From the NCBI GenBank assembly GCA_947470515.1, contig CANITF010000004.1, forward strand, positions 62,001 through 126,000: DNA of 64,000 nt, in the 5' to 3' direction. Positions within the stretch are counted from its first letter, which is position 1. Each line of letters begins with the position of its first letter. This DNA comes from Flavobacteriales bacterium. GTDB lineage: Bacteria > Bacteroidota > Bacteroidia > Flavobacteriales_D > Crocinitomicaceae. The position numbers and the translations under genes are program-made. Positions 1 through 64,000 of the stretch are shown in pieces. The notes under the pieces are model-generated. The model did not search any database and had not been told where the DNA came from. It saw only the letters and a list, made by a program, of their open reading frames with translations.

Positions 1-2581
1 TAAAACGGTCTAATTCTTCTTTGTCTTCTGATTCTGTTGGTTCAATCATTAACGTTCCAGCTACTGGGAAAGAAACAGTTGGAGCGTGGAAACCATAATC
101 GATTAATCGTTTTGCGATATCACCTGCTTCTACCTCAGAAGTTTTCTTGATCTCACGACAATCTAAAATTAGTTCGTGCGCTACAGTTCCGTTTTTACCT
201 GTATAAAGAATATCGTAATCACCTTTCAATGAAGCAGCGATATAATTTGCATTTAAAATTGCAATTTCAGTCGATTCTCTTAAACCTATTGCTCCAAGCA
301 TTTTGATGTAACCGAAAGAAATCAATAAAATCAATGCACTTCCATAAGGCGCAGAAGAAACTGCATGAATTGCTTGACTTCCACCAGCTTCTAGCATTTT
401 ACTTCCTGGTAGAAATGGCGCTAAATGTGCCGCAACACCAATTGGACCCATTCCAGGTCCTCCACCACCGTGAGGAATAGCGAATGTTTTGTGTAAGTTC
501 AAGTGACAAACGTCAGCACCAATGTTTCCTGGATTTGTTAACCCAACTTGTGCATTCATGTTAGCTCCGTCCATGTAAACTTGTCCACCATTGTCATGAA
601 TAATTGAAGTAATCTCGCGAATTCCTTCTTCATACACACCATGAGTTGAAGGATACGTTACCATCAATCCAGCTAACGTGTCTTTGTGTTCAATGGCAAC
701 ACGTGCCATTTCTGGAATATCAATATTTCCATTTTCATCACAACCAGTAACAACAACTTCAAATCCAGCCATAACAGCAGAAGCAGGGTTTGTACCGTGT
801 GCAGATGAAGGAATAATCATCACTTTTCTTTGGTGATCTCCACGTGATTCATGGTATGCTTTGATGACCATTAATCCTGCGTATTCGCCTTGTGCTCCAG
901 AGTTTGGCTGCAATGACATTGCTGCAAATCCAGTACATTCACACAAATCTTTTTCCAATTCACGGAACATTTCTTGGTATCCAGCTGCTTGATTCAAAGG
1001 AGCAAATGGATGCATGTTTGCAAACTGAGGATTGGTGATTGGCATTAATTCAGATGCTGCATTTAACTTCATTGTACATGAACCCAATGCAATCATGCTG
1101 TGAACCAATGAAAGATCTTTGTTTTCTAATCGCTTTAAATAACGCATCATCTTAGATTCAGAATGATGGCTGCTAAATGTCGGATGAGAAAAAACTGCGT
1201 CTGTTCTTAAAACACTTGCAGCTAAATTAAGTTTCGCATCTTGGCTAACTGTTCCAGCAGATTTTCCAGTTGCTTCAGCAAAAATCGAAAGAATTGTTTT
1301 TACATCTTCTATCGTATGCGGCTCACCAAAACTGATTGTTAATTCTGAAGCATTCACATAATTGAAATTCATTTTATGCGCAACTGCTGCTGTTTCAATC
1401 GCAGTTGTATTTAAACCTTTAACCCAAATTGTATCGAAGTAATTAGCTGAACCAATTTCGATTCCCATTGCTTTCAATCCATCTGCAGTTTTAGCCGCTA
1501 ATGAATGAACGTTTAATGCGATTTCGCGCATTCCAACCGGACCGTGATAAACAGCATACATACTTGCCATAACAGCTAATAAAGCTTGAGCTGTACAAAT
1601 ATTTGAAGTTGCTTTGTCTCTTTTGATATGTTGTTCACGCGTTTGAAGCGCCATTCTCAAAGCCATATTGTCATCAGCATCTTTCGATACACCGATGATA
1701 CGACCCGGAATATTTCTTTTGTAATCTTCTTTCACGGCAAAATAAGCAGCGTGAGGTCCACCAGAACCCATTGGCACACCAAATCGTTGAGAAGTTCCAA
1801 ATACACAATCAGCTCCTAGCGAACCAGGAGAATTTAAAAGAACCAATGAAAGAATATCTGCTGCTACAGCAACTTGAATTCCTAAGTCTTTTGATTTTGT
1901 AATGAATGATTTAATATCAGTTATTGTTCCGTTTGCGTCTGGATATTGAACTAAAGAAGCAAAGAACGTAGTATCAAGATTATGCGTTTCTGCATTTCCG
2001 ATAACTAATTCAATTCCCAAATTTTTTGCACGACCTTCAACTACATCAATTGTTTGAAGAAAAGCAGTATCAGCGATAAAGAATTTGTTTCTTCCTTCCT
2101 TTACATCGTTTCTTGAACGAGAATTCCAAAACATAATCATTGCCTCAGCAGCAGCAGTGCCTTCATCTAATAGAGAAGCATTTGCGATTTCCATTCCAGT
2201 TAATTCTAGAATCATTGTTTGAAAATTCAGCAATGCTTCCAAACGACCTTGAGAAATCTCAGCTTGGTAAGGCGTATAAGCTGTGTACCATCCTGGATTT
2301 TCTAATACATTTCTTAAAATAACAGAAGGCACAATTGTTTCATTGTATCCTAAACCAATGAAGGATTTAAAAACTTGGTTTTTATTACCAATGTTTGTAA
2401 CATAATTCAGATATTCTTGTTCGCTCATTGCATCTGTTATGCGCAATTCACGGTTTAAACGGATATGTGAAGGGATTGTTTTATCTACTAATTCGGCAAC
2501 AGTTTGAAAACCGATTTTGGCTAACATTGCTGTTTTTTCAGCTTCGTTAGGACCAATGTGACGCTTTGAGAATACGCTCAT
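1..2581 (-). CDS. gcvP: Glycine dehydrogenase (aminomethyl-transferring), P protein; 3' end outside window
   Basis: PLP-dependent P protein of the cytoplasmic glycine cleavage system; it decarboxylates glycine and passes the aminomethyl group to the lipoyl arm of GcvH. About 860 N-terminal residues of a family usually near 950-960 aa are present; the C-terminus runs off the left edge. The start MSVFSKRHIGPNE is typical, with the two-lobe P-protein layout following. The cofactor site is the HLNLHKTF segment, where the Schiff-base lysine is residue 698 by my count, followed by the glycine-rich IPHGGGGPG loop. A perfect -7 element lies just upstream, giving a leader of roughly 20 nt. No gcvT or gcvH is visible here, so the system's genes are dispersed or lie further left. 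Confidence 0.97.
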   Translation of the reverse strand, partial: MSVFSKRHIGPNEAEKTAMLAKIGFQTVAELVDKTIPSHIRLNRELRITDAMSEQEYLNYVTNIGNKNQVFKSFIGLGYNETIVPSVILRNVLENPGWYTAYTPYQAEISQGRLEALLNFQTMILELTGMEIANASLLDEGTAAAEAMIMFWNSRSRNDVKEGRNKFFIADTAFLQTIDVVEGRAKNLGIELVIGNAETHNLDTTFFASLVQYPDANGTITDIKSFITKSKDLGIQVAVAADILSLVLLNSPGSLGADCVFGTSQRFGVPMGSGGPHAAYFAVKEDYKRNIPGRIIGVSKDADDNMALRMALQTREQHIKRDKATSNICTAQALLAVMASMYAVYHGPVGMREIALNVHSLAAKTADGLKAMGIEIGSANYFDTIWVKGLNTTAIETAAVAHKMNFNYVNASELTISFGEPHTIEDVKTILSIFAEATGKSAGTVSQDAKLNLAASVLRTDAVFSHPTFSSHHSESKMMRYLKRLENKDLSLVHSMIALGSCTMKLNAASELMPITNPQFANMHPFAPLNQAAGYQEMFRELEKDLCECTGFAAMSLQPNSGAQGEYAGLMVIKAYHESRGDHQRKVMIIPSSAHGTNPASAVMAGFEVVVTGCDENGNIDIPEMARVAIEHKDTLAGLMVTYPSTHGVYEEGIREITSIIHDNGGQVYMDGANMNAQVGLTNPGNIGADVCHLNLHKTFAIPHGGGGPGMGPIGVAAHLAPFLPGSKMLEAGGSQAIHAVSSAPYGSALILLISFGYIKMLGAIGLRESTEIAILNANYIAASLKGDYDILYTGKNGTVAHELILDCREIKKTSEVEAGDIAKRLIDYGFHAPTVSFPVAGTLMIEPTESEDKEELDRF

Positions 2582-2604
2582 ATTTTGTAGTTTTATTTGA
2601 GGGA

Positions 2605-2612
2605 CAAATATA
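2605..2612 (-). promoter_or_regulatory. -7 promoter element of gcvP
   Basis: Reads TATATTTG on the minus strand, a perfect match to the Bacteroidota -7 consensus TAnnTTTG. No clear -33 TTG at the usual 19-nt spacing. The predicted leader is about 20 nt, too short for a glycine riboswitch. Confidence 0.55.
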
Positions 2613-2767
2613 CGTTAGATGGATGTATTAATTAATGATTAATGTGTGAAATTTTTGGATTGATGCTTCATTTTATCAACCGTTCAATTCAATTATTTAA
2701 AATAACTTTACCCACCATGATTAAAACAAGTGATTTTACATTTTGTTTTAGATTAAGTTGAAAATTG

Positions 2768-3082
2768 ATGAATGACAAAAGGTATGATGAATTAGATGTG
2801 TTAAGAGGTTTTGCAGCGCTGTTCGTCCTTTTTTTTCATCTCACATTATTTCGTAATGAAGCTAAATATGGTTTTCAACTTGGGATAACCGGTGTTGATT
2901 TGTTTTTTATGATCAGTGGTTTTGTTATTCTTATGAGCATTGAAAAAAGTAAAAATGCGAATCTCTTCTTTCTATTTCGATGCATCCGACTCTATCCTAT
3001 TTATTGGATTATAGCAACATTTACTTTTTTGTTATTTTTTGGATTGAATTTATTCAACATAACTCAATTTCAACATGTTTGA
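2768..3082 (+). pseudogene. Truncated acyltransferase-3 (OafA/YrhL-like) remnant
   Basis: Encodes about 104 residues matching the N-terminus of membrane acyltransferase-3 proteins: the opening Y-DELDVLRGFAAL, a first membrane helix with the FFHLTLF histidine, GVDLFFMISGFVI in helix two, and the RLYPIYW segment. Family members are usually 330-400 aa with about ten membrane helices, so at least two thirds is missing. The frame stops 33 nt inside the convergent end of pyruvate kinase, and nothing acyltransferase-like follows. The pyk end looks normal for its family, so the acyltransferase is the damaged partner, probably from a deletion or rearrangement. A TTG directly before the ATG could add one residue. 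A functional 104-aa protein is unlikely. Confidence 0.75.
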
Positions 3083-4468
3083 ACTTCCTAAATCTTCCAA
3101 AGGAATAGAGGCAATGTTTATAGCCAAATCGCCTGTTTTCAATAATCCTTGATGTTTCAATAAATATTTGATGTCAGCAATTGTGTGATCAGTACTAATT
3201 TGTTTGTCGTAATAAAATGCTTTTACACCCCAAATTAAATTCAATTGCGTCAAAATTTGTTTATTACTTGTAAAAACATAAATTGGTGCTTTGGGGCGTT
3301 GAGAAGCAATTTTGTATGCAGTATATCCAGAAAACGACATTGTTAAGATTGCGTCAGCTTCAACACGTTGAGATAAACGACATGCATTAAAACAGATAGA
3401 GTCTGAAATAAAACGTGCTTGTTTCTTATCAGGAATTTCTTCTTTGTTATAAATTCCATCAAATTTCTCCATTTCCATTACAATGTTTGACATGGTTTTG
3501 ATAACCTCTACCGGAAATTTTCCAACTGATGTTTCACCAGAAAGCATCACAGCATCGGCACCATCTAAAACAGCATTGGCAACGTCATTTACCTCTGCTC
3601 TAGTTGGAGAAATATTTGTAATCATGCTCTCCATCATTTGTGTTGCTACAATAATTGGCTTGGCATGAATGATACTTTTGTTAATCAACATTTTTTGAAT
3701 AATAGGCACATTTTGATATGGAATTTCAACACCAAGATCTCCACGAGCTACCATCAAACCATCACTTTCTTGAATGATATTATCTATATCTTCAATGGCT
3801 TCAGGCTTTTCAATTTTGGCAATGACTTTTGCTTTACCTTTTTTATCAAGGATAATATGTTTCAATTCGATAATATCCCTAGCAGAACGAACAAATGATA
3901 ACCCAATCCAATCAACATTTTTTTCTAATGCGAAATTCAAATCCTCCAAATCTTTTTCAGTTAAAGAAGGCATTGAAATACTAGTATTTGGGAAATTAAC
4001 ACCTTTTTTTGAAGAGAGGATTCCACCGTGAATAACTTTCGCTATGAATTCTTTTTTACCATCTGTACTGACTACTTCCAATGCAAGTTTACCATCATCT
4101 AATAATATGCGTTCACCTGCTTTCACATCTTGTGGTAATTTTGGATAATTGATAGAAAATCGTTGAGCAGTCCCTATAATTTTGTCCGTTACAATTGTAA
4201 CTTCTGTTCCATTGATTAACTCAACTCCGTTATTTTCCATTTCATTCGTACGAATTTTGGGACCTTGTAAATCTGCTAAAATCGCAACATTACAACCAGT
4301 TTCATCATTTAATTCGCGAATTGTTTTAATTACTGCAGAATGGTCTTCATACGAACCATGGCTAAAGTTCAAACGGCACACATTTACGCCAGCTTGAAAC
4401 ATTTGACGCAAGATTTCTTTATCACTTGACGCAGGCCCTAGGGTAGCTACTATTTTTGTTTTTTTCAT
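3050..4468 (-). CDS. pyk: Pyruvate kinase
   Basis: Converts phosphoenolpyruvate and ADP to pyruvate and ATP, the last step of glycolysis, in the cytoplasm. At 472 aa it is a usual bacterial length. The N-terminal KTKIVATLGPASS and the RLNFSHG motif of the active-site barrel are present, as are the family signature IAKIEKPEAIEDID followed by DGLMVARGDLGVEIP, and the MLSGETSVGKFP segment. The C-terminal regulatory domain closes with GSSNMLKL, typical of the family, so the gene looks intact. It follows the IPExxxDY-like gene by 33 bp and is probably cotranscribed with it. Its last 33 bases overlap the convergent acyltransferase remnant. Confidence 0.98.
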   Translation of the reverse strand: MKKTKIVATLGPASSDKEILRQMFQAGVNVCRLNFSHGSYEDHSAVIKTIRELNDETGCNVAILADLQGPKIRTNEMENNGVELINGTEVTIVTDKIIGTAQRFSINYPKLPQDVKAGERILLDDGKLALEVVSTDGKKEFIAKVIHGGILSSKKGVNFPNTSISMPSLTEKDLEDLNFALEKNVDWIGLSFVRSARDIIELKHIILDKKGKAKVIAKIEKPEAIEDIDNIIQESDGLMVARGDLGVEIPYQNVPIIQKMLINKSIIHAKPIIVATQMMESMITNISPTRAEVNDVANAVLDGADAVMLSGETSVGKFPVEVIKTMSNIVMEMEKFDGIYNKEEIPDKKQARFISDSICFNACRLSQRVEADAILTMSFSGYTAYKIASQRPKAPIYVFTSNKQILTQLNLIWGVKAFYYDKQISTDHTIADIKYLLKHQGLLKTGDLAINIASIPLEDLGSSNMLKLSYVE

Positions 4469-4501
4469 ATTTTTTAAAATCTAATTTTTTTCTGAATCCG
4501 T

Positions 4502-4933
4502 TTAATTAAAAACTAAATTCTCTGTAGAACTGAATTCTTCAGGATTGAAAATAAATACGCCTAAAATACTTGGTATTTCACGCAATTCAGACACCAAATC
4601 TTCCACGTCCCACTCATGATTTTCAAATAAAAATAAAAAGTAATCAATGGAAGGTTTTTCTGGAATTAAAAATTTCCCTTGGTTTTTATTTTTTATCAAA
4701 TAATATTCAATCAAGTTTTCAGGATCCTTGAATTCATACATGGAATGGTTAGAAAGTTGGACCCCTTTTTTTGAAGCAACCACATAATCTTCATCAACTT
4801 TGATTAATTGAATATTAATTTTTTCATTTAATCCCCAAGCCAAACGATAATCATTGTGATGAGAACAAATTCCAATCATCTCAAAATCATAGGTTTGATC
4901 AAATGTGAGTATATGCTTTTTAGGTTTAATCAT
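4502..4933 (-). CDS. IPExxxDY-family-like small protein
   Basis: A 143-aa soluble protein without signal peptide or membrane segment. It contains LIPEKPSIDYFLFLF at about residues 92-106, resembling the motif that names the Bacteroidota IPExxxDY family; here four residues separate IPE and DY rather than three. Genes of this family are commonly found directly upstream of pyk in Bacteroidota, and here it lies 33 bp upstream of pyk on the same strand, which supports the assignment. The biochemical function is unknown. A good -7 element (4952-4959) suggests that this gene leads the pyk transcript. The N-terminus and the ending IFNPEEFSSTENLVFN show no recognisable catalytic motif. Confidence 0.8.
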   Translation of the reverse strand: MIKPKKHILTFDQTYDFEMIGICSHHNDYRLAWGLNEKINIQLIKVDEDYVVASKKGVQLSNHSMYEFKDPENLIEYYLIKNKNQGKFLIPEKPSIDYFLFLFENHEWDVEDLVSELREIPSILGVFIFNPEEFSSTENLVFN

Positions 4934-4951
4934 TTCCTGTCAATTCTGCTG

Positions 4952-4959
4952 CAAAAATA
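4952..4959 (-). promoter_or_regulatory. -7 promoter element of the IPExxxDY-like/pyk operon
   Basis: TATTTTTG on the minus strand, matching TAnnTTTG, 18 nt before the ATG. No convincing -33 TTG at 19 nt. Confidence 0.45.
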
Positions 4960-5096
4960 AGAATTTTAATGGGTGTTAAGTTGCTTTTGTAAAATGAAAA
5001 TGGAAAGTTGATGTTTCCTTAACATGAAAAATGACAGTTGATTAAAAATGACTTAACCATGATTTTATCAAAGAAGATTTTTTCTTTAAATATTTA

Positions 5097-5126
5097 TTTG
5101 AATAGTTGAATATTTTAGTAATTTTA
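5097..5126 (+). promoter_or_regulatory. Probable promoter of the 52-aa membrane protein gene
   Basis: TTTG at 5097-5100 and TAATTTTA at 5119-5126 (one mismatch to TAnnTTTG) are separated by 18 nt. This lies 32 nt before the ATG of the small gene. The rest of 4934-5158 shows nothing else recognisable. Confidence 0.4.
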
Positions 5127-5158
5127 CAACCGTAATCAGACACTTAATAATAAAAAAG

Positions 5159-5317
5159 ATGAGCGTTTTCGGTATAGTTTTATTTCTTTTAATTGCTGGA
5201 ATGGCATTTTGGATGCTGTTATTTTTACTTGGATTTATCCTTCCTTATTGGATTGCATTGGGTGTTTTTGAAAAAATGCGTCCGAAAAGAATTTTCGAAG
5301 AAGAAGCGGAACATTAA
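5159..5317 (+). CDS. Small membrane protein, 52 aa, function unknown
   Basis: Starts MSVFGIVLF and encodes one long hydrophobic stretch (about residues 3-37, one or two tight membrane passes with a proline near residue 29), then a charged tail, FEKMRPKRIFEEEAEH. The promoter-like pair upstream and the strong terminator at 5341-5371 bracket it as a monocistronic unit, which supports it being a real gene despite its size. I do not recognise a family. The positive residues followed by an acidic tail suggest the C-terminus is cytoplasmic if positive-inside topology holds. Confidence 0.6.
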   Translation: MSVFGIVLFLLIAGMAFWMLLFLLGFILPYWIALGVFEKMRPKRIFEEEAEH

Positions 5318-5340
5318 TTTGTTCCTTTTTATATAGTGTG

Positions 5341-5371
5341 AAACGCCTTTAGTAATGAAGGCGTTTTTTTT
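5341..5371 (+). terminator. Rho-independent terminator after the 52-aa gene
   Basis: Perfect 9-bp stem (AAACGCCTT with AAGGCGTTT, 8-nt loop) followed by a run of T on the plus strand. Confidence 0.85.
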
Positions 5372-5400
5372 GTTGGGGTAAATTGCAATTCACCCCAACA
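5371..5400. repeat. Long inverted repeat between convergent genes
   Basis: TGTTGGGGT and ACCCCAACA flank the self-complementary AATTGCAATT, with a single A/C mismatch on each side of the centre. The flanking T run (left) and A run (right) can extend the stem further. It lies between a plus-strand terminator and the end of the minus-strand nuclease gene. The T and A runs are on the wrong sides for a standard terminator in either direction. Confidence 0.7.
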
Positions 5401-5409
5401 AAAAACTTC

Positions 5410-6411
5410 TTAATCATGTTGATAGCATTTGCCGCTTGAGTCTTTAGTTCTGCGTTTACAACGCAAGCCTTTTTGTGTGATTCCAGAACACTGAACAGCT
5501 GTCGATTCAGAAGAAGTTGAATTTCTATTTTGTCTTTTAATACTCCAATTCCAGCAAGAAACACACATGGAATTTTCCACTCTTTGCTCAGTTTTATCGG
5601 ATAAACTAGGGAAGAAATCTATTCCAGTAAAACGTTCAACACTATCTATTGAAACAGCATAATTCGATAATGAGCCTTTAGCTCCTTCATTTTTCATTAT
5701 AAAACCAATTGCTTTTGGACTTTTGCCGCTGTTGTCCAAAATTACTTTATAATAATAGTTTGGAACAGCAACGCTGTTGTGTCCAATTGTGCTCATTTCA
5801 CCCTTTAATACAGGACCTGTGACCACATAAACAGTTCCAAGTTCACCAGCCCAAAAGCGCACTTGTTCTTCCAATTTCTTCCAGATTCCACGATTGAAAC
5901 TCGGGTCTTGCGGACTCATATTGCTGTAATAAAAGGATTCTTCCATAGCCGTTGCCGACCATGACATGTCTCCCGCAGGAGCAAGATGCCCTCGGTCATA
6001 CCCTGATTTTTTGTAATCAGAATTATCTGCCGAATTGGATTTCACAGCACCGTCAACAATAAAACGATTGGTTCGATCATAGCGTTTTATGATCTCATCT
6101 GCTGTGAGTTCGTATGCTACCCATGAAGCTTGTTCATACGTTTCATTGTAGCAAAGTGTGTATGCAAAATGACGAACTATTGCATCACTTTTAGAAAATG
6201 CTGGCAGCTCTAATTGGTCGTAAATAAGCGGTTCTTGAGTCGTTGTTGTATCTTCAACATCAATCGGAATAGTTACGTGTTGTTCTTCATTTTGTGTCTC
6301 AGTGAATGCTGGTTCAACGTTCTTTTTTTCATGCGGCGTAGGTTTAAAACATACATAGATTACAATAACAAAAAGCAGGATACCAATAATTACAACATTA
6401 GATTTTTTCAT
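5410..6411 (-). CDS. Exported DNA/RNA non-specific endonuclease (NUC1 family) with Cys-rich C-terminal tail
   Basis: A 333-aa protein with an N-terminal hydrophobic anchor or signal (about residues 5-23) and a low-complexity linker. The catalytic domain carries SGYDRGHLAPAGDMSWS, where the DRGH histidine is the general base of this beta-beta-alpha-metal nuclease family, then the conserved YYSNMSPQDPSFNRGIWKKLE with the metal-binding asparagine. It probably degrades extracellular or periplasmic nucleic acid. After the nuclease comes CVSCW and a linker, then a 25-residue tail with three cysteines and a histidine (QCSGITQKGLRCKR ... GKCYQHD), likely a small zinc-binding motif as in DUF5763-type tails. 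The gene appears monocistronic. Substrate range and the tail's role are inferred. Confidence 0.88.
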   Translation of the reverse strand: MKKSNVVIIGILLFVIVIYVCFKPTPHEKKNVEPAFTETQNEEQHVTIPIDVEDTTTTQEPLIYDQLELPAFSKSDAIVRHFAYTLCYNETYEQASWVAYELTADEIIKRYDRTNRFIVDGAVKSNSADNSDYKKSGYDRGHLAPAGDMSWSATAMEESFYYSNMSPQDPSFNRGIWKKLEEQVRFWAGELGTVYVVTGPVLKGEMSTIGHNSVAVPNYYYKVILDNSGKSPKAIGFIMKNEGAKGSLSNYAVSIDSVERFTGIDFFPSLSDKTEQRVENSMCVSCWNWSIKRQNRNSTSSESTAVQCSGITQKGLRCKRRTKDSSGKCYQHD

Positions 6412-6482
6412 AATTCAGAATCTACTTGAAAAGTAAGAATTTTTAGCGAAAAAAAATCCCCTTTTTACTGGGGATTCAAATT

Positions 6483-9053
6483 TTATTGTTTCACGATTCG
6501 AATTGGGACGCTTTGATTTTCTAGCTGAAGAATGTAGTTTCCATATTCCAATTTACCCAATGAAAGATGCGTAATTGTTTCTGTTAGTTCTCCTTGAAGC
6601 ACCAATCTTCCTTGGCTATCAACCAAAACATAATTACTATTTAGCGAAGTAGTACGTTCAATTGTTAAATTATCAAAAGTGGGATTTGGGTAGATGCGAA
6701 TGCCATCTTTAAGTTCTGTTATTCCAGTATAACTCAATGTTAAGTTCAAGGTAATTGTACTATCACAACCAGCCGCGTTTGGAATAACTTGCGTATATGT
6801 TCCAGATTGCGTGTATGTTTGACCGTTGAGTATGTATGAATCTAAAGCTGTTTCTGTTAAAGTAGAAGCACTTGCTTGCTTGATTGTTAAATAAAGTGTT
6901 TGTGTCGATAAACAACCTCCAGCATTTGTAAAGGTCGATGTATACGTTCCACTTTGAGCATATGTTTGTCCATTTGCTGACCACGTATAACTTCCACAAT
7001 TGCTAACGGTCTCCGAGGAATTTGTAGGTTGATTGATTGTTAAATAAAGCGTTTGAGTCGATAAGCATCCTGCAGCATTTGTAAAAGTTGATGTATAGGT
7101 TCCACTTTGTGCATATGTTTGGCCATTTGCCGCCCACGAATAACTTCCACAGTTGCTAACCGTTTCTGAAGAATTTGTTGGTTGATTGACTGTTAAATAA
7201 AGTGTCTGAGTGGATAAACAACCTGCAGCATTTGTAAAGTTCGACGTATAGGTTCCACTTTGAGCATATGTTTGGCCATTTGCTGACCACAGATAATTTC
7301 CGCAGTTGCTAACCGTTTCTGAAGAATTTGTTGGTTGACCAATTGTAAGATTCAACGTAATGACAGAATCACATCCTGCTAAATTTGGAATAGTTGCTGA
7401 ATAGATTCCTGTTTGCGTATACGTTTGATTATTTATTGGCCAAGTATAACTTTGGCATGCAGTATTTGATATAGAAGCAGCACTTGGAGATGAAACAACA
7501 ACATTTATAGTGTTTGTGTCAGAGCAAGCACCATTGTAACTTATTAATTTTATTTGATACGTTCCTGCAATTGGAAAAGTTCTTGTAGCATTCACTGCTG
7601 TACTGAAGCTCGTTCCATTTGACAACCAATTTTGTGTTGCCGCTCCGGTTGAAGTATTTGTGAAATTGATGGTTCCATTCAAACAAATTGCCGTTGCCGA
7701 AGCGGTAAAGTTTGAATTAATTGTGCAACCACCACTTGAAGTGCATAAAACAGATTTAACAGAAAGCGTATTGCGTGTTGCAGTGGCTGGTGTAATTGCT
7801 ACTCCGCCTGTCGAATTATTTCCAGCGGTGCTAGTAATTGTTGATGGGCTTGTGGTTATAAATCCTGAACCGGTTATTTCATTGCAGCCAACGTTCCCAC
7901 TGGCATCCGACTTAGCAAAGAATACATCTTTAATACCAGCACCAAAACTTACAGTATATCCGCAAAAAACGAATGAAGTGCCTATTGGGCGCACATAAAA
8001 TCCTTGGTCATCGCCTGTACTGCCATATCCTTTAGTCCACAATAATATTCCATTTGCATCTGTTTTGTATAAGGCCACATCAAAACTGCCAAGGCCAAAG
8101 CTTGTAGATCTTCCACAAAGTATGTATCCACCATCTGGGGTTTGTCGTGCACATTGAGCGCGATCTTCTCCCGATTTACCATATGCTTTGCTCCATTGAA
8201 GAACGCCATTCACATCCGTTTTTATAAGGTATGCGTCCCAATTTCCAGCTCCATAGCTATTTGTGGTTGCTCCAATAATAAAACCATTATCGGTGGTTTG
8301 CTGGACAGTATATCCAATATCGTAAGAACTTCCACCATAGGTTTTTTTCCATTGAACAACACCAGCTGAATTTAGTTTTATCAGATAGACATCGGAAAAA
8401 TTTATATCTATTGCACTGGTATAACCTACTACAATATATCCACCGTCATTCGTTTCTTGAACTTCTCTCCCAGCATCCATAACGCTTACTGTTCCTGCAG
8501 AACCAATAGTTGTTGTCCATTGCACAGCTCCTAAAGAGCTAACCTTCAACACATAAACATCGTCTCCTCCTGAGCCATAAGTTTCTGTTGTGCCTGTAAT
8601 AATAAAACCACCATCAGATGTTTCCCTTACAGAATAGCCTTTATCAGATAAACCTATTGAGCCACCATATTCTTTTGACCATAGAACAATCCCATTGGCA
8701 TTGGTTCTAATGAGGTAAACATTCCCATCCCAATCTGTTGTAGTTGTGTGTCCAACAGCTATAAAACCGCCATCGCTCGTAGTATCAACATCTTGCAGCT
8801 CATCGTATAAAACATTTCCATATGTCTTTGTCCAAAGTGTATCACCGTTGCTATTGAATCGAGACATATAGCATTCCCATCCCCCAGTGCCGAAACTAAA
8901 TGTTCGTCCAGCTACAATATAACCGTTATCATCTGTTGATTGAAATGAATAAGCAAAATCTTCCTGGGCACCGCCTAGAGCTAGCTGAAAGGTACTTTGA
9001 CTGAAAAAAAATGAGGAAGAAGATAGAATCGCGAATAGCAGTATATAACGCAT
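6483..9053 (-). CDS. T9SS type A sorted protein: seven-repeat beta-propeller plus tandem 51-aa repeats
   Basis: A large (856 aa) secreted protein with an N-terminal signal peptide. Residues 25-390 contain seven repeats of about 50 aa built on DGGxIxxGxT, D-VYLIKxxxxG and WxKxYGG, a pattern expected to fold as a seven-bladed beta-propeller. A PKD/Ig-like segment follows (from GCTINSNFTAS). Next is a cassette of 51-aa repeats (NSSETVSNCGSY ... GQTYAQSGTYTS ... LSTQTLYLT): three near-identical copies with diverged copies at each end. The last 75 residues, starting IRIYPNPTFDNLTIE, are a type A T9SS C-terminal domain, which directs export across the outer membrane. Function beyond a surface or secreted role is unknown. 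No T9SS machinery gene is nearby. Confidence 0.88.
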   Translation of the reverse strand: MRYILLFAILSSSSFFFSQSTFQLALGGAQEDFAYSFQSTDDNGYIVAGRTFSFGTGGWECYMSRFNSNGDTLWTKTYGNVLYDELQDVDTTSDGGFIAVGHTTTTDWDGNVYLIRTNANGIVLWSKEYGGSIGLSDKGYSVRETSDGGFIITGTTETYGSGGDDVYVLKVSSLGAVQWTTTIGSAGTVSVMDAGREVQETNDGGYIVVGYTSAIDINFSDVYLIKLNSAGVVQWKKTYGGSSYDIGYTVQQTTDNGFIIGATTNSYGAGNWDAYLIKTDVNGVLQWSKAYGKSGEDRAQCARQTPDGGYILCGRSTSFGLGSFDVALYKTDANGILLWTKGYGSTGDDQGFYVRPIGTSFVFCGYTVSFGAGIKDVFFAKSDASGNVGCNEITGSGFITTSPSTITSTAGNNSTGGVAITPATATRNTLSVKSVLCTSSGGCTINSNFTASATAICLNGTINFTNTSTGAATQNWLSNGTSFSTAVNATRTFPIAGTYQIKLISYNGACSDTNTINVVVSSPSAASISNTACQSYTWPINNQTYTQTGIYSATIPNLAGCDSVITLNLTIGQPTNSSETVSNCGNYLWSANGQTYAQSGTYTSNFTNAAGCLSTQTLYLTVNQPTNSSETVSNCGSYSWAANGQTYAQSGTYTSTFTNAAGCLSTQTLYLTINQPTNSSETVSNCGSYTWSANGQTYAQSGTYTSTFTNAGGCLSTQTLYLTIKQASASTLTETALDSYILNGQTYTQSGTYTQVIPNAAGCDSTITLNLTLSYTGITELKDGIRIYPNPTFDNLTIERTTSLNSNYVLVDSQGRLVLQGELTETITHLSLGKLEYGNYILQLENQSVPIRIVKQ
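6885..7343 (-). repeat. Three 153-bp tandem repeats inside the type A T9SS protein
   Basis: The phrase TGTTAAATAAAG recurs at 6885, 7038 and 7191, an exact 153-bp period equal to 51 codons. Copies differ at scattered positions only. More diverged copies lie on both sides. Confidence 0.9.
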
Positions 9054-9160
9054 AATAGTAATGAATTTGTAATGCTAAAATAATAAAATTTTTTAAGCGA
9101 AGAATTAACTTAAATGTAAAGAATTTATCATAAATCAGAGATAGGTATGGATAAGCGGCG

Positions 9161-9175
9161 CTTCGACAAGCTCAG
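9161..9175 (+). repeat. Dispersed 15-mer CTTCGACAAGCTCAG
   Basis: Same 15-mer as at 36772-36786, there in inverse orientation. It sits in the 9054-9300 gap, where GACCGGTA also occurs twice (9177-9184 and about 20 nt on). No gene is visible in this gap. Confidence 0.8.
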
Positions 9176-9300
9176 CGACCGGTATCTTTTTTATATATCA
9201 TTGACCGGTAACGTTTTGTGATTTTAAATTGGTTGATTTGTATGGTTCGTAAAAATCAAATTTCAGTTCTAACAGCGCAGTGGTCTCAGTTCTCGGCTCT

Positions 9301-10323
9301 TTAATCCTGAAAAACCTTCGCCCCTTCCGAACAATTCTGGCAAATGTCAATTTGATTACGACCTGTTAAAACTGCCTGTCGAAAATCCCTGTACTTTTTA
9401 TGGTTCCAGATTTCAGTAAAAGGAGTTTGTTCGATTGTTCCTAAAACATGCTGTGCATCTTTGTCAAAACAACAAGGGACAACTTTTCCGTCCCAGGTTA
9501 ATACACTTCCCGACCACATTCTCCAGCAATGATTTCCCGTTTTGTATTTGAGTTTGTATGTTCCGTCTGAAGTTCTGACATAACGCGAATATTTCTCGTT
9601 TTCAGGCATCAACGAATTACCGTTTTTGTAATCGTATAATTGAGCAGTTTTAATGCGCACTTCATCAATTCCTAATTCATTCCCTAAAGTGAAAACTGCT
9701 GGAATTTCATGTTCGTTTGGTTTAACCGCTAAAAATTGAAATATCAAGTGCGGCGTTGCAGATTTCTTTTCTTTTTTTGCAGCGATGAGCAATTTTGTTG
9801 CTTCAATGACTTTGGCTAAATTTCCATGAACGCGGTAATTTTCATACGTTTCTTGTGTCAAGCCATCAATGGATATTATTAAACGATCTAAACCAGCATC
9901 GATAATTTCTTCTGCTTTTTTTTGATCGATGAAATGCGCATTGGTGGATGTTGCTGTATAAATTTTATGCTTTTTTGCTTGACGAATTAATTCCAAAAAT
10001 TGCGGATGTAAAAATGGTTCTCCTTGAAAATAGTAGTTAATATAAAAAACGGAACTACTTGTTTGATTTAACATCGTTTGATGTAAATCTAAATCTAACT
10101 TTCCCGTTGGTCGTGTAAATTGCTTTAAACCACTTGGGCATTCCGGACAACCAAGGTTACAAGCTGTTGTTGGTTCAATTGACAGCGAAAATGGTTTCCC
10201 CCACTGAACGGCTTTACGCGTAATACGAGAAAGATAAAAGGAAGATTTTAACGCAAGCAAATTTAAAACTCTTGTTAAAGTCAAATGGTTAAGAATTCTG
10301 AATGCATCTTTCGTTTGCGACAT
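9301..10323 (-). CDS. Radical SAM protein with SPASM domain
   Basis: A 340-aa cytoplasmic enzyme. The radical SAM cluster motif is C55-NLG-C59-PE-C62, ligating the [4Fe-4S] that cleaves S-adenosylmethionine. The barrel continues with GEPFLHPQFLELI and LIISIDG. A C-terminal SPASM-type region contains NHCWRMWSG, KVVPCCFDKD and ICQNCSEG, expected to hold auxiliary Fe-S cluster(s). SPASM proteins often modify peptides or sugars; no precursor peptide or partner enzyme is evident nearby, so the substrate is unknown. It stands alone between divergent and unrelated genes. The -7 element ends exactly 4 nt before the ATG, which predicts a leaderless transcript. Confidence 0.9.
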   Translation of the reverse strand: MSQTKDAFRILNHLTLTRVLNLLALKSSFYLSRITRKAVQWGKPFSLSIEPTTACNLGCPECPSGLKQFTRPTGKLDLDLHQTMLNQTSSSVFYINYYFQGEPFLHPQFLELIRQAKKHKIYTATSTNAHFIDQKKAEEIIDAGLDRLIISIDGLTQETYENYRVHGNLAKVIEATKLLIAAKKEKKSATPHLIFQFLAVKPNEHEIPAVFTLGNELGIDEVRIKTAQLYDYKNGNSLMPENEKYSRYVRTSDGTYKLKYKTGNHCWRMWSGSVLTWDGKVVPCCFDKDAQHVLGTIEQTPFTEIWNHKKYRDFRQAVLTGRNQIDICQNCSEGAKVFQD

Positions 10324-10327
10324 TGAT

Positions 10328-10335
10328 CAAAGGTA
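10328..10335 (-). promoter_or_regulatory. -7 element 4 nt before the radical SAM start (leaderless candidate)
   Basis: TACCTTTG on the minus strand, a perfect TAnnTTTG, with 4 nt to the ATG. A TTG lies 23 nt further upstream (10359-10361 on the plus strand as CAA). The predicted +1 falls on or next to the A of the ATG. Confidence 0.55.
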
Positions 10336-10543
10336 TTTAAAAAAAGGATAAAAAAAGACAAAGGACGGAAAGACTACAGGACTATAGGACTTTGTTAATA
10401 TGGATTAAACAGAAGTTTTTTTTTTCTACTTTTTCGATAAGAAATCTTCGATAGTATTATTCTTTCGAAAAATCAAATCTATGCTCTATGCTCTATACTC
10501 CATGTTCTTTTTCAAACACAGATATTTATTCTACTTTTATCCT

Positions 10544-12952
10544 ATGAAAATTTTTTTAGCATTTATACTTTTTGTATTTATTACTACTTTATCATTCAGT
10601 CAAACTAGATATTTTGTAAAGAATAATTTCACTGGTGACCCAATTCCTTTTGTGAAAGTAAAACCCAATACTGGAACACCTTTTTTAGGAGATATTGATG
10701 GAATAATTCAATTAAATGAAGGAGTTATTTCAATTGAAATCATTGGAAATGGAGTAAAGGATTCAAGCGTACTATTGGCGAATGTTGTTGATTTCACAAT
10801 TTATTTGACCCCGCTGATTAAAGAAATTCAAGTTGTCAATGTTACTGCAGGGGAAAATCCAGCACATCGGATAATAGATCTTGCGATTGAAAATAGAAAA
10901 AAGAATAACCCATTAGACAATGATCCTTTTAGGTACGAAAGTTATAGTAAATTCATTTTTGATGTGAATCAAGATGCAATTGATGGGATTCCCGAAGGAA
11001 CAACGGATTCTAATTTATTACAAATAAAATCATTTTTTAATCAGCAATATTTACTCATGATGGAAAGTGCTTCTATTAGAACGTTTATGCCGCCATCTCG
11101 CGATCAAGAAGAAATAACTGCCTATAAAGTTTCTGGATTTAACACGCCTTTATTGTCAACCTTTGCGAACGAAATGCAATCGTTTAGTTTTTATGAGAAT
11201 CAATTTCAGTTATTAGGGAAAACTTATATTAATCCTATTGCTTTCGGTGGAACAAGACGCTATTTATTTATTCTTGAAGATACAACAGTCGTAAATCAAG
11301 ATACCACCTTTACCATTTTTTATAGACCACGAAAAGGCAAAAATTTCGAAGGAATGACAGGGCGAATGTACATTAATACAAATGGGTATGCAATAGAAAA
11401 AGTTACTGCATCACCTTATGAAGATTCAACTGGAACAGAGATTATCATTGTTCAAGAATATGAATTAATTAATGGGAAGAAATGGTTTCCATCAAAATTA
11501 AGTACTGAAATTTCAATGAAAGGTCTTGTCCTGAATCCAAAAATGAAAAACGGATACATTCAGGGAAAAGGCAGTACGTATATTAAAAATATTGTTTTAA
11601 ATCCTGAAGGACTCCGCAAACGAGATTTTGATAATGTTTCAGTGACAACCAATGAAAATGCTGGAATCGTTAAGGATGAAGCCTGGGATTCGTTGAGATT
11701 CTATTCAATAAATGACAAGGAGAAAAGGACGTACGAAATGATTGATAGTTTGTCCAAGGCAGAGAAATTTGACAAGAAACTAGCGTTGTTGGGTACATTG
11801 GGTCAAGGGAAAATACCATTGGGTTATTTAAATCTTGATTTAACACGAGTTTTGGACTTTGACTTATATGAAGGATACAGATTTGGTGCTGGCTTAGAAA
11901 CGTCAAAAAAATTGATGGAGAATGCTACTGTTGGTGGCTATTATGCATGGGCTAACCGAGATAAAGGCACAAAATATGGAGCTTATTCTACTATACATTT
12001 GAATAGAAAGAATGGGATCAAAATAAACCTGCGCTATCAACAAGATGTTGCAGAAAGAGGAGGTGTTTTTTATCAAAAAGATTTATTTTCATTGAATTCA
12101 ACTTCGATGTATCGCCATTTATTTATTCAAAATATGGATAAACAGAGACTTGGTGAATTGGCTTTTTCAGGAAATATTAATTCCAATATGAAAATCACAT
12201 TGATAGGAAATTATCAACGCATTTGGACTACACAAGGATATGCTTATTACCCATCGGGAGATATGACGGTTGACTTTCCAATAACTGAATTTGATTTGGC
12301 TGAAACATCACTTGAGTACAGTTGGAATATTAGAGAAAAAGTGATGCAATTAGGTGACAATCGAATTTCTAAGGGAACAAAATTTCCAAAAATAAAATTG
12401 AAAGTAACCAAAGGATGGAAAGGTTGGTTAGAATCGGATTATGATTATGTTAGAATCAATACGGAAATTCAACAGGATATTGCAATTCGTGGTATTGGGA
12501 AATTTTCTTGGACACTGTCGGGGTCATTGACTGACGGGAATACTCCGCTTTTCCTAATGAATACTGGAATTGCTGCAGGTCGAAATTGGAATTTATCTGT
12601 GATGAATACCTTTGAAACAATGAAACCTTCTGAGTTTTATTCAAGCAAACAAGTTGCATTATTTACGCGGATGAATTTTAATGCAATTAAAACCAAAGCG
12701 AAATGGAATGAACCACAATTTTCTGTTCACCATGCAATTGGTTATGGCGAAATGAATCAAAAACTACAACATTCTATTTCCTTTCAATCAATGGAAAAAG
12801 GATTTTATGAAGCAGGTTTAATTTTGAATAATGTGCTCGTTGCTAATTCTATGGGAATTGGAATTGGAGGTTTTTATAGATATGGCCCATACTCGGATGC
12901 TGATTGGAAGAAAAATATTGTTCCGAAAATTACTGTTTCAATAGCGTTGTAA
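10544..12952 (+). CDS. DUF5686 / carboxypeptidase-regulatory-like outer-membrane protein
   Basis: An 802-aa protein from the ATG at 10544, chosen because MKIFLAFILFVFITTLSFSQ is a clean signal peptide. The frame stays open to an ATG at 10481, which would add 21 residues from a repetitive ATGCTCT tract and is less likely. Residues 20-95 resemble a carboxypeptidase-regulatory-like/CarboxypepD_reg beta domain (DPIPFVKVKPNTGTPFLGDIDG). The remainder matches DUF5686, a Bacteroidota family predicted to form an outer-membrane beta-barrel, with many alternating aromatic strands and a final strand ending IVPKITVSIAL. The function is unknown. TACTTTTA, one base off the -7 consensus, lies 4 nt before this ATG. 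Confidence 0.85.
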   Translation: MKIFLAFILFVFITTLSFSQTRYFVKNNFTGDPIPFVKVKPNTGTPFLGDIDGIIQLNEGVISIEIIGNGVKDSSVLLANVVDFTIYLTPLIKEIQVVNVTAGENPAHRIIDLAIENRKKNNPLDNDPFRYESYSKFIFDVNQDAIDGIPEGTTDSNLLQIKSFFNQQYLLMMESASIRTFMPPSRDQEEITAYKVSGFNTPLLSTFANEMQSFSFYENQFQLLGKTYINPIAFGGTRRYLFILEDTTVVNQDTTFTIFYRPRKGKNFEGMTGRMYINTNGYAIEKVTASPYEDSTGTEIIIVQEYELINGKKWFPSKLSTEISMKGLVLNPKMKNGYIQGKGSTYIKNIVLNPEGLRKRDFDNVSVTTNENAGIVKDEAWDSLRFYSINDKEKRTYEMIDSLSKAEKFDKKLALLGTLGQGKIPLGYLNLDLTRVLDFDLYEGYRFGAGLETSKKLMENATVGGYYAWANRDKGTKYGAYSTIHLNRKNGIKINLRYQQDVAERGGVFYQKDLFSLNSTSMYRHLFIQNMDKQRLGELAFSGNINSNMKITLIGNYQRIWTTQGYAYYPSGDMTVDFPITEFDLAETSLEYSWNIREKVMQLGDNRISKGTKFPKIKLKVTKGWKGWLESDYDYVRINTEIQQDIAIRGIGKFSWTLSGSLTDGNTPLFLMNTGIAAGRNWNLSVMNTFETMKPSEFYSSKQVALFTRMNFNAIKTKAKWNEPQFSVHHAIGYGEMNQKLQHSISFQSMEKGFYEAGLILNNVLVANSMGIGIGGFYRYGPYSDADWKKNIVPKITVSIAL

Positions 12953-12984
12953 GCTTACAATTTGGGACACATAATTTATTTTTG

Positions 12985-13347
12985 AACCACATAGACACAT
13001 AGGCAAGTGGTACATAGGACACATAGTTAGAGTTTAACTTGTAATTCATGATTTGTAATTCGGGATTCATATTAAAATCATTGAAATTAGAGTTTAAACT
13101 ATCAGTTCTAAACTTTAAACCCTTCGGCAAAATCTCAGGGCATCGCTTTCAGTTTTTCTGGATTTGTATTTTACTTTTGGACCACATAGCGGTGCATAGG
13201 ACACATAGTTAGAGTTAACTTGTAATTCATGATTTGTAATTCGGGATTCATATTAAAATCATTGAAATTAGAGTTTAAACTATCAGTTCTAAACTTTCAA
13301 CTCATCACTCATCACTCCTCACTCCTCACTCATTTGTAATTAATGGA
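12985..13347. repeat. Intergenic repeat block with two 104-bp direct repeats
   Basis: The 395-bp gap holds no gene. Copies at 13013-13116 and 13195-13297 are identical except for one missing T. Between them is CCCTTCGGCAAAATCTCAGGG plus CATCGCT, and CCACATAG phrases precede each copy. A microsatellite of CACTCAT/CACTCCT units runs from 13299 to 13333. Parts of the block recur inverted at 60316-60473, and the TTTGTAATTCGGGATTC phrase recurs inverted at 62362-62440. Confidence 0.93.
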
Positions 13348-16023
13348 CTATTTCAATAAATTAACATGCCCAACAAGCATTTGCCATGCATCAGGTTTTT
13401 CACATGAAACATATCTTAAGACATAGGCATAAACTCCTTCTTGAACCAATTTACCTTTATACGTTCCATCCCAACCGTATTGGGGGTTAGTTGTAGTATA
13501 AACTAATTCGCCCCATCGGTTATAGATTTTGAACTCCCATTCAAGAACTTCCAGCGCAAATTTCGCATTAAAATCATTGTTAAATTCGTTTCCATCCGGC
13601 GTAAATGTATTTGGAATATATATAATGAATGGCTCAATATATAATTCTTTATAACTCGTATCAGAGCAACCAAATTCATTTGTTGCAACTTGCATTGGGC
13701 GATGCCAACCACTCGTTGTATAGTTATAAATCAAATTCGCTTCATTCGAAAAATAAGTACTATCGTCAAACCAATAAAAAATACTTGAAGCACCTGATGA
13801 TTGATCAGAGAAGGTTATTTCTGCATGACAAATGTCCGTCTGAATTGGATCTACGTTGAACAAAGATGTTGGCGACGAGTGAATAGTTACCAAATCTTGC
13901 TGCAGCATATACAGTGTATCAATACAACCTTCAGCTGTTGTAATATTTAAACTGACGCTATAAGTTCCAACGGTTGTATATAAATGAGATGGGTTTTGTA
14001 AAGTAGATGTTCCACCATCGCCAAACTCCCAGAAATAAGAAATGGGCGAATCAGCGACACTCAAATCTGTAAATTGAACCAATGCAGGAACACATCGTGG
14101 GCCTGGTTCAACACGGAAATTTAAGGTCGGTTCTCTAAAAATAAATATCGAATGTGTAACACTTTCAGTACACGAATTAAAGGATGCAGTTAATGTGATT
14201 GGAAAAGTTCCAAATGTATCGAAAACAACACCAGTAACATCCAGATTTGTTGAACTCGGAATTGACGCGTTCGGACCAAAATTCCAGAGATAAGTTGTGA
14301 TACTAGGACCTGTCATTGAGCCATCAAAATTGAAGCTGTTATTCGTTATACAAAGTGAATCATTGTGTGTAAATGCAATCGTCAAAAGTTCATTGACTGT
14401 AATTGAAACAGTTGTTGAATCCGCGCATGAACCATTTGAACTTCCAATCAATTGCACAGTATATGTTCCGCCTGCCGGGAAAGTAAAAGTTGGTTCGAAA
14501 ACATTGCTCGTATCTGAAGTACTACCAGTAACTCCAAAATCCCATGAATAAATCGAAGTTCCAGTTGAATTATTACCAAAAGTAACGGTTAAACCATTGC
14601 ATTCATATCCAACAGGAAGAGCAATTTCTGCAACAGGTTCGGGGAAGATATAAATTGAATTCGTATACGTTGATTCACAAACGCCAAATGTAGCATCAAT
14701 AGTAATAGGTATTGAACCAGAAGTAGAGAAGGTAATATTATTCACATTTTGAGAAGTTGCTGTTGCTTGAGAAGCATTAGCTCCAAAATCCCAAGAAAAA
14801 GTTGTTCCAGTTGGTCCATTTGTTAATCCTACAAAATCAAAATTGTTTCCTAAAATACACAGTGAATCTTGAGAATTGAAAGAAACATCGAGTAAATTAT
14901 TGACATTCACAGTCATAAAGGCTGTGTCGGTGCAGTTTTGTCCAGGGTTAACGATAAGCATAGCTTCATATATACCAGGAGCTGGGTACGTATAACTTGG
15001 AGCAAATGTAGAACTAACATCGGTTGTGATTCCTGCTACACCGAAATCCCAAGCGTAAGTTGTACCCCCGAATGAATTATTTTCAAATTGAACATTAAGT
15101 CCGTTACAATAAGAAACAAAAGATGAGAGCTGCGTTTGAAGTGGTAAAATGGCAGATAATGTAATTTGACAATTGAAAACTTTGAATAAAAAATCACGAA
15201 TTGTTTCTCCGACTAAGACGCCATTTCTAAATTCTTGCACTCTAACACCAACAACAAATAAACCTAACATTTGTGGCGTTGCCGTTAGTACACCGGTTGA
15301 TGAATTTATAGAAATAGTCGAGCCAGGACCTAAAGGATTTGCTGCTCCAAATCCACCTGCCCAAACTACAGGAAAATAAGGCGGAGGTGGAGCCGTTAAT
15401 GGCCCTGGATTAGTCGAAGAAGCACCTGATAAAGGCGTTACAAGTGAATAAACCAATTGATCGCCATCTGGATCAGTTGCAGAATGATCAAATATTAATT
15501 GGTCATTACTGCACAAGACTAAAGGTGGATAATTTGTGAATCGAGGACTACTGTTAACTGTGAATCCGGTTTCAGAACCGGGAACATGAGTACTTAACGT
15601 AATACCTGTATCATCTGGACTTATGAGATTTGTTACCGCAGGACCTCTGCAACATCGCTGATATGAAACCGTATAACCACCCACAGCTGGGGGAAGATTT
15701 ATAACAGTTGTATAAATTGCTTTCTCAACACAAATATCGGTCGGAGCGGTTCCACATGGATTATTAAAAACCACTGGTAAAATGACACTTCCCGGAAAAG
15801 GAACGTCAATACTTGTTAAAAGAAAATTTCCTGAGGTGTAAACTGCTAATGGTAAAGGATTATCGTACTGAGCACCAGTAGAGAAACAATCCCTATATAA
15901 TGTTATGTAAAATCGGTAATTATTTCCGCCTAAGTAATCATAGTAAATATCACCACCAACAATGTGAGCAGCATTGGATGCAAACACAGAGAAAAACGCG
16001 AAAAATAATATAATTGACTTCAT
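13348..16023 (-). CDS. PKD-domain T9SS type B surface protein, 891 aa
   Basis: Begins with a signal peptide cleaved before AAHIVGGDIYYDY. The N-terminal domain, with its YQRCCRGP cysteine pair, is a conserved opening found in many large Bacteroidota surface proteins. Then follow about six PKD/Ig-like units, visible as repeated TYAWDFG, SWDFGAN, SYFWEFGDGG and YxVSL phrases, roughly residues 290-790. The C-terminal ~95 residues, starting IPNTFTPDGNEFNNDF and containing IYNRWGELVY and WDGTYKGKLVQEGVYAY, form a type B T9SS sorting domain (gliding-motility-associated CTD). The likely role is a surface adhesin or matrix protein. The usual PorP/SprF partner gene is absent here. A -7 element sits upstream. 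Confidence 0.9.
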   Translation of the reverse strand: MKSIILFFAFFSVFASNAAHIVGGDIYYDYLGGNNYRFYITLYRDCFSTGAQYDNPLPLAVYTSGNFLLTSIDVPFPGSVILPVVFNNPCGTAPTDICVEKAIYTTVINLPPAVGGYTVSYQRCCRGPAVTNLISPDDTGITLSTHVPGSETGFTVNSSPRFTNYPPLVLCSNDQLIFDHSATDPDGDQLVYSLVTPLSGASSTNPGPLTAPPPPYFPVVWAGGFGAANPLGPGSTISINSSTGVLTATPQMLGLFVVGVRVQEFRNGVLVGETIRDFLFKVFNCQITLSAILPLQTQLSSFVSYCNGLNVQFENNSFGGTTYAWDFGVAGITTDVSSTFAPSYTYPAPGIYEAMLIVNPGQNCTDTAFMTVNVNNLLDVSFNSQDSLCILGNNFDFVGLTNGPTGTTFSWDFGANASQATATSQNVNNITFSTSGSIPITIDATFGVCESTYTNSIYIFPEPVAEIALPVGYECNGLTVTFGNNSTGTSIYSWDFGVTGSTSDTSNVFEPTFTFPAGGTYTVQLIGSSNGSCADSTTVSITVNELLTIAFTHNDSLCITNNSFNFDGSMTGPSITTYLWNFGPNASIPSSTNLDVTGVVFDTFGTFPITLTASFNSCTESVTHSIFIFREPTLNFRVEPGPRCVPALVQFTDLSVADSPISYFWEFGDGGTSTLQNPSHLYTTVGTYSVSLNITTAEGCIDTLYMLQQDLVTIHSSPTSLFNVDPIQTDICHAEITFSDQSSGASSIFYWFDDSTYFSNEANLIYNYTTSGWHRPMQVATNEFGCSDTSYKELYIEPFIIYIPNTFTPDGNEFNNDFNAKFALEVLEWEFKIYNRWGELVYTTTNPQYGWDGTYKGKLVQEGVYAYVLRYVSCEKPDAWQMLVGHVNLLK

Positions 16024-16037
16024 TTTTTAATTAGACG

Positions 16038-16045
16038 CAAAATTA
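16038..16045 (-). promoter_or_regulatory. -7 element of the 891-aa T9SS protein gene
   Basis: TAATTTTG on the minus strand (TAnnTTTG), 14 nt before the ATG, with TTG triplets 15 and 22 nt further upstream. Confidence 0.45.
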
Positions 16046-16092
16046 AGGCAAATGTTGTTCCAAAACTCAAAATAATCGTGATTTAGATGAAT

Positions 16093-16842
16093 TTAAATTG
16101 GATTTTTGTAGTTAAATCCGAGATCAATAACAATTAAATTACCATCTATAGACTTTCCAACACTGTCAGAAAACGCAACAATTGGAGGTGTTAAGCCATA
16201 TTTTTCTGCTGCATTTTGATAATAGTGACCCTTCTTCGGATGTTCGTTCCAACAAACATTATATGTTTTGTTCCAAGCATTTTTTTCAATGACACAAATA
16301 ATTGCAGCAATTACATCATTTTGATGAACAAGATTGACAGCCATATTTCCATGTTCAATATTCTTCCCGCTGAGAAATTTTATTGGATGACGATTCGAAC
16401 CAATTAATCCTGCAAGTCGAAGAATGGTAGCTGGCCTTTTAGAAGAACGTAAAATTTCTTCTGCTAAAAATACCGAATGATCCATTTTGACAGCACCATT
16501 TTCATTCATTGTTCCTTCTAAATCTTGGTATACACTTGTTGAACTCGTAAATATTATTTTACAAGCTGCAGGAAATTGTTCAATTAGATCTTTTATTTGT
16601 GTTGGATAATCGAAAGATTTTGATGGTGGAAAATTGATTATTAAGCAATCAATTTCATTAGTTGGAATAGAAATTAATTTATTAATAAGTCCATCATACA
16701 AAAAGGGTTGAATTGATTCAGCTATTAGTTCATCAAACTTATTGATAGTCGTGGTTGAACCATAAACAACATGCCCCTGTTTTAAAAGTTCTTTAGAAAG
16801 GGGAAAACCCAACCACCCGCAACCAATTACTGCTATATTCAT
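16093..16842 (-). CDS. NAD(P)-binding Rossmann protein, YeeZ-like epimerase/dehydratase relative
   Basis: A 249-aa soluble protein starting MNIAVIGCGWLGFPLSKEL, a nucleotide-binding Gly-x-Gly-x-x-Gly turn at residues 7-12. A FTSSTSVYQDLEG segment at about 97-109 is the extended-SDR SST/YxxxK-side region, and RLAGLIG follows. The canonical YxxxK is not evident, so catalysis is uncertain. It resembles the small YeeZ-type SDR relatives more than true sugar epimerases. It is divergent from ctaA across 98 bp that show no strong promoter for this direction. The substrate is unknown. Confidence 0.72.
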   Translation of the reverse strand: MNIAVIGCGWLGFPLSKELLKQGHVVYGSTTTINKFDELIAESIQPFLYDGLINKLISIPTNEIDCLIINFPPSKSFDYPTQIKDLIEQFPAACKIIFTSSTSVYQDLEGTMNENGAVKMDHSVFLAEEILRSSKRPATILRLAGLIGSNRHPIKFLSGKNIEHGNMAVNLVHQNDVIAAIICVIEKNAWNKTYNVCWNEHPKKGHYYQNAAEKYGLTPPIVAFSDSVGKSIDGNLIVIDLGFNYKNPI

Positions 16843-16928
16843 TTTTGTTAAAAATAAGAAAACATATAAGAATCTAAATTGTTTTTATTTCAAATTGTTC
16901 TTATAGTAAAAACAAGCAGGTTTAATTT

Positions 16929-16936
16929 TAACTTTG
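16929..16936 (+). promoter_or_regulatory. -7 element 4 nt before the heme A synthase start (leaderless candidate)
   Basis: TAACTTTG, a perfect TAnnTTTG, with exactly 4 nt to the ATG at 16941. There is no -33 TTG at about 19 nt (the nearest is 31 nt upstream). If this is the promoter, translation starts at the transcript's 5' end, or at the next in-frame ATG, 16968. Confidence 0.5.
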
Positions 16937-16940
16937 TAAA

Positions 16941-17954
16941 ATGGGATATTCTAGAAGTTTTGTTCGGATGAATTGGGTCACACTTGTGTTGATTTATATG
17001 GTTGTCGTAGCCGGTAGTTTTGTGCGAATAACTGGAAGTGGAATGGGTTGCCCTGATTGGCCGAAATGTTTTGGACAATGGGTTCCGCCAACTGAAGCAA
17101 CTGAATTACCAAATAATTACAAAGAAATCTATTCTGAGAAAAGAGCAAAGAAAATTGAAAAATTTGCCAAATTTTTAGCTGGAATCGGTTTTAAAGCAAC
17201 TGCAAATCAAATTCTGAATGACCCAACACTTCGTCAAGAAGAATCCTTCAATTGGAAGCGCACTTGGACAGAATACGGAAATCGTTTAGTTGGCTTTTTA
17301 GCAGGTAATTTTATGTTAGCCGTTTTCATTTGGATTTTAATAAAATACCGCAAACGCAAGTTGGTTTTAATTACGCTGTTTAATTTGATTTTAATGACTT
17401 TAGAAGCTTGGTTTGGATCTATTGTTGTTGCTTCGAATTTGGTGCCTTGGACAATTACCATTCACATGTTTTTAGCTTTGGTGATTATTGGAATACAATT
17501 GTATGTGATTCGTGAAATCAGTCCTGTTCAGCAAAAGAAAATCGAATTGAATAAAACTATGAAATGGATGGCAGTGGTTGTTTTAGCAATTACTTTTTAC
17601 CAAATGTTCTTGGGAACACAAGTGCGTGAATTCATTGATGAATTAAAAAAAGCGGGTTACGAACGAGAAGCATGGACGGAACATTTGAATTGGACTTTTA
17701 TAATTCATAGAAGTTTTTCATGGCTTGTTTTGGTTTTAATGACCTTTATGATTTGGAAGAATGAAAAAACGTCAAAACACACAATCATTCGAACAGCATT
17801 TGTGATATTGGGATTAGAATTACTTTCGGGAGTTCTTTTAGCGTATGCTAATATGCCTGGATTGATTCAAACAAGTCATTTGATTTTTGCAGCAATATTA
17901 TTCGGTGTACTTACTATGCTGGTATTTAGAATGCGAACTGCTAGTGTAAATTAA
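16941..17954 (+). CDS. ctaA: Heme A synthase, COX15/CtaA family
   Basis: A membrane enzyme that converts heme O to heme A for cytochrome oxidase. 337 aa with about eight membrane helices. The motif VRITGSGMGCPDWPKCFGQW after the first helix is diagnostic, and a ~60-aa loop precedes the second helix, as in Bacteroidota members. Histidines that could ligate heme are seen in TITIHMFLAL, FIIHRSFSW and QTSHLIFA. The fourth expected position, ExxHR in Bacillus CtaA, reads EYGNRLVG here. The start at 16941 gives MGYSRSFVRMN; 16968 is a possible shorter start. No oxidase genes are adjacent. Assignment to the family is firm. Confidence 0.95.
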   Translation: MGYSRSFVRMNWVTLVLIYMVVVAGSFVRITGSGMGCPDWPKCFGQWVPPTEATELPNNYKEIYSEKRAKKIEKFAKFLAGIGFKATANQILNDPTLRQEESFNWKRTWTEYGNRLVGFLAGNFMLAVFIWILIKYRKRKLVLITLFNLILMTLEAWFGSIVVASNLVPWTITIHMFLALVIIGIQLYVIREISPVQQKKIELNKTMKWMAVVVLAITFYQMFLGTQVREFIDELKKAGYEREAWTEHLNWTFIIHRSFSWLVLVLMTFMIWKNEKTSKHTIIRTAFVILGLELLSGVLLAYANMPGLIQTSHLIFAAILFGVLTMLVFRMRTASVN

Positions 17955-17969
17955 TTCTTCAAACAGTGC

Positions 17970-17999
17970 TTGATAATTGCAGATGAAGTAGTATATTTG
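17970..17999 (+). promoter_or_regulatory. Promoter of the tRNA gene
   Basis: TTG at 17970-17972 and TATATTTG at 17992-17999 with a 19-nt spacer: a complete Bacteroidota -33/-7 promoter. It ends 26 nt before the tRNA. Confidence 0.8.
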
Positions 18000-18025
18000 C
18001 AACCCGAATTGGTTAAACAATTCAC

Positions 18026-18099
18026 GGTCCCATAGCTCATTCGGTTAGAGCAACTGACTCATAATCAGTAGGTGCTTGGTTCGATTCCAAGTGGGACCA
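18026..18099 (+). tRNA. tRNA with CAT anticodon (annotated Met; possibly Ile2)
   Basis: 74-nt cloverleaf: acceptor GGTCCCA/TGGGACC, D arm GCTC/GAGC, anticodon arm ACTGA-CTCATAA-TCAGT, T arm CTTGG-TTCGATT-CCAAG, discriminator A. CCA is not encoded. The stem carries C4-G69 and C5-G68, which are reported recognition pairs for TilS on E. coli tRNA-Ile2, so it may carry lysidine and decode AUA as isoleucine. Sequence alone does not settle Met elongator versus Ile2. Confidence 0.95.
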
Positions 18100-18103
18100 C
18101 AAC

Positions 18104-18135
18104 AAAAAAAAGAGGTTTTTAAAACCTCTTTTTTT
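18104..18135. terminator. Bidirectional terminator between tRNA and the adhesin gene
   Basis: An A-run, GAGG, TTTT(TA)AAAA, CCTC and a T-run form a hairpin with a T tract on both strands. It can end both the tRNA transcript and the convergent adhesin operon. Confidence 0.85.
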
Positions 18136-18150
18136 ATGCGATAATTTTAA

Positions 18151-21129
18151 TTACCTCACAACATTAACATGTCCAACTTTCATAACCCTTTCATCAGAGT
18201 CACTTCTTTTGAACTCAATCTTCCAATTATAGGTTCCGTCTTGTACTAGTCCACGATTAATTCCATACGTTCCATTCCACCCAATATTTGTATTGTGCGT
18301 TTCAAAAATTAGTTCGCCCCACCGATCATAAATCAACATGGTATAATCGTAAGGATCAAAACCAGATGTAAATACTGGTTGGAACAATTGATTAAATTGA
18401 TCTTCATCTGGAGTGAATGTATTTGGAATATAAAAGAGTAAATCTTCTTTTATTTGAATAACACTTTGAACAGAGTCTATGCAACCCAATGGGGAATATG
18501 CAATTAATGTTACAAGGAAATTCCCTAAACCTGCTTGGGCATAATCATGTGTTGGATCGCTATCAAAAGATCCTGCAGTATTATCACCAAAATCCCATTC
18601 GTAAGTTGATCCACCAACTGAAGTATTATTAAATGTCGCTTGGGAATCATATTCATTTAAAATGGATGGCGTTGCAATAAAAGATGCGATAGGATTAGGT
18701 TCAACACAAACACTATTTGGAGTTGTCAACGATGCAGTGCAACCTGTAGCATAAGTCACAGTTAATGTCACATCGTAACAGCCTGCTTGTATAAAAGTAT
18801 TAGAAACTGTGCCACAACCATTCAATTGATTACCATCTCCCATATCCCAATTACAATTAACAGAATTCAACGTTGTGTTCGTGAAATTCACAGTAAAAGG
18901 CGAGCACCCTAATGTTAAATCCGGAGAAAAACTAACAGGTGGTGATGGAATAACTTGTATGATCATTTGATCTGTTGCGGAGCATCCTGCAGCTGTTGTG
19001 CCTGTAACAGTATAAGTACTTATCGCAGGACTAGGTGTAAAAACGACTCCATTTGTAACATTATTATCCCATGAATATGTGGTAGCGCCATTTCCAGTTA
19101 AAACTGCCGTTTGTCCAGTACAAATTATTAAATCTAATCCTGCTGAAACTGTGGGAATTGGATTTATCGTAACAAGAACTTGATCATCTGCAATACATCC
19201 TTCAACAGATGCGCCAGTTAATGTATAGGTAGCAGTTGTTACTGGTGTAAAAGGAGAGCCGTTAATAATTGAGTTATCCCATGTGTATGTGCTTGCTCCA
19301 GAAGCAGTTAAAATTGATGCTGTACCTGCACATATAGATTGATCACTTCCGGCATTTACCGGAGGCAAAGGGTAAACTGTAAGTGTGAAAGTGGTTGCAG
19401 ATCCGATACATGTTCCAACCGAAGGAGTGACAGTAATAGTTCCAACATTGTCAATTAATGATGTGTTTAATCCCGTAAATGCTGGAATATTTCCATTCCC
19501 ATTTGCACCTATTCCGATCGTATTATTTGAATTTGACCAAGTATATGTTACTCCAAGTTCCGTGCTTGAAAAGGTTGTTGAATTGAATAAATTATTTGCA
19601 CAAGCAGCAAGTGAAACCGGTAGATTCATTGTTGGGGGAGGGGTAATTGTAACATCAATTTGTGCTCGAGGACTTTCACACCCTGTTATTGTTTGAGAAA
19701 CATAATAACTTGTTGTTCCAACGATTGCTGTTGAAAGTAATGGGGCAATTGCAGATCCAATTCCACCAATTGCAGCGGTATACCAAAGTAAATTTGTACC
19801 TGTTGCTGTTAATGCAGTTGAAGGTTGCCCTTGACAATAAGATACATTTGTAACAGTTGGCGCAACTGGAGGATTATTCACATTAACCGTAACTGTTTCG
19901 ATTGATTGACAACCATTTGCATCAGTTCCATTTAATATTGCAGTGAAAGCTCCAGCAGTATTGTAGGTAATAACATGGGGGCCATTTCCAATTGCTGAAG
20001 TAGGAGTGCCACCATTTGAAAAATTCCACGTTAACCCACCTGCAACATTTACAGAAGTTGAACCATTAAATGTGACTGTTTGTCCTTGACAAATTGTTAA
20101 TGGTGCTGCTACAATATTTGGGTTTGGCCCTTGGAAAGCTCCTGTTCCTCCAAAATTGACTGTAAATCCCATATTAGCACTGAAGTTATTAACTAATAAG
20201 GCATAGGTAGTTCCAACTGTCATGTTTACAAATTGGCAATATGCATTTTCTCCGGGATCACAGTTTGGGTCTTCGGTTATATCTAGATCAGTTAAACTTA
20301 ATCCAGTTGAGCCATTTGCATTTAAACACGAAGAGGAATTACACCTTATTACAGTTCTTGGTCCACAAGGATTTGTGCTATTCAATTGATAAATCATAAA
20401 ATCTATATCATCAAATGGATTTAATGGAGTAATATCAAAGGTTAATGAACCTGCAGTTCCGCATGTCCAATAAAACCATGAAGAATTTCCTTCATCTGCC
20501 CCAAAAGCATTTTCTAAACAAGAAGTTGCTTCTGGTTCATCATTATTTAAACCGCCACCACTCAATATTGCAACACTTATAGGATTTTGATTACATAAAA
20601 ATGCTGCGCCTCCGCAATCTGCACCTGGATTTGCCGAAGGGGTATAATTATTAACGCATAGTTCGAAAGTACCCTGATTCAATGTGGTCGTGCTAATGCG
20701 AATATAATAGGTGCTTCCTTGAATCAGTGCTCCTTCATATAGCTGTGTTATTCCCGATCCAGCTGTTCCGTTAGCACAACCTTGTTCATTAATACCAGTT
20801 AAACAATCACCATTGTAGATAGAAATACAAGGACTCATCATTGTTCCACCTGAACCCGATCCGCCTGCAGAAATTAGTGCGTCTGTTCCAACTGCAGTGA
20901 ATTGAAACCAAACGTCTTGTGTTGAGGTGGTAGCCAAGCAAGTTGCAACACCAAAACTTCCAACTGTTGAACCATTATTCGTAAAAAATCCAGCTCCTGA
21001 ACAAAAATTGGAAACAGTATTTATTTGGTAAGCAGTAGCACAATCATCTCCTTGAGATAAAGTTGAATTTATAAATCCAAAATAACTTACAATGATTATT
21101 ATAATACTTTTTATTAATCCTAATTTCAT
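18151..21129 (-). CDS. T9SS type B adhesin-like protein, 992 aa, two 70-aa repeats
   Basis: Signal peptide (MKLGLIKSIIIIIVSYFGF), then an N-terminal domain starting GDDCATAYQI with paired cysteines and GSTYYIRI, resembling pre-peptidase/PPC-like beta-sandwiches. A second such domain begins near GADCGGAAFLC. PKD/Ig-like units follow. Two canonical copies of the 70-aa repeat shared with the next two genes lie at about residues 585-725 (NAGSDQSICAGTA ... and SAGLDLIICTGQTA ...). Two PKD units (NCNWDMGDG, TYEWDFGDNTAG) precede the type B sorting CTD (IPNTFTPDEDQFN, IYDRWGELIFETHN, KVGHVNVVR). Only 22 bp separate it from the upstream 1189-aa gene, so both are probably one transcript. Probably cell-surface; the ligand is unknown. 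Confidence 0.88.
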   Translation of the reverse strand: MKLGLIKSIIIIIVSYFGFINSTLSQGDDCATAYQINTVSNFCSGAGFFTNNGSTVGSFGVATCLATTSTQDVWFQFTAVGTDALISAGGSGSGGTMMSPCISIYNGDCLTGINEQGCANGTAGSGITQLYEGALIQGSTYYIRISTTTLNQGTFELCVNNYTPSANPGADCGGAAFLCNQNPISVAILSGGGLNNDEPEATSCLENAFGADEGNSSWFYWTCGTAGSLTFDITPLNPFDDIDFMIYQLNSTNPCGPRTVIRCNSSSCLNANGSTGLSLTDLDITEDPNCDPGENAYCQFVNMTVGTTYALLVNNFSANMGFTVNFGGTGAFQGPNPNIVAAPLTICQGQTVTFNGSTSVNVAGGLTWNFSNGGTPTSAIGNGPHVITYNTAGAFTAILNGTDANGCQSIETVTVNVNNPPVAPTVTNVSYCQGQPSTALTATGTNLLWYTAAIGGIGSAIAPLLSTAIVGTTSYYVSQTITGCESPRAQIDVTITPPPTMNLPVSLAACANNLFNSTTFSSTELGVTYTWSNSNNTIGIGANGNGNIPAFTGLNTSLIDNVGTITVTPSVGTCIGSATTFTLTVYPLPPVNAGSDQSICAGTASILTASGASTYTWDNSIINGSPFTPVTTATYTLTGASVEGCIADDQVLVTINPIPTVSAGLDLIICTGQTAVLTGNGATTYSWDNNVTNGVVFTPSPAISTYTVTGTTAAGCSATDQMIIQVIPSPPVSFSPDLTLGCSPFTVNFTNTTLNSVNCNWDMGDGNQLNGCGTVSNTFIQAGCYDVTLTVTYATGCTASLTTPNSVCVEPNPIASFIATPSILNEYDSQATFNNTSVGGSTYEWDFGDNTAGSFDSDPTHDYAQAGLGNFLVTLIAYSPLGCIDSVQSVIQIKEDLLFYIPNTFTPDEDQFNQLFQPVFTSGFDPYDYTMLIYDRWGELIFETHNTNIGWNGTYGINRGLVQDGTYNWKIEFKRSDSDERVMKVGHVNVVR

Positions 21130-21151
21130 TTTAAGTATTTCGTAATTACTT

Positions 21152-24100
21152 TTATTTCAGAACATTAACATGTCCAACGGCTATTTTGCGTTCGTCATTT
21201 TTAGTTGTTTTGAATTCAATTTTCCATGAATAAACACCATCTTGAACTAACTTACCTCCGGATCTATAAGTTCCATCCCAGCCAATTTCCGCATTATGCG
21301 ATTCAAAAACAATTTCTCCCCAACGATTGAAAATTAGTAAATTAAAATCAAATGGATCAAATCCAGATGTGAATATCGGTTGGAAAGTTGGATTATGTGC
21401 ATCTTCGTCCGGTGTAAATGTATTTGGTATGAAATAAATTAAATCTTCTTGCAATTGAATAATGGAAGTAGCTGTATCACTGCATCCGAAAGGAGATAAT
21501 GCAATCAGTGTTACAGTATAATTACCGACTTCAGCTCCAGTGTAGTCATGAGATGGATTCTCATTAGATGATGTCGGGGAATTATCTCCAAAATTCCATG
21601 TATAAGTTGACCCATTAATTGTGTTATTTTGAAATTGAATTATTGAATTTTCTTCGTTAATCGTAGACGTTGATGGACTAAAAGCAGCTATTGGCAAAGC
21701 TTCAACACAAATCATGTTTAAAGAGGTTAATGTTGCAACACAGCCATTTGTTAACGTCGTTGTTAATGTAATATCAAAACAACCAGCTTGAGTAAATGTA
21801 TTTGCGATAGTTCCACAACCAGTTAAAATTGTACCATCACTTATCGTCCAAACACAATTCGCAGAGTTAGCAGTTGTATTTGTGAAATTAACACTTAATG
21901 GCACACATCCGCTTGTTATATTTGGGGTAAATGAAACTACTGGTATTGGAACGATGGTTGAAACTACTTGATCTGTATTTATACATCCAGCGGCAGAAGT
22001 TCCCGTTACAGTGTAGGTTGTTGCACCAGATGGCGGAGTGAAAGCAACTCCATTAGTAATACCATTGTCCCATGTGTATGTTGCGGCACCAGATCCAGAA
22101 AAAATTAATGTTTGTCCAGCGCAAAAAGTAACATCATTCCCAGCAAACACAGCCGGAATTGGGTTTACTGTTACAAGAACTTGATCGGTATTTTCACAAC
22201 CAGCAGCAGATGTCCCGGTTACCGTATAAGTTGCTGTTGAAATTGGAGTAAATGCTAAACCATTTGTTATTCCATTGTTCCAAGTATACGTTGCAGCACC
22301 AGTACCTGTTAGTGTGACAGCTGTTCCAGCGCAAACAGATTGATTTAAACCTCCATTAACTGATGGCAAAGGATTAACAATTACGTCCATTAGATCTGTT
22401 GATACACAACCATTAATTGAAGTTCCTGTTACTGTATAAGTTACTGTTCCAACAACAGGTGTAAAACCTATATTATTAGTTATTCCATTTGTCCAAGTAT
22501 ACGTTGAAGCGCCAGCACCATTGAGGATAACCGATGTCCCAAAGCAAACTGTTTGATCTAAACCTGCTTCCACGATTGGAAGTGGATTTACTGTAACACT
22601 AACTTGATCAGTTGAGGCACAACCTGCAATTGTAGTTCCAGTTACGGTATAATTCAGAGTAGCTGTTGGCGAAAATACGATTCCATCTGTCACACCATTA
22701 TCCCAAGTATAAGTTGCAGCGCCCGAACCAGAAAGGGTTACAGAGCCACCAACACAAATTGTTTGGGCTATTCCGGCATCAACAGCAGGATTTATGTTTA
22801 CTGTAACAGTTACTTGATCTGTATTAATACAACCATTTATATCAGTTCCAGTAACAGTATAAGTTGCAGTTGTTAAAGGTGTAAAAGCAAGAGCATCAGT
22901 TACACCATTATCCCAAGTATAAGTTGAAGCTCCTACTCCAGAAAGTGTTACTGATGAGCCATCACAAACTGCCTGATCAATTCCTGCGCCTATTGTTGGC
23001 AATGGATTAACCGTTATTGTAATATCATCAGTGCCAACGCAACCCAAAGCATCAGTTCCAATTACTGTATAAGTAGAGGTTGAATTAGGCGTGATTGAAA
23101 CATTATTTCCAATTCCAATGCCATTATCCCAAGAATAAGTCGCTCCTCCCGAAGCAGATAATACCGATGAAAAACCTTCACAAAGAATTACATCAGGACC
23201 TGCATTTATTAAAGCATTTGGTAAAATGATTATTTGAACATCATCTGATGACGAGCAGCCAAGAGTTGTCCCAGTTACCGTATATGTTGATGTCAAGATT
23301 GGGCTTTCTGTTATTGATGCCGTCGTTTGTCCATTTGGGCTCCAAGAATAAGTTGTTGCTCCTACAGCAGTTAAGGTTGCTGAAGATCCTGCACAAATTG
23401 AAACATCTTGTCCAGCATCTATAACAGGGATAGGATTTACAATAACCGTAACTTGATCTGTATTGGTGCAACCAGATGTTGTTCCTGTAACGGTATAGAT
23501 TATAGTTCCAACAGCCTGAGTAAATGACACATTATTATTTATTCCGTTATTCCATGAATACGTTGTTGCTCCAGAAGCATTAAGTGTTGTCGTTGTTCCA
23601 GCACAAACAGTTTGATCATTTCCAGCATTAACAATTGGTAAGGCATTAATTACAACTGTTGTGGTTGCCGTCGACAGACATCCAATATTATTGACAACAA
23701 CTGTATAGACTCCTGAATTTGAGGTAGATGACAAAGGAATTGTTGGATTCTGGAGTGTTGATGTAAATGAATTAGGGCCCGTCCAACTATAAGATGTACC
23801 GCTTGATGCATTTAGTTGAATTGTTGCTCCAACACAATATGGACCTGTATTTGTCGCTGTAACAGTTCCAACAGAAGCAGTATAAGAAATTGTTAAATAA
23901 CCTGGTCCGTTATTCGTTCCAGATGTACATCCTATACCTGCAGGTATTAAACTGGAACCACCTCCACCGCCGCCACCGCCATAAGGTGCACCAGAAAAAC
24001 AATCTGCTCCACCACTTCCGCCGCCATAATATCCACCACCACCACCACCGCCAGGAGCGTAGTTATAACAATTGTCAGTAGCTCCAGCTGCTCCTGTACC

Positions 24101-24721
24101 AAGAGATCCAGAGCTGCCAACACTTCCACTTCCCCAAGGGTTTCCGCCTGTACCTCCCGCTGATTGAGTTCCACCAGTACCACCGCCACCAAAGGATGCA
24201 ACTCCTGTCGTGCCTGTTGCGCATCCACCAGCTCCACCAGCTGCGTCAGTTGTTCCGCCACCAAATCCACCTCCACCTGCAGCTACAAGAATTCTATTTG
24301 CTAAAGCGAAAGGTGAAACACTTATTGAGGTTGCACCACCGCCACCACCAGATTGATTAGCGGCTGAGTTCGCACCTCTTCCAGTTCCTCCGCCATTGTA
24401 ACCTCCTGAGCTAGCACCTGTGCCTCCAGATCCACCTACTTTTATTTGAAAAACTTGACCAGGAGTTACAGCTAATGTTCCAGAAAGAACCGCACCATTC
24501 CCACCTGAAGCGCCTCCACCGTCGGCCCCAGCTGCTGTAATTGTTATGCTTGTGACGCAAGGAGGAACGGTCCATGATTGCGCAGTTCCTGTATAATTGT
24601 AAGTAACTGTAATTTGACTGAATATATCTTTGTTTATCAGCATATTAATTATAAAAATTAATATGATTTGAAACTTGAATTTATTTCTCAATAAAGGATT
24701 GTTTGAGATTGAAAATTGCAT
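21152..24721 (-). CDS. T9SS type B adhesin-like protein, 1189 aa, glycine-rich N-domain and eight 70-aa repeats
   Basis: After a signal-like N-terminus, residues about 35-285 are extraordinarily glycine-rich (runs such as GGGGGGGYYGGGSGG), opening with TYNYTGTAQSWTVPP and the ITAAGADGGGASGG phrase. This resembles the ALK/LTK-type glycine-rich family (PF12810) found in bacteria and animal receptors. An Ig-like unit follows, then eight canonical 70-aa repeats at about 357-922 (AGxDQxxCxGxxVTLxGxGAxTYTWxNG, TYTVTG, GCxxTDQVxVTV). Two PKD units and a type B sorting CTD (IPNTFTPDEDAHN, IFNRWGEIVFESHN, VGHVNVLK) complete it. The last repeat, PKD pair and CTD closely match the 2153-aa neighbour, pointing to duplication. 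It probably forms the first gene of a pair with the 992-aa protein. Confidence 0.88.
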   Translation of the reverse strand: MQFSISNNPLLRNKFKFQIILIFIINMLINKDIFSQITVTYNYTGTAQSWTVPPCVTSITITAAGADGGGASGGNGAVLSGTLAVTPGQVFQIKVGGSGGTGASSGGYNGGGTGRGANSAANQSGGGGGATSISVSPFALANRILVAAGGGGFGGGTTDAAGGAGGCATGTTGVASFGGGGTGGTQSAGGTGGNPWGSGSVGSSGSLGTGAAGATDNCYNYAPGGGGGGGYYGGGSGGADCFSGAPYGGGGGGGGSSLIPAGIGCTSGTNNGPGYLTISYTASVGTVTATNTGPYCVGATIQLNASSGTSYSWTGPNSFTSTLQNPTIPLSSTSNSGVYTVVVNNIGCLSTATTTVVINALPIVNAGNDQTVCAGTTTTLNASGATTYSWNNGINNNVSFTQAVGTIIYTVTGTTSGCTNTDQVTVIVNPIPVIDAGQDVSICAGSSATLTAVGATTYSWSPNGQTTASITESPILTSTYTVTGTTLGCSSSDDVQIIILPNALINAGPDVILCEGFSSVLSASGGATYSWDNGIGIGNNVSITPNSTSTYTVIGTDALGCVGTDDITITVNPLPTIGAGIDQAVCDGSSVTLSGVGASTYTWDNGVTDALAFTPLTTATYTVTGTDINGCINTDQVTVTVNINPAVDAGIAQTICVGGSVTLSGSGAATYTWDNGVTDGIVFSPTATLNYTVTGTTIAGCASTDQVSVTVNPLPIVEAGLDQTVCFGTSVILNGAGASTYTWTNGITNNIGFTPVVGTVTYTVTGTSINGCVSTDLMDVIVNPLPSVNGGLNQSVCAGTAVTLTGTGAATYTWNNGITNGLAFTPISTATYTVTGTSAAGCENTDQVLVTVNPIPAVFAGNDVTFCAGQTLIFSGSGAATYTWDNGITNGVAFTPPSGATTYTVTGTSAAGCINTDQVVSTIVPIPVVSFTPNITSGCVPLSVNFTNTTANSANCVWTISDGTILTGCGTIANTFTQAGCFDITLTTTLTNGCVATLTSLNMICVEALPIAAFSPSTSTINEENSIIQFQNNTINGSTYTWNFGDNSPTSSNENPSHDYTGAEVGNYTVTLIALSPFGCSDTATSIIQLQEDLIYFIPNTFTPDEDAHNPTFQPIFTSGFDPFDFNLLIFNRWGEIVFESHNAEIGWDGTYRSGGKLVQDGVYSWKIEFKTTKNDERKIAVGHVNVLK

Positions 24722-24916
24722 AGTTGTTTTAGCTTAATATGGTTATTATTAAAAACATACAAGCAGAGTGTTTTGGTAATAGGTATTGATAGATCAACTT
24801 TTAAAAATAGTAAAATTAAGTCTGGATATTTTATAATATGAATATATACATGCAATCAATGAGCAAAGGCATTCATTTACTGAATATTAACTGAATATTT
24901 TTTCTGAAATTTTCAC

Positions 24917-24948
24917 AAAAAAAAGCCTCAATAACTTGAGGCTTTTTT
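24917..24948 (-). terminator. Terminator of the giant adhesin operon
   Basis: AAGCCTCA and TGAGGCTT form an 8-bp stem with a 6-nt loop, followed on the minus strand by at least seven T. It lies 19 bp past the stop of the 2153-aa gene. The remainder of 24722-24916 shows no gene and no perfect -7 element. Confidence 0.88.
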
Positions 24949-24966
24949 GGTGATGAAATTTAAATA

Positions 24967-27900
24967 TTATCGGATAATATTAACATGACCAACTCGCATA
25001 ACACGTTCATCATTTCTGTTTGTTTTGAATTCTATTTTCCAAGTATAAGTTCCATCCTGCACAAGATCTACTTCACGGTTACTTCCATAAGAACCATCCC
25101 ATCCAACTTCAGTATTGTGAGATTCAAATACAATTTCACCCCAGCGGTTAAATATCAATAAGGTGTAATCATAAGGGTCATAACCAGCAGTAAATATTGG
25201 TTGGAAAGATGGATTATAATCATCGTTATCTGGTGTAAATGTATTTGGCACATAGAATATCAACTCTTCATAAATTTGAATGGTTGAATATGCGGTATCC
25301 ACGCAACCAAATGGAGAGTATGCAATCAGTGTTACAATGTAATTCCCTATTGTTGTATTTGAATAATCATGTGATGGATTAACAAGAATTGAGTTTGGTG
25401 TGTTATCTCCAAAATTCCAATCATAGTCTACAGCTCCAGACGTTGTATTATTGAAATTCACTAGTGGATTTAACTCCGAAATGATAGAAGCTGATGGAAT
25501 GAAAGAAGCAATTGGAGCCGCTTCAGTGCAAATCAAATCAATTGCAGTGAAAGTTCCAATACAACCATTTGTTGATGTTGATGTTAAGGTAATGTCAAAA
25601 CAACCAGCTTGAGTAAATGTATTTGTTACTGTTCCATTTCCTGTTAGCACTGTTCCATCGCTCATTGTCCAAACACCACTAGCTGAATTCGCTGTAGTAT
25701 TTGTAAAATTAACTGTCAATGGTACACAACCAAACGTTACATTTGGTGTAAAGGAAACGATAGGTATTGGATCAACAGTAACATTTATTTGATCAATATT
25801 AATACATCCTGCAGCCGTAGTTCCAGTTACAGTATATGTTGTTGTTCCAGCAGGTGGAGTGAATGCTATTCCATTTGTAATACCATTATCCCATGCATAT
25901 GTAGCAGCTCCAGACCCTGTAAGAGTTACTGTTTGATTAGCACAAATAGTGACATCATTTCCAGCAAAAACAACCGGAATAGGGTTTACTGTTACGATCA
26001 CTTGATCCGTATTAACACAACCAGCAGTTGAAGTTCCTGTTACTGTATACGTTGCTGTTGCTAAAGGCGTAAATGCTATACCATCGGTTATACCATTGTT
26101 CCAGGTATACGTTGAGGCTCCAGAACCTGAAAGCGTTACAGCAGTTCCAGCACAAACCATTTGGTCTGGACCCCCACCAACAACTGGTAAAGGGTTAACA
26201 ACTACATCTACTTGGTCGGTTGAAATACATCCAGCAGCAGTTGTTCCTGTTAAAGTATAAGTTAATGTTCCAACAGCAGGCGTAAATGCCACACCATTTG
26301 TTACACCATTGGTCCATGTATAGGTTGATGCCCCCGCTCCATTTAGGGTAACCGAAGCCCCAATACAGATTGTTTGATCTAAACCAGCATTTACAACTGG
26401 AAGAGGATTCACCGTCACTATGACTTCATCTGTTGAACTACAACCAGCAGCTGTTGTTCCAGTAACAGTATAACTTGTTGTTGCAATTGGAGCAAAAAGA
26501 GTTCCATTGGTTACACCATTATCCCATGTATAAGTTGCGGCTCCAGATCCTGATAGGGTAACCGAAGCTCCAATACAAATAGCTTGGTCAGGTCCTGCTC
26601 CAACGGTTGGAATAGGATTTACCGTAACCAACACTTGATCAGTATTAACACAACCATTCACATCTGTTCCAGTAACTGTATAGGTGTTTGTTGCAATAGG
26701 TGTGAATACAACAGCATTTGTAACACCATTGTTCCACGTATAGGTAGAAGCACCAGAAGCTGAAAGCGTTACCGCAGTTCCAGCACATACTGCCTGATCA
26801 ATACCAGCAGCTACAATAGGCAATGGGTTAACGGTTACAACCACTTGGTCTGTGTTCACACATCCAGCAGCTGAAGTGCCAGTTACTGTATACGTTATTG
26901 GTCCAATAGCTTGGGTAAATGGTACACCATTCGTTATACCATTGTTCCATGTATACGTTGCAGCACTAGTCGCTGTTAATGTTGTAGCAACACCTGTACA
27001 CACTGCTTGATCAACTCCTGCGTTTACTATAGGGAGTGGATTTACAACAAGTGTAACAATAGAAGTACTATCACATCCAGTACCAAGGGTGAACGTTTGA
27101 GAATAAACTCCCGCAACAGTTTGAGCAATACCGTGAATCACAGACGATTGTCCTTGACAAATTGTTACGTTAAAGTTGGCCATTATAATATTGTTTTCTG
27201 CTATTGGGAAGATAGGAGAAGTTCCAGAACAACCAAATGCATTTGTGACAACAACACTAATAGGATTGTTTGCAATAGTTGCATTGATAGTTGGAGTTGC
27301 GGATCCTGTTGACCAAGCATAAGTTGTAAAAGGAGTACTTGTTGAAAGCAAAGCAAAGTTACCCGTACAATACGTTGAAGGACCATTGATTAGAGGAACC
27401 GGGTTTGGATTAACAGTTACAACAACTTGATCGGTTGCTATACAGCCTGCAGCTGAAGTTCCAGTTACAGTATATGTTATTGCTCCAACAGCTGGTGTAA
27501 ATGCAACACCATTTGTGACTCCATTGTTCCAAGTATAAGTTGATGCTCCTGCTCCCGATAAGGTAACTGCAGTTCCTGAACAAACCGTTTGGTCTACTCC
27601 AGCATTCACAATCGGTAGCGGGTTGACTGTTACAGTAACAATATCGGTATTTGTACAACCCAGTGTAGTTCCTGTTACAGTATAATTTGCTGTAGCAGCA
27701 GGAGTAAATGCAACCCCGTTTGTGATACCACCAGTCCAAGTGTATGTTGTAGCACCAGACCCCGTTAACGTTACCGCCGTTCCAGCACAAACCGTTTGGT
27801 CAACACCTGCACCAACAATTGGTAAAGGATTAACAGTTACAATTACTTGGTCAGTTGCTGTGCATCCTAATGTTGTTCCTGTAACTGTATAGGTTGTTGT

Positions 27901-30900
27901 GGCAGCAGGGGTAAAAGATACGCCATTTGTTACACCATTATTCCATGTATATGTTGCTGCTCCAGAAGCTGAAAGCGTTACTGCAGTTCCAGCACAAACC
28001 GTTTGATCTAGTCCTGCACCAACAATTGGTAAAGGGTTAACTGTGACAGTGATTGCATCTGTTCCAGTGCATCCACCAGCATTTGTCCCAACAACGGTAT
28101 AAATTGTGGTTACAGTTGGAAAAACAACAAAATTATTTCCTATTCCTAATCCATTGTTCCAATTATATGTTACACCACCAGTTGCAGTTAAAGTCGTTGA
28201 GGCACCAATACAAATTGCGACGTCAAGACCCGCATTAATAGGTGCGTTTGCTAGTATTGTAACCGTTACAGCATCAGATGCTGTACATCCTAAAGATGTT
28301 CCAATAACCGTATAAGTTGCTGTTGCAACAGGAGAAACTGTAATAGCAGCAGTTAATTGCCCACCAGGTGCCCACGAATAAGTAGTGGCTCCCGTTGCAG
28401 TTAATGTTGTTGAACCACCTGTACAAATAGATGCATCAGGACCAGCACTTACAACCGGAATTGGATTAACCGTGACAATTACTTGATCGGTATTGATACA
28501 TCCTGCAGCAGAAGTTCCAGTTACAGTATATGTAGTAGTTGCAGCAGGAGTGAATGCTACGCCATTTGTTACTCCATTGTCCCAAGTATAGGTTGAAGCA
28601 CCAGAACCTGACAATGTCACGGCAATACCTGCACAAACAGTTTGGTCGATACCCGCACCAACAATCGGAAGTGGGTTGACGGTAATTGTTGCAAGATCTG
28701 TGCTCGTGCAACCAGTTGCGGTTATCGTTCCTGTTACAGTATACGTTGTTGTTGCAGCAGGCGTAAATGCAACTCCATTAGTGACACCACCAGTCCAAGT
28801 ATATGTGTTAGCACCATTTCCAGAAAGTGTAACGGCTGTTCCAGCACAAACTGTTTGATCAGGAACGGCAATTATTGGTAATGGGTTAATTGTGATCACA
28901 AAAGTTGCAGTACAAACAGGACCCGGAACAGCAGGTGTTGTATAAGTAACAGTATAAGTACCTGCAGTGGATGTTGTTAAATTAATGACTCCAGTTGCTG
29001 CACTTACAAAAACAAGTCCTGCAGTTGAAGTATATGTTCCTCCAGCAACCCCAACAACAGTTGGAGAAGGATTAGCTCCATTTGTACAATAAGAAGCAGA
29101 AGGATAGGTTAATGTTGGCGGTCCTGTAAAAGTGCCAGTTACAGTTCTAGGACAACCGTTAGCATCCTGAACTTGGAAACTAAATACTTGCCCAGCTGTT
29201 AATCCATTTATAGCGATAGTACCGCCATTAGAACATGTTGTGTTTCCAAAACTTGCATTCGCTGGAGTCAAAGAACCAGCAACAGCTGTAAATTGTGAAC
29301 CATTAATGGCTGGTAATCCACCAGAAATAGTTGCTGTTACGGTTGAACAGTTTTGCACAAAAGTTGAAATTATTTGTGGTAAATATTGAACTGCATAAGG
29401 CGTTCCTAAATCATAACAAGGAATAGTTGTGTTTACATAAGTATAGGTTCCGGTTACAATGGAATACATCGTAATCGGAACGTAATAAATAGTATTATTT
29501 GTAAATGTCCCAGCAGGGAATGCATTTAACATTCCTTGGTCATTTAAATCATTTAAGTCATAGTCACTTACGATACCTAACAAACAAGGGTCATTTGCCA
29601 CATCTTCCGTCGCCGACGGGACTAAACCAATTGTTGGAGGACAAGAATAAATCAACCAAGATACGCCAGGGTCATAAGTGGGACCAGGAGGGTTCGTTGC
29701 TATTCCAGGCACTGTGTAGTCGTTATTGGTTTGAATATCAATAACATCACCATAGCATAAAACATAATTATTATTACTAACCCCAATAATATCGGCAGTA
29801 AAAGTTCCTATATCCGCATTACACAGACAAGAGATGGGAGAGGTGAAATTTAACAATTGTTGACACGATGGTGTTGCTGTAAAATAAACTTGAACAGTTG
29901 ATGCTGACCCATCAGAAATACAGTTTGTAATATTATAATTGTATACTGTTCCGTTTACGAATGGAGGATTAAAAGTTTGAGTATATGTTCCTGAACTGTT
30001 GGTTACAATTACAACGATGGTCCCAGTTGCAGGGGCATTTGTATAAGAAAAAGTTCCATTAACAGGGAAAGTATTATTCGGTTGACAGAATCCAATATTT
30101 GTTGTGAAAAGATTCATTAAACAGACACAACTGACCCCTGGACCAACAACAACTGTATTCGATGTTACACAACCAACATTGTCAGTTATTGTTACCGTGT
30201 ATGTACCAGCAACTAAACCAATAACAGTATTACTCGCGGCAGCTGAATTCATAGTTGTCCCAACATTTGTTCCACTAGAATTTGTCCATACGTAATCCCA
30301 TGGGCTAGCTCCTGTTCCATGTGTCGCAGTGACAGAGCCATTATTTCCACCTAAGCACGTTACTGCAGCGGCTGACATTGTAGGAGCAGTGCAGCAAATT
30401 TGAACCGCACTAAAGTTACTCGCGTTATCATCTGTACATGCTGAACTCCCCCAGCTACCTGATTCTCCATCCCCAGAAGTATTCACTGTAACTGCTAAAC
30501 TAGCACCAGGAGTACATGCAGCAGTAACTGTTTGATTCCAACAAAAAGTCCAAGTACATGCAGCTCCATTGCAATTGTCGCCGTAATTATCACTTGCTAA
30601 AGTTCCTATATCAGTTGTCTCATAATAAAATCCCGGTCCCCAATTTACTCCATTAACAACGCCAATTCCACCGGCATAATATTGCCAACTTCCACCAGCA
30701 CCTTGAGCGGATGCAGCTGTCGAAAGACCTGTCATTGAGCCTGTCCACCCTGGCGACATTGTAACTTGTACACCATGTAACCAGTTAGTATTTTGCTGAG
30801 ACCATCCATTTATCGTATAACAAAACTGAACAACTTGACCAGGCGTATATCCCCCATTAACAGGAGCAGGTGTTGCTGTTAGTGTAGCAGTCAATAAGCA

Positions 30901-31428
30901 ATCATTGCAATCTGTATCATTATCTACAGCAATTGAAAAATTGTTATCGGTTGCAGTTGTAGAATTTCCTGTAACTTGAATATAATAGGTTTGTCCAGGG
31001 ACGATTTGTGTTACAACCAATGTTCCATTTCCACCAGCACCTATAATTGTGCAGCCTCTTCCAAGTAAATTACCACATGTTCCACTCCAAAGAGCAACAT
31101 TTGCATTTGGAAAACCAGTTATATTCACATTTGCAATGGTTCCAGAAGCTACAAAAGAATACCATGTTGATAGAGCGAATGTAGTCATAGCGCCTCCGGT
31201 ACATCCCGTTTGATAGACATACGGATTTTCCGCAGTAGCGCCAACTGTAGTTTGAGCATTTAAAGTTGTTGCAGTTCCGTTTTGTAAACCGGCAATACAT
31301 GCGCCTGGTGTTGGCAAAGTGCCTAAACTTGTGGCACCTGAGCAATTGTCATTGGCAGGTTGGGCAAAAACACTAAATGCTGATAAAACAGCAATTGAAA
31401 GCTGAAAAATTTTGTTCTTCAATATCAT
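24967..31428 (-). CDS. Giant T9SS type B adhesin-like protein, 2153 aa, thirteen 70-aa repeats
   Basis: The largest gene here. Signal peptide (MILKNKIFQLSIAVLSAFSVFA), an N-terminal domain starting PANDNCSGA with a PPC-like beta-sandwich (GQTYYIQVTG), then a DCNDCLLTATL ... WLHGVQVTMSPGW ... domain, and further Ig-like units to about residue 845. Residues about 847-1886 hold thirteen canonical 70-aa repeats plus one longer diverged block (INGPSTYCTGN ... ICQGQSSVIHG). Two PKD units and a type B sorting CTD (VPNTFTPDNDDYNPSF, IFNRWGEIVFESHN, VGHVNIIR) end it. Its start lies 2 nt after the stop of a small exported protein, so translation is probably coupled. Likely a surface filament or adhesin; the partner is unknown. 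No SprF/PorP-like gene is seen. Confidence 0.9.
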   Translation of the reverse strand: MILKNKIFQLSIAVLSAFSVFAQPANDNCSGATSLGTLPTPGACIAGLQNGTATTLNAQTTVGATAENPYVYQTGCTGGAMTTFALSTWYSFVASGTIANVNITGFPNANVALWSGTCGNLLGRGCTIIGAGGNGTLVVTQIVPGQTYYIQVTGNSTTATDNNFSIAVDNDTDCNDCLLTATLTATPAPVNGGYTPGQVVQFCYTINGWSQQNTNWLHGVQVTMSPGWTGSMTGLSTAASAQGAGGSWQYYAGGIGVVNGVNWGPGFYYETTDIGTLASDNYGDNCNGAACTWTFCWNQTVTAACTPGASLAVTVNTSGDGESGSWGSSACTDDNASNFSAVQICCTAPTMSAAAVTCLGGNNGSVTATHGTGASPWDYVWTNSSGTNVGTTMNSAAASNTVIGLVAGTYTVTITDNVGCVTSNTVVVGPGVSCVCLMNLFTTNIGFCQPNNTFPVNGTFSYTNAPATGTIVVIVTNSSGTYTQTFNPPFVNGTVYNYNITNCISDGSASTVQVYFTATPSCQQLLNFTSPISCLCNADIGTFTADIIGVSNNNYVLCYGDVIDIQTNNDYTVPGIATNPPGPTYDPGVSWLIYSCPPTIGLVPSATEDVANDPCLLGIVSDYDLNDLNDQGMLNAFPAGTFTNNTIYYVPITMYSIVTGTYTYVNTTIPCYDLGTPYAVQYLPQIISTFVQNCSTVTATISGGLPAINGSQFTAVAGSLTPANASFGNTTCSNGGTIAINGLTAGQVFSFQVQDANGCPRTVTGTFTGPPTLTYPSASYCTNGANPSPTVVGVAGGTYTSTAGLVFVSAATGVINLTTSTAGTYTVTYTTPAVPGPVCTATFVITINPLPIIAVPDQTVCAGTAVTLSGNGANTYTWTGGVTNGVAFTPAATTTYTVTGTITATGCTSTDLATITVNPLPIVGAGIDQTVCAGIAVTLSGSGASTYTWDNGVTNGVAFTPAATTTYTVTGTSAAGCINTDQVIVTVNPIPVVSAGPDASICTGGSTTLTATGATTYSWAPGGQLTAAITVSPVATATYTVIGTSLGCTASDAVTVTILANAPINAGLDVAICIGASTTLTATGGVTYNWNNGLGIGNNFVVFPTVTTIYTVVGTNAGGCTGTDAITVTVNPLPIVGAGLDQTVCAGTAVTLSASGAATYTWNNGVTNGVSFTPAATTTYTVTGTTLGCTATDQVIVTVNPLPIVGAGVDQTVCAGTAVTLTGSGATTYTWTGGITNGVAFTPAATANYTVTGTTLGCTNTDIVTVTVNPLPIVNAGVDQTVCSGTAVTLSGAGASTYTWNNGVTNGVAFTPAVGAITYTVTGTSAAGCIATDQVVVTVNPNPVPLINGPSTYCTGNFALLSTSTPFTTYAWSTGSATPTINATIANNPISVVVTNAFGCSGTSPIFPIAENNIIMANFNVTICQGQSSVIHGIAQTVAGVYSQTFTLGTGCDSTSIVTLVVNPLPIVNAGVDQAVCTGVATTLTATSAATYTWNNGITNGVPFTQAIGPITYTVTGTSAAGCVNTDQVVVTVNPLPIVAAGIDQAVCAGTAVTLSASGASTYTWNNGVTNAVVFTPIATNTYTVTGTDVNGCVNTDQVLVTVNPIPTVGAGPDQAICIGASVTLSGSGAATYTWDNGVTNGTLFAPIATTSYTVTGTTAAGCSSTDEVIVTVNPLPVVNAGLDQTICIGASVTLNGAGASTYTWTNGVTNGVAFTPAVGTLTYTLTGTTAAGCISTDQVDVVVNPLPVVGGGPDQMVCAGTAVTLSGSGASTYTWNNGITDGIAFTPLATATYTVTGTSTAGCVNTDQVIVTVNPIPVVFAGNDVTICANQTVTLTGSGAATYAWDNGITNGIAFTPPAGTTTYTVTGTTAAGCINIDQINVTVDPIPIVSFTPNVTFGCVPLTVNFTNTTANSASGVWTMSDGTVLTGNGTVTNTFTQAGCFDITLTSTSTNGCIGTFTAIDLICTEAAPIASFIPSASIISELNPLVNFNNTTSGAVDYDWNFGDNTPNSILVNPSHDYSNTTIGNYIVTLIAYSPFGCVDTAYSTIQIYEELIFYVPNTFTPDNDDYNPSFQPIFTAGYDPYDYTLLIFNRWGEIVFESHNTEVGWDGSYGSNREVDLVQDGTYTWKIEFKTNRNDERVMRVGHVNIIR
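25765..28890 (-). repeat. Tandem 70-aa (about 210-bp) repeat array in the giant adhesin
   Basis: Thirteen canonical units plus one diverged block. DNA phrases such as GTTCCAGCACAAACCGTTTG and CCATTTGTTACACC recur at about 210-bp steps. Coding constraint, not a spacer pattern, explains the regularity. Confidence 0.9.
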
Positions 31429-31430
31429 AA

Positions 31431-31823
31431 TTACTGTTTATTGATATTATTTTTATGATAGTATTCTTTTTCTGTTGGATTTAATGTATTATCAAACCCC
31501 TTCATTAAATAACCTTCAGGGGAAATTGACCATATCGAAATGAAATAAATAGAATCATCTGCTAATAAACAACTAGGCGCAATGGAAATACCAGAATTTG
31601 CAAGTTCACGTCCTGATTTCAATTCAATTTCGGAACCATCATTTAAGGTGATTAAATTTCGTTTAGTTTCAAAATAAGAACCGCAAAAGTCTGCTGAATT
31701 GAATACAGAAGATATTTGCTCTGATGAGTATTGATCTCCAATATTTTTTATTTCAAAAGTAGATTGAGAGAATGTAATTGTGCAAAGCATCATAAAAAAT
31801 GATGAGAGTATTATTTTTTTCAT
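31431..31823 (-). CDS. Small exported protein of unknown function, 130 aa
   Basis: Begins with a clear signal peptide (MKKIILSSFFMMLCTITFSQ), leaving a mature protein of about 110 aa with two cysteines (ADFCGSYFE and APSCLLADD) that could form a disulfide. I recognise no family. It sits 15 bp after a 69-aa gene and 2 bp before the giant adhesin, all on one strand, so the three appear to be one operon. That arrangement invites the idea of an accessory or chaperone-like periplasmic partner for the adhesin, but nothing in the sequence proves it. Confidence 0.75.
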   Translation of the reverse strand: MKKIILSSFFMMLCTITFSQSTFEIKNIGDQYSSEQISSVFNSADFCGSYFETKRNLITLNDGSEIELKSGRELANSGISIAPSCLLADDSIYFISIWSISPEGYLMKGFDNTLNPTEKEYYHKNNINKQ

Positions 31824-31838
31824 AAGATGAAATTTGAA

Positions 31839-32048
31839 TTAATTTTTTTTGATTATTTCCTCCTTTTTTTGAGGAGATTCTATTTTTTTGGAGCGAACAG
31901 GCTTAACACGTTTATCAATTTTATTGACCTTAGAAATGTGTTGCTGTTGTAATTGTGGATTGATGGTTTCTTGAGTAACAGTTTCTTGAACTTGCCCAAT
32001 GGAGATTGATGACAAGAATAAAAAACTAAGAAATAAGGTCGTTTTCAT
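31839..32048 (-). CDS. Small exported basic peptide, 69 aa, first gene of the giant adhesin operon
   Basis: Signal peptide MKTTLFLSFLFLSSISIGQ followed by about 50 mature residues that are polar and lysine-rich (VNKIDKRVKPVRSKKIES, then KKEEIIKKN), likely unstructured. No recognised family. A complete promoter precedes it and the next gene begins 15 bp later, which supports it being expressed as the first gene of the adhesin operon. The function is unknown. Confidence 0.65.
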   Translation of the reverse strand: MKTTLFLSFLFLSSISIGQVQETVTQETINPQLQQQHISKVNKIDKRVKPVRSKKIESPQKKEEIIKKN

Positions 32049-32092
32049 AGTTGTGGTTTTATAACGTTTGTTTAGTTTGTATAGTCGAGACG

Positions 32093-32123
32093 CAAATATA
32101 TGAAATGGGTTGCCTTATTTCAA
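32093..32123 (-). promoter_or_regulatory. Promoter of the small protein / giant adhesin operon
   Basis: On the minus strand TTG (32123-32121), a 20-nt spacer, then TATATTTG (32100-32093), a perfect -7. The leader to the 69-aa gene is about 40 nt. Confidence 0.75.
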
Positions 32124-32183
32124 CTTTAATCAAAAAATAAAAAACATTTCACATCTTTTTTTGTGAAAATATAAACAGAAGGA

Positions 32184-32822
32184 TTAATTATTTTTTAATA
32201 ATTGACCATATTTCTCTTTGAAACGATTAAGTCTTGGTTGAGAAACGCCTTTTACATAAGGATTCTCGGGATTCAATTCTTCGTAGTTTTGGTGGTAAAT
32301 TTCTGCTTTGTAAAATTTAACTAATGGCACTACTTCAGTAGTAATTTTTGGAAATACTTTTTCCTTGAGCAATTTTTGAATATATTTTTCGGTGTAATCT
32401 TTTTCTTGTACATTTTCATAGAAAACAATAGATCTATATTGAACGCCCAAATCTGGCCCTTGTTGATTCAACGTGGAAGCGTCGTGAGATCCAAAAAAGG
32501 CTTCAAGTAATATGTTATAACTCACTTTTGATGAATCGTAATAAATTTTAACTGTTTCGGCATGTTTTGTTTTGCCAGAACAAACTAGCTCGTATGACGG
32601 ATTTTTTTCTGTTCCACCAGAATAGCCAGATTCAACTTCTTCAACCCCTTCTATAGATTCGAATATGGCTTCAACGCACCAAAAACAACCTGCTGCGAAA
32701 TATGCGGTTTGAAGTGAATCAAGATTCTTAACAACTTTCTTTTCAGATTTTTCAGAATCACTTACTTGAGAACAAGCTGATAAGGCAAAAAATAATAACG
32801 GGATTAAACTAAATTTCATCAT
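32184..32822 (-). CDS. msrA: Peptide-methionine (S)-S-oxide reductase, lipoprotein form
   Basis: Reduces methionine-S-sulfoxide in oxidised proteins. The catalytic GCFWC motif places the nucleophilic cysteine at residue 46, followed by VEAIFESIEGVEEVESGYSGG and the DPSTLNQQGPD-type region (here DASTLNQQGPDLGVQYRS), typical of MsrA. An N-terminal lipoprotein signal (FFALSAC, lipid cysteine 17) indicates a periplasm-facing membrane-anchored enzyme, protecting envelope proteins. 212 aa including the signal. It is the last gene of the run serS, lipoprotein, TPR, msrA, 41 bp after the TPR gene. The start is one of two adjacent ATGs. Confidence 0.96.
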   Translation of the reverse strand: MMKFSLIPLLFFALSACSQVSDSEKSEKKVVKNLDSLQTAYFAAGCFWCVEAIFESIEGVEEVESGYSGGTEKNPSYELVCSGKTKHAETVKIYYDSSKVSYNILLEAFFGSHDASTLNQQGPDLGVQYRSIVFYENVQEKDYTEKYIQKLLKEKVFPKITTEVVPLVKFYKAEIYHQNYEELNPENPYVKGVSQPRLNRFKEKYGQLLKNN

Positions 32823-32863
32823 GTTACAATAACGAATTAAGTTGGAAAATGTTTGATTGAAGC

Positions 32864-34699
32864 TTAAAGATCGTCTTTTTCTTCATCTGATGCGTCGCCG
32901 CGAATAGAACGATAACGCTTACGTACTTCAACTGAATGTAAACTTCCTTTAAAATCAAACAACAAAGTTTTATAATATTCAGACGCTTTTTCATTGTCGT
33001 TCAGATGATTCTCATAAATATCGCCCAATTGAAAAAGAGCGTCATCTGCAAGTATATCATCTCTATAATATTTTAATAATTCTTCTAAATAGGAAATTGC
33101 TTTAGTCCAATCGCCTTGAAGTTGCATTGCTTTAGATTTTCGAATGAGTATCTCATCTCCTAAACTATGGTATGGAAAAGTTGCAATTATGCTATCAAAT
33201 AAAACAAATGCCTCACTGTTCCTGTGTTGTTCAATTAACAAATCACCATTTGCAAACCAAGTCATAGCTTGATAATTACTGTCTAAACCAAAGTTGTCTG
33301 TTATTAGAATAGACAATTTCAACGCATCATTTGCAATTAGTTTTGTCGTAGATTCTTTCAAGACTCCTAATTGTGATTGCGCAAAATCGAATTCGCCATC
33401 GTAATAGAAAATACGTGCATTTTTAAATTTCGCTTCGTGTCCGATTGGTTCGAATTTAAGTTCACTTTCGATTTGCATATACAGTAAAGAAGCCTCCCAG
33501 ATATCTCCGTGTAAAACATGAATATCAGCAAGTTGCATTTTTAATTCTGCTTTTTGCATGTCCGTGATACCTGGAATTAATAGTGCATCTGTCAATAACG
33601 TAATTGCTTCAGTAGCTTGATTTGCATAAAAAGCTTCAATGTGGCTTAGTTCAATTATTAAAGGAATAGATGATCTTTTTTTACCAACACGTAACAAGGT
33701 TGTTTGATATTCAGATATGGTGGATTGTAATTCCTCCGCAGAGTAGTTTCGATTAGTAGTTACTTCTAAAAATCGGGTATTTAAAAGCGCATTTTCTGCT
33801 TGATAATAAAATAATTTTTCATCACCTAATGCTATAACATATTTGAAGGCTTTGCGAGCAGTTTCATATTCTTTATTTTCTACACACATTTTCCCTAACT
33901 CCAAAACACCTCTTCCTTGCTCATTTAATCTTTTATCCATCGCTTGAATTTGCACTAAAGCTCCTGTGAAATTTTTCTTTTGGATGAACAACCAAATCAA
34001 CATTTCGGAATAAACTGATTCTCCAGGTTTCTTTTGAATTCTTTCGAGCAGTACGCTTTTTAAGAAATCATATTCTTTTGATACTGAAGATGTGAAATCA
34101 ATTTGCCGTGCGAGAACTGTTTGAATAGTGGATGCATAGCTTGATTGAAAATCGAGTAAATCCAGATATTCACCAATCATTTTTTCAGTTTGACCCATTG
34201 CGCCATAAAGTTCTGCAAACTGAAAATGTAAAGGATAGGAGTCTCTTAGTATTTTTCTTCCTTTTTCGATTGTTGAAAATGCTAAATCATTTCGTCCTTT
34301 TGATTTAAATGCATTGAAAAGTGAAATGATCGAAGCTGGATCAGGTTCTAGGTTATCAATTAAATCCGAATAAATTTTTTGTGCTTTATCCGTTTCCTTC
34401 GTGTCTTCATAAAATTGACCTAAAAGGACTTTATATTCAATATCATATCGATTTGCTGAACTTTGTTTTTTAAGCACTTTTTCTGCCTCCTTCAAATCAC
34501 CAGTTTGATTTAGGCAATCAAAATAACGGTTGAAATTAAATTTAGAAGGATCTTTGTCATAAATTTTAAAGTAATACATCTTTGCTTTTTCAAAATCACC
34601 ATTGGAATAATAATGTTGAGCCAATTGCTGATCTGTTTCCCCTTGTGAAAAGGAAAAACTAGAAATCCAAATAAATAGTAAACCGAATAAAAATTTCAT
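32864..34699 (-). CDS. Tetratricopeptide-repeat exported protein, 611 aa
   Basis: Signal peptide MKFLFGLLFIWISSFSFSQ from the ATG at 34699 (a TTG two codons earlier is a poorer start). The mature protein is almost entirely helical repeats: YYSNGDFEKAKMYYFKIY, LAQFYEDTKETDKAQKIY-like units and a final LFQLGDIYENHLNDNEKASEYYKTL set, consistent with ten or more TPRs. These are protein-interaction scaffolds of the periplasm, often in outer-membrane assembly or cell-envelope complexes. It ends with an acidic tail (GDASDEEKDDL). It is 28 bp downstream of the coiled-coil lipoprotein, which may be its partner. The precise role is unknown. Confidence 0.85.
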   Translation of the reverse strand: MKFLFGLLFIWISSFSFSQGETDQQLAQHYYSNGDFEKAKMYYFKIYDKDPSKFNFNRYFDCLNQTGDLKEAEKVLKKQSSANRYDIEYKVLLGQFYEDTKETDKAQKIYSDLIDNLEPDPASIISLFNAFKSKGRNDLAFSTIEKGRKILRDSYPLHFQFAELYGAMGQTEKMIGEYLDLLDFQSSYASTIQTVLARQIDFTSSVSKEYDFLKSVLLERIQKKPGESVYSEMLIWLFIQKKNFTGALVQIQAMDKRLNEQGRGVLELGKMCVENKEYETARKAFKYVIALGDEKLFYYQAENALLNTRFLEVTTNRNYSAEELQSTISEYQTTLLRVGKKRSSIPLIIELSHIEAFYANQATEAITLLTDALLIPGITDMQKAELKMQLADIHVLHGDIWEASLLYMQIESELKFEPIGHEAKFKNARIFYYDGEFDFAQSQLGVLKESTTKLIANDALKLSILITDNFGLDSNYQAMTWFANGDLLIEQHRNSEAFVLFDSIIATFPYHSLGDEILIRKSKAMQLQGDWTKAISYLEELLKYYRDDILADDALFQLGDIYENHLNDNEKASEYYKTLLFDFKGSLHSVEVRKRYRSIRGDASDEEKDDL

Positions 34700-34727
34700 G
34701 GGCAATTATTAGCAATTATTATACCTC

Positions 34728-35267
34728 TTAATTTTGATTAGATAAACTTAATGAAAATGCATTAATTTCATTATGCAATGCCTCGTAGGTTTGAGTTGTT
34801 TTTTCTCGCAATGAAATGTAATCAGAAAGTAGAATTTTTAATTTCTGCACTTTTTCATTTTCAAATTCAATGTAAGTCGCATATTTATCTCTTTCGCCAT
34901 TGCCTTTATCTATATCAGCTTTTAATTTTTTAAGTGCAATTTTTTCGGATTCAATATCGTTTATCATTTGCGAATTGGAAAGATTGAGAATTTCGAATGA
35001 TTTTCTCATTATCTTATAAGCATCCAGTTTTTTTGCAAATTCAAATTCGAGTGTGTCAGATTGGTAATTCATTTTAATGCGCGAATCAGTTGCATTTGCA
35101 TTCGAAGCTAAATCAGAAATTGTTGAGAAGTCATTTTCCGCAAGAATTAATTGAATGCTATCCAATGATTCGTTCATTTCTTGAATCGACAATATTTGCT
35201 CGCCTTTTTTTAAGTCAGTGCAAGAAGACAAACCAATCAAAACCAACAAAATAAATGCAAATTTCAT
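34728..35267 (-). CDS. Coiled-coil lipoprotein, 179 aa, unknown function
   Basis: Lipoprotein signal MKFAFILLVLIGLSSC with the lipid cysteine at residue 16. The mature part is helical and charged, with heptad-like spacing over about residues 85-175 (MRKSFEILNLSNSQMINDIESEKIALKKLKADI and onward), predicting a coiled coil. No catalytic motif is seen and I cannot name a family. It is located 47 bp after serS and 28 bp before the TPR gene, so it is probably cotranscribed with the TPR protein and could anchor or scaffold it. Confidence 0.75.
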   Translation of the reverse strand: MKFAFILLVLIGLSSCTDLKKGEQILSIQEMNESLDSIQLILAENDFSTISDLASNANATDSRIKMNYQSDTLEFEFAKKLDAYKIMRKSFEILNLSNSQMINDIESEKIALKKLKADIDKGNGERDKYATYIEFENEKVQKLKILLSDYISLREKTTQTYEALHNEINAFSLSLSNQN

Positions 35268-35314
35268 AAGATAAAAATTACCTAAAAATACAATTTGTTT
35301 TGAATTAAAACACT

Positions 35315-36586
35315 TTAGTTAATTTCAGTAAATCCAGTGAACTTATGCAATACATCAGGAATAAGAATACTATTAGACGTTTGATGATTCTCTAAGAGTG
35401 CAGCAACAATTCTTGGAAGCGCCAAAGCACTGCCATTCAAGGTATGACACAATTGATTCTTTTTCTCGCCATTTTTAAAGCGCAATTTCAACCTGTTTGC
35501 TTGAAATGTATCAAAACGAGATACTGAACTAACCTCTAACCATTTATCTTGTGCAGCAGAATATACTTCAAAATCATACGTAATTGCTGATGCAAAACTA
35601 GTATCTCCTCCGCAAAGTCTTAAAATACGGTACTGTAACCCTAATTTTTCTAGCAAACCTTTAACGTGCTCAATCATTTCGGTCAATGCTTTGTCTGCGT
35701 TATTTGGATGCTCGATACGTACGATTTCGACTTTGTCAAATTGATGTAAACGATTTAATCCTCTCACATCGCTTCCATAAGAACCTGCTTCTCTTCTAAA
35801 ACAAGGCGTATACCCAGTAAGTTTTATGGAAAAATTATCTGAAGGTAAAAGTACGTCGCGGTAAATATTTGTTAATGGAACTTCAGCTGTCGGAATCATA
35901 TAAAAATCATCTTCTGGCATATAGTACATTTGCCCTTCTTTATCAGGTAATTGCCCCGTTCCATAAGCACTTGCTTCATTGACCATTAACGGTGGAATAA
36001 ACTCTTCATAACCAGATTTATCGGCCTCATCTAAAAAGAAGGCAATTAGTGCACGTTGTAATTTAGCTCCTTTTCCTCTATAAAATGGAAATCCGGCTCC
36101 CGTAACTTTAACACCTAATTCGAAGTCAATTAGGTCATATTTCTTGGCTAAATCCCAATGTGGTAAAGCTGCGAAACTGAAAACAGGTGCAGTTCCATGT
36201 TCAAAAACAGTTTCATTGTCCAATTCACTCTTGCCACTTTTAACAAGTTCGTTTGGTACATTTGGAATAGTATATAAAAGTTGTGTTATTTCTTTTTCAT
36301 AAATATCAACTTTAGCCTTTAATTCACTTTCAACTACTTTAAGTTTCGTTGTTTTTTCTTTGGCAATGATCGCATCATTTTGTTTTCCTTGTTTGAAAAG
36401 ATCTCCAATTTCTTTCGCATATTGATTCAATTCTGCAGAAGTAGTTTCTAATTCAGTTTTAGAGGCTCTCCAATTTTGATCTGTTTCGAGAATTTTATTG
36501 AGCGTCTCTGTAGCATCAATATTTCTTTTTTTAAGCCCTTCAATAATGGCTTCTTTTTCGTTTCGAATACGTGTAATCTCGAGCAT
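35315..36586 (-). CDS. serS: Serine--tRNA ligase
   Basis: Charges tRNA-Ser with serine in the cytoplasm. The start at 36586 (MLEITRIRNEKEAIIEGLKKR) matches the family; the frame is open 16 codons further but that extension is not conserved-looking. Residues 1-105 form the long antiparallel coiled-coil tRNA-binding arm. Class II motif 2 appears as GYTPCFRREAGSYGSDVRGLNRLHQFDKVE and motif 3 as the HTLNGSALALPRIVAALLENHQ segment. 423 aa, standard length. It leads the run lipoprotein, TPR, msrA. Confidence 0.98.
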   Translation of the reverse strand: MLEITRIRNEKEAIIEGLKKRNIDATETLNKILETDQNWRASKTELETTSAELNQYAKEIGDLFKQGKQNDAIIAKEKTTKLKVVESELKAKVDIYEKEITQLLYTIPNVPNELVKSGKSELDNETVFEHGTAPVFSFAALPHWDLAKKYDLIDFELGVKVTGAGFPFYRGKGAKLQRALIAFFLDEADKSGYEEFIPPLMVNEASAYGTGQLPDKEGQMYYMPEDDFYMIPTAEVPLTNIYRDVLLPSDNFSIKLTGYTPCFRREAGSYGSDVRGLNRLHQFDKVEIVRIEHPNNADKALTEMIEHVKGLLEKLGLQYRILRLCGGDTSFASAITYDFEVYSAAQDKWLEVSSVSRFDTFQANRLKLRFKNGEKKNQLCHTLNGSALALPRIVAALLENHQTSNSILIPDVLHKFTGFTEIN

Positions 36587-36771
36587 TATACTTTGTTTTT
36601 GTGTTGCGAATTTAATAATTATAAAGGACATCACATTGCTTGCGTTGTATTTGTTACAACGTATTTTCTTTGTAAATTCAAGAAAAAATGAATTATTTCA
36701 TGAGCTTTAATGGAGTCTTTTACGGTAGATTGCTCTGCTTTTTTGGTTTGCTGAGCTCGACTTTAAGCTGA

Positions 36772-36786
36772 CTGAGCTTGTCGAAG
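36772..36786 (-). repeat. Dispersed 15-mer CTTCGACAAGCTCAG, inverse copy
   Basis: Same 15-mer as at 9161-9175 but on the other strand; 36751-36771 carries a degenerate echo (CTGAGCTCGACTTTAAGCTG). It lies in the 36587-36840 gap, which otherwise holds only the terminator of rpmA. Confidence 0.8.
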
Positions 36787-36790
36787 TCAT

Positions 36791-36820
36791 AAAAAAAGGC
36801 GAACATAACTGCTCGCCTTA
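36791..36820 (-). terminator. Terminator of rplU-rpmA
   Basis: Minus strand AAGGCGA, a 10-nt loop, TCGCCTT, then a T run: a 7-bp stem directly after rpmA. Confidence 0.85.
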
Positions 36821-36840
36821 ATAATCATATGTGCATTCAA

Positions 36841-37110
36841 TTATGCTTCAGCTGTCTCAAAAGGGATAACTGATACAAACGAACGATTTTCTTTTTTTCT
36901 ACGGAATTCTACTAATCCATCTGTCAAAGCATATAAAGTATGGTCTTTACCAATACCTACATTTTGACCTGGGTGATGATGCGTTCCTCTTTGACGAATA
37001 ATGATGTTACCTGCAATTGCAGCTTGACCTCCAAAGATCTTAACACCAAGTCTTTTGCTATGAGATTCACGACCATTTTTCGAACTACCAGCTCCTTTTT
37101 TGTGTGCCAT
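36841..37110 (-). CDS. rpmA: 50S ribosomal protein L27
   Basis: Part of the large subunit near the peptidyl-transferase centre. 89 aa beginning [24 protein letters not shown], with the family signature [19 protein letters not shown] and [14 protein letters not shown]. There is no N-terminal cleavage extension of the Firmicutes kind. It is 40 bp after rplU on one transcript and is followed by a terminator. Confidence 0.99.
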
Positions 37111-37150
37111 TGTTTCTAAATTTTATTCCAAATAGATTGGAAAGTTTTTA

Positions 37151-37462
37151 TTAAGCTTTAATGTTTTTAATGGTAATCGCCGTAAAGCTTTGACGGTGTC
37201 CATTTTTCTTTTTATAACCTTTTCTTCTTTTCTTTCTGAAGACGATTACTTTGTCACCTTTCACATGATCAATGACTTCTGCAGTTACCGAAGCACCTGC
37301 TATAGCTGGGGCGCCAACTGTGATCTTTCCTCCGTCTTCAACTAAAAGAACACGATCAAAACTAAGTTTTGAACCTGCCTCAGCTGCTAAACGGTGTACA
37401 AAGATCTTTTGGTCTTTTTGCACTTTAAATTGCTGCCCTGCTATCTCTACGATTGCGTACAT
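37151..37462 (-). CDS. rplU: 50S ribosomal protein L21
   Basis: Large-subunit protein binding 23S rRNA. 103 aa, standard length, starting [20 protein letters not shown], with the conserved [18 protein letters not shown] basic tail. First gene of the rplU-rpmA pair. A complete -33/-7 promoter lies upstream. Confidence 0.99.
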
Positions 37463-37502
37463 ATAGCTTGTTTTTATTGTTATTAACCCAAAAATTGGAT
37501 GG

Positions 37503-37532
37503 CAAAGATAGAAAAAATACTTTTCAACACAA
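37503..37532 (-). promoter_or_regulatory. Promoter of rplU-rpmA
   Basis: Minus strand TTG (37532-37530), a spacer of exactly 19 nt, then TATCTTTG (37510-37503). The leader is about 35 nt. Confidence 0.82.
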
Positions 37533-37544
37533 GTCTGTTGGAGA

Positions 37545-38471
37545 TTATTTTTTAAAATTTAATATTTGTTGCCTCAAATACGGCCAGTAATTGGCAATAA
37601 ATACACCAATCAATACGATTCCCATAGCCCCAATTTGACTCCAACCAATGTATTCTTGAAAATAAACGCCAATGACGACAGCAACAATTGGGATGAAATA
37701 AGTAACACTGCTTGCAAATAAAGCCGAAGAATAACTTATTACTTGGTTGAAGATGATGACAGCCAAAGCAGTTCCGAATACTGCTAAAATGGCTATATAG
37801 CCCAATCCATCGAAAGCATGTTTGTTCGTTTTTAATGTTTCCCATGTCCCAAAATGAACATTTGCAAAAAACGCTGGAATCAAAACAATAAAAAATGCTA
37901 AAGATGTTATTTCAATTGCTTTGAACATTTGTAATGTGTGTTTTATAGTATTCAAACTTATTGCATATAAAAGAGTTGCCAAAACAATGGCGAAAATATG
38001 ATACCAATTTCCAGTTAATGACAAAACTTTCCCTGCAATCATTAATAATACAATTCCAATAGTGCCAATAACAACTCCTATGATTTGAATAAGTGAAAGT
38101 CGAATTTTAAAGACAAAGAATCCGATAAGTATTGTAAAGATTGGGGTAAAGCTATTCAGCATCCCTGCAAAACCAGATGAAAGACCTGTTTCTGCATAAG
38201 TAAATAAAAACGCTGGAAAAAAGTTGCCTGAAAACCCAACAATTGCAAGCATAAAAAATTGCTTCCATGTTTTGATTTTCTTTAAACTAAATAGTGCAAA
38301 AGGCACTAAAACTAACCCTGCAATTAACATTCTTAACGCGCCTACTTGGCCATCTGAAAAGATCAATTCGCCGTCGGTTGTGTACATTCCTTTTTTCATT
38401 AAAATAAATGAGCTTCCCCATACACACGAAAGTAAAATCAATAAGAGCCAACCTTTCATTTCTTTAGTCAT
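37545..38471 (-). CDS. EamA-family (drug/metabolite superfamily) transporter
   Basis: A 308-aa inner-membrane protein with ten predicted helices arranged as two EamA halves; the family hallmark [14 protein letters not shown] follows the first helix. Members export amino acids, metabolites or drugs; the substrate cannot be told from sequence. The first ATG, 38471, lies 4 nt after a perfect -7 element, so either the mRNA is leaderless or translation begins at Met5 (38459), which sits just before the first helix ([15 protein letters not shown]). It is divergent from the dcw cluster across 289 bp. Confidence 0.92.
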
Positions 38472-38475
38472 GTGG

Positions 38476-38483
38476 CAAAATTA
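38476..38483 (-). promoter_or_regulatory. -7 element 4 nt before the EamA transporter start (leaderless candidate)
   Basis: TAATTTTG on the minus strand, a perfect TAnnTTTG, with 4 nt to the ATG. No -33 TTG near 19 nt. Confidence 0.5.
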
Positions 38484-38586
38484 GCGGAAAGATTAAGATT
38501 CTTAATAAAAATCAGAAGCAATTTGAAATTGTTCATAAGCTATTAGTAAACTGTTGATAACCTAATCAACTCAAATTTGTTAAAAA

Positions 38587-38606
38587 ATTACCCACTATTA
38601 CCCACT
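38587..38606 (-). promoter_or_regulatory. Putative MraZ box pair upstream of the mraZ promoter
   Basis: Two perfect tandem copies of the 10-mer ATTACCCACT; on the minus strand each contains TGGGT, spaced 5 nt apart. MraZ of E. coli binds TGGGN repeats separated by 5 nt upstream of its own operon, so this fits autoregulation. Confidence 0.7.
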
Positions 38607-38651
38607 TTCTTCTAATTTACTAGTTTTTTGTGAGTTTGTGAAGAAAATTGA

Positions 38652-38680
38652 TTGCTTGTTTTGAAACAAAATTATCTTTG
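38652..38680 (+). promoter_or_regulatory. Promoter of the dcw cluster
   Basis: TTG at 38652-38654, an 18-nt spacer, TATCTTTG at 38673-38680. It gives a leader of about 75 nt before mraZ. Confidence 0.7.
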
Positions 38681-38712
38681 TGCCGTTATAATTTATCAAC
38701 AATTAGAAAACT

Positions 38713-38732
38713 AGTGGTAAAAAGTGGGAGAT
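38713..38732 (+). promoter_or_regulatory. Putative MraZ box pair downstream of the mraZ promoter
   Basis: AGTGGTAAAA followed directly by AGTGGGAGAT: two AGTGG boxes with a 10-bp period, as in the upstream pair but on the opposite strand. It lies within the predicted leader. Confidence 0.6.
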
Positions 38733-38760
38733 TTCCATTATTTTTACCCATTATTTAGTC

Positions 38761-39219
38761 ATGGCAGGATTAGTAGGAGAATTTGAAGTAAAGGTGGACG
38801 CAAAAGGGCGTTTTTTATTTCCTTCCGGTTTACGGAAGCAGCTTTCTCCTGCGACTCAAAGAGATTTCATGTTGAATAAAGGATTTGAAGACTGTTTGAC
38901 CTTGTATCCTCTTCCAGAGTGGGAGAAGATCAGTGAAAAACTAGCTAAAATGAATTTATTTAAACCAAAGAATCGTATGTTTTACCGCTTGTTTCATCAA
39001 GGGGCAAAATTGATTGCATTGGACAACGCCGGTCGAATCTTGGTTCCAACAGCTCACATGGAGCGTGTAGGTTTAAATCAAGATGTGATGCTTATTGCAT
39101 ACAACGACCGAATTGAAATTTGGGATAAATCTAAGTACTTCGATATTATCGAAGGCAACATGGCGGACTTCGCTGATTTGGCGGATGAAGTAATGGGTGA
39201 CTTAGATGATGGAGAATAG
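38761..39219 (+). CDS. mraZ: Transcriptional regulator / division protein MraZ
   Basis: A 152-aa AbrB-like DNA-binding protein of two MraZ domains. The first opens GEFEVKVDAKGRFLFPSGLRKQL; the second contains the matching LDNAGRILVPTAHMERVGL. MraZ proteins form ring oligomers and repress their own dcw operon. First gene of the cluster; it overlaps rsmH by 14 nt. Repeats of the MraZ-box type flank its promoter. Confidence 0.97.
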   Translation: MAGLVGEFEVKVDAKGRFLFPSGLRKQLSPATQRDFMLNKGFEDCLTLYPLPEWEKISEKLAKMNLFKPKNRMFYRLFHQGAKLIALDNAGRILVPTAHMERVGLNQDVMLIAYNDRIEIWDKSKYFDIIEGNMADFADLADEVMGDLDDGE

Positions 39220-40123
39220 TACTACGTATCACATACCAGTAATGTTAGATGAATGCATCGAAGGGTTGAATATCAATCCAGATGGCATTTATGTGGATGT
39301 TACATTCGGTGGTGGCGGACATTCAAGAGAGATTTACAAAAAATTAAGTAGCAAAGGAAAATTGATTGTTTTTGATCAAGATCCTGATGCAAAAGCAAAT
39401 GCTTGGGAAGCAGATAATTTTTATTTTATCGCGGCCAATTTTGCGTATATGTCCAATCATTTGCGGATGATGGGAATTAAACATGTTGATGGAATTCTTG
39501 CCGATTTAGGAGTTTCCTCCCATCAATTTGATATCGAATCGCGTGGTTTTTCTATTCGTGCTGACGCTCCTTTAGACATGCGAATGAATAAGTCAGGCGA
39601 GTTGTCGGCTTTCTCAGTTGTAAATGAATACGACGAACGCGAATTGATAAAAATCTTTAGAACTTTCGGAGAGTTACCTAATGCACGAAAAATCACGGAT
39701 CAAATCATGAAGAATCGTGCTTCTAAAAAGATAAAAACGACAAATCAATTAATGGAAATTTTGGGGAATTGTGCCCCGAAATTTAAAGAACATAAGTTTT
39801 TCGCTCAAGTTTTTCAAGCAATTCGAATTGAAGTGAACCAAGAATTGGAGGTGCTAAAATCATTCTTAGAACAAACGGAAGATTGCATCAAACCGAATGG
39901 GAGACTTGTAGTTATGTCTTACCATTCTTTGGAGGATAGACTCGTGAAAAATTACCTGAAACGTGGATCTATTCACGGTGAAATAACAAAAGACTTTTTT
40001 GGAAATGTCTTGAAGCCTTTTAACGAAGTAAATAGACATCCAATTGTTGCAGTAGAAGAAGAAATAGAGAGAAATACTCGAGCAAGAAGTGCCAAACTTA
40101 GAATAGCAGAGCGGAATGGCTGA
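39206..40123 (+). CDS. rsmH: 16S rRNA (cytosine(1402)-N(4))-methyltransferase
   Basis: Methylates C1402 in the ribosomal P site using S-adenosylmethionine. 305 aa starting YHIPVMLDECIEGL, with DVTFGGGGHSREI as the SAM site and GILADLGVSSHQFD and the FRADAPLDMRM-type motif (here SIRADAPLDMRMN) diagnostic. The C-terminal VVMSYHSLEDRLVKNYLK is also standard. The start overlaps mraZ; two adjacent ATGs (39206 and 39209) are possible. It overlaps the ftsL-like gene by 8 nt. Confidence 0.98.
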   Translation: MMENSTTYHIPVMLDECIEGLNINPDGIYVDVTFGGGGHSREIYKKLSSKGKLIVFDQDPDAKANAWEADNFYFIAANFAYMSNHLRMMGIKHVDGILADLGVSSHQFDIESRGFSIRADAPLDMRMNKSGELSAFSVVNEYDERELIKIFRTFGELPNARKITDQIMKNRASKKIKTTNQLMEILGNCAPKFKEHKFFAQVFQAIRIEVNQELEVLKSFLEQTEDCIKPNGRLVVMSYHSLEDRLVKNYLKRGSIHGEITKDFFGNVLKPFNEVNRHPIVAVEEEIERNTRARSAKLRIAERNG

Positions 40124-40529
40124 AAATGAATTTATAGATAAGGAACAAGCTGAGAAGGAAAGCAAGAAAGTAGAACAAAAGGTAAAGAAATCGAAACCTA
40201 AAAGTTCTAAACCAAGTGCTTTTGCTCAGATTTTGAATGGGGATTTTTTGACACGTGAATTTGTGTTGAACAACCTCAACTTTATCTTCTTCATCATTTT
40301 ATTGCTTTTACTGATTGTTGGAAAAGGATATTATGGAAAGCAATTGGCAAAAGATGTTGACACTGTGCAAAAGGAATTAGATGAAATGACTGCTGATTAC
40401 ATCGAATCGAAAGCAAAATTGGAAGAAGTTACGAGACGCTTCAAATTAGTTGAAAAACTAGGACCAAGAGGATTAAAAGAATCAGAGAATACGATTAAAG
40501 TGATTCAAATGAAGAAAGCAAAAAATTGA
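40116..40529 (+). CDS. FtsL-like cell division protein
   Basis: 137 aa with a basic cytoplasmic N-terminus (KKVEQKVKKSKPKSSKPS), one membrane helix at about residues 53-70 (LNFIFFIILLLLLIVGKGYY), and a short periplasmic coiled coil (DVDTVQKELDEMTADYIESKAKLEEV). Topology and position between rsmH and ftsI match the FtsL slot of dcw clusters; FtsL works with FtsB/FtsQ to activate septal peptidoglycan synthesis. Sequence identity to classical FtsL is low, so the call rests on context and topology. Confidence 0.85.
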   Translation: MAENEFIDKEQAEKESKKVEQKVKKSKPKSSKPSAFAQILNGDFLTREFVLNNLNFIFFIILLLLLIVGKGYYGKQLAKDVDTVQKELDEMTADYIESKAKLEEVTRRFKLVEKLGPRGLKESENTIKVIQMKKAKN

Positions 40530-40530
40530 A

Positions 40531-42630
40531 ATGAGTGAAAAAAAAGACATATTCTGGAGAGCGTATCTGATTTATTTCGGATTCGTACTGCTTATGTTGG
40601 TCGTTTTATTTAAAACGGTTTCAATTCAATTTGAAGGTGGTAGAAATGTTTTCTCTTCAACAGAAGAAAAAATGCCAATTCGAACGGCAGAAAGAATTCC
40701 CCGAAAAGGACAAATATTAGATGTTAATTATACTCCTTTGGTTACTTCTGTTTCGTTCTATGACATTCATATGGACGCAACAGTCGTAAAACAAGATATT
40801 TTTGAGGCAGAAGTAACGGATTTAGCGAGTGGTTTAGCAAAAATTTACCCTTCAAAAACTGCTAGAGAATATGAAAACTCAATTCGAACAGCTAGAGAAA
40901 GAGGTAATAGGTTTTTATCAATTCGTAATAAAGTAACGAATGACGAACGCAAAACGTTAAGAAAATTGCCGATTTTCAAACTTGGGAAATTGAAAGGTGG
41001 GTTGATTGATAATCAAGAAACAATTATTAGAAAACGGCCATTTGGTGATTTGATGAGTAGAACATTAGGGTACTATCAAAATAATGGAAAAGACACTTTA
41101 AAAGTTGGAATTGAAGGGGCTTATATTAATTACTTGAGTGGCGAACCAGGTATTGAGATTGAACAAAGAATTTCTACGGGTTGGAAAAAGACGGGTCAAA
41201 TAGTAAAAGAAGCGGTTGAAGGAGCTGATGTGGTGACATCAATTGACAAAGAAATTCAAGAAGTTGCTCATTCAGAATTAGAACGACAATTGAAATCACA
41301 AGGTGCAAAAAGAGGTTGTGTGGTTGTAATGGATGTGAAAACTGGTTTTGTGAAAGCAATTGTCAACTTATCGCAAACCAAAAATGGAGAGTACGCAGAA
41401 CAATTTAATCAAGCAATTGGTGGACGGGAAGTTCCAGGTTCAACATTCAAGCTCGCGTCTTTAATGGCTGCATTAGAGGATGAAAAAATTAAAATCAATG
41501 ATACTGTTAATTCTAATGGATATTATAAGTTTCCTGGAAAAACTTTTGAAGACGCTCATAAAGGTGGATATGGCAGAATTACCATTAAACGAGCTTTCGA
41601 AAAATCATCTAATGTTATTACGCAAGTTATATATAGAGCATATAGAAATGAACCTCAGGCATTTATTGACCGATTAATTCAGTTCGGATTAACTGAAAAA
41701 TTGGGAATCGAATTAGAAGGTGAAGCAGATCCTGTAGTCTATAAGCCAGGTTCAACTAATTGGAACCGATTGTCGCTTGCTTCTATGGCAATAGGATATG
41801 AAGTACTGCAAACTCCTTTACAAACACTTGCATTTTATAATGCGGTAGCCAACAACGGTAAATTTGTTAGACCACAATTTGTTAAAGAAATACGAAGAGG
41901 TGCGGAAACAATAAAAGTTTTTAACCCTGTTGTTATACGTGAGAAAATTTGTTCGGAAAGCACATTGAACATTATGAAAAGTTGCCTTGAAGGAGTAATG
42001 AAAGATGGCGGAACTGGTTCAAAATTAATTTCATCGCAATTTTCAATCGCAGGAAAAACTGGTACTGCTCGAATTCATAATGATCAAGGTAAATATGGTG
42101 AAAAAGGTCAAGAAACATATCAAGCATCATTCGTAGGTTATTTTCCTGCGGATAACCCGATTTATTCTTGTATTGTAGTGGTTTCTGCTCCTTCCAAAGA
42201 TATTTATGGAGCAGTTGTTTCTGGAACTGTTTTCGCAGCTATCGCTAACAAAGTTTATGCATCAACTTTAGCATATCACCCAGCTATTAATTCAGGAAAA
42301 AGGAAAAATATAGCGCCTACTTCATTAAGTGGAAATCGGTATGATTTAGTAAGCGTATTTAAAAGATTAGGAGTTGATTTTACCGTGAAAGAAGATGGTG
42401 AATGGTTCAATACGAAAAAGGATTCTACTAGAGTTGAACTTCAAAAGAAACCAATCAATAAAAATACTGTTCCAAATGTGATTGGTTTGAGCGCCAAAGA
42501 TGCAGTTTACTTAATTGAATCAAAAGGAATGTCAGCGCACATTAGCGGTTATGGCAAAGTTGTTAAACAATCTATCCCATCTGGAAAACCTTTGTTTAGA
42601 GGTGGAGTGATTGAATTGAAATTAGATTAA
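40531..42630 (+). CDS. ftsI: Penicillin-binding protein / septal transpeptidase with PASTA domain
   Basis: A 699-aa class B PBP that crosslinks septal peptidoglycan in the periplasm. One N-terminal membrane helix (about residues 12-30), a dimerisation/pedestal domain, then the transpeptidase with S304-TFK as the acylated serine motif, S359-S-N, and K509-TG. A single C-terminal PASTA domain (VPNVIGLSAKDAVYLIESKG) is present, as in Bacteroidota and SpoVD/Pbp2x-like members but not E. coli FtsI. Starts 1 nt after the FtsL-like stop; its own stop overlaps murE in TAATG. Confidence 0.97.
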   Translation: MSEKKDIFWRAYLIYFGFVLLMLVVLFKTVSIQFEGGRNVFSSTEEKMPIRTAERIPRKGQILDVNYTPLVTSVSFYDIHMDATVVKQDIFEAEVTDLASGLAKIYPSKTAREYENSIRTARERGNRFLSIRNKVTNDERKTLRKLPIFKLGKLKGGLIDNQETIIRKRPFGDLMSRTLGYYQNNGKDTLKVGIEGAYINYLSGEPGIEIEQRISTGWKKTGQIVKEAVEGADVVTSIDKEIQEVAHSELERQLKSQGAKRGCVVVMDVKTGFVKAIVNLSQTKNGEYAEQFNQAIGGREVPGSTFKLASLMAALEDEKIKINDTVNSNGYYKFPGKTFEDAHKGGYGRITIKRAFEKSSNVITQVIYRAYRNEPQAFIDRLIQFGLTEKLGIELEGEADPVVYKPGSTNWNRLSLASMAIGYEVLQTPLQTLAFYNAVANNGKFVRPQFVKEIRRGAETIKVFNPVVIREKICSESTLNIMKSCLEGVMKDGGTGSKLISSQFSIAGKTGTARIHNDQGKYGEKGQETYQASFVGYFPADNPIYSCIVVVSAPSKDIYGAVVSGTVFAAIANKVYASTLAYHPAINSGKRKNIAPTSLSGNRYDLVSVFKRLGVDFTVKEDGEWFNTKKDSTRVELQKKPINKNTVPNVIGLSAKDAVYLIESKGMSAHISGYGKVVKQSIPSGKPLFRGGVIELKLD

Positions 42631-44093
42631 TGGAAAGAAAAGTTGCTGATATAATTAAAGGTCTTACCATTTTAAAACAAAGTGGGTCGCTTGACGTGCA
42701 GGTTTCTGAAATCGTTTTTGATTCAAGAAATGCAAACAAATGCTCTGTGTTTGTTGCAGTAAAAGGCGTGATTGCTGATGGTCATGATTACATTCCTAAA
42801 GTAATCGAAGCTGGATGTTCAGTAATTGTTTCTGAAAATGCTGTTGCAGTGCCTGTTAATGTGACACTAATTGTTACTGATAATTCGTCAAAAGCGTTAG
42901 CATTGATGGCTAATAATTTCTATGATGAACCATCCAAGAAATTGAAACTTGTTGGAGTAACTGGAACGAATGGTAAAACGACGACAACAACGTTGTTATT
43001 TAATTTATATACCAAACTTGGTTATCACTGTGGACTACTTTCTACCGTTGTAAATAAAATTGGCAACAAAAATATTCCTTCAACTCACACAACCCCTGAT
43101 CCAGTTTCTTTAAATGCGCTTTTGGCTCAAATGGTCAATGAAGGCTGTTCTCATTGTTTCATGGAGGTAAGTTCACACGCAATTCATCAGCACAGAATTA
43201 CTGGTTTGTCTTTCGTTGGAGGAGTTTTTACGAATATCACTCACGATCATTTAGATTACCATAAAACCTTTGCTGAATACATTACTGTTAAAAAAGCCTT
43301 CTTCGATAATCTTGGAAAAGATGCTTTTGCATTGACAAATGTTGACGATAAAAATGGAATGGTTATGCTTCAAAATACAGCAGCATCCAAACATTCGTAT
43401 TCATTAAAATCACCGGCTGACTTTAAAGTTAAAGTTGTTGAAAATCAATTTTCTGGATTGGTATTGAATATCAACGGAATTGAAATCTGGACGCGTTTAA
43501 TTGGTGATTTTAATGCCTATAATTTACTCGCGGTTTACAGTGTAAGTCAATTACTTGGTGAAGATTCAACCGAAGTTTTAACGGCAATCAGCACCCTTGA
43601 ATCTGTTGAAGGCCGATTCCAATATTTTCACAGTGATACTGGAATTACAGCAATTGTTGATTATGCGCATACACCAGATGCTTTGGAAAATGTTTTGAAG
43701 ACGATTGCGAATATTCGTACTAAAAACGAGACTGTTTATACAGTAATTGGTTGTGGTGGAGATCGCGATAAAACAAAACGTCCAGAAATGGCCGCCATTG
43801 CATGTGAAAGAAGCGATAAAGTGATTTTGACATCAGACAATCCACGATCTGAAGATCCAAATACGATTTTAGATGAAATGATGGTCGGTGTTGAAGGGCA
43901 CTATTTCAAAAAGACACTTTCAATTGTAGATAGAGCACAAGCCATAAAAACGGCTGTTTCAATGGCGGAAAAAGGTGACATCATCTTAGTTGCTGGAAAA
44001 GGTCACGAAAAATACCAAGAAATAAAAGGCGTGAAACATGACTTCGATGACATGTCCATAACAAAGGATTTATTTAAAAAACTAGAGAAATAA
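42630..44093 (+). CDS. murE: UDP-MurNAc-L-Ala-D-Glu:meso-diaminopimelate ligase
   Basis: Adds the third stem-peptide residue to the UDP-linked precursor, using ATP. 487 aa, three Mur-ligase domains. P-loop GTNGKT with K116; the carbamylated-lysine region and HDHLDYH follow. The C-terminal D403-N-P-R motif indicates meso-diaminopimelate rather than lysine as the substrate. Start and stop overlap both neighbours by TAATG. Confidence 0.98.
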
Positions 44094-45337
44094 TGCTGTA
44101 CTATTTATTCGACTATCTTGATTCATTGAATTTCCCGGGAGCGGGATTATTTCAATTTATTTCCTTCAGAGCTGCAATGGCACTGATGACATCGTTAATT
44201 GTTTCTATCTTCTTTGGAAAGAAAATTATCAATTTATTAAGAAAACAGCAAATCGGTGAAACAGTTCGTGATCTAGGTTTGGCAGGCCAAGTTGAAAAAT
44301 CAGGAACGCCAACAATGGGTGGATTAATCATTTTAGGAGCTATCTTAATCCCAACGATTTTGTTCGCCAAATTGCACAACATTTATGTCATCACAATGAT
44401 TGTCGCAACCATTTGGTTAGGCGTCATTGGATTCTTGGATGATTATATCAAAGTTTTCAGAAAGAACAAAGAAGGTCTTGCTGGAAAATCTAAAATTGTT
44501 GGTCAAATCGGAGTTGGATTAATCGTAGGTTGCATGCTTTATTTCTCAAAAGATGTTACTGTGCACAAGCGCGTTCAAGAAAATTATGTATTGCAAGCTG
44601 ACGAAGAATTTGTAACACATGAACACCAAAATGGCAAAGATGAAAACTTTAAATGGATCAAAACGGATGACATGACAACCACAATTCCTTTCATCAAAGG
44701 AAATGAATTCAATTACAATTGGTTAATGGGAGATTCTGATAAATCCTATGGTTGGTTATTGTTTATTCCAATTGTGATTTTTATTGTCATCGCAGTTTCG
44801 AATGGTGCAAACATGACGGATGGTCTTGATGGTTTAGCAACTGGAACTTCTGCAATTATTGGACTTGCATTAGCAGTTTTAGCATACGTCAGTTCGAATG
44901 CCTTTTTTGCCGATTACCTGAACGTAATGTACATTCCACTGGCCGAAGAGTTAGTAATATTTATTGCTGCATTCGTTGGAGCGTGTGTTGGATTCCTTTG
45001 GTATAATTCATACCCAGCTCAAGTTTTTATGGGTGATACAGGAAGTTTAGCAATCGGAGGAATTATCGCTGTTTTTGCGATTGCCATCCGAAAAGAATTA
45101 TTGATTCCAGTTTTATGTGGTGTATTTCTTATTGAAAACTTATCTGTAATCATGCAGGTGGGTTATTTCAAATTTACTAAGAAACGGTTTGGAGTTGGAA
45201 AACGAATCTTCTTAATGGCGCCTTTACATCATCATTATCAAAAAACTGGATTGCATGAAGCCAAAATTGTTTCGCGCTTCTGGATTATCAGCGTATTCCT
45301 CGCTGTAATAACAATTGTAACACTGAAACTACGCTAA
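44093..45337 (+). CDS. mraY: Phospho-N-acetylmuramoyl-pentapeptide-transferase
   Basis: Integral membrane enzyme that transfers phospho-MurNAc-pentapeptide to undecaprenyl phosphate, forming lipid I. 414 aa, about ten helices. [19 protein letters not shown] (catalytic aspartates), [12 protein letters not shown] and MAPLHHHYQ are all present. A ~55-residue soluble insert after the fourth helix ([16 protein letters not shown] to NYNWLMG) accounts for its extra length over the 360-aa E. coli enzyme. Confidence 0.98.
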
Positions 45338-45340
45338 AAA

Positions 45341-46684
45341 GTGGTAGGAACGAACAAACATATCGCCATTTTAGGTGCCGGAGAAAGCGGTGTCGGTGCT
45401 GCCATTCTAGCAAAAAAAATGGGGTGGAATGTGTTCGTTTCAGATTTTGGAAAAATCAAGGAGGACTTCAAAAATCAATTGAATGAAAAAGGATTTGAGT
45501 GGGAAGAAGAAAAACATTCAGAAGAGATAATTCTAACAGCTGATTTGATTATTAAATCTCCTGGAATTCCAGAAAAAGCACCTCTAATCAAGAAATTGAG
45601 GGAAAAAGGCGTTCAAATTATTTCTGAGATTGAATTTGCAGGATATTATTCGAAAGCTAAAACAATTTGCATTACGGGAAGTAACGGGAAGACTACTACC
45701 AGCATGATGACTTTCCATATTTTGAAGAAAGCAGGGATCAATGTTGGATTAGCAGGTAACGTTGGAACCAGTTATGCGAAACAAGTCGCTGAAAATGACT
45801 TTGACTGGTATGTTATAGAATTGAGTTCTTTTCAATTGGATGACATGTTCAAATTCAAAGCTGATATCGCAATTCTTACCAATATTACTCCAGATCATTT
45901 GGATCGATATGACTATCAAATGCAAAACTATGTTGATTCTAAATTTCGAATCATTCAAAATCAAACAAACAGTGATTATTTCATTTTTAACAATGATGAT
46001 CCAATTATCAAAGTTGAACTTGCAAAACGCAAAATCAACGCAATTCAAGCGCCATTTTCTTTGAAAGAAGAGATTAAATACGGTGGCTTCGCAAACGAGC
46101 AACAACTAACAATAAATATAAACGAACAACTAATTATGTCAATTCACGATTTAGCACTTAAAGGGAAACACAACACCCAAAATTCTTTGGCGTCAGGTAT
46201 TGCGTCAAGAATCCTAGAAATTAGGAAAGACGTTGTAAGAGAAAGTCTAGAGGATTTTACAAATGTAGAACACCGTCTAGAATTTGTCGCAAAAGTTAAT
46301 GGAATAGAATTCATTAATGATTCAAAAGCAACAAACGTAAACTCAACATGGTTTGCCTTGGAAAGCATGGAACATCCAACAGTTTGGATCGTTGGTGGTG
46401 TGGATAAAGGAAACGATTATTCTGAGTTAATGCAATTGGTAAAAGACAAAGTGAAGTCGATCATTTGCCTTGGTGTGGATAATCAAAAATTGATTGAAGC
46501 ATTTACAGGAGTTGTAGAAACGATTGTGGAAGCACGTTCTGCAATGGAAGCTGTAGCTTATGGTTACCGTTTAGCAAAAAAAGACGAAACAGTTTTATTA
46601 TCTCCAGCGTGTGCTAGTTTCGATTTATTTGAAAACTATGAAGACAGAGGAAATAAATTCAAAGAAGCAGTTCGATCATTATAA
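45341..46684 (+). CDS. murD: UDP-MurNAc-L-alanine:D-glutamate ligase
   Basis: Adds D-glutamate to UDP-MurNAc-L-Ala. 447 aa with the N-terminal Rossmann domain (AILGAGESGVGAA), the central ATPase domain with ITGSNGKT (K117), ILTNITPDHLDRYD, and the C-terminal domain with WIVGGVDKGNDY and LLSPACASFDLFENYEDRG. The only sensible start is GTG at 45341, 3 nt after mraY. Confidence 0.97.
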   Translation: MVGTNKHIAILGAGESGVGAAILAKKMGWNVFVSDFGKIKEDFKNQLNEKGFEWEEEKHSEEIILTADLIIKSPGIPEKAPLIKKLREKGVQIISEIEFAGYYSKAKTICITGSNGKTTTSMMTFHILKKAGINVGLAGNVGTSYAKQVAENDFDWYVIELSSFQLDDMFKFKADIAILTNITPDHLDRYDYQMQNYVDSKFRIIQNQTNSDYFIFNNDDPIIKVELAKRKINAIQAPFSLKEEIKYGGFANEQQLTININEQLIMSIHDLALKGKHNTQNSLASGIASRILEIRKDVVRESLEDFTNVEHRLEFVAKVNGIEFINDSKATNVNSTWFALESMEHPTVWIVGGVDKGNDYSELMQLVKDKVKSIICLGVDNQKLIEAFTGVVETIVEARSAMEAVAYGYRLAKKDETVLLSPACASFDLFENYEDRGNKFKEAVRSL

Positions 46685-46693
46685 TTAAAAACC

Positions 46694-47167
46694 ATGAACG
46701 AGAAATTGAATATTAAAGTAGAAGACCGATTGCTTGAAGCAAGAAAGGAAGGCTTGCGTCAATTTCACGAAACTTCTATGCGTCCACATGGAAAATTATG
46801 GGGAATGGATGTCTTCTCATGGAGCAATCCGAATGCTGGTTTAATTTCAAATACCTTGCATTCGTTTCCTTTTCCTGTTATTTGGATTGGAAATGGTTCG
46901 ACAATTATCGATGCAATTAATGAAGAAGAAGATGTTTTAGCCAACCTTCATTCAATTATTGCTTACGATTTTAACGTTTTCAACTTAAAGGATGAATGGT
47001 TGACTCAAATTAAAAATTGTGCGGGTACAGAGACAGTTGAGCAAACATTCGAATTTCTTAAAATGTTCAAAGCACCGCAAACTGTTTTGATGTTCACTTC
47101 CTCAGGAGAGAAACAATTAGAAAACATGAAAATTTTTGATGATTATTTAAAACTTGTTCAACTTTAA
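46694..47167 (+). CDS. Uncharacterised 157-aa protein in the dcw cluster, possibly a degenerate Mur-ligase C-terminal domain
   Basis: Intact gene between murD (9 bp upstream) and ftsW (TAATG overlap), so cotranscribed. No signal peptide or membrane helix. I do not recognise it by name. From about residue 60 its order of elements parallels the MurD C-terminal domain: PVIWIGNGST versus PTVWIVGGVDKG, HSIIAYD versus KSIICLG, GTETVEQTFEFLK versus VETIVEARSAMEA, and TVLMFTSSGEKQLENMKIFDDYLK versus MurD's TVLLSPACASFDLFENYEDRG. The Mur catalytic residues (DKG, SPACASFD) are missing. A stand-alone, inactive derivative is my inference only. The first 55 residues (EARKEGLRQFHETSMRPHGK and after) match nothing I know. 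Confidence 0.8.
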   Translation: MNEKLNIKVEDRLLEARKEGLRQFHETSMRPHGKLWGMDVFSWSNPNAGLISNTLHSFPFPVIWIGNGSTIIDAINEEEDVLANLHSIIAYDFNVFNLKDEWLTQIKNCAGTETVEQTFEFLKMFKAPQTVLMFTSSGEKQLENMKIFDDYLKLVQL

Positions 47168-48342
47168 TGAGAGAATATTTAAAATATTTGAAAGGGGACG
47201 GAGTGATTTGGATTATCACTTTGTTGATGCTTGCTTTTTCTTTGGTAACGGTCTATAGTTTCGTTCCAATTCTTGTGAAAATTGAAGGAGGAACACCTTT
47301 TAAATACCTTTTTAAACATTTTATTTATATCGCAATTGGACTCGGGATTATGTATTGGATCCATAAAAAGGATTCTAAATATATCTGGCAATTGTCGAAG
47401 TTTAGTTTTTATGTGGCAGTTGGGTTGTTGCTGTTCACCTTCTTTTTTGGTAAAGAAATGAATGGTGCAGGTCGGTGGATTCAAGTTCCATTTGTTGGAT
47501 TAACATTCCAATCTTCCGATTTTGCCAAATTGGCATTATTGATTTATGTTTCAAGATTATTAGTGCAAAAAAAGGATCAGTTGAAGAGTTGGAAAGATGG
47601 CTTTTGGCCAGTTATCCTGCCTGTTATTGTTATTTGTGGATTGATTGTTAAGGATAATTTCTCTACAGCTGGAATCTTATTTGCTATAAGTCTTTCTTTA
47701 CTTTTTTTAGGGAAAGTGCCCATATCAAAAATCTTATTGACGATTTCTAGTGGTATTGTTTTAATGGGATTAGTAGTTGGATTGCACCTTGCTGCACCAG
47801 CATTGAATTTGTTACCCCGTTATTCAACATGGGAAAATAGAATCATGAATCGAATGGATAACGATGATGATAATGTTCTAGCAAATGCACAAGCAATGAA
47901 TGCCGAATTAGGAATTTATCACGGTTCAATTTTCGGTCAAGGTGTAGGTGATGGAAAACTAAAGGAATACACTCCTGAAGCGTACGCCGATTTTTATTAC
48001 TCAAGTTTTGTCGAAGAATTCGGGCTAGTTGCCGCAATTGTTTTAATGTTGCTCTACCTCATTTTATTGTATCGGATTATTAAAATCGGACTTCGTGCAG
48101 AAAGCATGTTCGAAACCTATACGTGCTTGAGTATTGGGATTTTGTTGTTAAGTCAAGCTTCTGTGAATATGTTAGTTTGTACTGGAATTTTTCCTGTAAC
48201 AGGACAAAATATGCCGCTGTTAGCGATGGGTGGATCAGCCTTAATAATGACTTGTGTGGCTATTGGTATTGTTCAAAGTATCGCCTATAAACAGGATAAA
48301 GGAAATAAAGAAGAATCATCAAACGCATTCGTATCGGCATGA
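47167..48342 (+). CDS. ftsW: FtsW/RodA/SpoVE-family lipid II glycosyltransferase
   Basis: Polytopic SEDS membrane protein that polymerises glycan strands at the septum together with FtsI. 391 aa, about ten helices, with the NGAGRWIQVPFVGLTFQSSDFAK motif, PRYSTWENRIM, the GSIFGQGVGDGKLK segment and the FPVTGQNMPLLAMGGSALI motif near the C-terminus. Cluster position makes FtsW more likely than RodA. It overlaps murG by 4 nt (ATGA). Confidence 0.96.
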   Translation: MREYLKYLKGDGVIWIITLLMLAFSLVTVYSFVPILVKIEGGTPFKYLFKHFIYIAIGLGIMYWIHKKDSKYIWQLSKFSFYVAVGLLLFTFFFGKEMNGAGRWIQVPFVGLTFQSSDFAKLALLIYVSRLLVQKKDQLKSWKDGFWPVILPVIVICGLIVKDNFSTAGILFAISLSLLFLGKVPISKILLTISSGIVLMGLVVGLHLAAPALNLLPRYSTWENRIMNRMDNDDDNVLANAQAMNAELGIYHGSIFGQGVGDGKLKEYTPEAYADFYYSSFVEEFGLVAAIVLMLLYLILLYRIIKIGLRAESMFETYTCLSIGILLLSQASVNMLVCTGIFPVTGQNMPLLAMGGSALIMTCVAIGIVQSIAYKQDKGNKEESSNAFVSA

Positions 48343-49442
48343 AATTAAAGCGTGTTATCATATCAGGAGGCGGAACTGGGGGACATATTTTCCCAGCGAT
48401 CGCTATTGCGGATGAAATTAAAAAACGGAATCCATCGGTTGAAATATTATTTGTTGGTGCTGTTGGGAAAATGGAAATGGAAAAAGTGCCTGCCGCTGGT
48501 TACAAAATTGTGGGTTTAACAATCGTTGGATTTCAACGACGAATTACTTTTTCAAATTTTTTACTTCCCTTTAAAATTATTAAGAGTCTATGGATGGCGA
48601 GAAGCATCCTTAAAAATTTCAACCCAGAAGTTGTAATTGGTGTGGGAGGGTATGCTAGCGGACCAACATTAAAAGCAGCCACAATGTTGGGAATACCAAC
48701 GTTGATTCAAGAACAAAATTCGTTTCCAGGTAAAACAAATAAATTATTAGCTAAAAAAGTCACTGCCATTTGCACTGCGTATGATGGTTTAGATCGCTTT
48801 TTTCCAGCAGATAAAATTACGTTTACCGGAAATCCTGTTCGTTTTGAAATGGTTCATATTGAAGGAAAAAGACAAGAAGCGTTTGACTATTATAACTTAG
48901 ATTCGAATAAGAAAACTATCTTAATTATTGGAGGAAGTTTAGGCGCAAGAACCTTAAACGAATCCTTAATGAATCACTACAAGTTAATTGTAGAAAAAGA
49001 TGTTCAAGTATTATGGCAGTGCGGAAAATACTATTTCTCTAGTTTAAGCGAACAATTAGAAGGAAAGCATGATCCTAATATAAAATTAGTTCAATTCATC
49101 GATCGCATGGATTTAGCATATGCCTTAGCAGATATAATTATTTCTAGAGCTGGAGCAATTTCTGTGTCTGAACTTTGTCTGATTAAAAAACCGACAATTC
49201 TTGTCCCTTCTCCCAACGTTTCAGAAGATCATCAAACGAAAAACGCAATGGCATTGGTTTCTAAAAGTGCAGCAATGTTGGTTAAAGACAAAGAAGCTAA
49301 AGAGAATTTGATTCCGACTGCAATCGAGCTAATATCAAATGAAGAAGAGAAATCGAAACTCATAGAAGAAATCACAAAACTGGGCAGACCAGATGCGACT
49401 GAACATATCGTTGATGAAATAGAAAAAATTGCAAAGCATTAA
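48339..49442 (+). CDS. murG: UDP-GlcNAc--lipid I N-acetylglucosamine transferase
   Basis: Peripheral membrane glycosyltransferase forming lipid II. 367 aa, GT-B fold. The N-terminal SGGGTGGHIFPAIAIA is the family signature; GVGGYASGPT, IQEQNSFPGKTNKLLA, GGSLGARTLNE and ISRAGAISVSEL follow in the expected order. Its stop overlaps the murC start (TAATG). Confidence 0.98.
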   Translation: MKLKRVIISGGGTGGHIFPAIAIADEIKKRNPSVEILFVGAVGKMEMEKVPAAGYKIVGLTIVGFQRRITFSNFLLPFKIIKSLWMARSILKNFNPEVVIGVGGYASGPTLKAATMLGIPTLIQEQNSFPGKTNKLLAKKVTAICTAYDGLDRFFPADKITFTGNPVRFEMVHIEGKRQEAFDYYNLDSNKKTILIIGGSLGARTLNESLMNHYKLIVEKDVQVLWQCGKYYFSSLSEQLEGKHDPNIKLVQFIDRMDLAYALADIIISRAGAISVSELCLIKKPTILVPSPNVSEDHQTKNAMALVSKSAAMLVKDKEAKENLIPTAIELISNEEEKSKLIEEITKLGRPDATEHIVDEIEKIAKH

Positions 49443-50821
49443 TGGAGCGACTTAATTCCATACAATTATCACAATTCAAAAATGTCTATTTTATTGGAAT
49501 AGGTGGAATTGGAATGTCTGCTTTGGCGAGATATTTTAATGCAATTGGTTTAGAAGTAGCAGGTTATGACAAAACAGCTACAACTTTAACAGAGGAATTA
49601 GAAAATGAAGGAATAAGAATCCATTTTGATGATATGGGGACGGGAATTCCTAGTCAATTCAAAGAAATCGAAACAACACTTGTTGTTTATACACCAGCAA
49701 TTCCAAGAAATCACGGGGAATTAGGATTCTTTAAAGAACAGCAGGCGAACCTGTTTAAACGCTCTGAAGTTTTAGGATTAATAACGCGACAATCAAAAGG
49801 ATTGGGTGTTGCGGGAACGCACGGAAAAACAACGACAAGTTCAATGCTTGCGCACATTTTAAATGAATCAACTTTAAAATGTAATGCTTTTTTAGGTGGT
49901 ATTGCAACGAATTTCAATTCGAATTTGTTGATCAACAGAGAAAGTGATTATACTGTTATCGAAGCGGACGAATTTGATCGATCATTCTTAAAGTTGACCC
50001 CTTTTGCTTCGATTGTAACGTCAACGGATCCAGATCATTTAGACATCTACGGGAGCGCAGCAGTTTTTTTAGAAGGTTTTCAAAAATACACTGAATTAAT
50101 CAATGAAAAAGGTTGTTTGGTGAAGAAAGAAGGATTGGATGTTGCGTCAAAAGCAAAGACAATCACTTATGCAATTGATTCGGCAACAGCAGATTATTCT
50201 GGATTCAATTTGCAATTCAATGAAGGAAAATTTCTTGTTGATGTTAGAACTCCAAATGGAAAATTAAGCGAAGTTGAACTTGGAATTCCAGGAATTCATA
50301 ATGCAGAAAATGCAATTGCGTGTATTGTGTTGACACAATTTTTAGGACTTTCGGAAACCGAAATCAGATATGGATTAAAAACATTTAAAGGCGTTAAAAG
50401 GAGATTCGAATATCAAATAAAGACCGATAATTTGGTGTATATTGATGATTATGCGCACCATCCAACTGAAATAGAAGCATTGGTTTCATCCGTTCGACTT
50501 TTGTACCCAAATCAAAAAATTATAGGTGTTTTTCAACCGCATTTATTTTCACGAACAAAAGATTTTTTCGAAGGTTTTGCAAATGAACTATCAAAGTTGG
50601 ATGAAGTTATTTTGTTGCCAATTTATCCAGCTCGTGAAGAACCAATTGAAGGAGTAACGAGTGATGCTTTGTTGCAAAAAATTACGTGTATGGAGAAAAA
50701 TGTCATGAGTCCGACAGTTGCAATTTCACACTTGAGTAAGGTTGAAAACGGCGTAATTCTAACTATCGGAGCTGGAGATATTGATCGTATTGTTGAACCG
50801 TTAAAAAAAGCACTTTTATGA
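49442..50821 (+). CDS. murC: UDP-N-acetylmuramate--L-alanine ligase
   Basis: Adds the first amino acid (L-Ala) to UDP-MurNAc. 459 aa. N-terminal FIGIGGIGMSALARYF nucleotide-binding turn, P-loop GVAGTHGKTTTSSM with K129, EADEFDRSFLKL, TDPDHLDIYG and the C-terminal DDYAHHPTEIEA, typical of MurC. It overlaps ftsQ by 4 nt. Confidence 0.98.
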   Translation: MERLNSIQLSQFKNVYFIGIGGIGMSALARYFNAIGLEVAGYDKTATTLTEELENEGIRIHFDDMGTGIPSQFKEIETTLVVYTPAIPRNHGELGFFKEQQANLFKRSEVLGLITRQSKGLGVAGTHGKTTTSSMLAHILNESTLKCNAFLGGIATNFNSNLLINRESDYTVIEADEFDRSFLKLTPFASIVTSTDPDHLDIYGSAAVFLEGFQKYTELINEKGCLVKKEGLDVASKAKTITYAIDSATADYSGFNLQFNEGKFLVDVRTPNGKLSEVELGIPGIHNAENAIACIVLTQFLGLSETEIRYGLKTFKGVKRRFEYQIKTDNLVYIDDYAHHPTEIEALVSSVRLLYPNQKIIGVFQPHLFSRTKDFFEGFANELSKLDEVILLPIYPAREEPIEGVTSDALLQKITCMEKNVMSPTVAISHLSKVENGVILTIGAGDIDRIVEPLKKALL

Positions 50822-51633
50822 GGGTTTGGATCAAAAGAAGTCTTTGGATACTATTTGGAATAGGTGTACTTGTTCTCTTGTTTATGGTTCAAAATTCACA
50901 GAGTGAAACCGTCTTAAGTAAACCAGAAATTGTCATTCACGTAAAAGGCGAAAGTGCTTTTCTGACTGAAGATGAATTGTATGTGCGTTTAAAAAGAAAA
51001 GGATTTATTTTTAATGGACAAGCCCACCAAGATTTAAAAATTGCAGCTATTGAGAAGTATATAAAATCAATGTCTGAAGTAAAAGATGTGCGCGTTTATA
51101 CAAAAATTGGAAGCTCCTGGAAAATAGATGTGGATGTTCGAAAACCGATAGCGAGAGTTTTCAACAAATACGATGAAAATTTTTACCTAGATGAAGATGG
51201 TTTTATAATGAAATCATCTAACCTACATACCGCTCGTGTTGTGGTTGTTACAGGGTATATTAAAGATCGAATAAACTCTATTTCCGTCGATAAAATTATC
51301 AACAACGATACCTTGAAAAGTATTCGAAAAATAGATGATGTGTATCGTATTTCCAATTATGTTTGTAACGATCCATTGATGCGGGCTCTAATAGGCCAAA
51401 TTCATTTAAAAAAGAACGGTGATTTTGTACTGATACCGCTGGTTGGTGGTCAAAAAATTATTTTCGGATCAGCTTTCACTGATGAAGAAGTTAGAGAGAA
51501 GTTTAAGAAATTGAAGATATTTTACAAGGAAGCAATTCCTTACGAAGGTTGGGATAAGTACGAAGAAATTAGTTTGAAGTACAAAAAACAAATCGTTTGT
51601 AAGACTGTTGAGGGGTATATTGAAGAAAAATAA
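50818..51633 (+). CDS. ftsQ: Cell division protein FtsQ
   Basis: A single-pass division protein linking the Z-ring to septal synthesis. 271 aa: short cytoplasmic N-terminus, helix at about residues 8-24 (LWILFGIGVLVLLFMVQ), then a POTRA-like region (EIVIHVKGESAFLTEDELYVRL) and the FtsQ beta domain containing VDVRKPIARVFNKYDENFYLDEDGF. Sequence is divergent from E. coli FtsQ, but layout and position before ftsA support it. Confidence 0.9.
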   Translation: MRVWIKRSLWILFGIGVLVLLFMVQNSQSETVLSKPEIVIHVKGESAFLTEDELYVRLKRKGFIFNGQAHQDLKIAAIEKYIKSMSEVKDVRVYTKIGSSWKIDVDVRKPIARVFNKYDENFYLDEDGFIMKSSNLHTARVVVVTGYIKDRINSISVDKIINNDTLKSIRKIDDVYRISNYVCNDPLMRALIGQIHLKKNGDFVLIPLVGGQKIIFGSAFTDEEVREKFKKLKIFYKEAIPYEGWDKYEEISLKYKKQIVCKTVEGYIEEK

Positions 51634-51641
51634 AAAAGAAT

Positions 51642-52925
51642 ATGGCAGAGATTATTGTTGGACTTGATATTGGAACTACGAAGATTGCTTGTTTCGTTGG
51701 TAAGAAAAACGAACATGGTAAAATTGAAATTCTATCTATGGGGAAAAGCGAATCCCTTGGTGTGATGCGTGGAATGGTTTCGAATATTGAGAAAACAGTT
51801 CAATCAATAAAACTTGCAGTTGATGAAGCACAACAACGTGTTGAAGGTGAATTAACCATTCGTGTCGTGAATGTTGGAATTGCTGGTCAGCATATTAAAA
51901 GTTTACAACACCGTGGAATTCATACACGTGACCAAGTTGATAGCGAAATTTCACAAAAAGATATTAATGCACTTGTCGAGGACATGTATAAGTTGGTAAT
52001 GCAGCCAGGGGAAGCAATCATCACTGTTCTGCCGCAAGAATACATTATTGATAATGAACAAGGCATCAAAGATCCTATCGGAATGTTGGGACGACGCCTT
52101 GAAGCTAATTTTCACATAATCACTGGTCAAGTCGGTGCATCGCTAAATATTAGTAAATGCGTTGAAAAAGCTGGATTAGAAGTTAAAGAAATTATTTTGG
52201 AACCAATCGCTTCAGCTGATGCTGTTCTATCTGATGAAGAAAAAGAAGCAGGAGTAGTTTTGGTTGATATAGGTGGTGGAACGACAGATATTGCAATTTT
52301 CCACGAAGGAATTATTCGTCATACGGCTGTGATTCCATTTGGTGGAAATGTGATTACTGAAGATATCAAAGAGGGCTGTACAATCATGAAGCGTCAAGCT
52401 GAAATGTTGAAAATGAAATTTGGATCAGCATTGGCTTCAGAAAGTCAGGAAAACGAAGTTGTTTGTATTCCTGGATTGAGAGGTCGTGAACCGAAAGAAA
52501 TTACGATTCGAAATTTGGCAAGTATCATTCAAGCAAGAATGGAAGAAATTGTGGACTTAATTCATTATGAAATTTTGAATTCAGGTTACAGCAAAAAACT
52601 GATTGGTGGAATTGTTGTTACTGGAGGAGGGTCTCAGCTGAAACACATCACGCAATTATTTGAATATATTACTGGAATGGATACTAGAATTGGATATCCA
52701 ACAGAACATTTAGCAAACAATAATCACATTGAAAACTTGACAAGTCCTATGTATTCAACAGGAATTGGTCTGGTTTTAAAAGGATTCGAAGCATTAGAGA
52801 AGAAAGGTGTGACTGCCGAAGCTGCTAGTTCAGGAGCGGTTAAAACACATTCTGTTAAAAACAGAGGTTCATTTTTCGATAATATCGTTAAAAAGAGTCA
52901 AGGCTGGTTTAACGAAGAGGAATAA
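51642..52925 (+). CDS. ftsA: Cell division protein FtsA
   Basis: Actin-like ATPase that tethers FtsZ to the membrane. 427 aa opening EIIVGLDIGTTKIACFVG, with the SHS2/1C subdomain after RVVNVGIAGQHIKS, phosphate-2 motif VLVDIGGGTTDIAIF, and adenosine motif GGIVVTGGGSQLKHI. The C-terminus ends DNIVKKSQGWFNEEE, an amphipathic membrane-targeting helix. It starts 8 bp after ftsQ. Confidence 0.98.
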   Translation: MAEIIVGLDIGTTKIACFVGKKNEHGKIEILSMGKSESLGVMRGMVSNIEKTVQSIKLAVDEAQQRVEGELTIRVVNVGIAGQHIKSLQHRGIHTRDQVDSEISQKDINALVEDMYKLVMQPGEAIITVLPQEYIIDNEQGIKDPIGMLGRRLEANFHIITGQVGASLNISKCVEKAGLEVKEIILEPIASADAVLSDEEKEAGVVLVDIGGGTTDIAIFHEGIIRHTAVIPFGGNVITEDIKEGCTIMKRQAEMLKMKFGSALASESQENEVVCIPGLRGREPKEITIRNLASIIQARMEEIVDLIHYEILNSGYSKKLIGGIVVTGGGSQLKHITQLFEYITGMDTRIGYPTEHLANNNHIENLTSPMYSTGIGLVLKGFEALEKKGVTAEAASSGAVKTHSVKNRGSFFDNIVKKSQGWFNEEE

Positions 52926-52959
52926 ATAAAAATTAGAATAACAACAAATAATAGAAATT

Positions 52960-54540
52960 ATGGAATTTGATTTACCGAAGGATACAAACTCAATTATCAA
53001 AGTAATTGGTGTTGGAGGAGGTGGAAGCAATGCTGTGAACCACATGTATAACCAAGGAATCATTGGGGTTGATTTTATCGTGTGTAATACCGATAAACAA
53101 GCTTTAGATATTTCACCGGTGCCTTACAAAATTCAATTAGGGCCATCATTAACTGAAGGTCGTGGTGCAGGAGCTATTCCAGAAATCGGAATGAATGCAG
53201 CGATTGAAAATATCGAAGAAATTCGTGCATTATTGAGTAAAGACACTAAGATGGTTTTTGTTACTGCTGGATTAGGCGGTGGAACTGGAACGGGTGCTGC
53301 TCCAGTAATTGCGCAAGTAGCGAAGGAAATGGGTATTTTAACAGTAGGTATTGTAACAGTTCCTTTCAATTTTGAAGGTCGCAAAAGAAGATTGCAAGCT
53401 GAAGAAGGTTTGGATAAAATGCGTCAAAACGTTGATACTTTATTGGTAATCAATAATGAGCGTTTAGGTGAAATGACTGGAAATCTTACAATAAGTAATG
53501 CTTTTTCTCAAGCTGATGATGTTTTAACAACAGCTGCAAAAGGTATTGCTGAAGTAATTGCTGTAACAGGAGCTATCAACGTGGATTTCAATGATGTTCG
53601 CACTGTTATGAAAGACAGTGGTGTTGCAATTATGGGTAGCGCTGCAGTTGAAGGTGAAAACCGTGCAACATTAGCGGTTCAAGGAGCATTGAATTCTCCA
53701 TTATTGAATGATAACGATATCAGCGGTGCTCAATATGTGTTGTTGAACATTACATATGGTGATAAAGAAGTGTTGATGAACGAAATTACTGAAATAACTG
53801 ACTTCATTCAAGATGAAGCTGGCGCAACGGCTGATGTGATTTGGGGACATGGATATGATGCAACTTTAGGTGATAAATTAAGTGTAACATTGATTGCTAC
53901 TGGTTTTAAATCAAACCCTATTACAGGATTTGAAAAGGCTCAGGAAAGAAAAGTAAGTACTCTAGAAGATGAGCCAAAGAATGAAATTAAGGCACCTCTT
54001 TCTTCTCCAACGCAAGTAAACACATTTAGTAAAGCAGTTGAAGTGAAAGCAGTTGAAGAACCATTCTTGAAAGATGAGCCAACTTCGGAAACCCCTTCTA
54101 TGGAAATTAAAACAGAATTTACTTCAAGTATTTCCTCTGAAAAGACTGTAGAGGCGAATGAAATGAAGTTTGATTGGGATGTCGAAACATCAAATACAAT
54201 TGATTCTAATAAAGAAGATGTTGTTCGTTTTATGTTAGAAGATGACACGGAACAAAAAGTAAGTTTAGATAATGTTATTTCTAGAACAATCCTTTCTCCT
54301 GAAGATCAACAAAGAAGAACACAAGATCGTTTGTCAAAAATTCAAGAATATACTGCAAAATTGAAAAAAGCAGACGGTATTGCAGAATTTGAAAATGAAC
54401 CTGCTTATGTTAGAAGAAACATCCAATTAGCAAGTTCAACACCAAGTACCGACGAGCAATTTAGTCGTTTTGGATTGTCTGAAGATGAGAATGGAACTAC
54501 ATTAAGAAGTAACAATTTCTTGCACGATAACGTTGATTAA
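52960..54540 (+). CDS. ftsZ: Cell division protein FtsZ
   Basis: Tubulin-like GTPase forming the Z-ring. 526 aa. IIKVIGVGGGGSNAVNHM and the tubulin signature GGGTGTG at about residues 105-111 bind GTP; NVDTLLVINNERL and the catalytic T7-loop region (NVDFNDVRTVM) follow. The globular part ends near residue 320. A long acidic linker of about 180 residues, typical of Bacteroidota FtsZ, leads to the tail FLHDNVD, likely the FtsA-binding end. It follows ftsA by 34 bp, the widest gap inside the cluster. Confidence 0.98.
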   Translation: MEFDLPKDTNSIIKVIGVGGGGSNAVNHMYNQGIIGVDFIVCNTDKQALDISPVPYKIQLGPSLTEGRGAGAIPEIGMNAAIENIEEIRALLSKDTKMVFVTAGLGGGTGTGAAPVIAQVAKEMGILTVGIVTVPFNFEGRKRRLQAEEGLDKMRQNVDTLLVINNERLGEMTGNLTISNAFSQADDVLTTAAKGIAEVIAVTGAINVDFNDVRTVMKDSGVAIMGSAAVEGENRATLAVQGALNSPLLNDNDISGAQYVLLNITYGDKEVLMNEITEITDFIQDEAGATADVIWGHGYDATLGDKLSVTLIATGFKSNPITGFEKAQERKVSTLEDEPKNEIKAPLSSPTQVNTFSKAVEVKAVEEPFLKDEPTSETPSMEIKTEFTSSISSEKTVEANEMKFDWDVETSNTIDSNKEDVVRFMLEDDTEQKVSLDNVISRTILSPEDQQRRTQDRLSKIQEYTAKLKKADGIAEFENEPAYVRRNIQLASSTPSTDEQFSRFGLSEDENGTTLRSNNFLHDNVD

Positions 54541-54567
54541 TTAGATATTAGGACATTAAGATTTCAG

Positions 54568-54609
54568 GATTCTAAGATTTAGAGTCCAGATATCTTAAAT
54601 CTTAGAATC
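54568..54609. repeat. Hairpin-forming inverted repeat between ftsZ and the GatB/YqeY gene
   Basis: GATTCTAAGATTTA (54568-54581) and TAAATCTTAGAATC (54596-54609), a perfect 14-bp inverted repeat with a 14-nt loop. No T run follows, so it is not a standard terminator; it could be an mRNA processing or stability element. Confidence 0.75.
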
Positions 54610-54624
54610 TTAAAGTCTAAAAAA

Positions 54625-55071
54625 ATGAGTTTCACAGATAAAATAAATGCTGAAATTAAAACAGCAATGCTTGCTAGGGACAAAGCACGCTTAGAGGTTT
54701 TAAGAGATGTAAAATCAAAGCTTTTGATGGAAGCAACTTCAGGAAATGGAGAAGCTTCTGATGAAACAGCGATTAAGATTTGCATGAAATTGCACAAACA
54801 ACGTATGGAAACATACGAAATTTACAAAGCTCAAAACCGCGAAGATCTTGCTGCTGACGAATTGTTTCAAGCGAAAGTGATTGAAGAATTTCTTCCTAAA
54901 ATGATGTCCGAAGAAGAAGTGAAAGCAGAAGTAAACGCTGCCGTTGCATCTACCGGAGCTGCGGGTCCTCAAGACATGGGTAAAGTAATGGGTGTTTTGT
55001 CTAGTAAATTAGCTGGAAAAGCAGATGGTAAATTGATTGCGTCACTCGTTAAAGAGGCTCTTAATAAATAA
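54625..55071 (+). CDS. GatB/YqeY domain-containing protein
   Basis: A 148-aa cytoplasmic protein of the YqeY family, related to the tail domain of the GatB amidotransferase subunit and thought to interact with tRNA. Diagnostic features are INAEIKTAMLARDKARLEVLRDVKSKL, the central IEEFLPKMMSEEEV, and GPQDMGKVMGVLSSKLAGKADG with the conserved terminal VKEALNK. It follows ftsZ across a hairpin and is ended by a strong terminator, so it is probably the last gene of the cluster's transcript or has its own. Confidence 0.95.
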   Translation: MSFTDKINAEIKTAMLARDKARLEVLRDVKSKLLMEATSGNGEASDETAIKICMKLHKQRMETYEIYKAQNREDLAADELFQAKVIEEFLPKMMSEEEVKAEVNAAVASTGAAGPQDMGKVMGVLSSKLAGKADGKLIASLVKEALNK

Positions 55072-55112
55072 CGATTTTTCTACCGACAGATTTTACATTT
55101 GTCTAATAAAGT

Positions 55113-55148
55113 AAAACGCTTTCCACTACAGGGGAAAGCGTTTTTTTT
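55113..55148 (+). terminator. Terminator at the end of the dcw/YqeY run
   Basis: AAAACGCTTTCC and GGAAAGCGTTTT form a 12-bp stem, followed by a T run. Confidence 0.92.
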
Positions 55149-55152
55149 GGAA

Positions 55153-55539
55153 TTACTTCTTCAAATATAGAAAAGCACTGGGTTGCGGATACAATCCGTC
55201 GCGTGATATCTTATTGCCTTTTTTGTAAACAACAATGCGTTCACCGGCGAGTTGGTTTTCGATTACACAATCTAATAGGAAATATTTTTTACCTTCAAAA
55301 AGAACTATATACGTTCCTTCTATCGCGTCTTTCCCAATGGTAAAAGTGATCGTTTTTGCTTGAATAATAACTTTGATAATTGTTTGATCAACATCCAATA
55401 AATCTTTACCAGAATCTAATTGAAAAGCAGGGATTTCACCAACATACGTACCGAAGAATTTTTTTTTCAAATCGATTGGCTTTTGCGCCGATAGAACCAG
55501 CGGGAAAAGACATAAACAAAAAAGGATGTTGCGTATCAT
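55153..55539 (-). CDS. Small exported protein of unknown function, 128 aa
   Basis: The ATG at 55539 begins MIRNILFCLCLFPLVLSAQ, a signal peptide with a likely cut after SAQ; a TTG three codons upstream is a poorer start. The mature part is predicted beta-rich (FFGTYVGEIPAFQLD ... IKVIIQAKTITFTIG ... GKKYFLLDCVIENQ ... RIVVYKKG), with a fold resembling a small periplasmic beta-barrel, but I recognise no family. Its end is 4 bp from the terminator of the convergent YqeY gene. Confidence 0.7.
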   Translation of the reverse strand: MIRNILFCLCLFPLVLSAQKPIDLKKKFFGTYVGEIPAFQLDSGKDLLDVDQTIIKVIIQAKTITFTIGKDAIEGTYIVLFEGKKYFLLDCVIENQLAGERIVVYKKGNKISRDGLYPQPSAFLYLKK

Positions 55540-55601
55540 GTTGAACAAATGTAATTTATTTCGATTAGAATAACAATTCTCTAACCTCTAATCTCCAGCT
55601 C

Positions 55602-56306
55602 TCATTTCCTTCCCAAATATGCCCAATCACCATTCAAATTATAACATTCATAATCTGCAATAGGCAAGACAGAAGTCAATCGCTCTTTAAATGGAAAGAA
55701 ATTTACGTGTTCATCCAATGTGTAATAGAAAAACCGTTGACAAGGAGTTACAATGAATAATTGCTTTTTGGTTATACGAACTAACTCGTTGATACAAACA
55801 TCCAATTTCAACAAATGCTCAATCGTATGACAACAAACCACAACATCAAAAGCATCATCTTCAAAAGGTAATTTTTCAATGTTTCCATGAATGTAATTAA
55901 ACGATTCGTTTCCAGAAGGCGTTTTAATATCAAAACCATTTAAATGTATTGTCGGAAATTTTTCTCCAACCTTCCCAAGTAAATAACCACTTCCGCAGCC
56001 AATATCAATCAAATTGTTAGCCGTAGAATCTACTTTTTCTAAAATAAAATCAATACAAGCTTGATTCATATCCGTTGCACGGTTGCGAGAAATAGTATTT
56101 AAATTATTGTAAAATGCCGAATATTCTTCTTCTGAATAAGTATACACTTTGCTTTTAAATTGCATGACCTCTTTAATGTTTCTACCTCTGTAGGCGAACA
56201 TGTAAAATGGATACATGAAAACTTTGGAATCACGCACAAATGGTGGAACCAATTCATCCATTACAAAACGGATCACATTTGTTACTCTTCTATTCATGTT
56301 ATACAT
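55602..56306 (-). CDS. Class I SAM-dependent methyltransferase
   Basis: 234 aa. The SAM-binding motif I LIDIGCGSGYLLG at about residues 97-109 and motif II region GFDIKTPSG, with FDVVVCCHTIEHLL as post-motif IV, are clear. Such enzymes downstream of glycosyltransferases often methylate sugars or lipids. It is 89 bp downstream of a family 2 glycosyltransferase on the same strand. The substrate is unknown. Confidence 0.88.
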   Translation of the reverse strand: MYNMNRRVTNVIRFVMDELVPPFVRDSKVFMYPFYMFAYRGRNIKEVMQFKSKVYTYSEEEYSAFYNNLNTISRNRATDMNQACIDFILEKVDSTANNLIDIGCGSGYLLGKVGEKFPTIHLNGFDIKTPSGNESFNYIHGNIEKLPFEDDAFDVVVCCHTIEHLLKLDVCINELVRITKKQLFIVTPCQRFFYYTLDEHVNFFPFKERLTSVLPIADYECYNLNGDWAYLGRK

Positions 56307-56395
56307 TTAATAATTTGAATTTCCCCACGTATAATTTTGGTATAATGCCGATCTGTAGTTGGTATGATAAATTTTTATTCCAGCATTATCAAATA

Positions 56396-57121
56396 CTAAT
56401 CGGTATTTGTGTAAAAACCTCTTAAATGATTCAATTTTATTACAAATAGGTCAACCACCATTTTAAATCCATGCTTCAAAACATTGACACTATTTCCTTC
56501 CTGACTTCTTAAACTAACAGGTATTTTTTTTATATCGTAATTCCGTTTCAACGAGATATACATCAATTCCACGTCAAACGTAAAACCCTTTATCCGAGAC
56601 ACAGAAAATAAATCTTTTGCAATTTCTCTCTTAAATCCCTTCAAACCACATTGCGTGTCTGAAATTCCAGTTGTGATAAACCTTCCAACAATGAAGGTAA
56701 AAAAACCACTTCCAAAACGTCGTTTTGAAGATATTTTATTGAAATAATTGGAATCTTTTAATCCTCTATCACCAATCACAACATCGTATTCTTTGAATTC
56801 TAAGTAATGGATAATATTCTCTAAAGCTTCTGCTTCAAACGGAATGTCGGCATCGGTAAATATGCAAATTTCTCCTTGAGCATGAAGCATTCCCATTCGC
56901 ACAGCAGCGCCCTTTCCTTTATTTAAATTGTAAGTAAGAAAACTGCAATTATTACTTTCAGCTACACGTTGTGTTTCGCCTTCGTCATTTGATCCATCAT
57001 CTACAACAATGACTTCTACTTCCCATCCTTTTTCTTTGACGAAATTCATCAAGTAAGGCAAATTATTAGCCAATGCATTTGCAGAACGATAAGAAGGAAT
57101 AATGATACTTGTTAAAGCCAT
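56396..57121 (-). CDS. Family 2 glycosyltransferase (polyprenyl-phosphate sugar transferase-like)
   Basis: 241 aa, GT-A fold. SIIIPSYRSANAL, VIVVDDGSND, NKGKGAAVRMGM and the DxD metal motif FTDADIPFEAEALE are characteristic, as is DTQCGLKGFKRE, seen in dolichyl/polyprenyl-phosphate mannose or glucose synthases. There are no membrane helices. It probably makes a lipid-linked sugar donor. The YfhO-like membrane protein transcribed divergently next door could be a user of that donor, since such multi-helix proteins are often glycan transferases or flippases. Confidence 0.9.
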   Translation of the reverse strand: MALTSIIIPSYRSANALANNLPYLMNFVKEKGWEVEVIVVDDGSNDEGETQRVAESNNCSFLTYNLNKGKGAAVRMGMLHAQGEICIFTDADIPFEAEALENIIHYLEFKEYDVVIGDRGLKDSNYFNKISSKRRFGSGFFTFIVGRFITTGISDTQCGLKGFKREIAKDLFSVSRIKGFTFDVELMYISLKRNYDIKKIPVSLRSQEGNSVNVLKHGFKMVVDLFVIKLNHLRGFYTNTD

Positions 57122-57189
57122 TTACTTTTTTTGATAAGAGTAAAAGTAAGAATTTATCTCCGCAATAACATGGAATCAAAAGGATGTGT

Positions 57190-57197
57190 TATTTTTG
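57190..57197 (+). promoter_or_regulatory. -7 element upstream of the YfhO-like gene
   Basis: TATTTTTG (TAnnTTTG), 39 nt before the TTG start; no clear -33. Confidence 0.4.
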
Positions 57198-57236
57198 AAA
57201 GACACAATTTAATCATACCTCTAAATCAAAAGAAAT

Positions 57237-59414
57237 TTGAAATCGCTCAAACTGAAAAATTATCTCCCTTATCTTATTTTTTTCGGTCTTGCTGCAATTG
57301 CTTTTTTTCAAGTTTCATTTTATCTCCATCCTGGGAAATATGACCTTATAGATTGTTTCTATCCATGGCGTTTTTACATTGGTGAATGTTTGCAAAATGG
57401 GCAATTGCCTTATTGGAATCCATACCAAGATTTAGGATCTCCAGTTCATGCCGACCCATCTAGCGGAGCTTGGTATCCGATGGTTTGGTTAATTGGTTAT
57501 TTTAATGGTTATACGATTTACAGTATTGGATTTGAATTGTGGTTTCATGTCTTTTTAGCGGGAGTTGGATTTTATACACTCGCAAAAACATTGAAATTGA
57601 ATCAATCTTTTGCTTTGTTGGCTGGAATAGTATACATGTTGTCCGGTATTTTTATTGGCAATGCACAACATTTACCTTATATCATCAGTGCGTGTTGGTT
57701 GCCTTACGTTTTGAATTTTTATTTTCGATTGGCAGAAGAGAAATCCCATGTTCATAGTTTGAAAGCTGCATTTTTTCTATTCTTAATGATCACCGGTGGC
57801 TATCCAGCTTTTACAATTATCTTATTTTATTTGTTACTGATTTTCTTCTTCATTTATTTCAAGAAAACATATCAAACACAATCGACGAGAGCATTAATAG
57901 AGTTTCTAAGTCGTCATGTATTGTTTCTTGTTTACACTATTATGCTTTCATTGGTCATGTTCGTTGCCATTTACCAAGTTAGCCCATATCTTTCTCGTTT
58001 AGGTGATTTTAGTTTGGAACAAGCATTGTATTCGCCATTTTCTCCTCAATCGTTTGTGTCATTTATTTTGCCTTTAGTAAGTACAACGCACACAGATTTC
58101 TTTAATTCAGATCTTTCCATGCGCAATGGCTATTTTGGTTTGTTTATTCTACTTTTCTTTATAATCGGACTCTTTTCAAAGAAACCAATTCAACTTAAAG
58201 TGCTTTTTTATTTCGGATTATTTTCTTTAACTGTTGCAGTTGGTGAATATCTGCCAGTGCGTGAATTTCTGTTTAAATATGTTCCAATGATGAATGTATT
58301 TCGGTTTCCAAGCGTTTTCAGATTGTTCTTTATTATAGCTGGAATTTTAACAGGTGTTTATTATTTGCAAGAATCATTTAATCGAAAGGTATGGACTAAA
58401 AAAACACTGTCAATTGGTGCAATGATTATGTCAGGTTTCTTTTTAATTTTATTCATTATAGCAAGATCAAAAGGACAATTATCACTTCTCTCATTCATAA
58501 AAAACAACTTATTCATTGCTTCAGAAGAGTCGACGTATTGGCAAAATGTGGCTTTTCAATCAATTATTCAACTGTTGTTTTTGGGGATCTTTCTTTTTGT
58601 ATTGTGGAAATTCAATGACCGTAAAAAAATCCTAGCTGCTATTATTCTTTTAACGATAACTGATTTAGTAATTGCTACACAGTTGAATGCGCCTTATACA
58701 ATTTATTATGACAAGGTTACAGCAAAAGAAGCTACGGAAAACGTTTCAAAATATGCAAAAGGATTTCCAAAACTTAAAGATATTTCAATTGAAGAAGCTG
58801 GTCATTTACCGTTAATTGGAAGTCCCTTTTGGCAAAACATGAATACCTTTCAGAAACAAATTTCTGCTGAAGGATACAATTCATTTTCTTTTACGAGTTA
58901 TGAATTTTTAGAAAGTGAATACTCGCAGCTTTTCACAGCAATGAAAAAGAATAAATTGCTGTTACTTTCAGATTCTATTTTACCTGAAAGCAAATTAAAA
59001 GTTTATAAGAAAGACAGTTTGTTTACTCAGAATCAAATTTTTCTAAATGAAATCGATTACGACTATTTAATCCAACGAGCCTTTGAAGCTACAAAACAAG
59101 ATACAGCTTTTGTAAAAGAATATGATGCAGCGCGTTTCGAAATTTCAACTTCTTTGGGAAGTCGTCGACTTTTAACATTGCATCAAAAATATTACAAAGG
59201 ATGGAAAGCAACAGTCAATGGTAAAAAGGCCAGAATTTTTAAAAGCAATTTGAACTTCATGACAATCATGGTTCCCCGCGGAAAAAACGTCGTGCTTTTT
59301 GAATATAGAAATCCTGTTTTGAAAGGCGCGTTTTATATCAGTGCTTCCTGTTTTGTTTTTGCCATTTTCGTTTTTATTTTCGTTTGGTTGAAACAGATAT
59401 TTAAAAAAGCATAA
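57237..59414 (+). CDS. YfhO-family polytopic membrane protein
   Basis: 725 aa with about a dozen membrane helices in the first 485 residues and a soluble periplasmic C-terminal part before a last helix. The N-terminus FYLHPGKYDLIDCFYPWRFYIGECLQNGQLPYWNPYQDLGSPVHADPSSGAWYP contains the D-x-x-x-PWR and QLPLWNP-like motif typical of YfhO and related GT-C-like proteins that modify cell-envelope polymers. Translation seems to begin at TTG (57237), giving MKSLKLKNYLPYLIFF; no in-frame ATG lies closer. It is divergent from the glycosyltransferase gene. Confidence 0.85.
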   Translation: MKSLKLKNYLPYLIFFGLAAIAFFQVSFYLHPGKYDLIDCFYPWRFYIGECLQNGQLPYWNPYQDLGSPVHADPSSGAWYPMVWLIGYFNGYTIYSIGFELWFHVFLAGVGFYTLAKTLKLNQSFALLAGIVYMLSGIFIGNAQHLPYIISACWLPYVLNFYFRLAEEKSHVHSLKAAFFLFLMITGGYPAFTIILFYLLLIFFFIYFKKTYQTQSTRALIEFLSRHVLFLVYTIMLSLVMFVAIYQVSPYLSRLGDFSLEQALYSPFSPQSFVSFILPLVSTTHTDFFNSDLSMRNGYFGLFILLFFIIGLFSKKPIQLKVLFYFGLFSLTVAVGEYLPVREFLFKYVPMMNVFRFPSVFRLFFIIAGILTGVYYLQESFNRKVWTKKTLSIGAMIMSGFFLILFIIARSKGQLSLLSFIKNNLFIASEESTYWQNVAFQSIIQLLFLGIFLFVLWKFNDRKKILAAIILLTITDLVIATQLNAPYTIYYDKVTAKEATENVSKYAKGFPKLKDISIEEAGHLPLIGSPFWQNMNTFQKQISAEGYNSFSFTSYEFLESEYSQLFTAMKKNKLLLLSDSILPESKLKVYKKDSLFTQNQIFLNEIDYDYLIQRAFEATKQDTAFVKEYDAARFEISTSLGSRRLLTLHQKYYKGWKATVNGKKARIFKSNLNFMTIMVPRGKNVVLFEYRNPVLKGAFYISASCFVFAIFVFIFVWLKQIFKKA

Positions 59415-59505
59415 AACGTTCATAAAATCTTATTTTTCTTGAAAACTTCCTGATTTTTGAATCTCTTGATTTCGTAAATTAGTACGCGAATTTCAATAGG
59501 ATAAA

Positions 59506-60300
59506 ATGAAACAATACCACGATTTATTACACCATATTTTAGAGACGGGAACTAAAAAAGAAGATAGAACTGGAACTGGAACTATTTCTGTTTTTGGTTA
59601 TCAAATGCGGTTTGACCTTTCAAAAGGATTTCCTGTAGTAACCACGAAAAAATTGCATTTACGGTCAATTATCATTGAGTTATTGTGGTTTTTACAAGGC
59701 GATACAAATATTAAATTTTTGACAGACAACAAGTGTAATATTTGGAATGAATGGGCTGATGAAAACGGAAATCTAGGTCCAGTTTATGGACACCAGTGGA
59801 GAAGTTGGCCAGCAAATGATGGCGGAACAATTGATCAAATCACCAACCTAATTAATCAAATTAAAAAAAATCCAGATTCACGAAGATTGATTGTTTCGGC
59901 ATGGAATGTTGCCGATGTGGATCATATGGCTTTGCCTCCATGTCATACCTTATTTCAATTCTACGTTGCTAATGGAAAATTAAGTTGCCAATTGTACCAG
60001 CGAAGTGCAGATACTTTTTTAGGAGTGCCTTTTAATATTGCATCATACGCTTTACTCACAATGATGGTGGCGCAAGTGTGCGATCTGGAAGTTGGTGATT
60101 TTGTTCATACTTTTGGTGATGCTCATTTATATAGTAATCATATTGAGCAAGCAAATCTTCAACTTTCAAGAGAATTACGGCCATTACCAACCATGAAAAT
60201 CAATCCAAACGTGAAAGATATTTTTGGATTTACATACGAAGATTTTGAATTATTGAATTACGACCCACATCCACATATTAAAGGCGAAGTAGCTGTTTAA
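59506..60300 (+). CDS. thyA: Thymidylate synthase
   Basis: Makes dTMP from dUMP with methylene-tetrahydrofolate. 264 aa, the same length as the E. coli enzyme. [16 protein letters not shown], the catalytic cysteine in [13 protein letters not shown] (residue 146) and the D-L-x-Y-QRS-type region [23 protein letters not shown] are conserved. It produces dihydrofolate, which the folA product 1.5 kb downstream recycles. Confidence 0.99.
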
Positions 60301-60315
60301 AAGGAACTCGAATTT

Positions 60316-60473
60316 TAACTATGTGCTCTATGTTCCACTTCGACCCTTCGATAAAATCAGGGGAGTCCAGCTCAGTGCATCGCTATGTGGTGAAAAAACA
60401 TCTGAACTATGCTTTATTTTATATAAAACGATCTTGAATCAATTCTAACTATGTGCTCTATGTTTCTATGTGG
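60316..60473. repeat. Composite intergenic repeat between thyA and the CapA-like gene
   Basis: TAACTATGTGCTCTATGTT occurs at 60316-60334 and again at 60446-60464. Between them lie CTTCGACCCTTCGATAAAATC, CAGCTCAG and TGCATCGCTATGTGG. The same phrases recur in inverse orientation at 12985-13200, and the 15-mer family at 9161 shares the TTCGAC/CTCAG parts. Confidence 0.85.
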
Positions 60474-61857
60474 TAAAAGTAAGTATCTCAACTATGTCTT
60501 AATTGCATGTAGTTGTATTGTTTTTCTTCATGGAAACGCACAACAAGAATTGTCATTTCTATTTGCTGGTGATGTTATGTCGCACGGTCCTCAAATTGCT
60601 GCCGCTCGAAATGAATTAACAGATAGTTATGATTACGATGCTGGTTTTCAATTTGTGAAGCCGATTATTGAACAACACGATATAGCAATTGCAAACCTCG
60701 AAGTAACACATGCTGGAAAACCTTATAGTGGTTACCCTCAATTTTCTGCACCCGATGAACTTTCTCCTGCGTTAATGAATGCCGGTTTTGATGTTTTGCT
60801 GACGTGTAATAATCACTCTTGTGACGGTGGAGCAAAAGGTGTTGTTCGAACATTAGACATATTAGACAAACTTGGAATCAAACATACAGGAACTTTTAGA
60901 AACAAGGCTGAACGCGATCTTAATTATCCTTTGATGTTGAATCAAAATGGGATGAAAGTAGCAATTCTGAATTATACTTACGGTACAAATGGAATTGTTG
61001 TTGCTGCACCTTTGATTATAAATTACATCGATAGTGCTGTAATCAAAAAGGATATTAAACGTGCAAAAGAGTTGAATGCTGATTACATTATTTGCACGAT
61101 GCATTGGGGAACGGAATATGAATCATTACCGAGCGCTTACCAAAAAAAATGGGAGAAATATTGTTATGAATTAGGGGTCGATATGGTTATTGGAAGTCAT
61201 CCACATGTCATTCAACCAATGCAAAAAAAAGTGGTCAACGGAAAAGAAAAATTAACTGTTTGGTCGATGGGGAACTATGTTTCTAACCAAAAAGACCGCT
61301 ATAAAAATGGCGGATTAATGGTGGGAACAACCCTCAAAAAAGAAAATGGCAAAGTGAGTATTAAAGAAGTACACCACAGCTTTGCATACGTCCATATCAA
61401 TCAAGAAAAAGGAAGTAAATATTATTACCTTTTGCCAGAATTTAATTATACTGAATTTCGACAAGATTTTATGGCAGATAGTGCTATTTTTAAGATGCAG
61501 CAATTCTTTGCGGATAGTAGAAAATTGTTTGCTGAACATTCTATTGGGTCTTCTGAATATATCGTTTCACAAGAAAGTGAAGTTGGGAATCTTTATAAAT
61601 CTTATTTGTTAGGATATTATTCAGTTTTACTTGAAGAGGGCGCTGACACGAAGTCCCCTGAATTATTAAAAACCGAATTGTCAAATTATATGCATAAAGT
61701 AATCGAACCAAATGGAAAATATGCGTATGTTTCTGGAATTTATAACACGAAGGAAGAAGCATTAGGAAACAAACGGTTTTTTCAAGATTGTTTGGTTTCG
61801 AATCCGTTGAAAATAGTTTTTATTTCACCCCAAGAATTTACACTTATAGAAGAATGA
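60451..61857 (+). CDS. CapA-family protein (PGA_cap metallophosphatase-like)
   Basis: 468 aa. Possible starts at 60451 and 60460 both lie inside the intergenic repeat, giving MCSMFLCGKSKYLNYVLIACSC, which precedes a signal-like stretch (YVLIACSCIVFLHGNAQ) ahead of the domain. The core has FAGDVMSHGPQI, IAIANLEVTHAG, TCNNHSCDGGAKGV, CTMHWGTEYE and IGSHPHVIQPM, the metal-binding motif order of CapA/poly-gamma-glutamate and calcineurin-like enzymes. The C-terminal ~70 residues (YAYVSGIYNTKEEALGNKRFF ...) resemble a SPOR-type peptidoglycan-binding unit. Likely an exported enzyme; the substrate is unknown. Its stop overlaps folA (ATGA). Confidence 0.85.
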   Translation: MCSMFLCGKSKYLNYVLIACSCIVFLHGNAQQELSFLFAGDVMSHGPQIAAARNELTDSYDYDAGFQFVKPIIEQHDIAIANLEVTHAGKPYSGYPQFSAPDELSPALMNAGFDVLLTCNNHSCDGGAKGVVRTLDILDKLGIKHTGTFRNKAERDLNYPLMLNQNGMKVAILNYTYGTNGIVVAAPLIINYIDSAVIKKDIKRAKELNADYIICTMHWGTEYESLPSAYQKKWEKYCYELGVDMVIGSHPHVIQPMQKKVVNGKEKLTVWSMGNYVSNQKDRYKNGGLMVGTTLKKENGKVSIKEVHHSFAYVHINQEKGSKYYYLLPEFNYTEFRQDFMADSAIFKMQQFFADSRKLFAEHSIGSSEYIVSQESEVGNLYKSYLLGYYSVLLEEGADTKSPELLKTELSNYMHKVIEPNGKYAYVSGIYNTKEEALGNKRFFQDCLVSNPLKIVFISPQEFTLIEE

Positions 61858-62363
61858 AAGTAGCATTAATCGTAGCAATGGACCGCGAAGGTGGAATTGG
61901 GAAAAACAATGACTTAATGTGGCATTTACCATCTGACATGAAGTTTTTTAAAGAGAAAACTGCTGGTCAAATTGTTGTAATGGGAAGAAAAAACTACGAT
62001 TCAATTCCTGAAAAATACCGACCTCTTCCAAATAGAGAAAATGTTATTTTAACCCGAAATAGTTCGTTTGAAGCTGAGAATTGTCAAGTATTCAATTCCA
62101 TGGAAGCATGCCTAGAACATTATAAAAATGAAACAGATCGAATTGTTTTTATCATCGGTGGTGGAGAAATTTATCGACAAGCTTTAGAATTGAATTGCGT
62201 TGAAGAAATGTTTATTACGCATGTTGACAAGGTCTATGATGCAGAAACATTTTTTCCAAAATTTGATGAGTCGAAATGGGGCGTTACTGAAATCGCATCA
62301 CATGAAATAGATGAAAAGCACGAAGCGGAGTATAGAATTATGAATTACAAGCGGAATTACTAG
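61854..62363 (+). CDS. folA: Dihydrofolate reductase
   Basis: Reduces dihydrofolate to tetrahydrofolate with NADPH. Start ATG at 61854 (an open frame continues upstream, but MKVALIVAMDREGGIGKNNDLMWHLPSDM is the standard N-terminus). 169 aa. The catalytic acid is D28 in WHLPSDMKFFKEKT; VVMGRKNYDSIP and IIGGGEIYRQAL are the other family motifs. Translationally coupled to the CapA-like gene; functionally paired with thyA. Confidence 0.98.
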   Translation: MKVALIVAMDREGGIGKNNDLMWHLPSDMKFFKEKTAGQIVVMGRKNYDSIPEKYRPLPNRENVILTRNSSFEAENCQVFNSMEACLEHYKNETDRIVFIIGGGEIYRQALELNCVEEMFITHVDKVYDAETFFPKFDESKWGVTEIASHEIDEKHEAEYRIMNYKRNY

Positions 62364-62440
62364 TTATGAATCACAAATCACAAATTACAAATTGTGCGTT
62401 GGGTATTCCGAATCCCAAATCCCAAATCACGAATTTATTA
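62362..62440. repeat. AATCACAAATCAC-type repeat between folA and topB
   Basis: Short phrases AATCACAAATCACAAATTAC and CCGAATCCCAAATCCCAAATC fill most of the 88-bp gap. They match inverted phrases in the 13.0-13.3 kb block and an in-frame stretch inside topB (63739-63773). Confidence 0.8.
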
Positions 62441-62451
62441 CCAAATAAAAA

Positions 62452-64000
62452 ATGATTCTCTGTATAGCCGAAAAGCCATCCGTAGCAAAAGACATAGCGG
62501 AAATTCTGGGAGCCCGAAATAGAAAAGACGGCTACTGGGAAGGAAATGGCTATTGGGTTAGTTGGACATTTGGACATTTATGTACGTTAAAAGAGCCACA
62601 CGATTATAAAGAGAATTGGAAATGGTGGAAATTAGAAGATTTACCGATTATCCCTCAAAATTTTGGAATCAAGGTTGTAGATGACCCAGGAATCCAAAAA
62701 CAATTTAAATGTATTGAAAATTTAGTCGCTCAATGTGAGTCTGTTATAAATTGCGGTGATGCTGGGCAGGAAGGAGAGTTGATTCAACGATGGGTTTTAT
62801 TGAAGGCAAAATGCAATAAGCCTATTCAACGTCTATGGATTTCATCACTTACCGAAGAAGCAATCAAAGAGGGTTTTAAAAAACTGAAAGATTCCAAACA
62901 ATACGATAATTTGTATGCGGCTGGATCAGCTAGAGCAATTGGTGATTGGCTTTTAGGAATTAACGCAACGAGAGCGTTTACAAAGAAGTTCGGACAAGGA
63001 AAAGTAACACTTTCTGTAGGAAGGGTCCAAACGCCAACTTTAGCAATGATTGTTCAACGTCAAAAGGAAATAAACGCTTTTACAACAGCTGAATATTGGG
63101 AACTTAAAACAACTTATCGGGATACAGAATTCTTGTGTCAGATTGACCGTTTGACAAGTGAAGAGAAGGCAAATAAAGGACTGGAATACCTAAAACAACA
63201 TGAATTTGAAGTAACATCGTTTGAACAAAAAGAAGGAAAAGAAGGTAATCCTCGTTTGTTTGATTTAACTGGTCTTCAAGTTGAAGGAAACAAGAAATAT
63301 GGCTTTTCAGCAGACGAAACGTTAAAGCTTGTGCAAAGTTTGTACGAAAAGAAAATTGTTACATATCCTCGTGTCGATACAACATATTTATCAGAAGATA
63401 TTCATCCAAAAATTGAAGGAATTTTAAAAGGAATGCAGTATTATTCGCGTTTCACGGCACCATTATTACAAAAACCAATACCGAAATCAAAGACTGTTTT
63501 TGACGATAAAAAAGTTACTGATCACCATGCAATTATTCCGACAGGAGTAAATCCAAGTGGTATTTCACCGTTTGAGCAACAAGTTTATGATTTAATTGCA
63601 AAACGGTTTGTAGCTGTATTCTATCCAGAATGTAAAGTGTCAAATACGACGGTTTTAGCCAAAGTTGGTACACTCGATTTTAAAGTTACGGGCAAGCAAA
63701 TTATTGAACCAGGTTGGAGAGTTATTTACGACGAACCGAAATCCCAAATTACGAATAACGAATCCCAAATCAAAGACGACGAAGAACGCGTACTCCCAAT
63801 TTTCGAAAAAGGAGAAAAAGGACCTCATACACCAATCGTTCACAAGGGAAAAACATCGCCTCCCAAGCCATATACAGAGGCAACATTACTTCGAGCTATG
63901 GAGACTGCTGGAAGACAGGTAGACGATGAAGAAATGCGTGAATTGATGAAAGATAATGGAATTGGTCGACCATCTACTCGTGCAAACATCATCGAAACAT
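62452..64000 (+). CDS. topB: Type IA DNA topoisomerase III; 3' end outside window
   Basis: Relaxes or decatenates DNA through a covalent 5'-phosphotyrosine. 516 codons are present to the right edge. N-terminal MILCIAEKPSVAKDIAEILG is the Toprim start of topoisomerase III; the acidic cluster NCGDAGQEGELIQRW (about residues 100-114) binds magnesium, and the catalytic tyrosine is Y305 in VTYPRVDTTYLS. Further motifs, DHHAIIPTG and KPYTEATLLRAM, GIGRPSTRANIIET, fit. The segment 63739-63773 encodes KSQITNNESQIK from a copy of the intergenic repeat in a region where families usually vary in length. Confidence 0.96.
   Translation, partial: MILCIAEKPSVAKDIAEILGARNRKDGYWEGNGYWVSWTFGHLCTLKEPHDYKENWKWWKLEDLPIIPQNFGIKVVDDPGIQKQFKCIENLVAQCESVINCGDAGQEGELIQRWVLLKAKCNKPIQRLWISSLTEEAIKEGFKKLKDSKQYDNLYAAGSARAIGDWLLGINATRAFTKKFGQGKVTLSVGRVQTPTLAMIVQRQKEINAFTTAEYWELKTTYRDTEFLCQIDRLTSEEKANKGLEYLKQHEFEVTSFEQKEGKEGNPRLFDLTGLQVEGNKKYGFSADETLKLVQSLYEKKIVTYPRVDTTYLSEDIHPKIEGILKGMQYYSRFTAPLLQKPIPKSKTVFDDKKVTDHHAIIPTGVNPSGISPFEQQVYDLIAKRFVAVFYPECKVSNTTVLAKVGTLDFKVTGKQIIEPGWRVIYDEPKSQITNNESQIKDDEERVLPIFEKGEKGPHTPIVHKGKTSPPKPYTEATLLRAMETAGRQVDDEEMRELMKDNGIGRPSTRANIIET
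63739..63773 (+). repeat. In-frame copy of the intergenic repeat inside topB
   Basis: AAATCCCAAATTACGAATAA and CGAATCCCAAATC share the phrases of the repeats at 62362-62440 and, inverted, of 13013-13297. It keeps the reading frame and encodes a polar 12-residue loop. Confidence 0.75.

Follow-up and report, generated by a model that had tools for sequence, protein, structure and literature searches.

The mraZ locus and its upstream region

The window, the whole stretch of 64,000 nucleotides that was analysed, contains mraZ at the head of a division and cell wall (dcw) gene cluster. The features of the locus are, in order of position:

37545-38471, minus strand: divergent gene, an EamA-type transporter by eye, with NCBIfam matches below the cut-offs
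38530-38538 and 38552-38560 (within 38530..38560), minus strand: two more DnaA-box-like 9-mers of the kind found at 38693, TGTTCATAA and TGTTGATAA
38578-38586, minus strand: weaker 9-mer, TGTTAAAAA
38587-38606, minus strand: upstream MraZ-type box pair, AGTGGGTAAT twice on the minus strand (plus-strand letters ATTACCCACT twice)
38592-38595 and 38602-38605, complement: GTGG cores of the upstream pair
38607-38661, no strand: spacer from the upstream pair to P1, constrained in length and poorly conserved in sequence
38662-38687, plus strand: candidate promoter P1, ECF-sigma-like, TGAAAC (38662-38667)-N16-CGTT (38684-38687), between the pairs
38673-38680, plus strand: -7 element TATCTTTG named in the preliminary description, present in the window and poorly conserved
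38693-38701, plus strand: DnaA-box-like 9-mer TTATCAACA, with 12 nt between it and the first forward GTGG
38713-38732, plus strand: downstream MraZ-type box pair, AGTGGTAAAA and AGTGGGAGAT, with GTGG cores at 38714-38717 and 38724-38727
38739-38746, plus strand: candidate promoter P2, -7-like element TATTTTTA (TAnnTTTR), just outside the forward pair
38761-39219, plus strand: mraZ, 152 aa, TIGR00242 with 118.9 bits (cut-off 98.35), 33% identical to E. coli MraZ
39206-40123, plus strand: rsmH (mraW), the next gene of the division and cell wall cluster, TIGR00006 with 326.9 bits (cut-off 154.3)

With TIGR00242 and TIGR00006 both scoring above their cut-offs, the gene is a genuine mraZ that heads a dcw cluster. 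The open frames after rsmH resemble FtsL, FtsI and MurE by eye. Among the PDB entries for MraZ, 1n0e, 9qlr, 9qlg, 9sx6 and others were matched by sequence.

The letters of the window bear out two MraZ-type box pairs with a 10-bp period, as proposed in the preliminary description. The pairs point outwards on either side of the region between them (<-<- promoter region ->->), and both share the 10-bp period and the GTGG core with the boxes of E. coli. The 20-bp blocks of the two pairs lie 126 bp apart from centre to centre, which agrees with the distance given previously; between the GTGG core pairs (38592-38605 and 38714-38727) the same measure is 122 bp.

The pattern GTGG[GT]N4[AG]GTGG[GT] matched in the window only at the two pairs upstream of mraZ. 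The strict pair pattern GTGGKNNNNRGTGGK had exactly two matches in the assembly of 2,988,986 bases (58 contigs), both at mraZ. A reversed control pattern also matched twice in the same assembly, so about two strict pairs per genome are expected by chance, but not both at mraZ. In mononucleotide shuffles of the corresponding 75-bp stretch, a strict reverse pair arose in 7 of 33,600 cases. A chance origin of the pairs was rejected on the basis of the genome pattern count, the shuffles and the conservation within the family of the window described below. A wider MraZ regulon in this genome was likewise discarded as far as the strict pattern goes: it matches nowhere but at mraZ, which fits a narrow autoregulator.

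Conservation of both box pairs among relatives

Families are labelled f1, f2 and so on, f1 being the family of the window, which we infer to be the Crocinitomicaceae. Relatives came from a family-level sample (200 genomes with matches in 190, from which 30 loci were taken), a contig-level sample (the best 80 of 225 loci, assigned to f1 by similarity of at least 82% identity in MraZ and not by typed family), an order-level sample (150 genomes, 148 with a match), a phylum-level sample (148 genomes, 137 with a match, 40 of the 137 fetched) and further family searches centred on the genomes G201, G208 and G200. The regions fetched comprised 60 chosen from the family and order sets and 20 longer ones for a tree. 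A first upstream set consisted of 75 distinct full-length regions from 110 loci (5 too short, 30 duplicates). The enlarged set consisted of 170 distinct sequences from 221; 111 of them represent f1, with 67 from the genome searches and 44 from the best-80-of-225 set alone.

The preliminary description had let its reading stand or fall with the conservation of both pairs in close relatives. This check, when run, found both strict pairs in 74 of the 75 regions of the first set and in 110 of the 111 distinct f1 regions of the enlarged set. The exception in each case, L003, retains the reverse pair and has GTAG in place of one forward GTGG; each of the 110 f1 regions whose forward array was scored has the strict reverse pair, and so does L003. 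The forward pair is near-invariant in the f1 and f3 consensus, its GTGG letters being fixed by the anchor pattern itself. The flanks of the upstream pair show little conservation.

In the other families, the reverse pair was scored in its strict form 70-160 bp before the last forward box. It was found in 27/29 f3 sequences, in all sequences of f10 (3/3), f2 (2/2), f6 (1/1) and f11 (1/1) and in 1/6 of f9. Within the same 70-160 bp it was absent from f4 (0/7), f5 (0/2), f7 (0/1), f8 (0/3) and f12 (0/4). One f8 and one f12 sequence have a more distant reverse pair, at 176 and 199 bp, and a single reverse CCCAC is located near the expected place in 4/4 f12 sequences and in both f3 exceptions. The split families f1, f3, f6, f10 and f2 possess 2-3 forward and 2 reverse boxes. 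Four tandem forward boxes with no reverse pair in reach characterize f4, f5, f8 and 4/6 of f9. Among the 40 further Bacteroidota loci, two contain a reverse pair (f14 and f37) and the remaining sequences have 2-4 forward boxes, most often 3. Most other sampled Bacteroidota have a forward cluster only, usually of 3-4 tandem boxes. Some f16 loci, L201 and L206 for example, showed by eye a further GTGG box 21 bp before three tandem boxes, with the 9-mer between.

The upstream pair lies 115 bp upstream of the start of the divergent EamA-type transporter gene, and its boxes read along the coding strand of that gene, which would be expected if the pair belonged to the transporter and not to mraZ. 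The transporter gene was detected, however, in only 65 of the 119 loci with both pairs, and the pair near mraZ is kept in the other 54 (25 of f1 and 29 of f3, f10 and f2, where short contig ends may hide some transporters). The reverse pair thus follows mraZ and not this neighbour. Together with the poor conservation of the 58 bp before the pair, this makes an operator of the divergent gene very unlikely.

Hardly credible is a role of the inverted repeats as RNA, in a hairpin or terminator, instead of as protein sites. The two arms are indeed inverse complements at many positions, but the fifth box base varies independently on the two sides: in f1, forward TT occurs with reverse GG in 22 sequences, and in f3, forward GG occurs with reverse TG in 13. 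Consequently, the arms are not kept complementary as a hairpin would need. Moreover, the upstream arm precedes both P1 and P2 and hence would be absent from their transcripts.

Candidate promoters

A promoter with -33 and -7 elements had been proposed between the pairs (38652-38680). The letters of its TTG and of TATCTTTG are present in the window, but their conservation is poor: TAnnTTTG occurs at the place of 38673-38680 in 17/111 f1 sequences, and in combination with TTG at N16-24 in 11/111. It was therefore rejected as a conserved promoter.

Candidate promoter P1, also between the pairs, is better conserved. The motif TGnAAC-N15-17-CGT was found in 82/111 f1 and 19/29 f3 sequences, in 4/10 of f2, f6, f10, f11 and f12 together and in 0/19 of f4, f5, f7, f8 and f9; this strict form is missing in 29/111 f1 and 10/29 f3 sequences. 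The spacing from TGnAAC to CGT is 16 in 61 f1 and 13 f3 sequences and 17 in 21 f1 and 6 f3 sequences. TGnAAC-N16/17-CGT is, as we take it, similar to the promoters of ECF sigma factors, e.g. sigma-W, sigma-M and sigma-X of Bacillus. P1 of the window (TGAAAC-N16-CGTT) fits this consensus, which is that of the Bacillus ECF sigmas; SigP, an ECF factor of P. gingivalis, has a predicted motif that does not resemble P1 (PMC4800418). A looser ECF-like pattern appeared in 9 of 2800 shuffles. Sequences with both this looser motif and the reverse pair number 116, while 3 have only the motif and 31 only the reverse pair. Because the sequences are related, this co-occurrence is a family-level association. 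Where the motif was found, the distance from P1 to the forward pair is nearly fixed, and that from TGnAAC to the 9-mer is 31-32 nt in 86/90 f1 and 19/19 f3 sequences.

Candidate promoter P2 is defined by its -7-like element, whose first base lies 15 nt beyond that of the last forward GTGG core. In the stretch searched after the forward pair, TAnnTTTR was present in 108/111 f1 and 29/29 f3 sequences, in 6/10 of f2, f6, f10, f11 and f12 and in 8/19 of f4, f5, f7, f8 and f9; the full TAnnTTTG was present at P2 in 1/111 f1 sequences. In several f16 sequences, a TAnnTTTG-like element likewise follows the forward boxes by eye. According to one study, TAnnTTTG is the -7 consensus of the main sigma factor of Bacteroidota, with TTTG near -33, although Flavobacterium johnsoniae yielded no such -33 part (PMC7366714). 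From the position of these elements after the forward boxes, the latter probably cover the -33 region of candidate P2, and the reverse pair is probably an addition upstream of candidate P1.

Beside the P2 element, TTTTTACCCAT at 38740-38750 is well conserved in f1. The minus strand of this stretch reads ATGGGTAAAAA, like a single reverse MraZ box.

A DnaA-box-like 9-mer upstream of the forward pair

The 9-mer TTATCAACA of the window differs from TTATNCACA, which is presumably the classical DnaA box. At this place the 111 f1 sequences contain TTATNAACA (98) or TTTTNAACA (13) and the 29 f3 sequences TTATNCACA (28) or TTTTNCACA (1); TTATNCACA was also found here in 2/2 f2 and 4/4 f12 sequences. 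The distance between the 9-mer and the forward pair is nearly fixed: from the start of the 9-mer to the first scored GTGG it amounts to 20-22 nt in 109/111 f1 and 26/29 f3 sequences and to 11 nt in f10 and f12.

The 9-mers together with their protein might organise the region and set the spacing, MraZ being only one of two interacting factors. In support of this, all scored sequences of f1-f12 and 11/12 of f16 have a 9-mer no more than 50 nt before the last forward boxes, and further copies occur upstream of the reverse pair in the 111 f1 sequences at 1.40 per 110 bp, compared to 0.055 in shuffles (about 25-fold). Nonetheless, we consider it improbable. The 9-mer is also present in the four-box families without an upstream pair, which leaves the split unexplained, and it was scored in none of the sequences of f13 (0/4), f14 (0/6) and f17 (0/2). 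Furthermore, no link to a replication origin was found in the dnaA neighbourhoods and same-strand tandems inspected. The dnaA neighbourhoods of eight other genomes contained no TTATNCACA and scattered copies of TTATNAACA (5, in 4/8), and the dnaA locus of the genome of the window (L268) contained neither. Same-strand tandems of TTATNCACA were absent in four genomes, and those of TTATNAACA occurred at 11 places in five genomes versus 10 for the reversed control.

Three of the loci with tandem 9-mers, L299, L304 and L305, come from three genomes of one f1 genus; in each, TTATCAACA 9-mers stand about 20 bp apart around position 1500-1530, just downstream of an fmt-like gene by eye. Just one further same-strand TTATNAACA tandem was found in the genome of the window (L306, contig C25, 1260-1289); it is located just upstream of an open frame resembling a LysM/glucosaminidase wall hydrolase by eye. 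In f14, another family of the Bacteroidia and not that of the window, TTATCCACA boxes were seen by eye upstream of tandem MraZ boxes (L197, L200, L207, L211 and L214), several of them in L197.

Spacing between the pairs

In the 110 f1 sequences, the spacer that separates the upstream pair from P1 has a length of 40-44 or 50-58 nt, with none of 45-49 nt; it was taken to run from where the CCAC core pair ends to a point 52 nt ahead of the forward GTGG. Its median identity in f1 pairs of equal length is 0.385, compared to 0.335 expected by composition. Measured from the reverse core to the last forward pair, the reverse-to-forward spacing takes values of 106-110 or 116-124 bp in f1 and 105-108, 117-119 or 128-129 bp in f3. 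It is 107 bp in f10, 118 bp in f6, 94 bp in f2 and 96 bp in one f9 genome. As the longer f1 class, at 116-124 bp, takes up most of one helical turn, the phase is only loosely kept.

Changes in spacing were reconstructed on a tree of MraZ and RsmH from 120 loci with both pairs (91 of f1, 24 of f3, 3 of f10 and 2 of f2), three more loci being left out for lack of RsmH. Ordered parsimony yielded 52 changes, of which 29 were of 1 bp, 12 of 2 bp, one of 4 bp and ten of at least 5 bp, a cut that was our own choice. These ten large changes measured 9, 10 (four times), 11 (twice), 12, 13 and 20 bp. In a Rayleigh test at 10.5 bp they gave R=0.79 and p=0.003 against sizes uniform between 5 and 20. The value became p=0.009 without the two root-adjacent events and p=0.02 when the three-box locus L235 was omitted too. 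At the midpoint root, the reconstructed change of -10 followed by +12 may represent a single event or none. A hand-picked set of seven events gave p=0.001, but the 13-bp change was also omitted from it, which favours phasing. R was nearly flat for periods from 9 to 12 (0.74-0.79): the steps are about 10-11 bp and the period is not fixed. A further point against phasing is that two of the five large changes in the control spacer from the forward pair to the ATG were likewise of 10 bp (5, 7, 10, 10 and 22 bp). In the sequences compared, the large changes between the pairs appear to come in steps of about one helical turn, as looping between the pairs predicts.

One-turn steps could also result from gain or loss of 10-bp boxes in a longer array, without any selection on helical phase. 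The 10-bp period of the boxes and a third forward box-like unit in 14 of the 120 tree tips agree with such a turnover. The steps remain, however, when the large changes are measured to the 9-mer, outside the box array (9 twice, 10 three times, 11 twice, 13, 20 and 23), and at the neighbouring place a remnant of a third reverse box turned up in 0/91 f1 and 1/24 f3 loci, which is a weak test. Box turnover is hence, in our estimate, quite improbable as the source of the steps.

Evolution of the split layout

A family tree of 37 MraZ and RsmH pairs had supports of 29-67 at its base, and the three outgroup loci (f13, f14 and f16) were not grouped and fell among the families of Flavobacteriales. With this poor base support and scattered outgroup, it is uncertain how often the split layout was gained, and only the well-supported nests are usable. 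In these, f2 with the split layout is sister to f5 with four tandem boxes (support 100), and the split f9 genome is nested among four-box f9 genomes (supports 94-100). This suggests at least three gains, when the f1- and f3-like families are counted as one, or several losses.

A proposed split operator and its possible looping

The boxes, their orientation and conservation, the constraint on spacer length and the turn-sized large changes in spacing are features of the sequences themselves. MraZ is the presumed ligand, judging from the type of box and the adjacent mraZ. On balance, we lean towards an autoregulatory operator of the dcw cluster that is divided into two inverted halves with two MraZ boxes in each, where MraZ on both pairs would loop the DNA round P1. 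MraZ would occupy the forward pair, covering the -33 region of P2, as well as the reverse pair, which lies about 12 helical turns further upstream. One ring or two rings would hold both pairs and thereby form a loop of about 105-130 bp containing P1, and P1 and P2, if active as promoters, would be repressed together in a negative feedback. MraZ relatives form rings. An octameric toroid is cited in a study on Burkholderia cenocepacia (PMC7761207). Box numbers trade off, with fewer forward boxes in the families that have the reverse pair, and this was counted in favour of a split operator. Points against the looped operator are the loose phase of the longer f1 class, the small set of ten reconstructed large changes and the lack of the P1 motif in part of the sequences.

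The operator might also be split without forming a loop, which we regard as possible though doubtful. MraZ on the upstream pair would then contact RNA polymerase at P1, resulting in activation or trapping, and MraZ on the forward pair would separately block P2 and elongation from P1, with the helical phase kept relative to P1. The nearly fixed distances from P1 to the 9-mer and from the 9-mer to the forward pair agree with this arrangement. With P1 at a near-fixed distance from the forward pair, the phase relative to P1 equals the phase relative to the forward pair, and operators with and without a loop look alike in this respect. The joint occurrence of the looser ECF-like motif and the reverse pair in 116 sequences, with the motif alone in 3, favours contacts at P1 as well, but 31 of the 147 sequences with a reverse pair, including those of f2 and of the split f9 genome, lack the motif. 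The lower number of forward boxes in the split families suggests instead that both sites serve one complex, and MraZ is reported as a repressor in E. coli (PMC8475190), which also counts against the operator without a loop.

For the looped operator, a more far-reaching scenario may be sketched, which we put forward tentatively and hold to be unlikely in its entirety. A ring of MraZ would loop about 95-130 bp over an ECF-type promoter with a DnaA-like site inside the loop, a switch that combines the autoregulation of division with envelope-stress and replication signals. The split would have arisen repeatedly from a four-box tandem, two boxes of which moved upstream in inverted orientation, in the family of the window and several related families of Flavobacteriales.

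Comparison with known systems

Few bacterial transcription factors are as widely conserved as MraZ. To our knowledge, the reason for its ring form is unclear. The promoter PmraZ of E. coli MG1655 (L193) resembles the locus described here in its GTGG-type boxes with a 10-bp period before mraZ, GTGGGAAATT, GTGGGGCAAA and GTGGGAATAA. In contrast to the 2+2 inverted boxes of the window, 122 bp apart, the three clean boxes of E. coli form one direct cluster, with no inverted pair in the 190 bp examined. The preliminary description was thus correct in setting the two-sided, inverted layout apart from the single E. coli cluster. For this organism, MraZ is reported to be an autorepressor (PMC8475190).

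The operator of B. cenocepacia is similar in consisting of four 7-nt repeats with 3-nt spacers (period 10) and a repeated GTG motif, and the repeats were proposed to lie inside a probe bound by MraZ in EMSA (PMC7761207). It differs in being a single cluster downstream of the -10 element that overlaps the start site. According to the same text, the upstream probe (-386 to -136) was unbound by MraZ, whereas the window has an upstream inverted pair (PMC7761207). Mollicutes possess direct AAAGTG[T/G] repeats, with no two-sided layout described in the available part of the source (PMC8475190). There, the motif of Mycoplasma genitalium MraZ is reported to have its sole occurrence at the mraZ promoter (PMC8475190).

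The locus of the window lacks the single, uniformly oriented cluster of 3-4 boxes that E. coli and B. cenocepacia have. With its two forward and two reverse boxes, the putative operator of the window is a variant of the known MraZ operator. No two-sided MraZ operator was found in the titles and the beginnings of abstracts of the literature searched; most subscription papers and bioRxiv were outside this search. A ring may be able to hold two segments of DNA simultaneously, and a naturally split, inverted operator with turn-sized changes in spacing offers a direct test of ring function. If looping holds true, a looping repressor, an ECF-like promoter and a DnaA-like site come together at the head of the dcw cluster.

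Repressors of the GalR/LacI type form loops between two operators about 110-120 bp apart that flank a promoter, in a phase-dependent manner. They act as tetramers or paired dimers on palindromic sites, whereas MraZ is a ring with the AbrB fold on directional 10-bp boxes. Judging from the layout and spacing of its boxes, this ring-shaped regulator may likewise tie DNA into a small loop.
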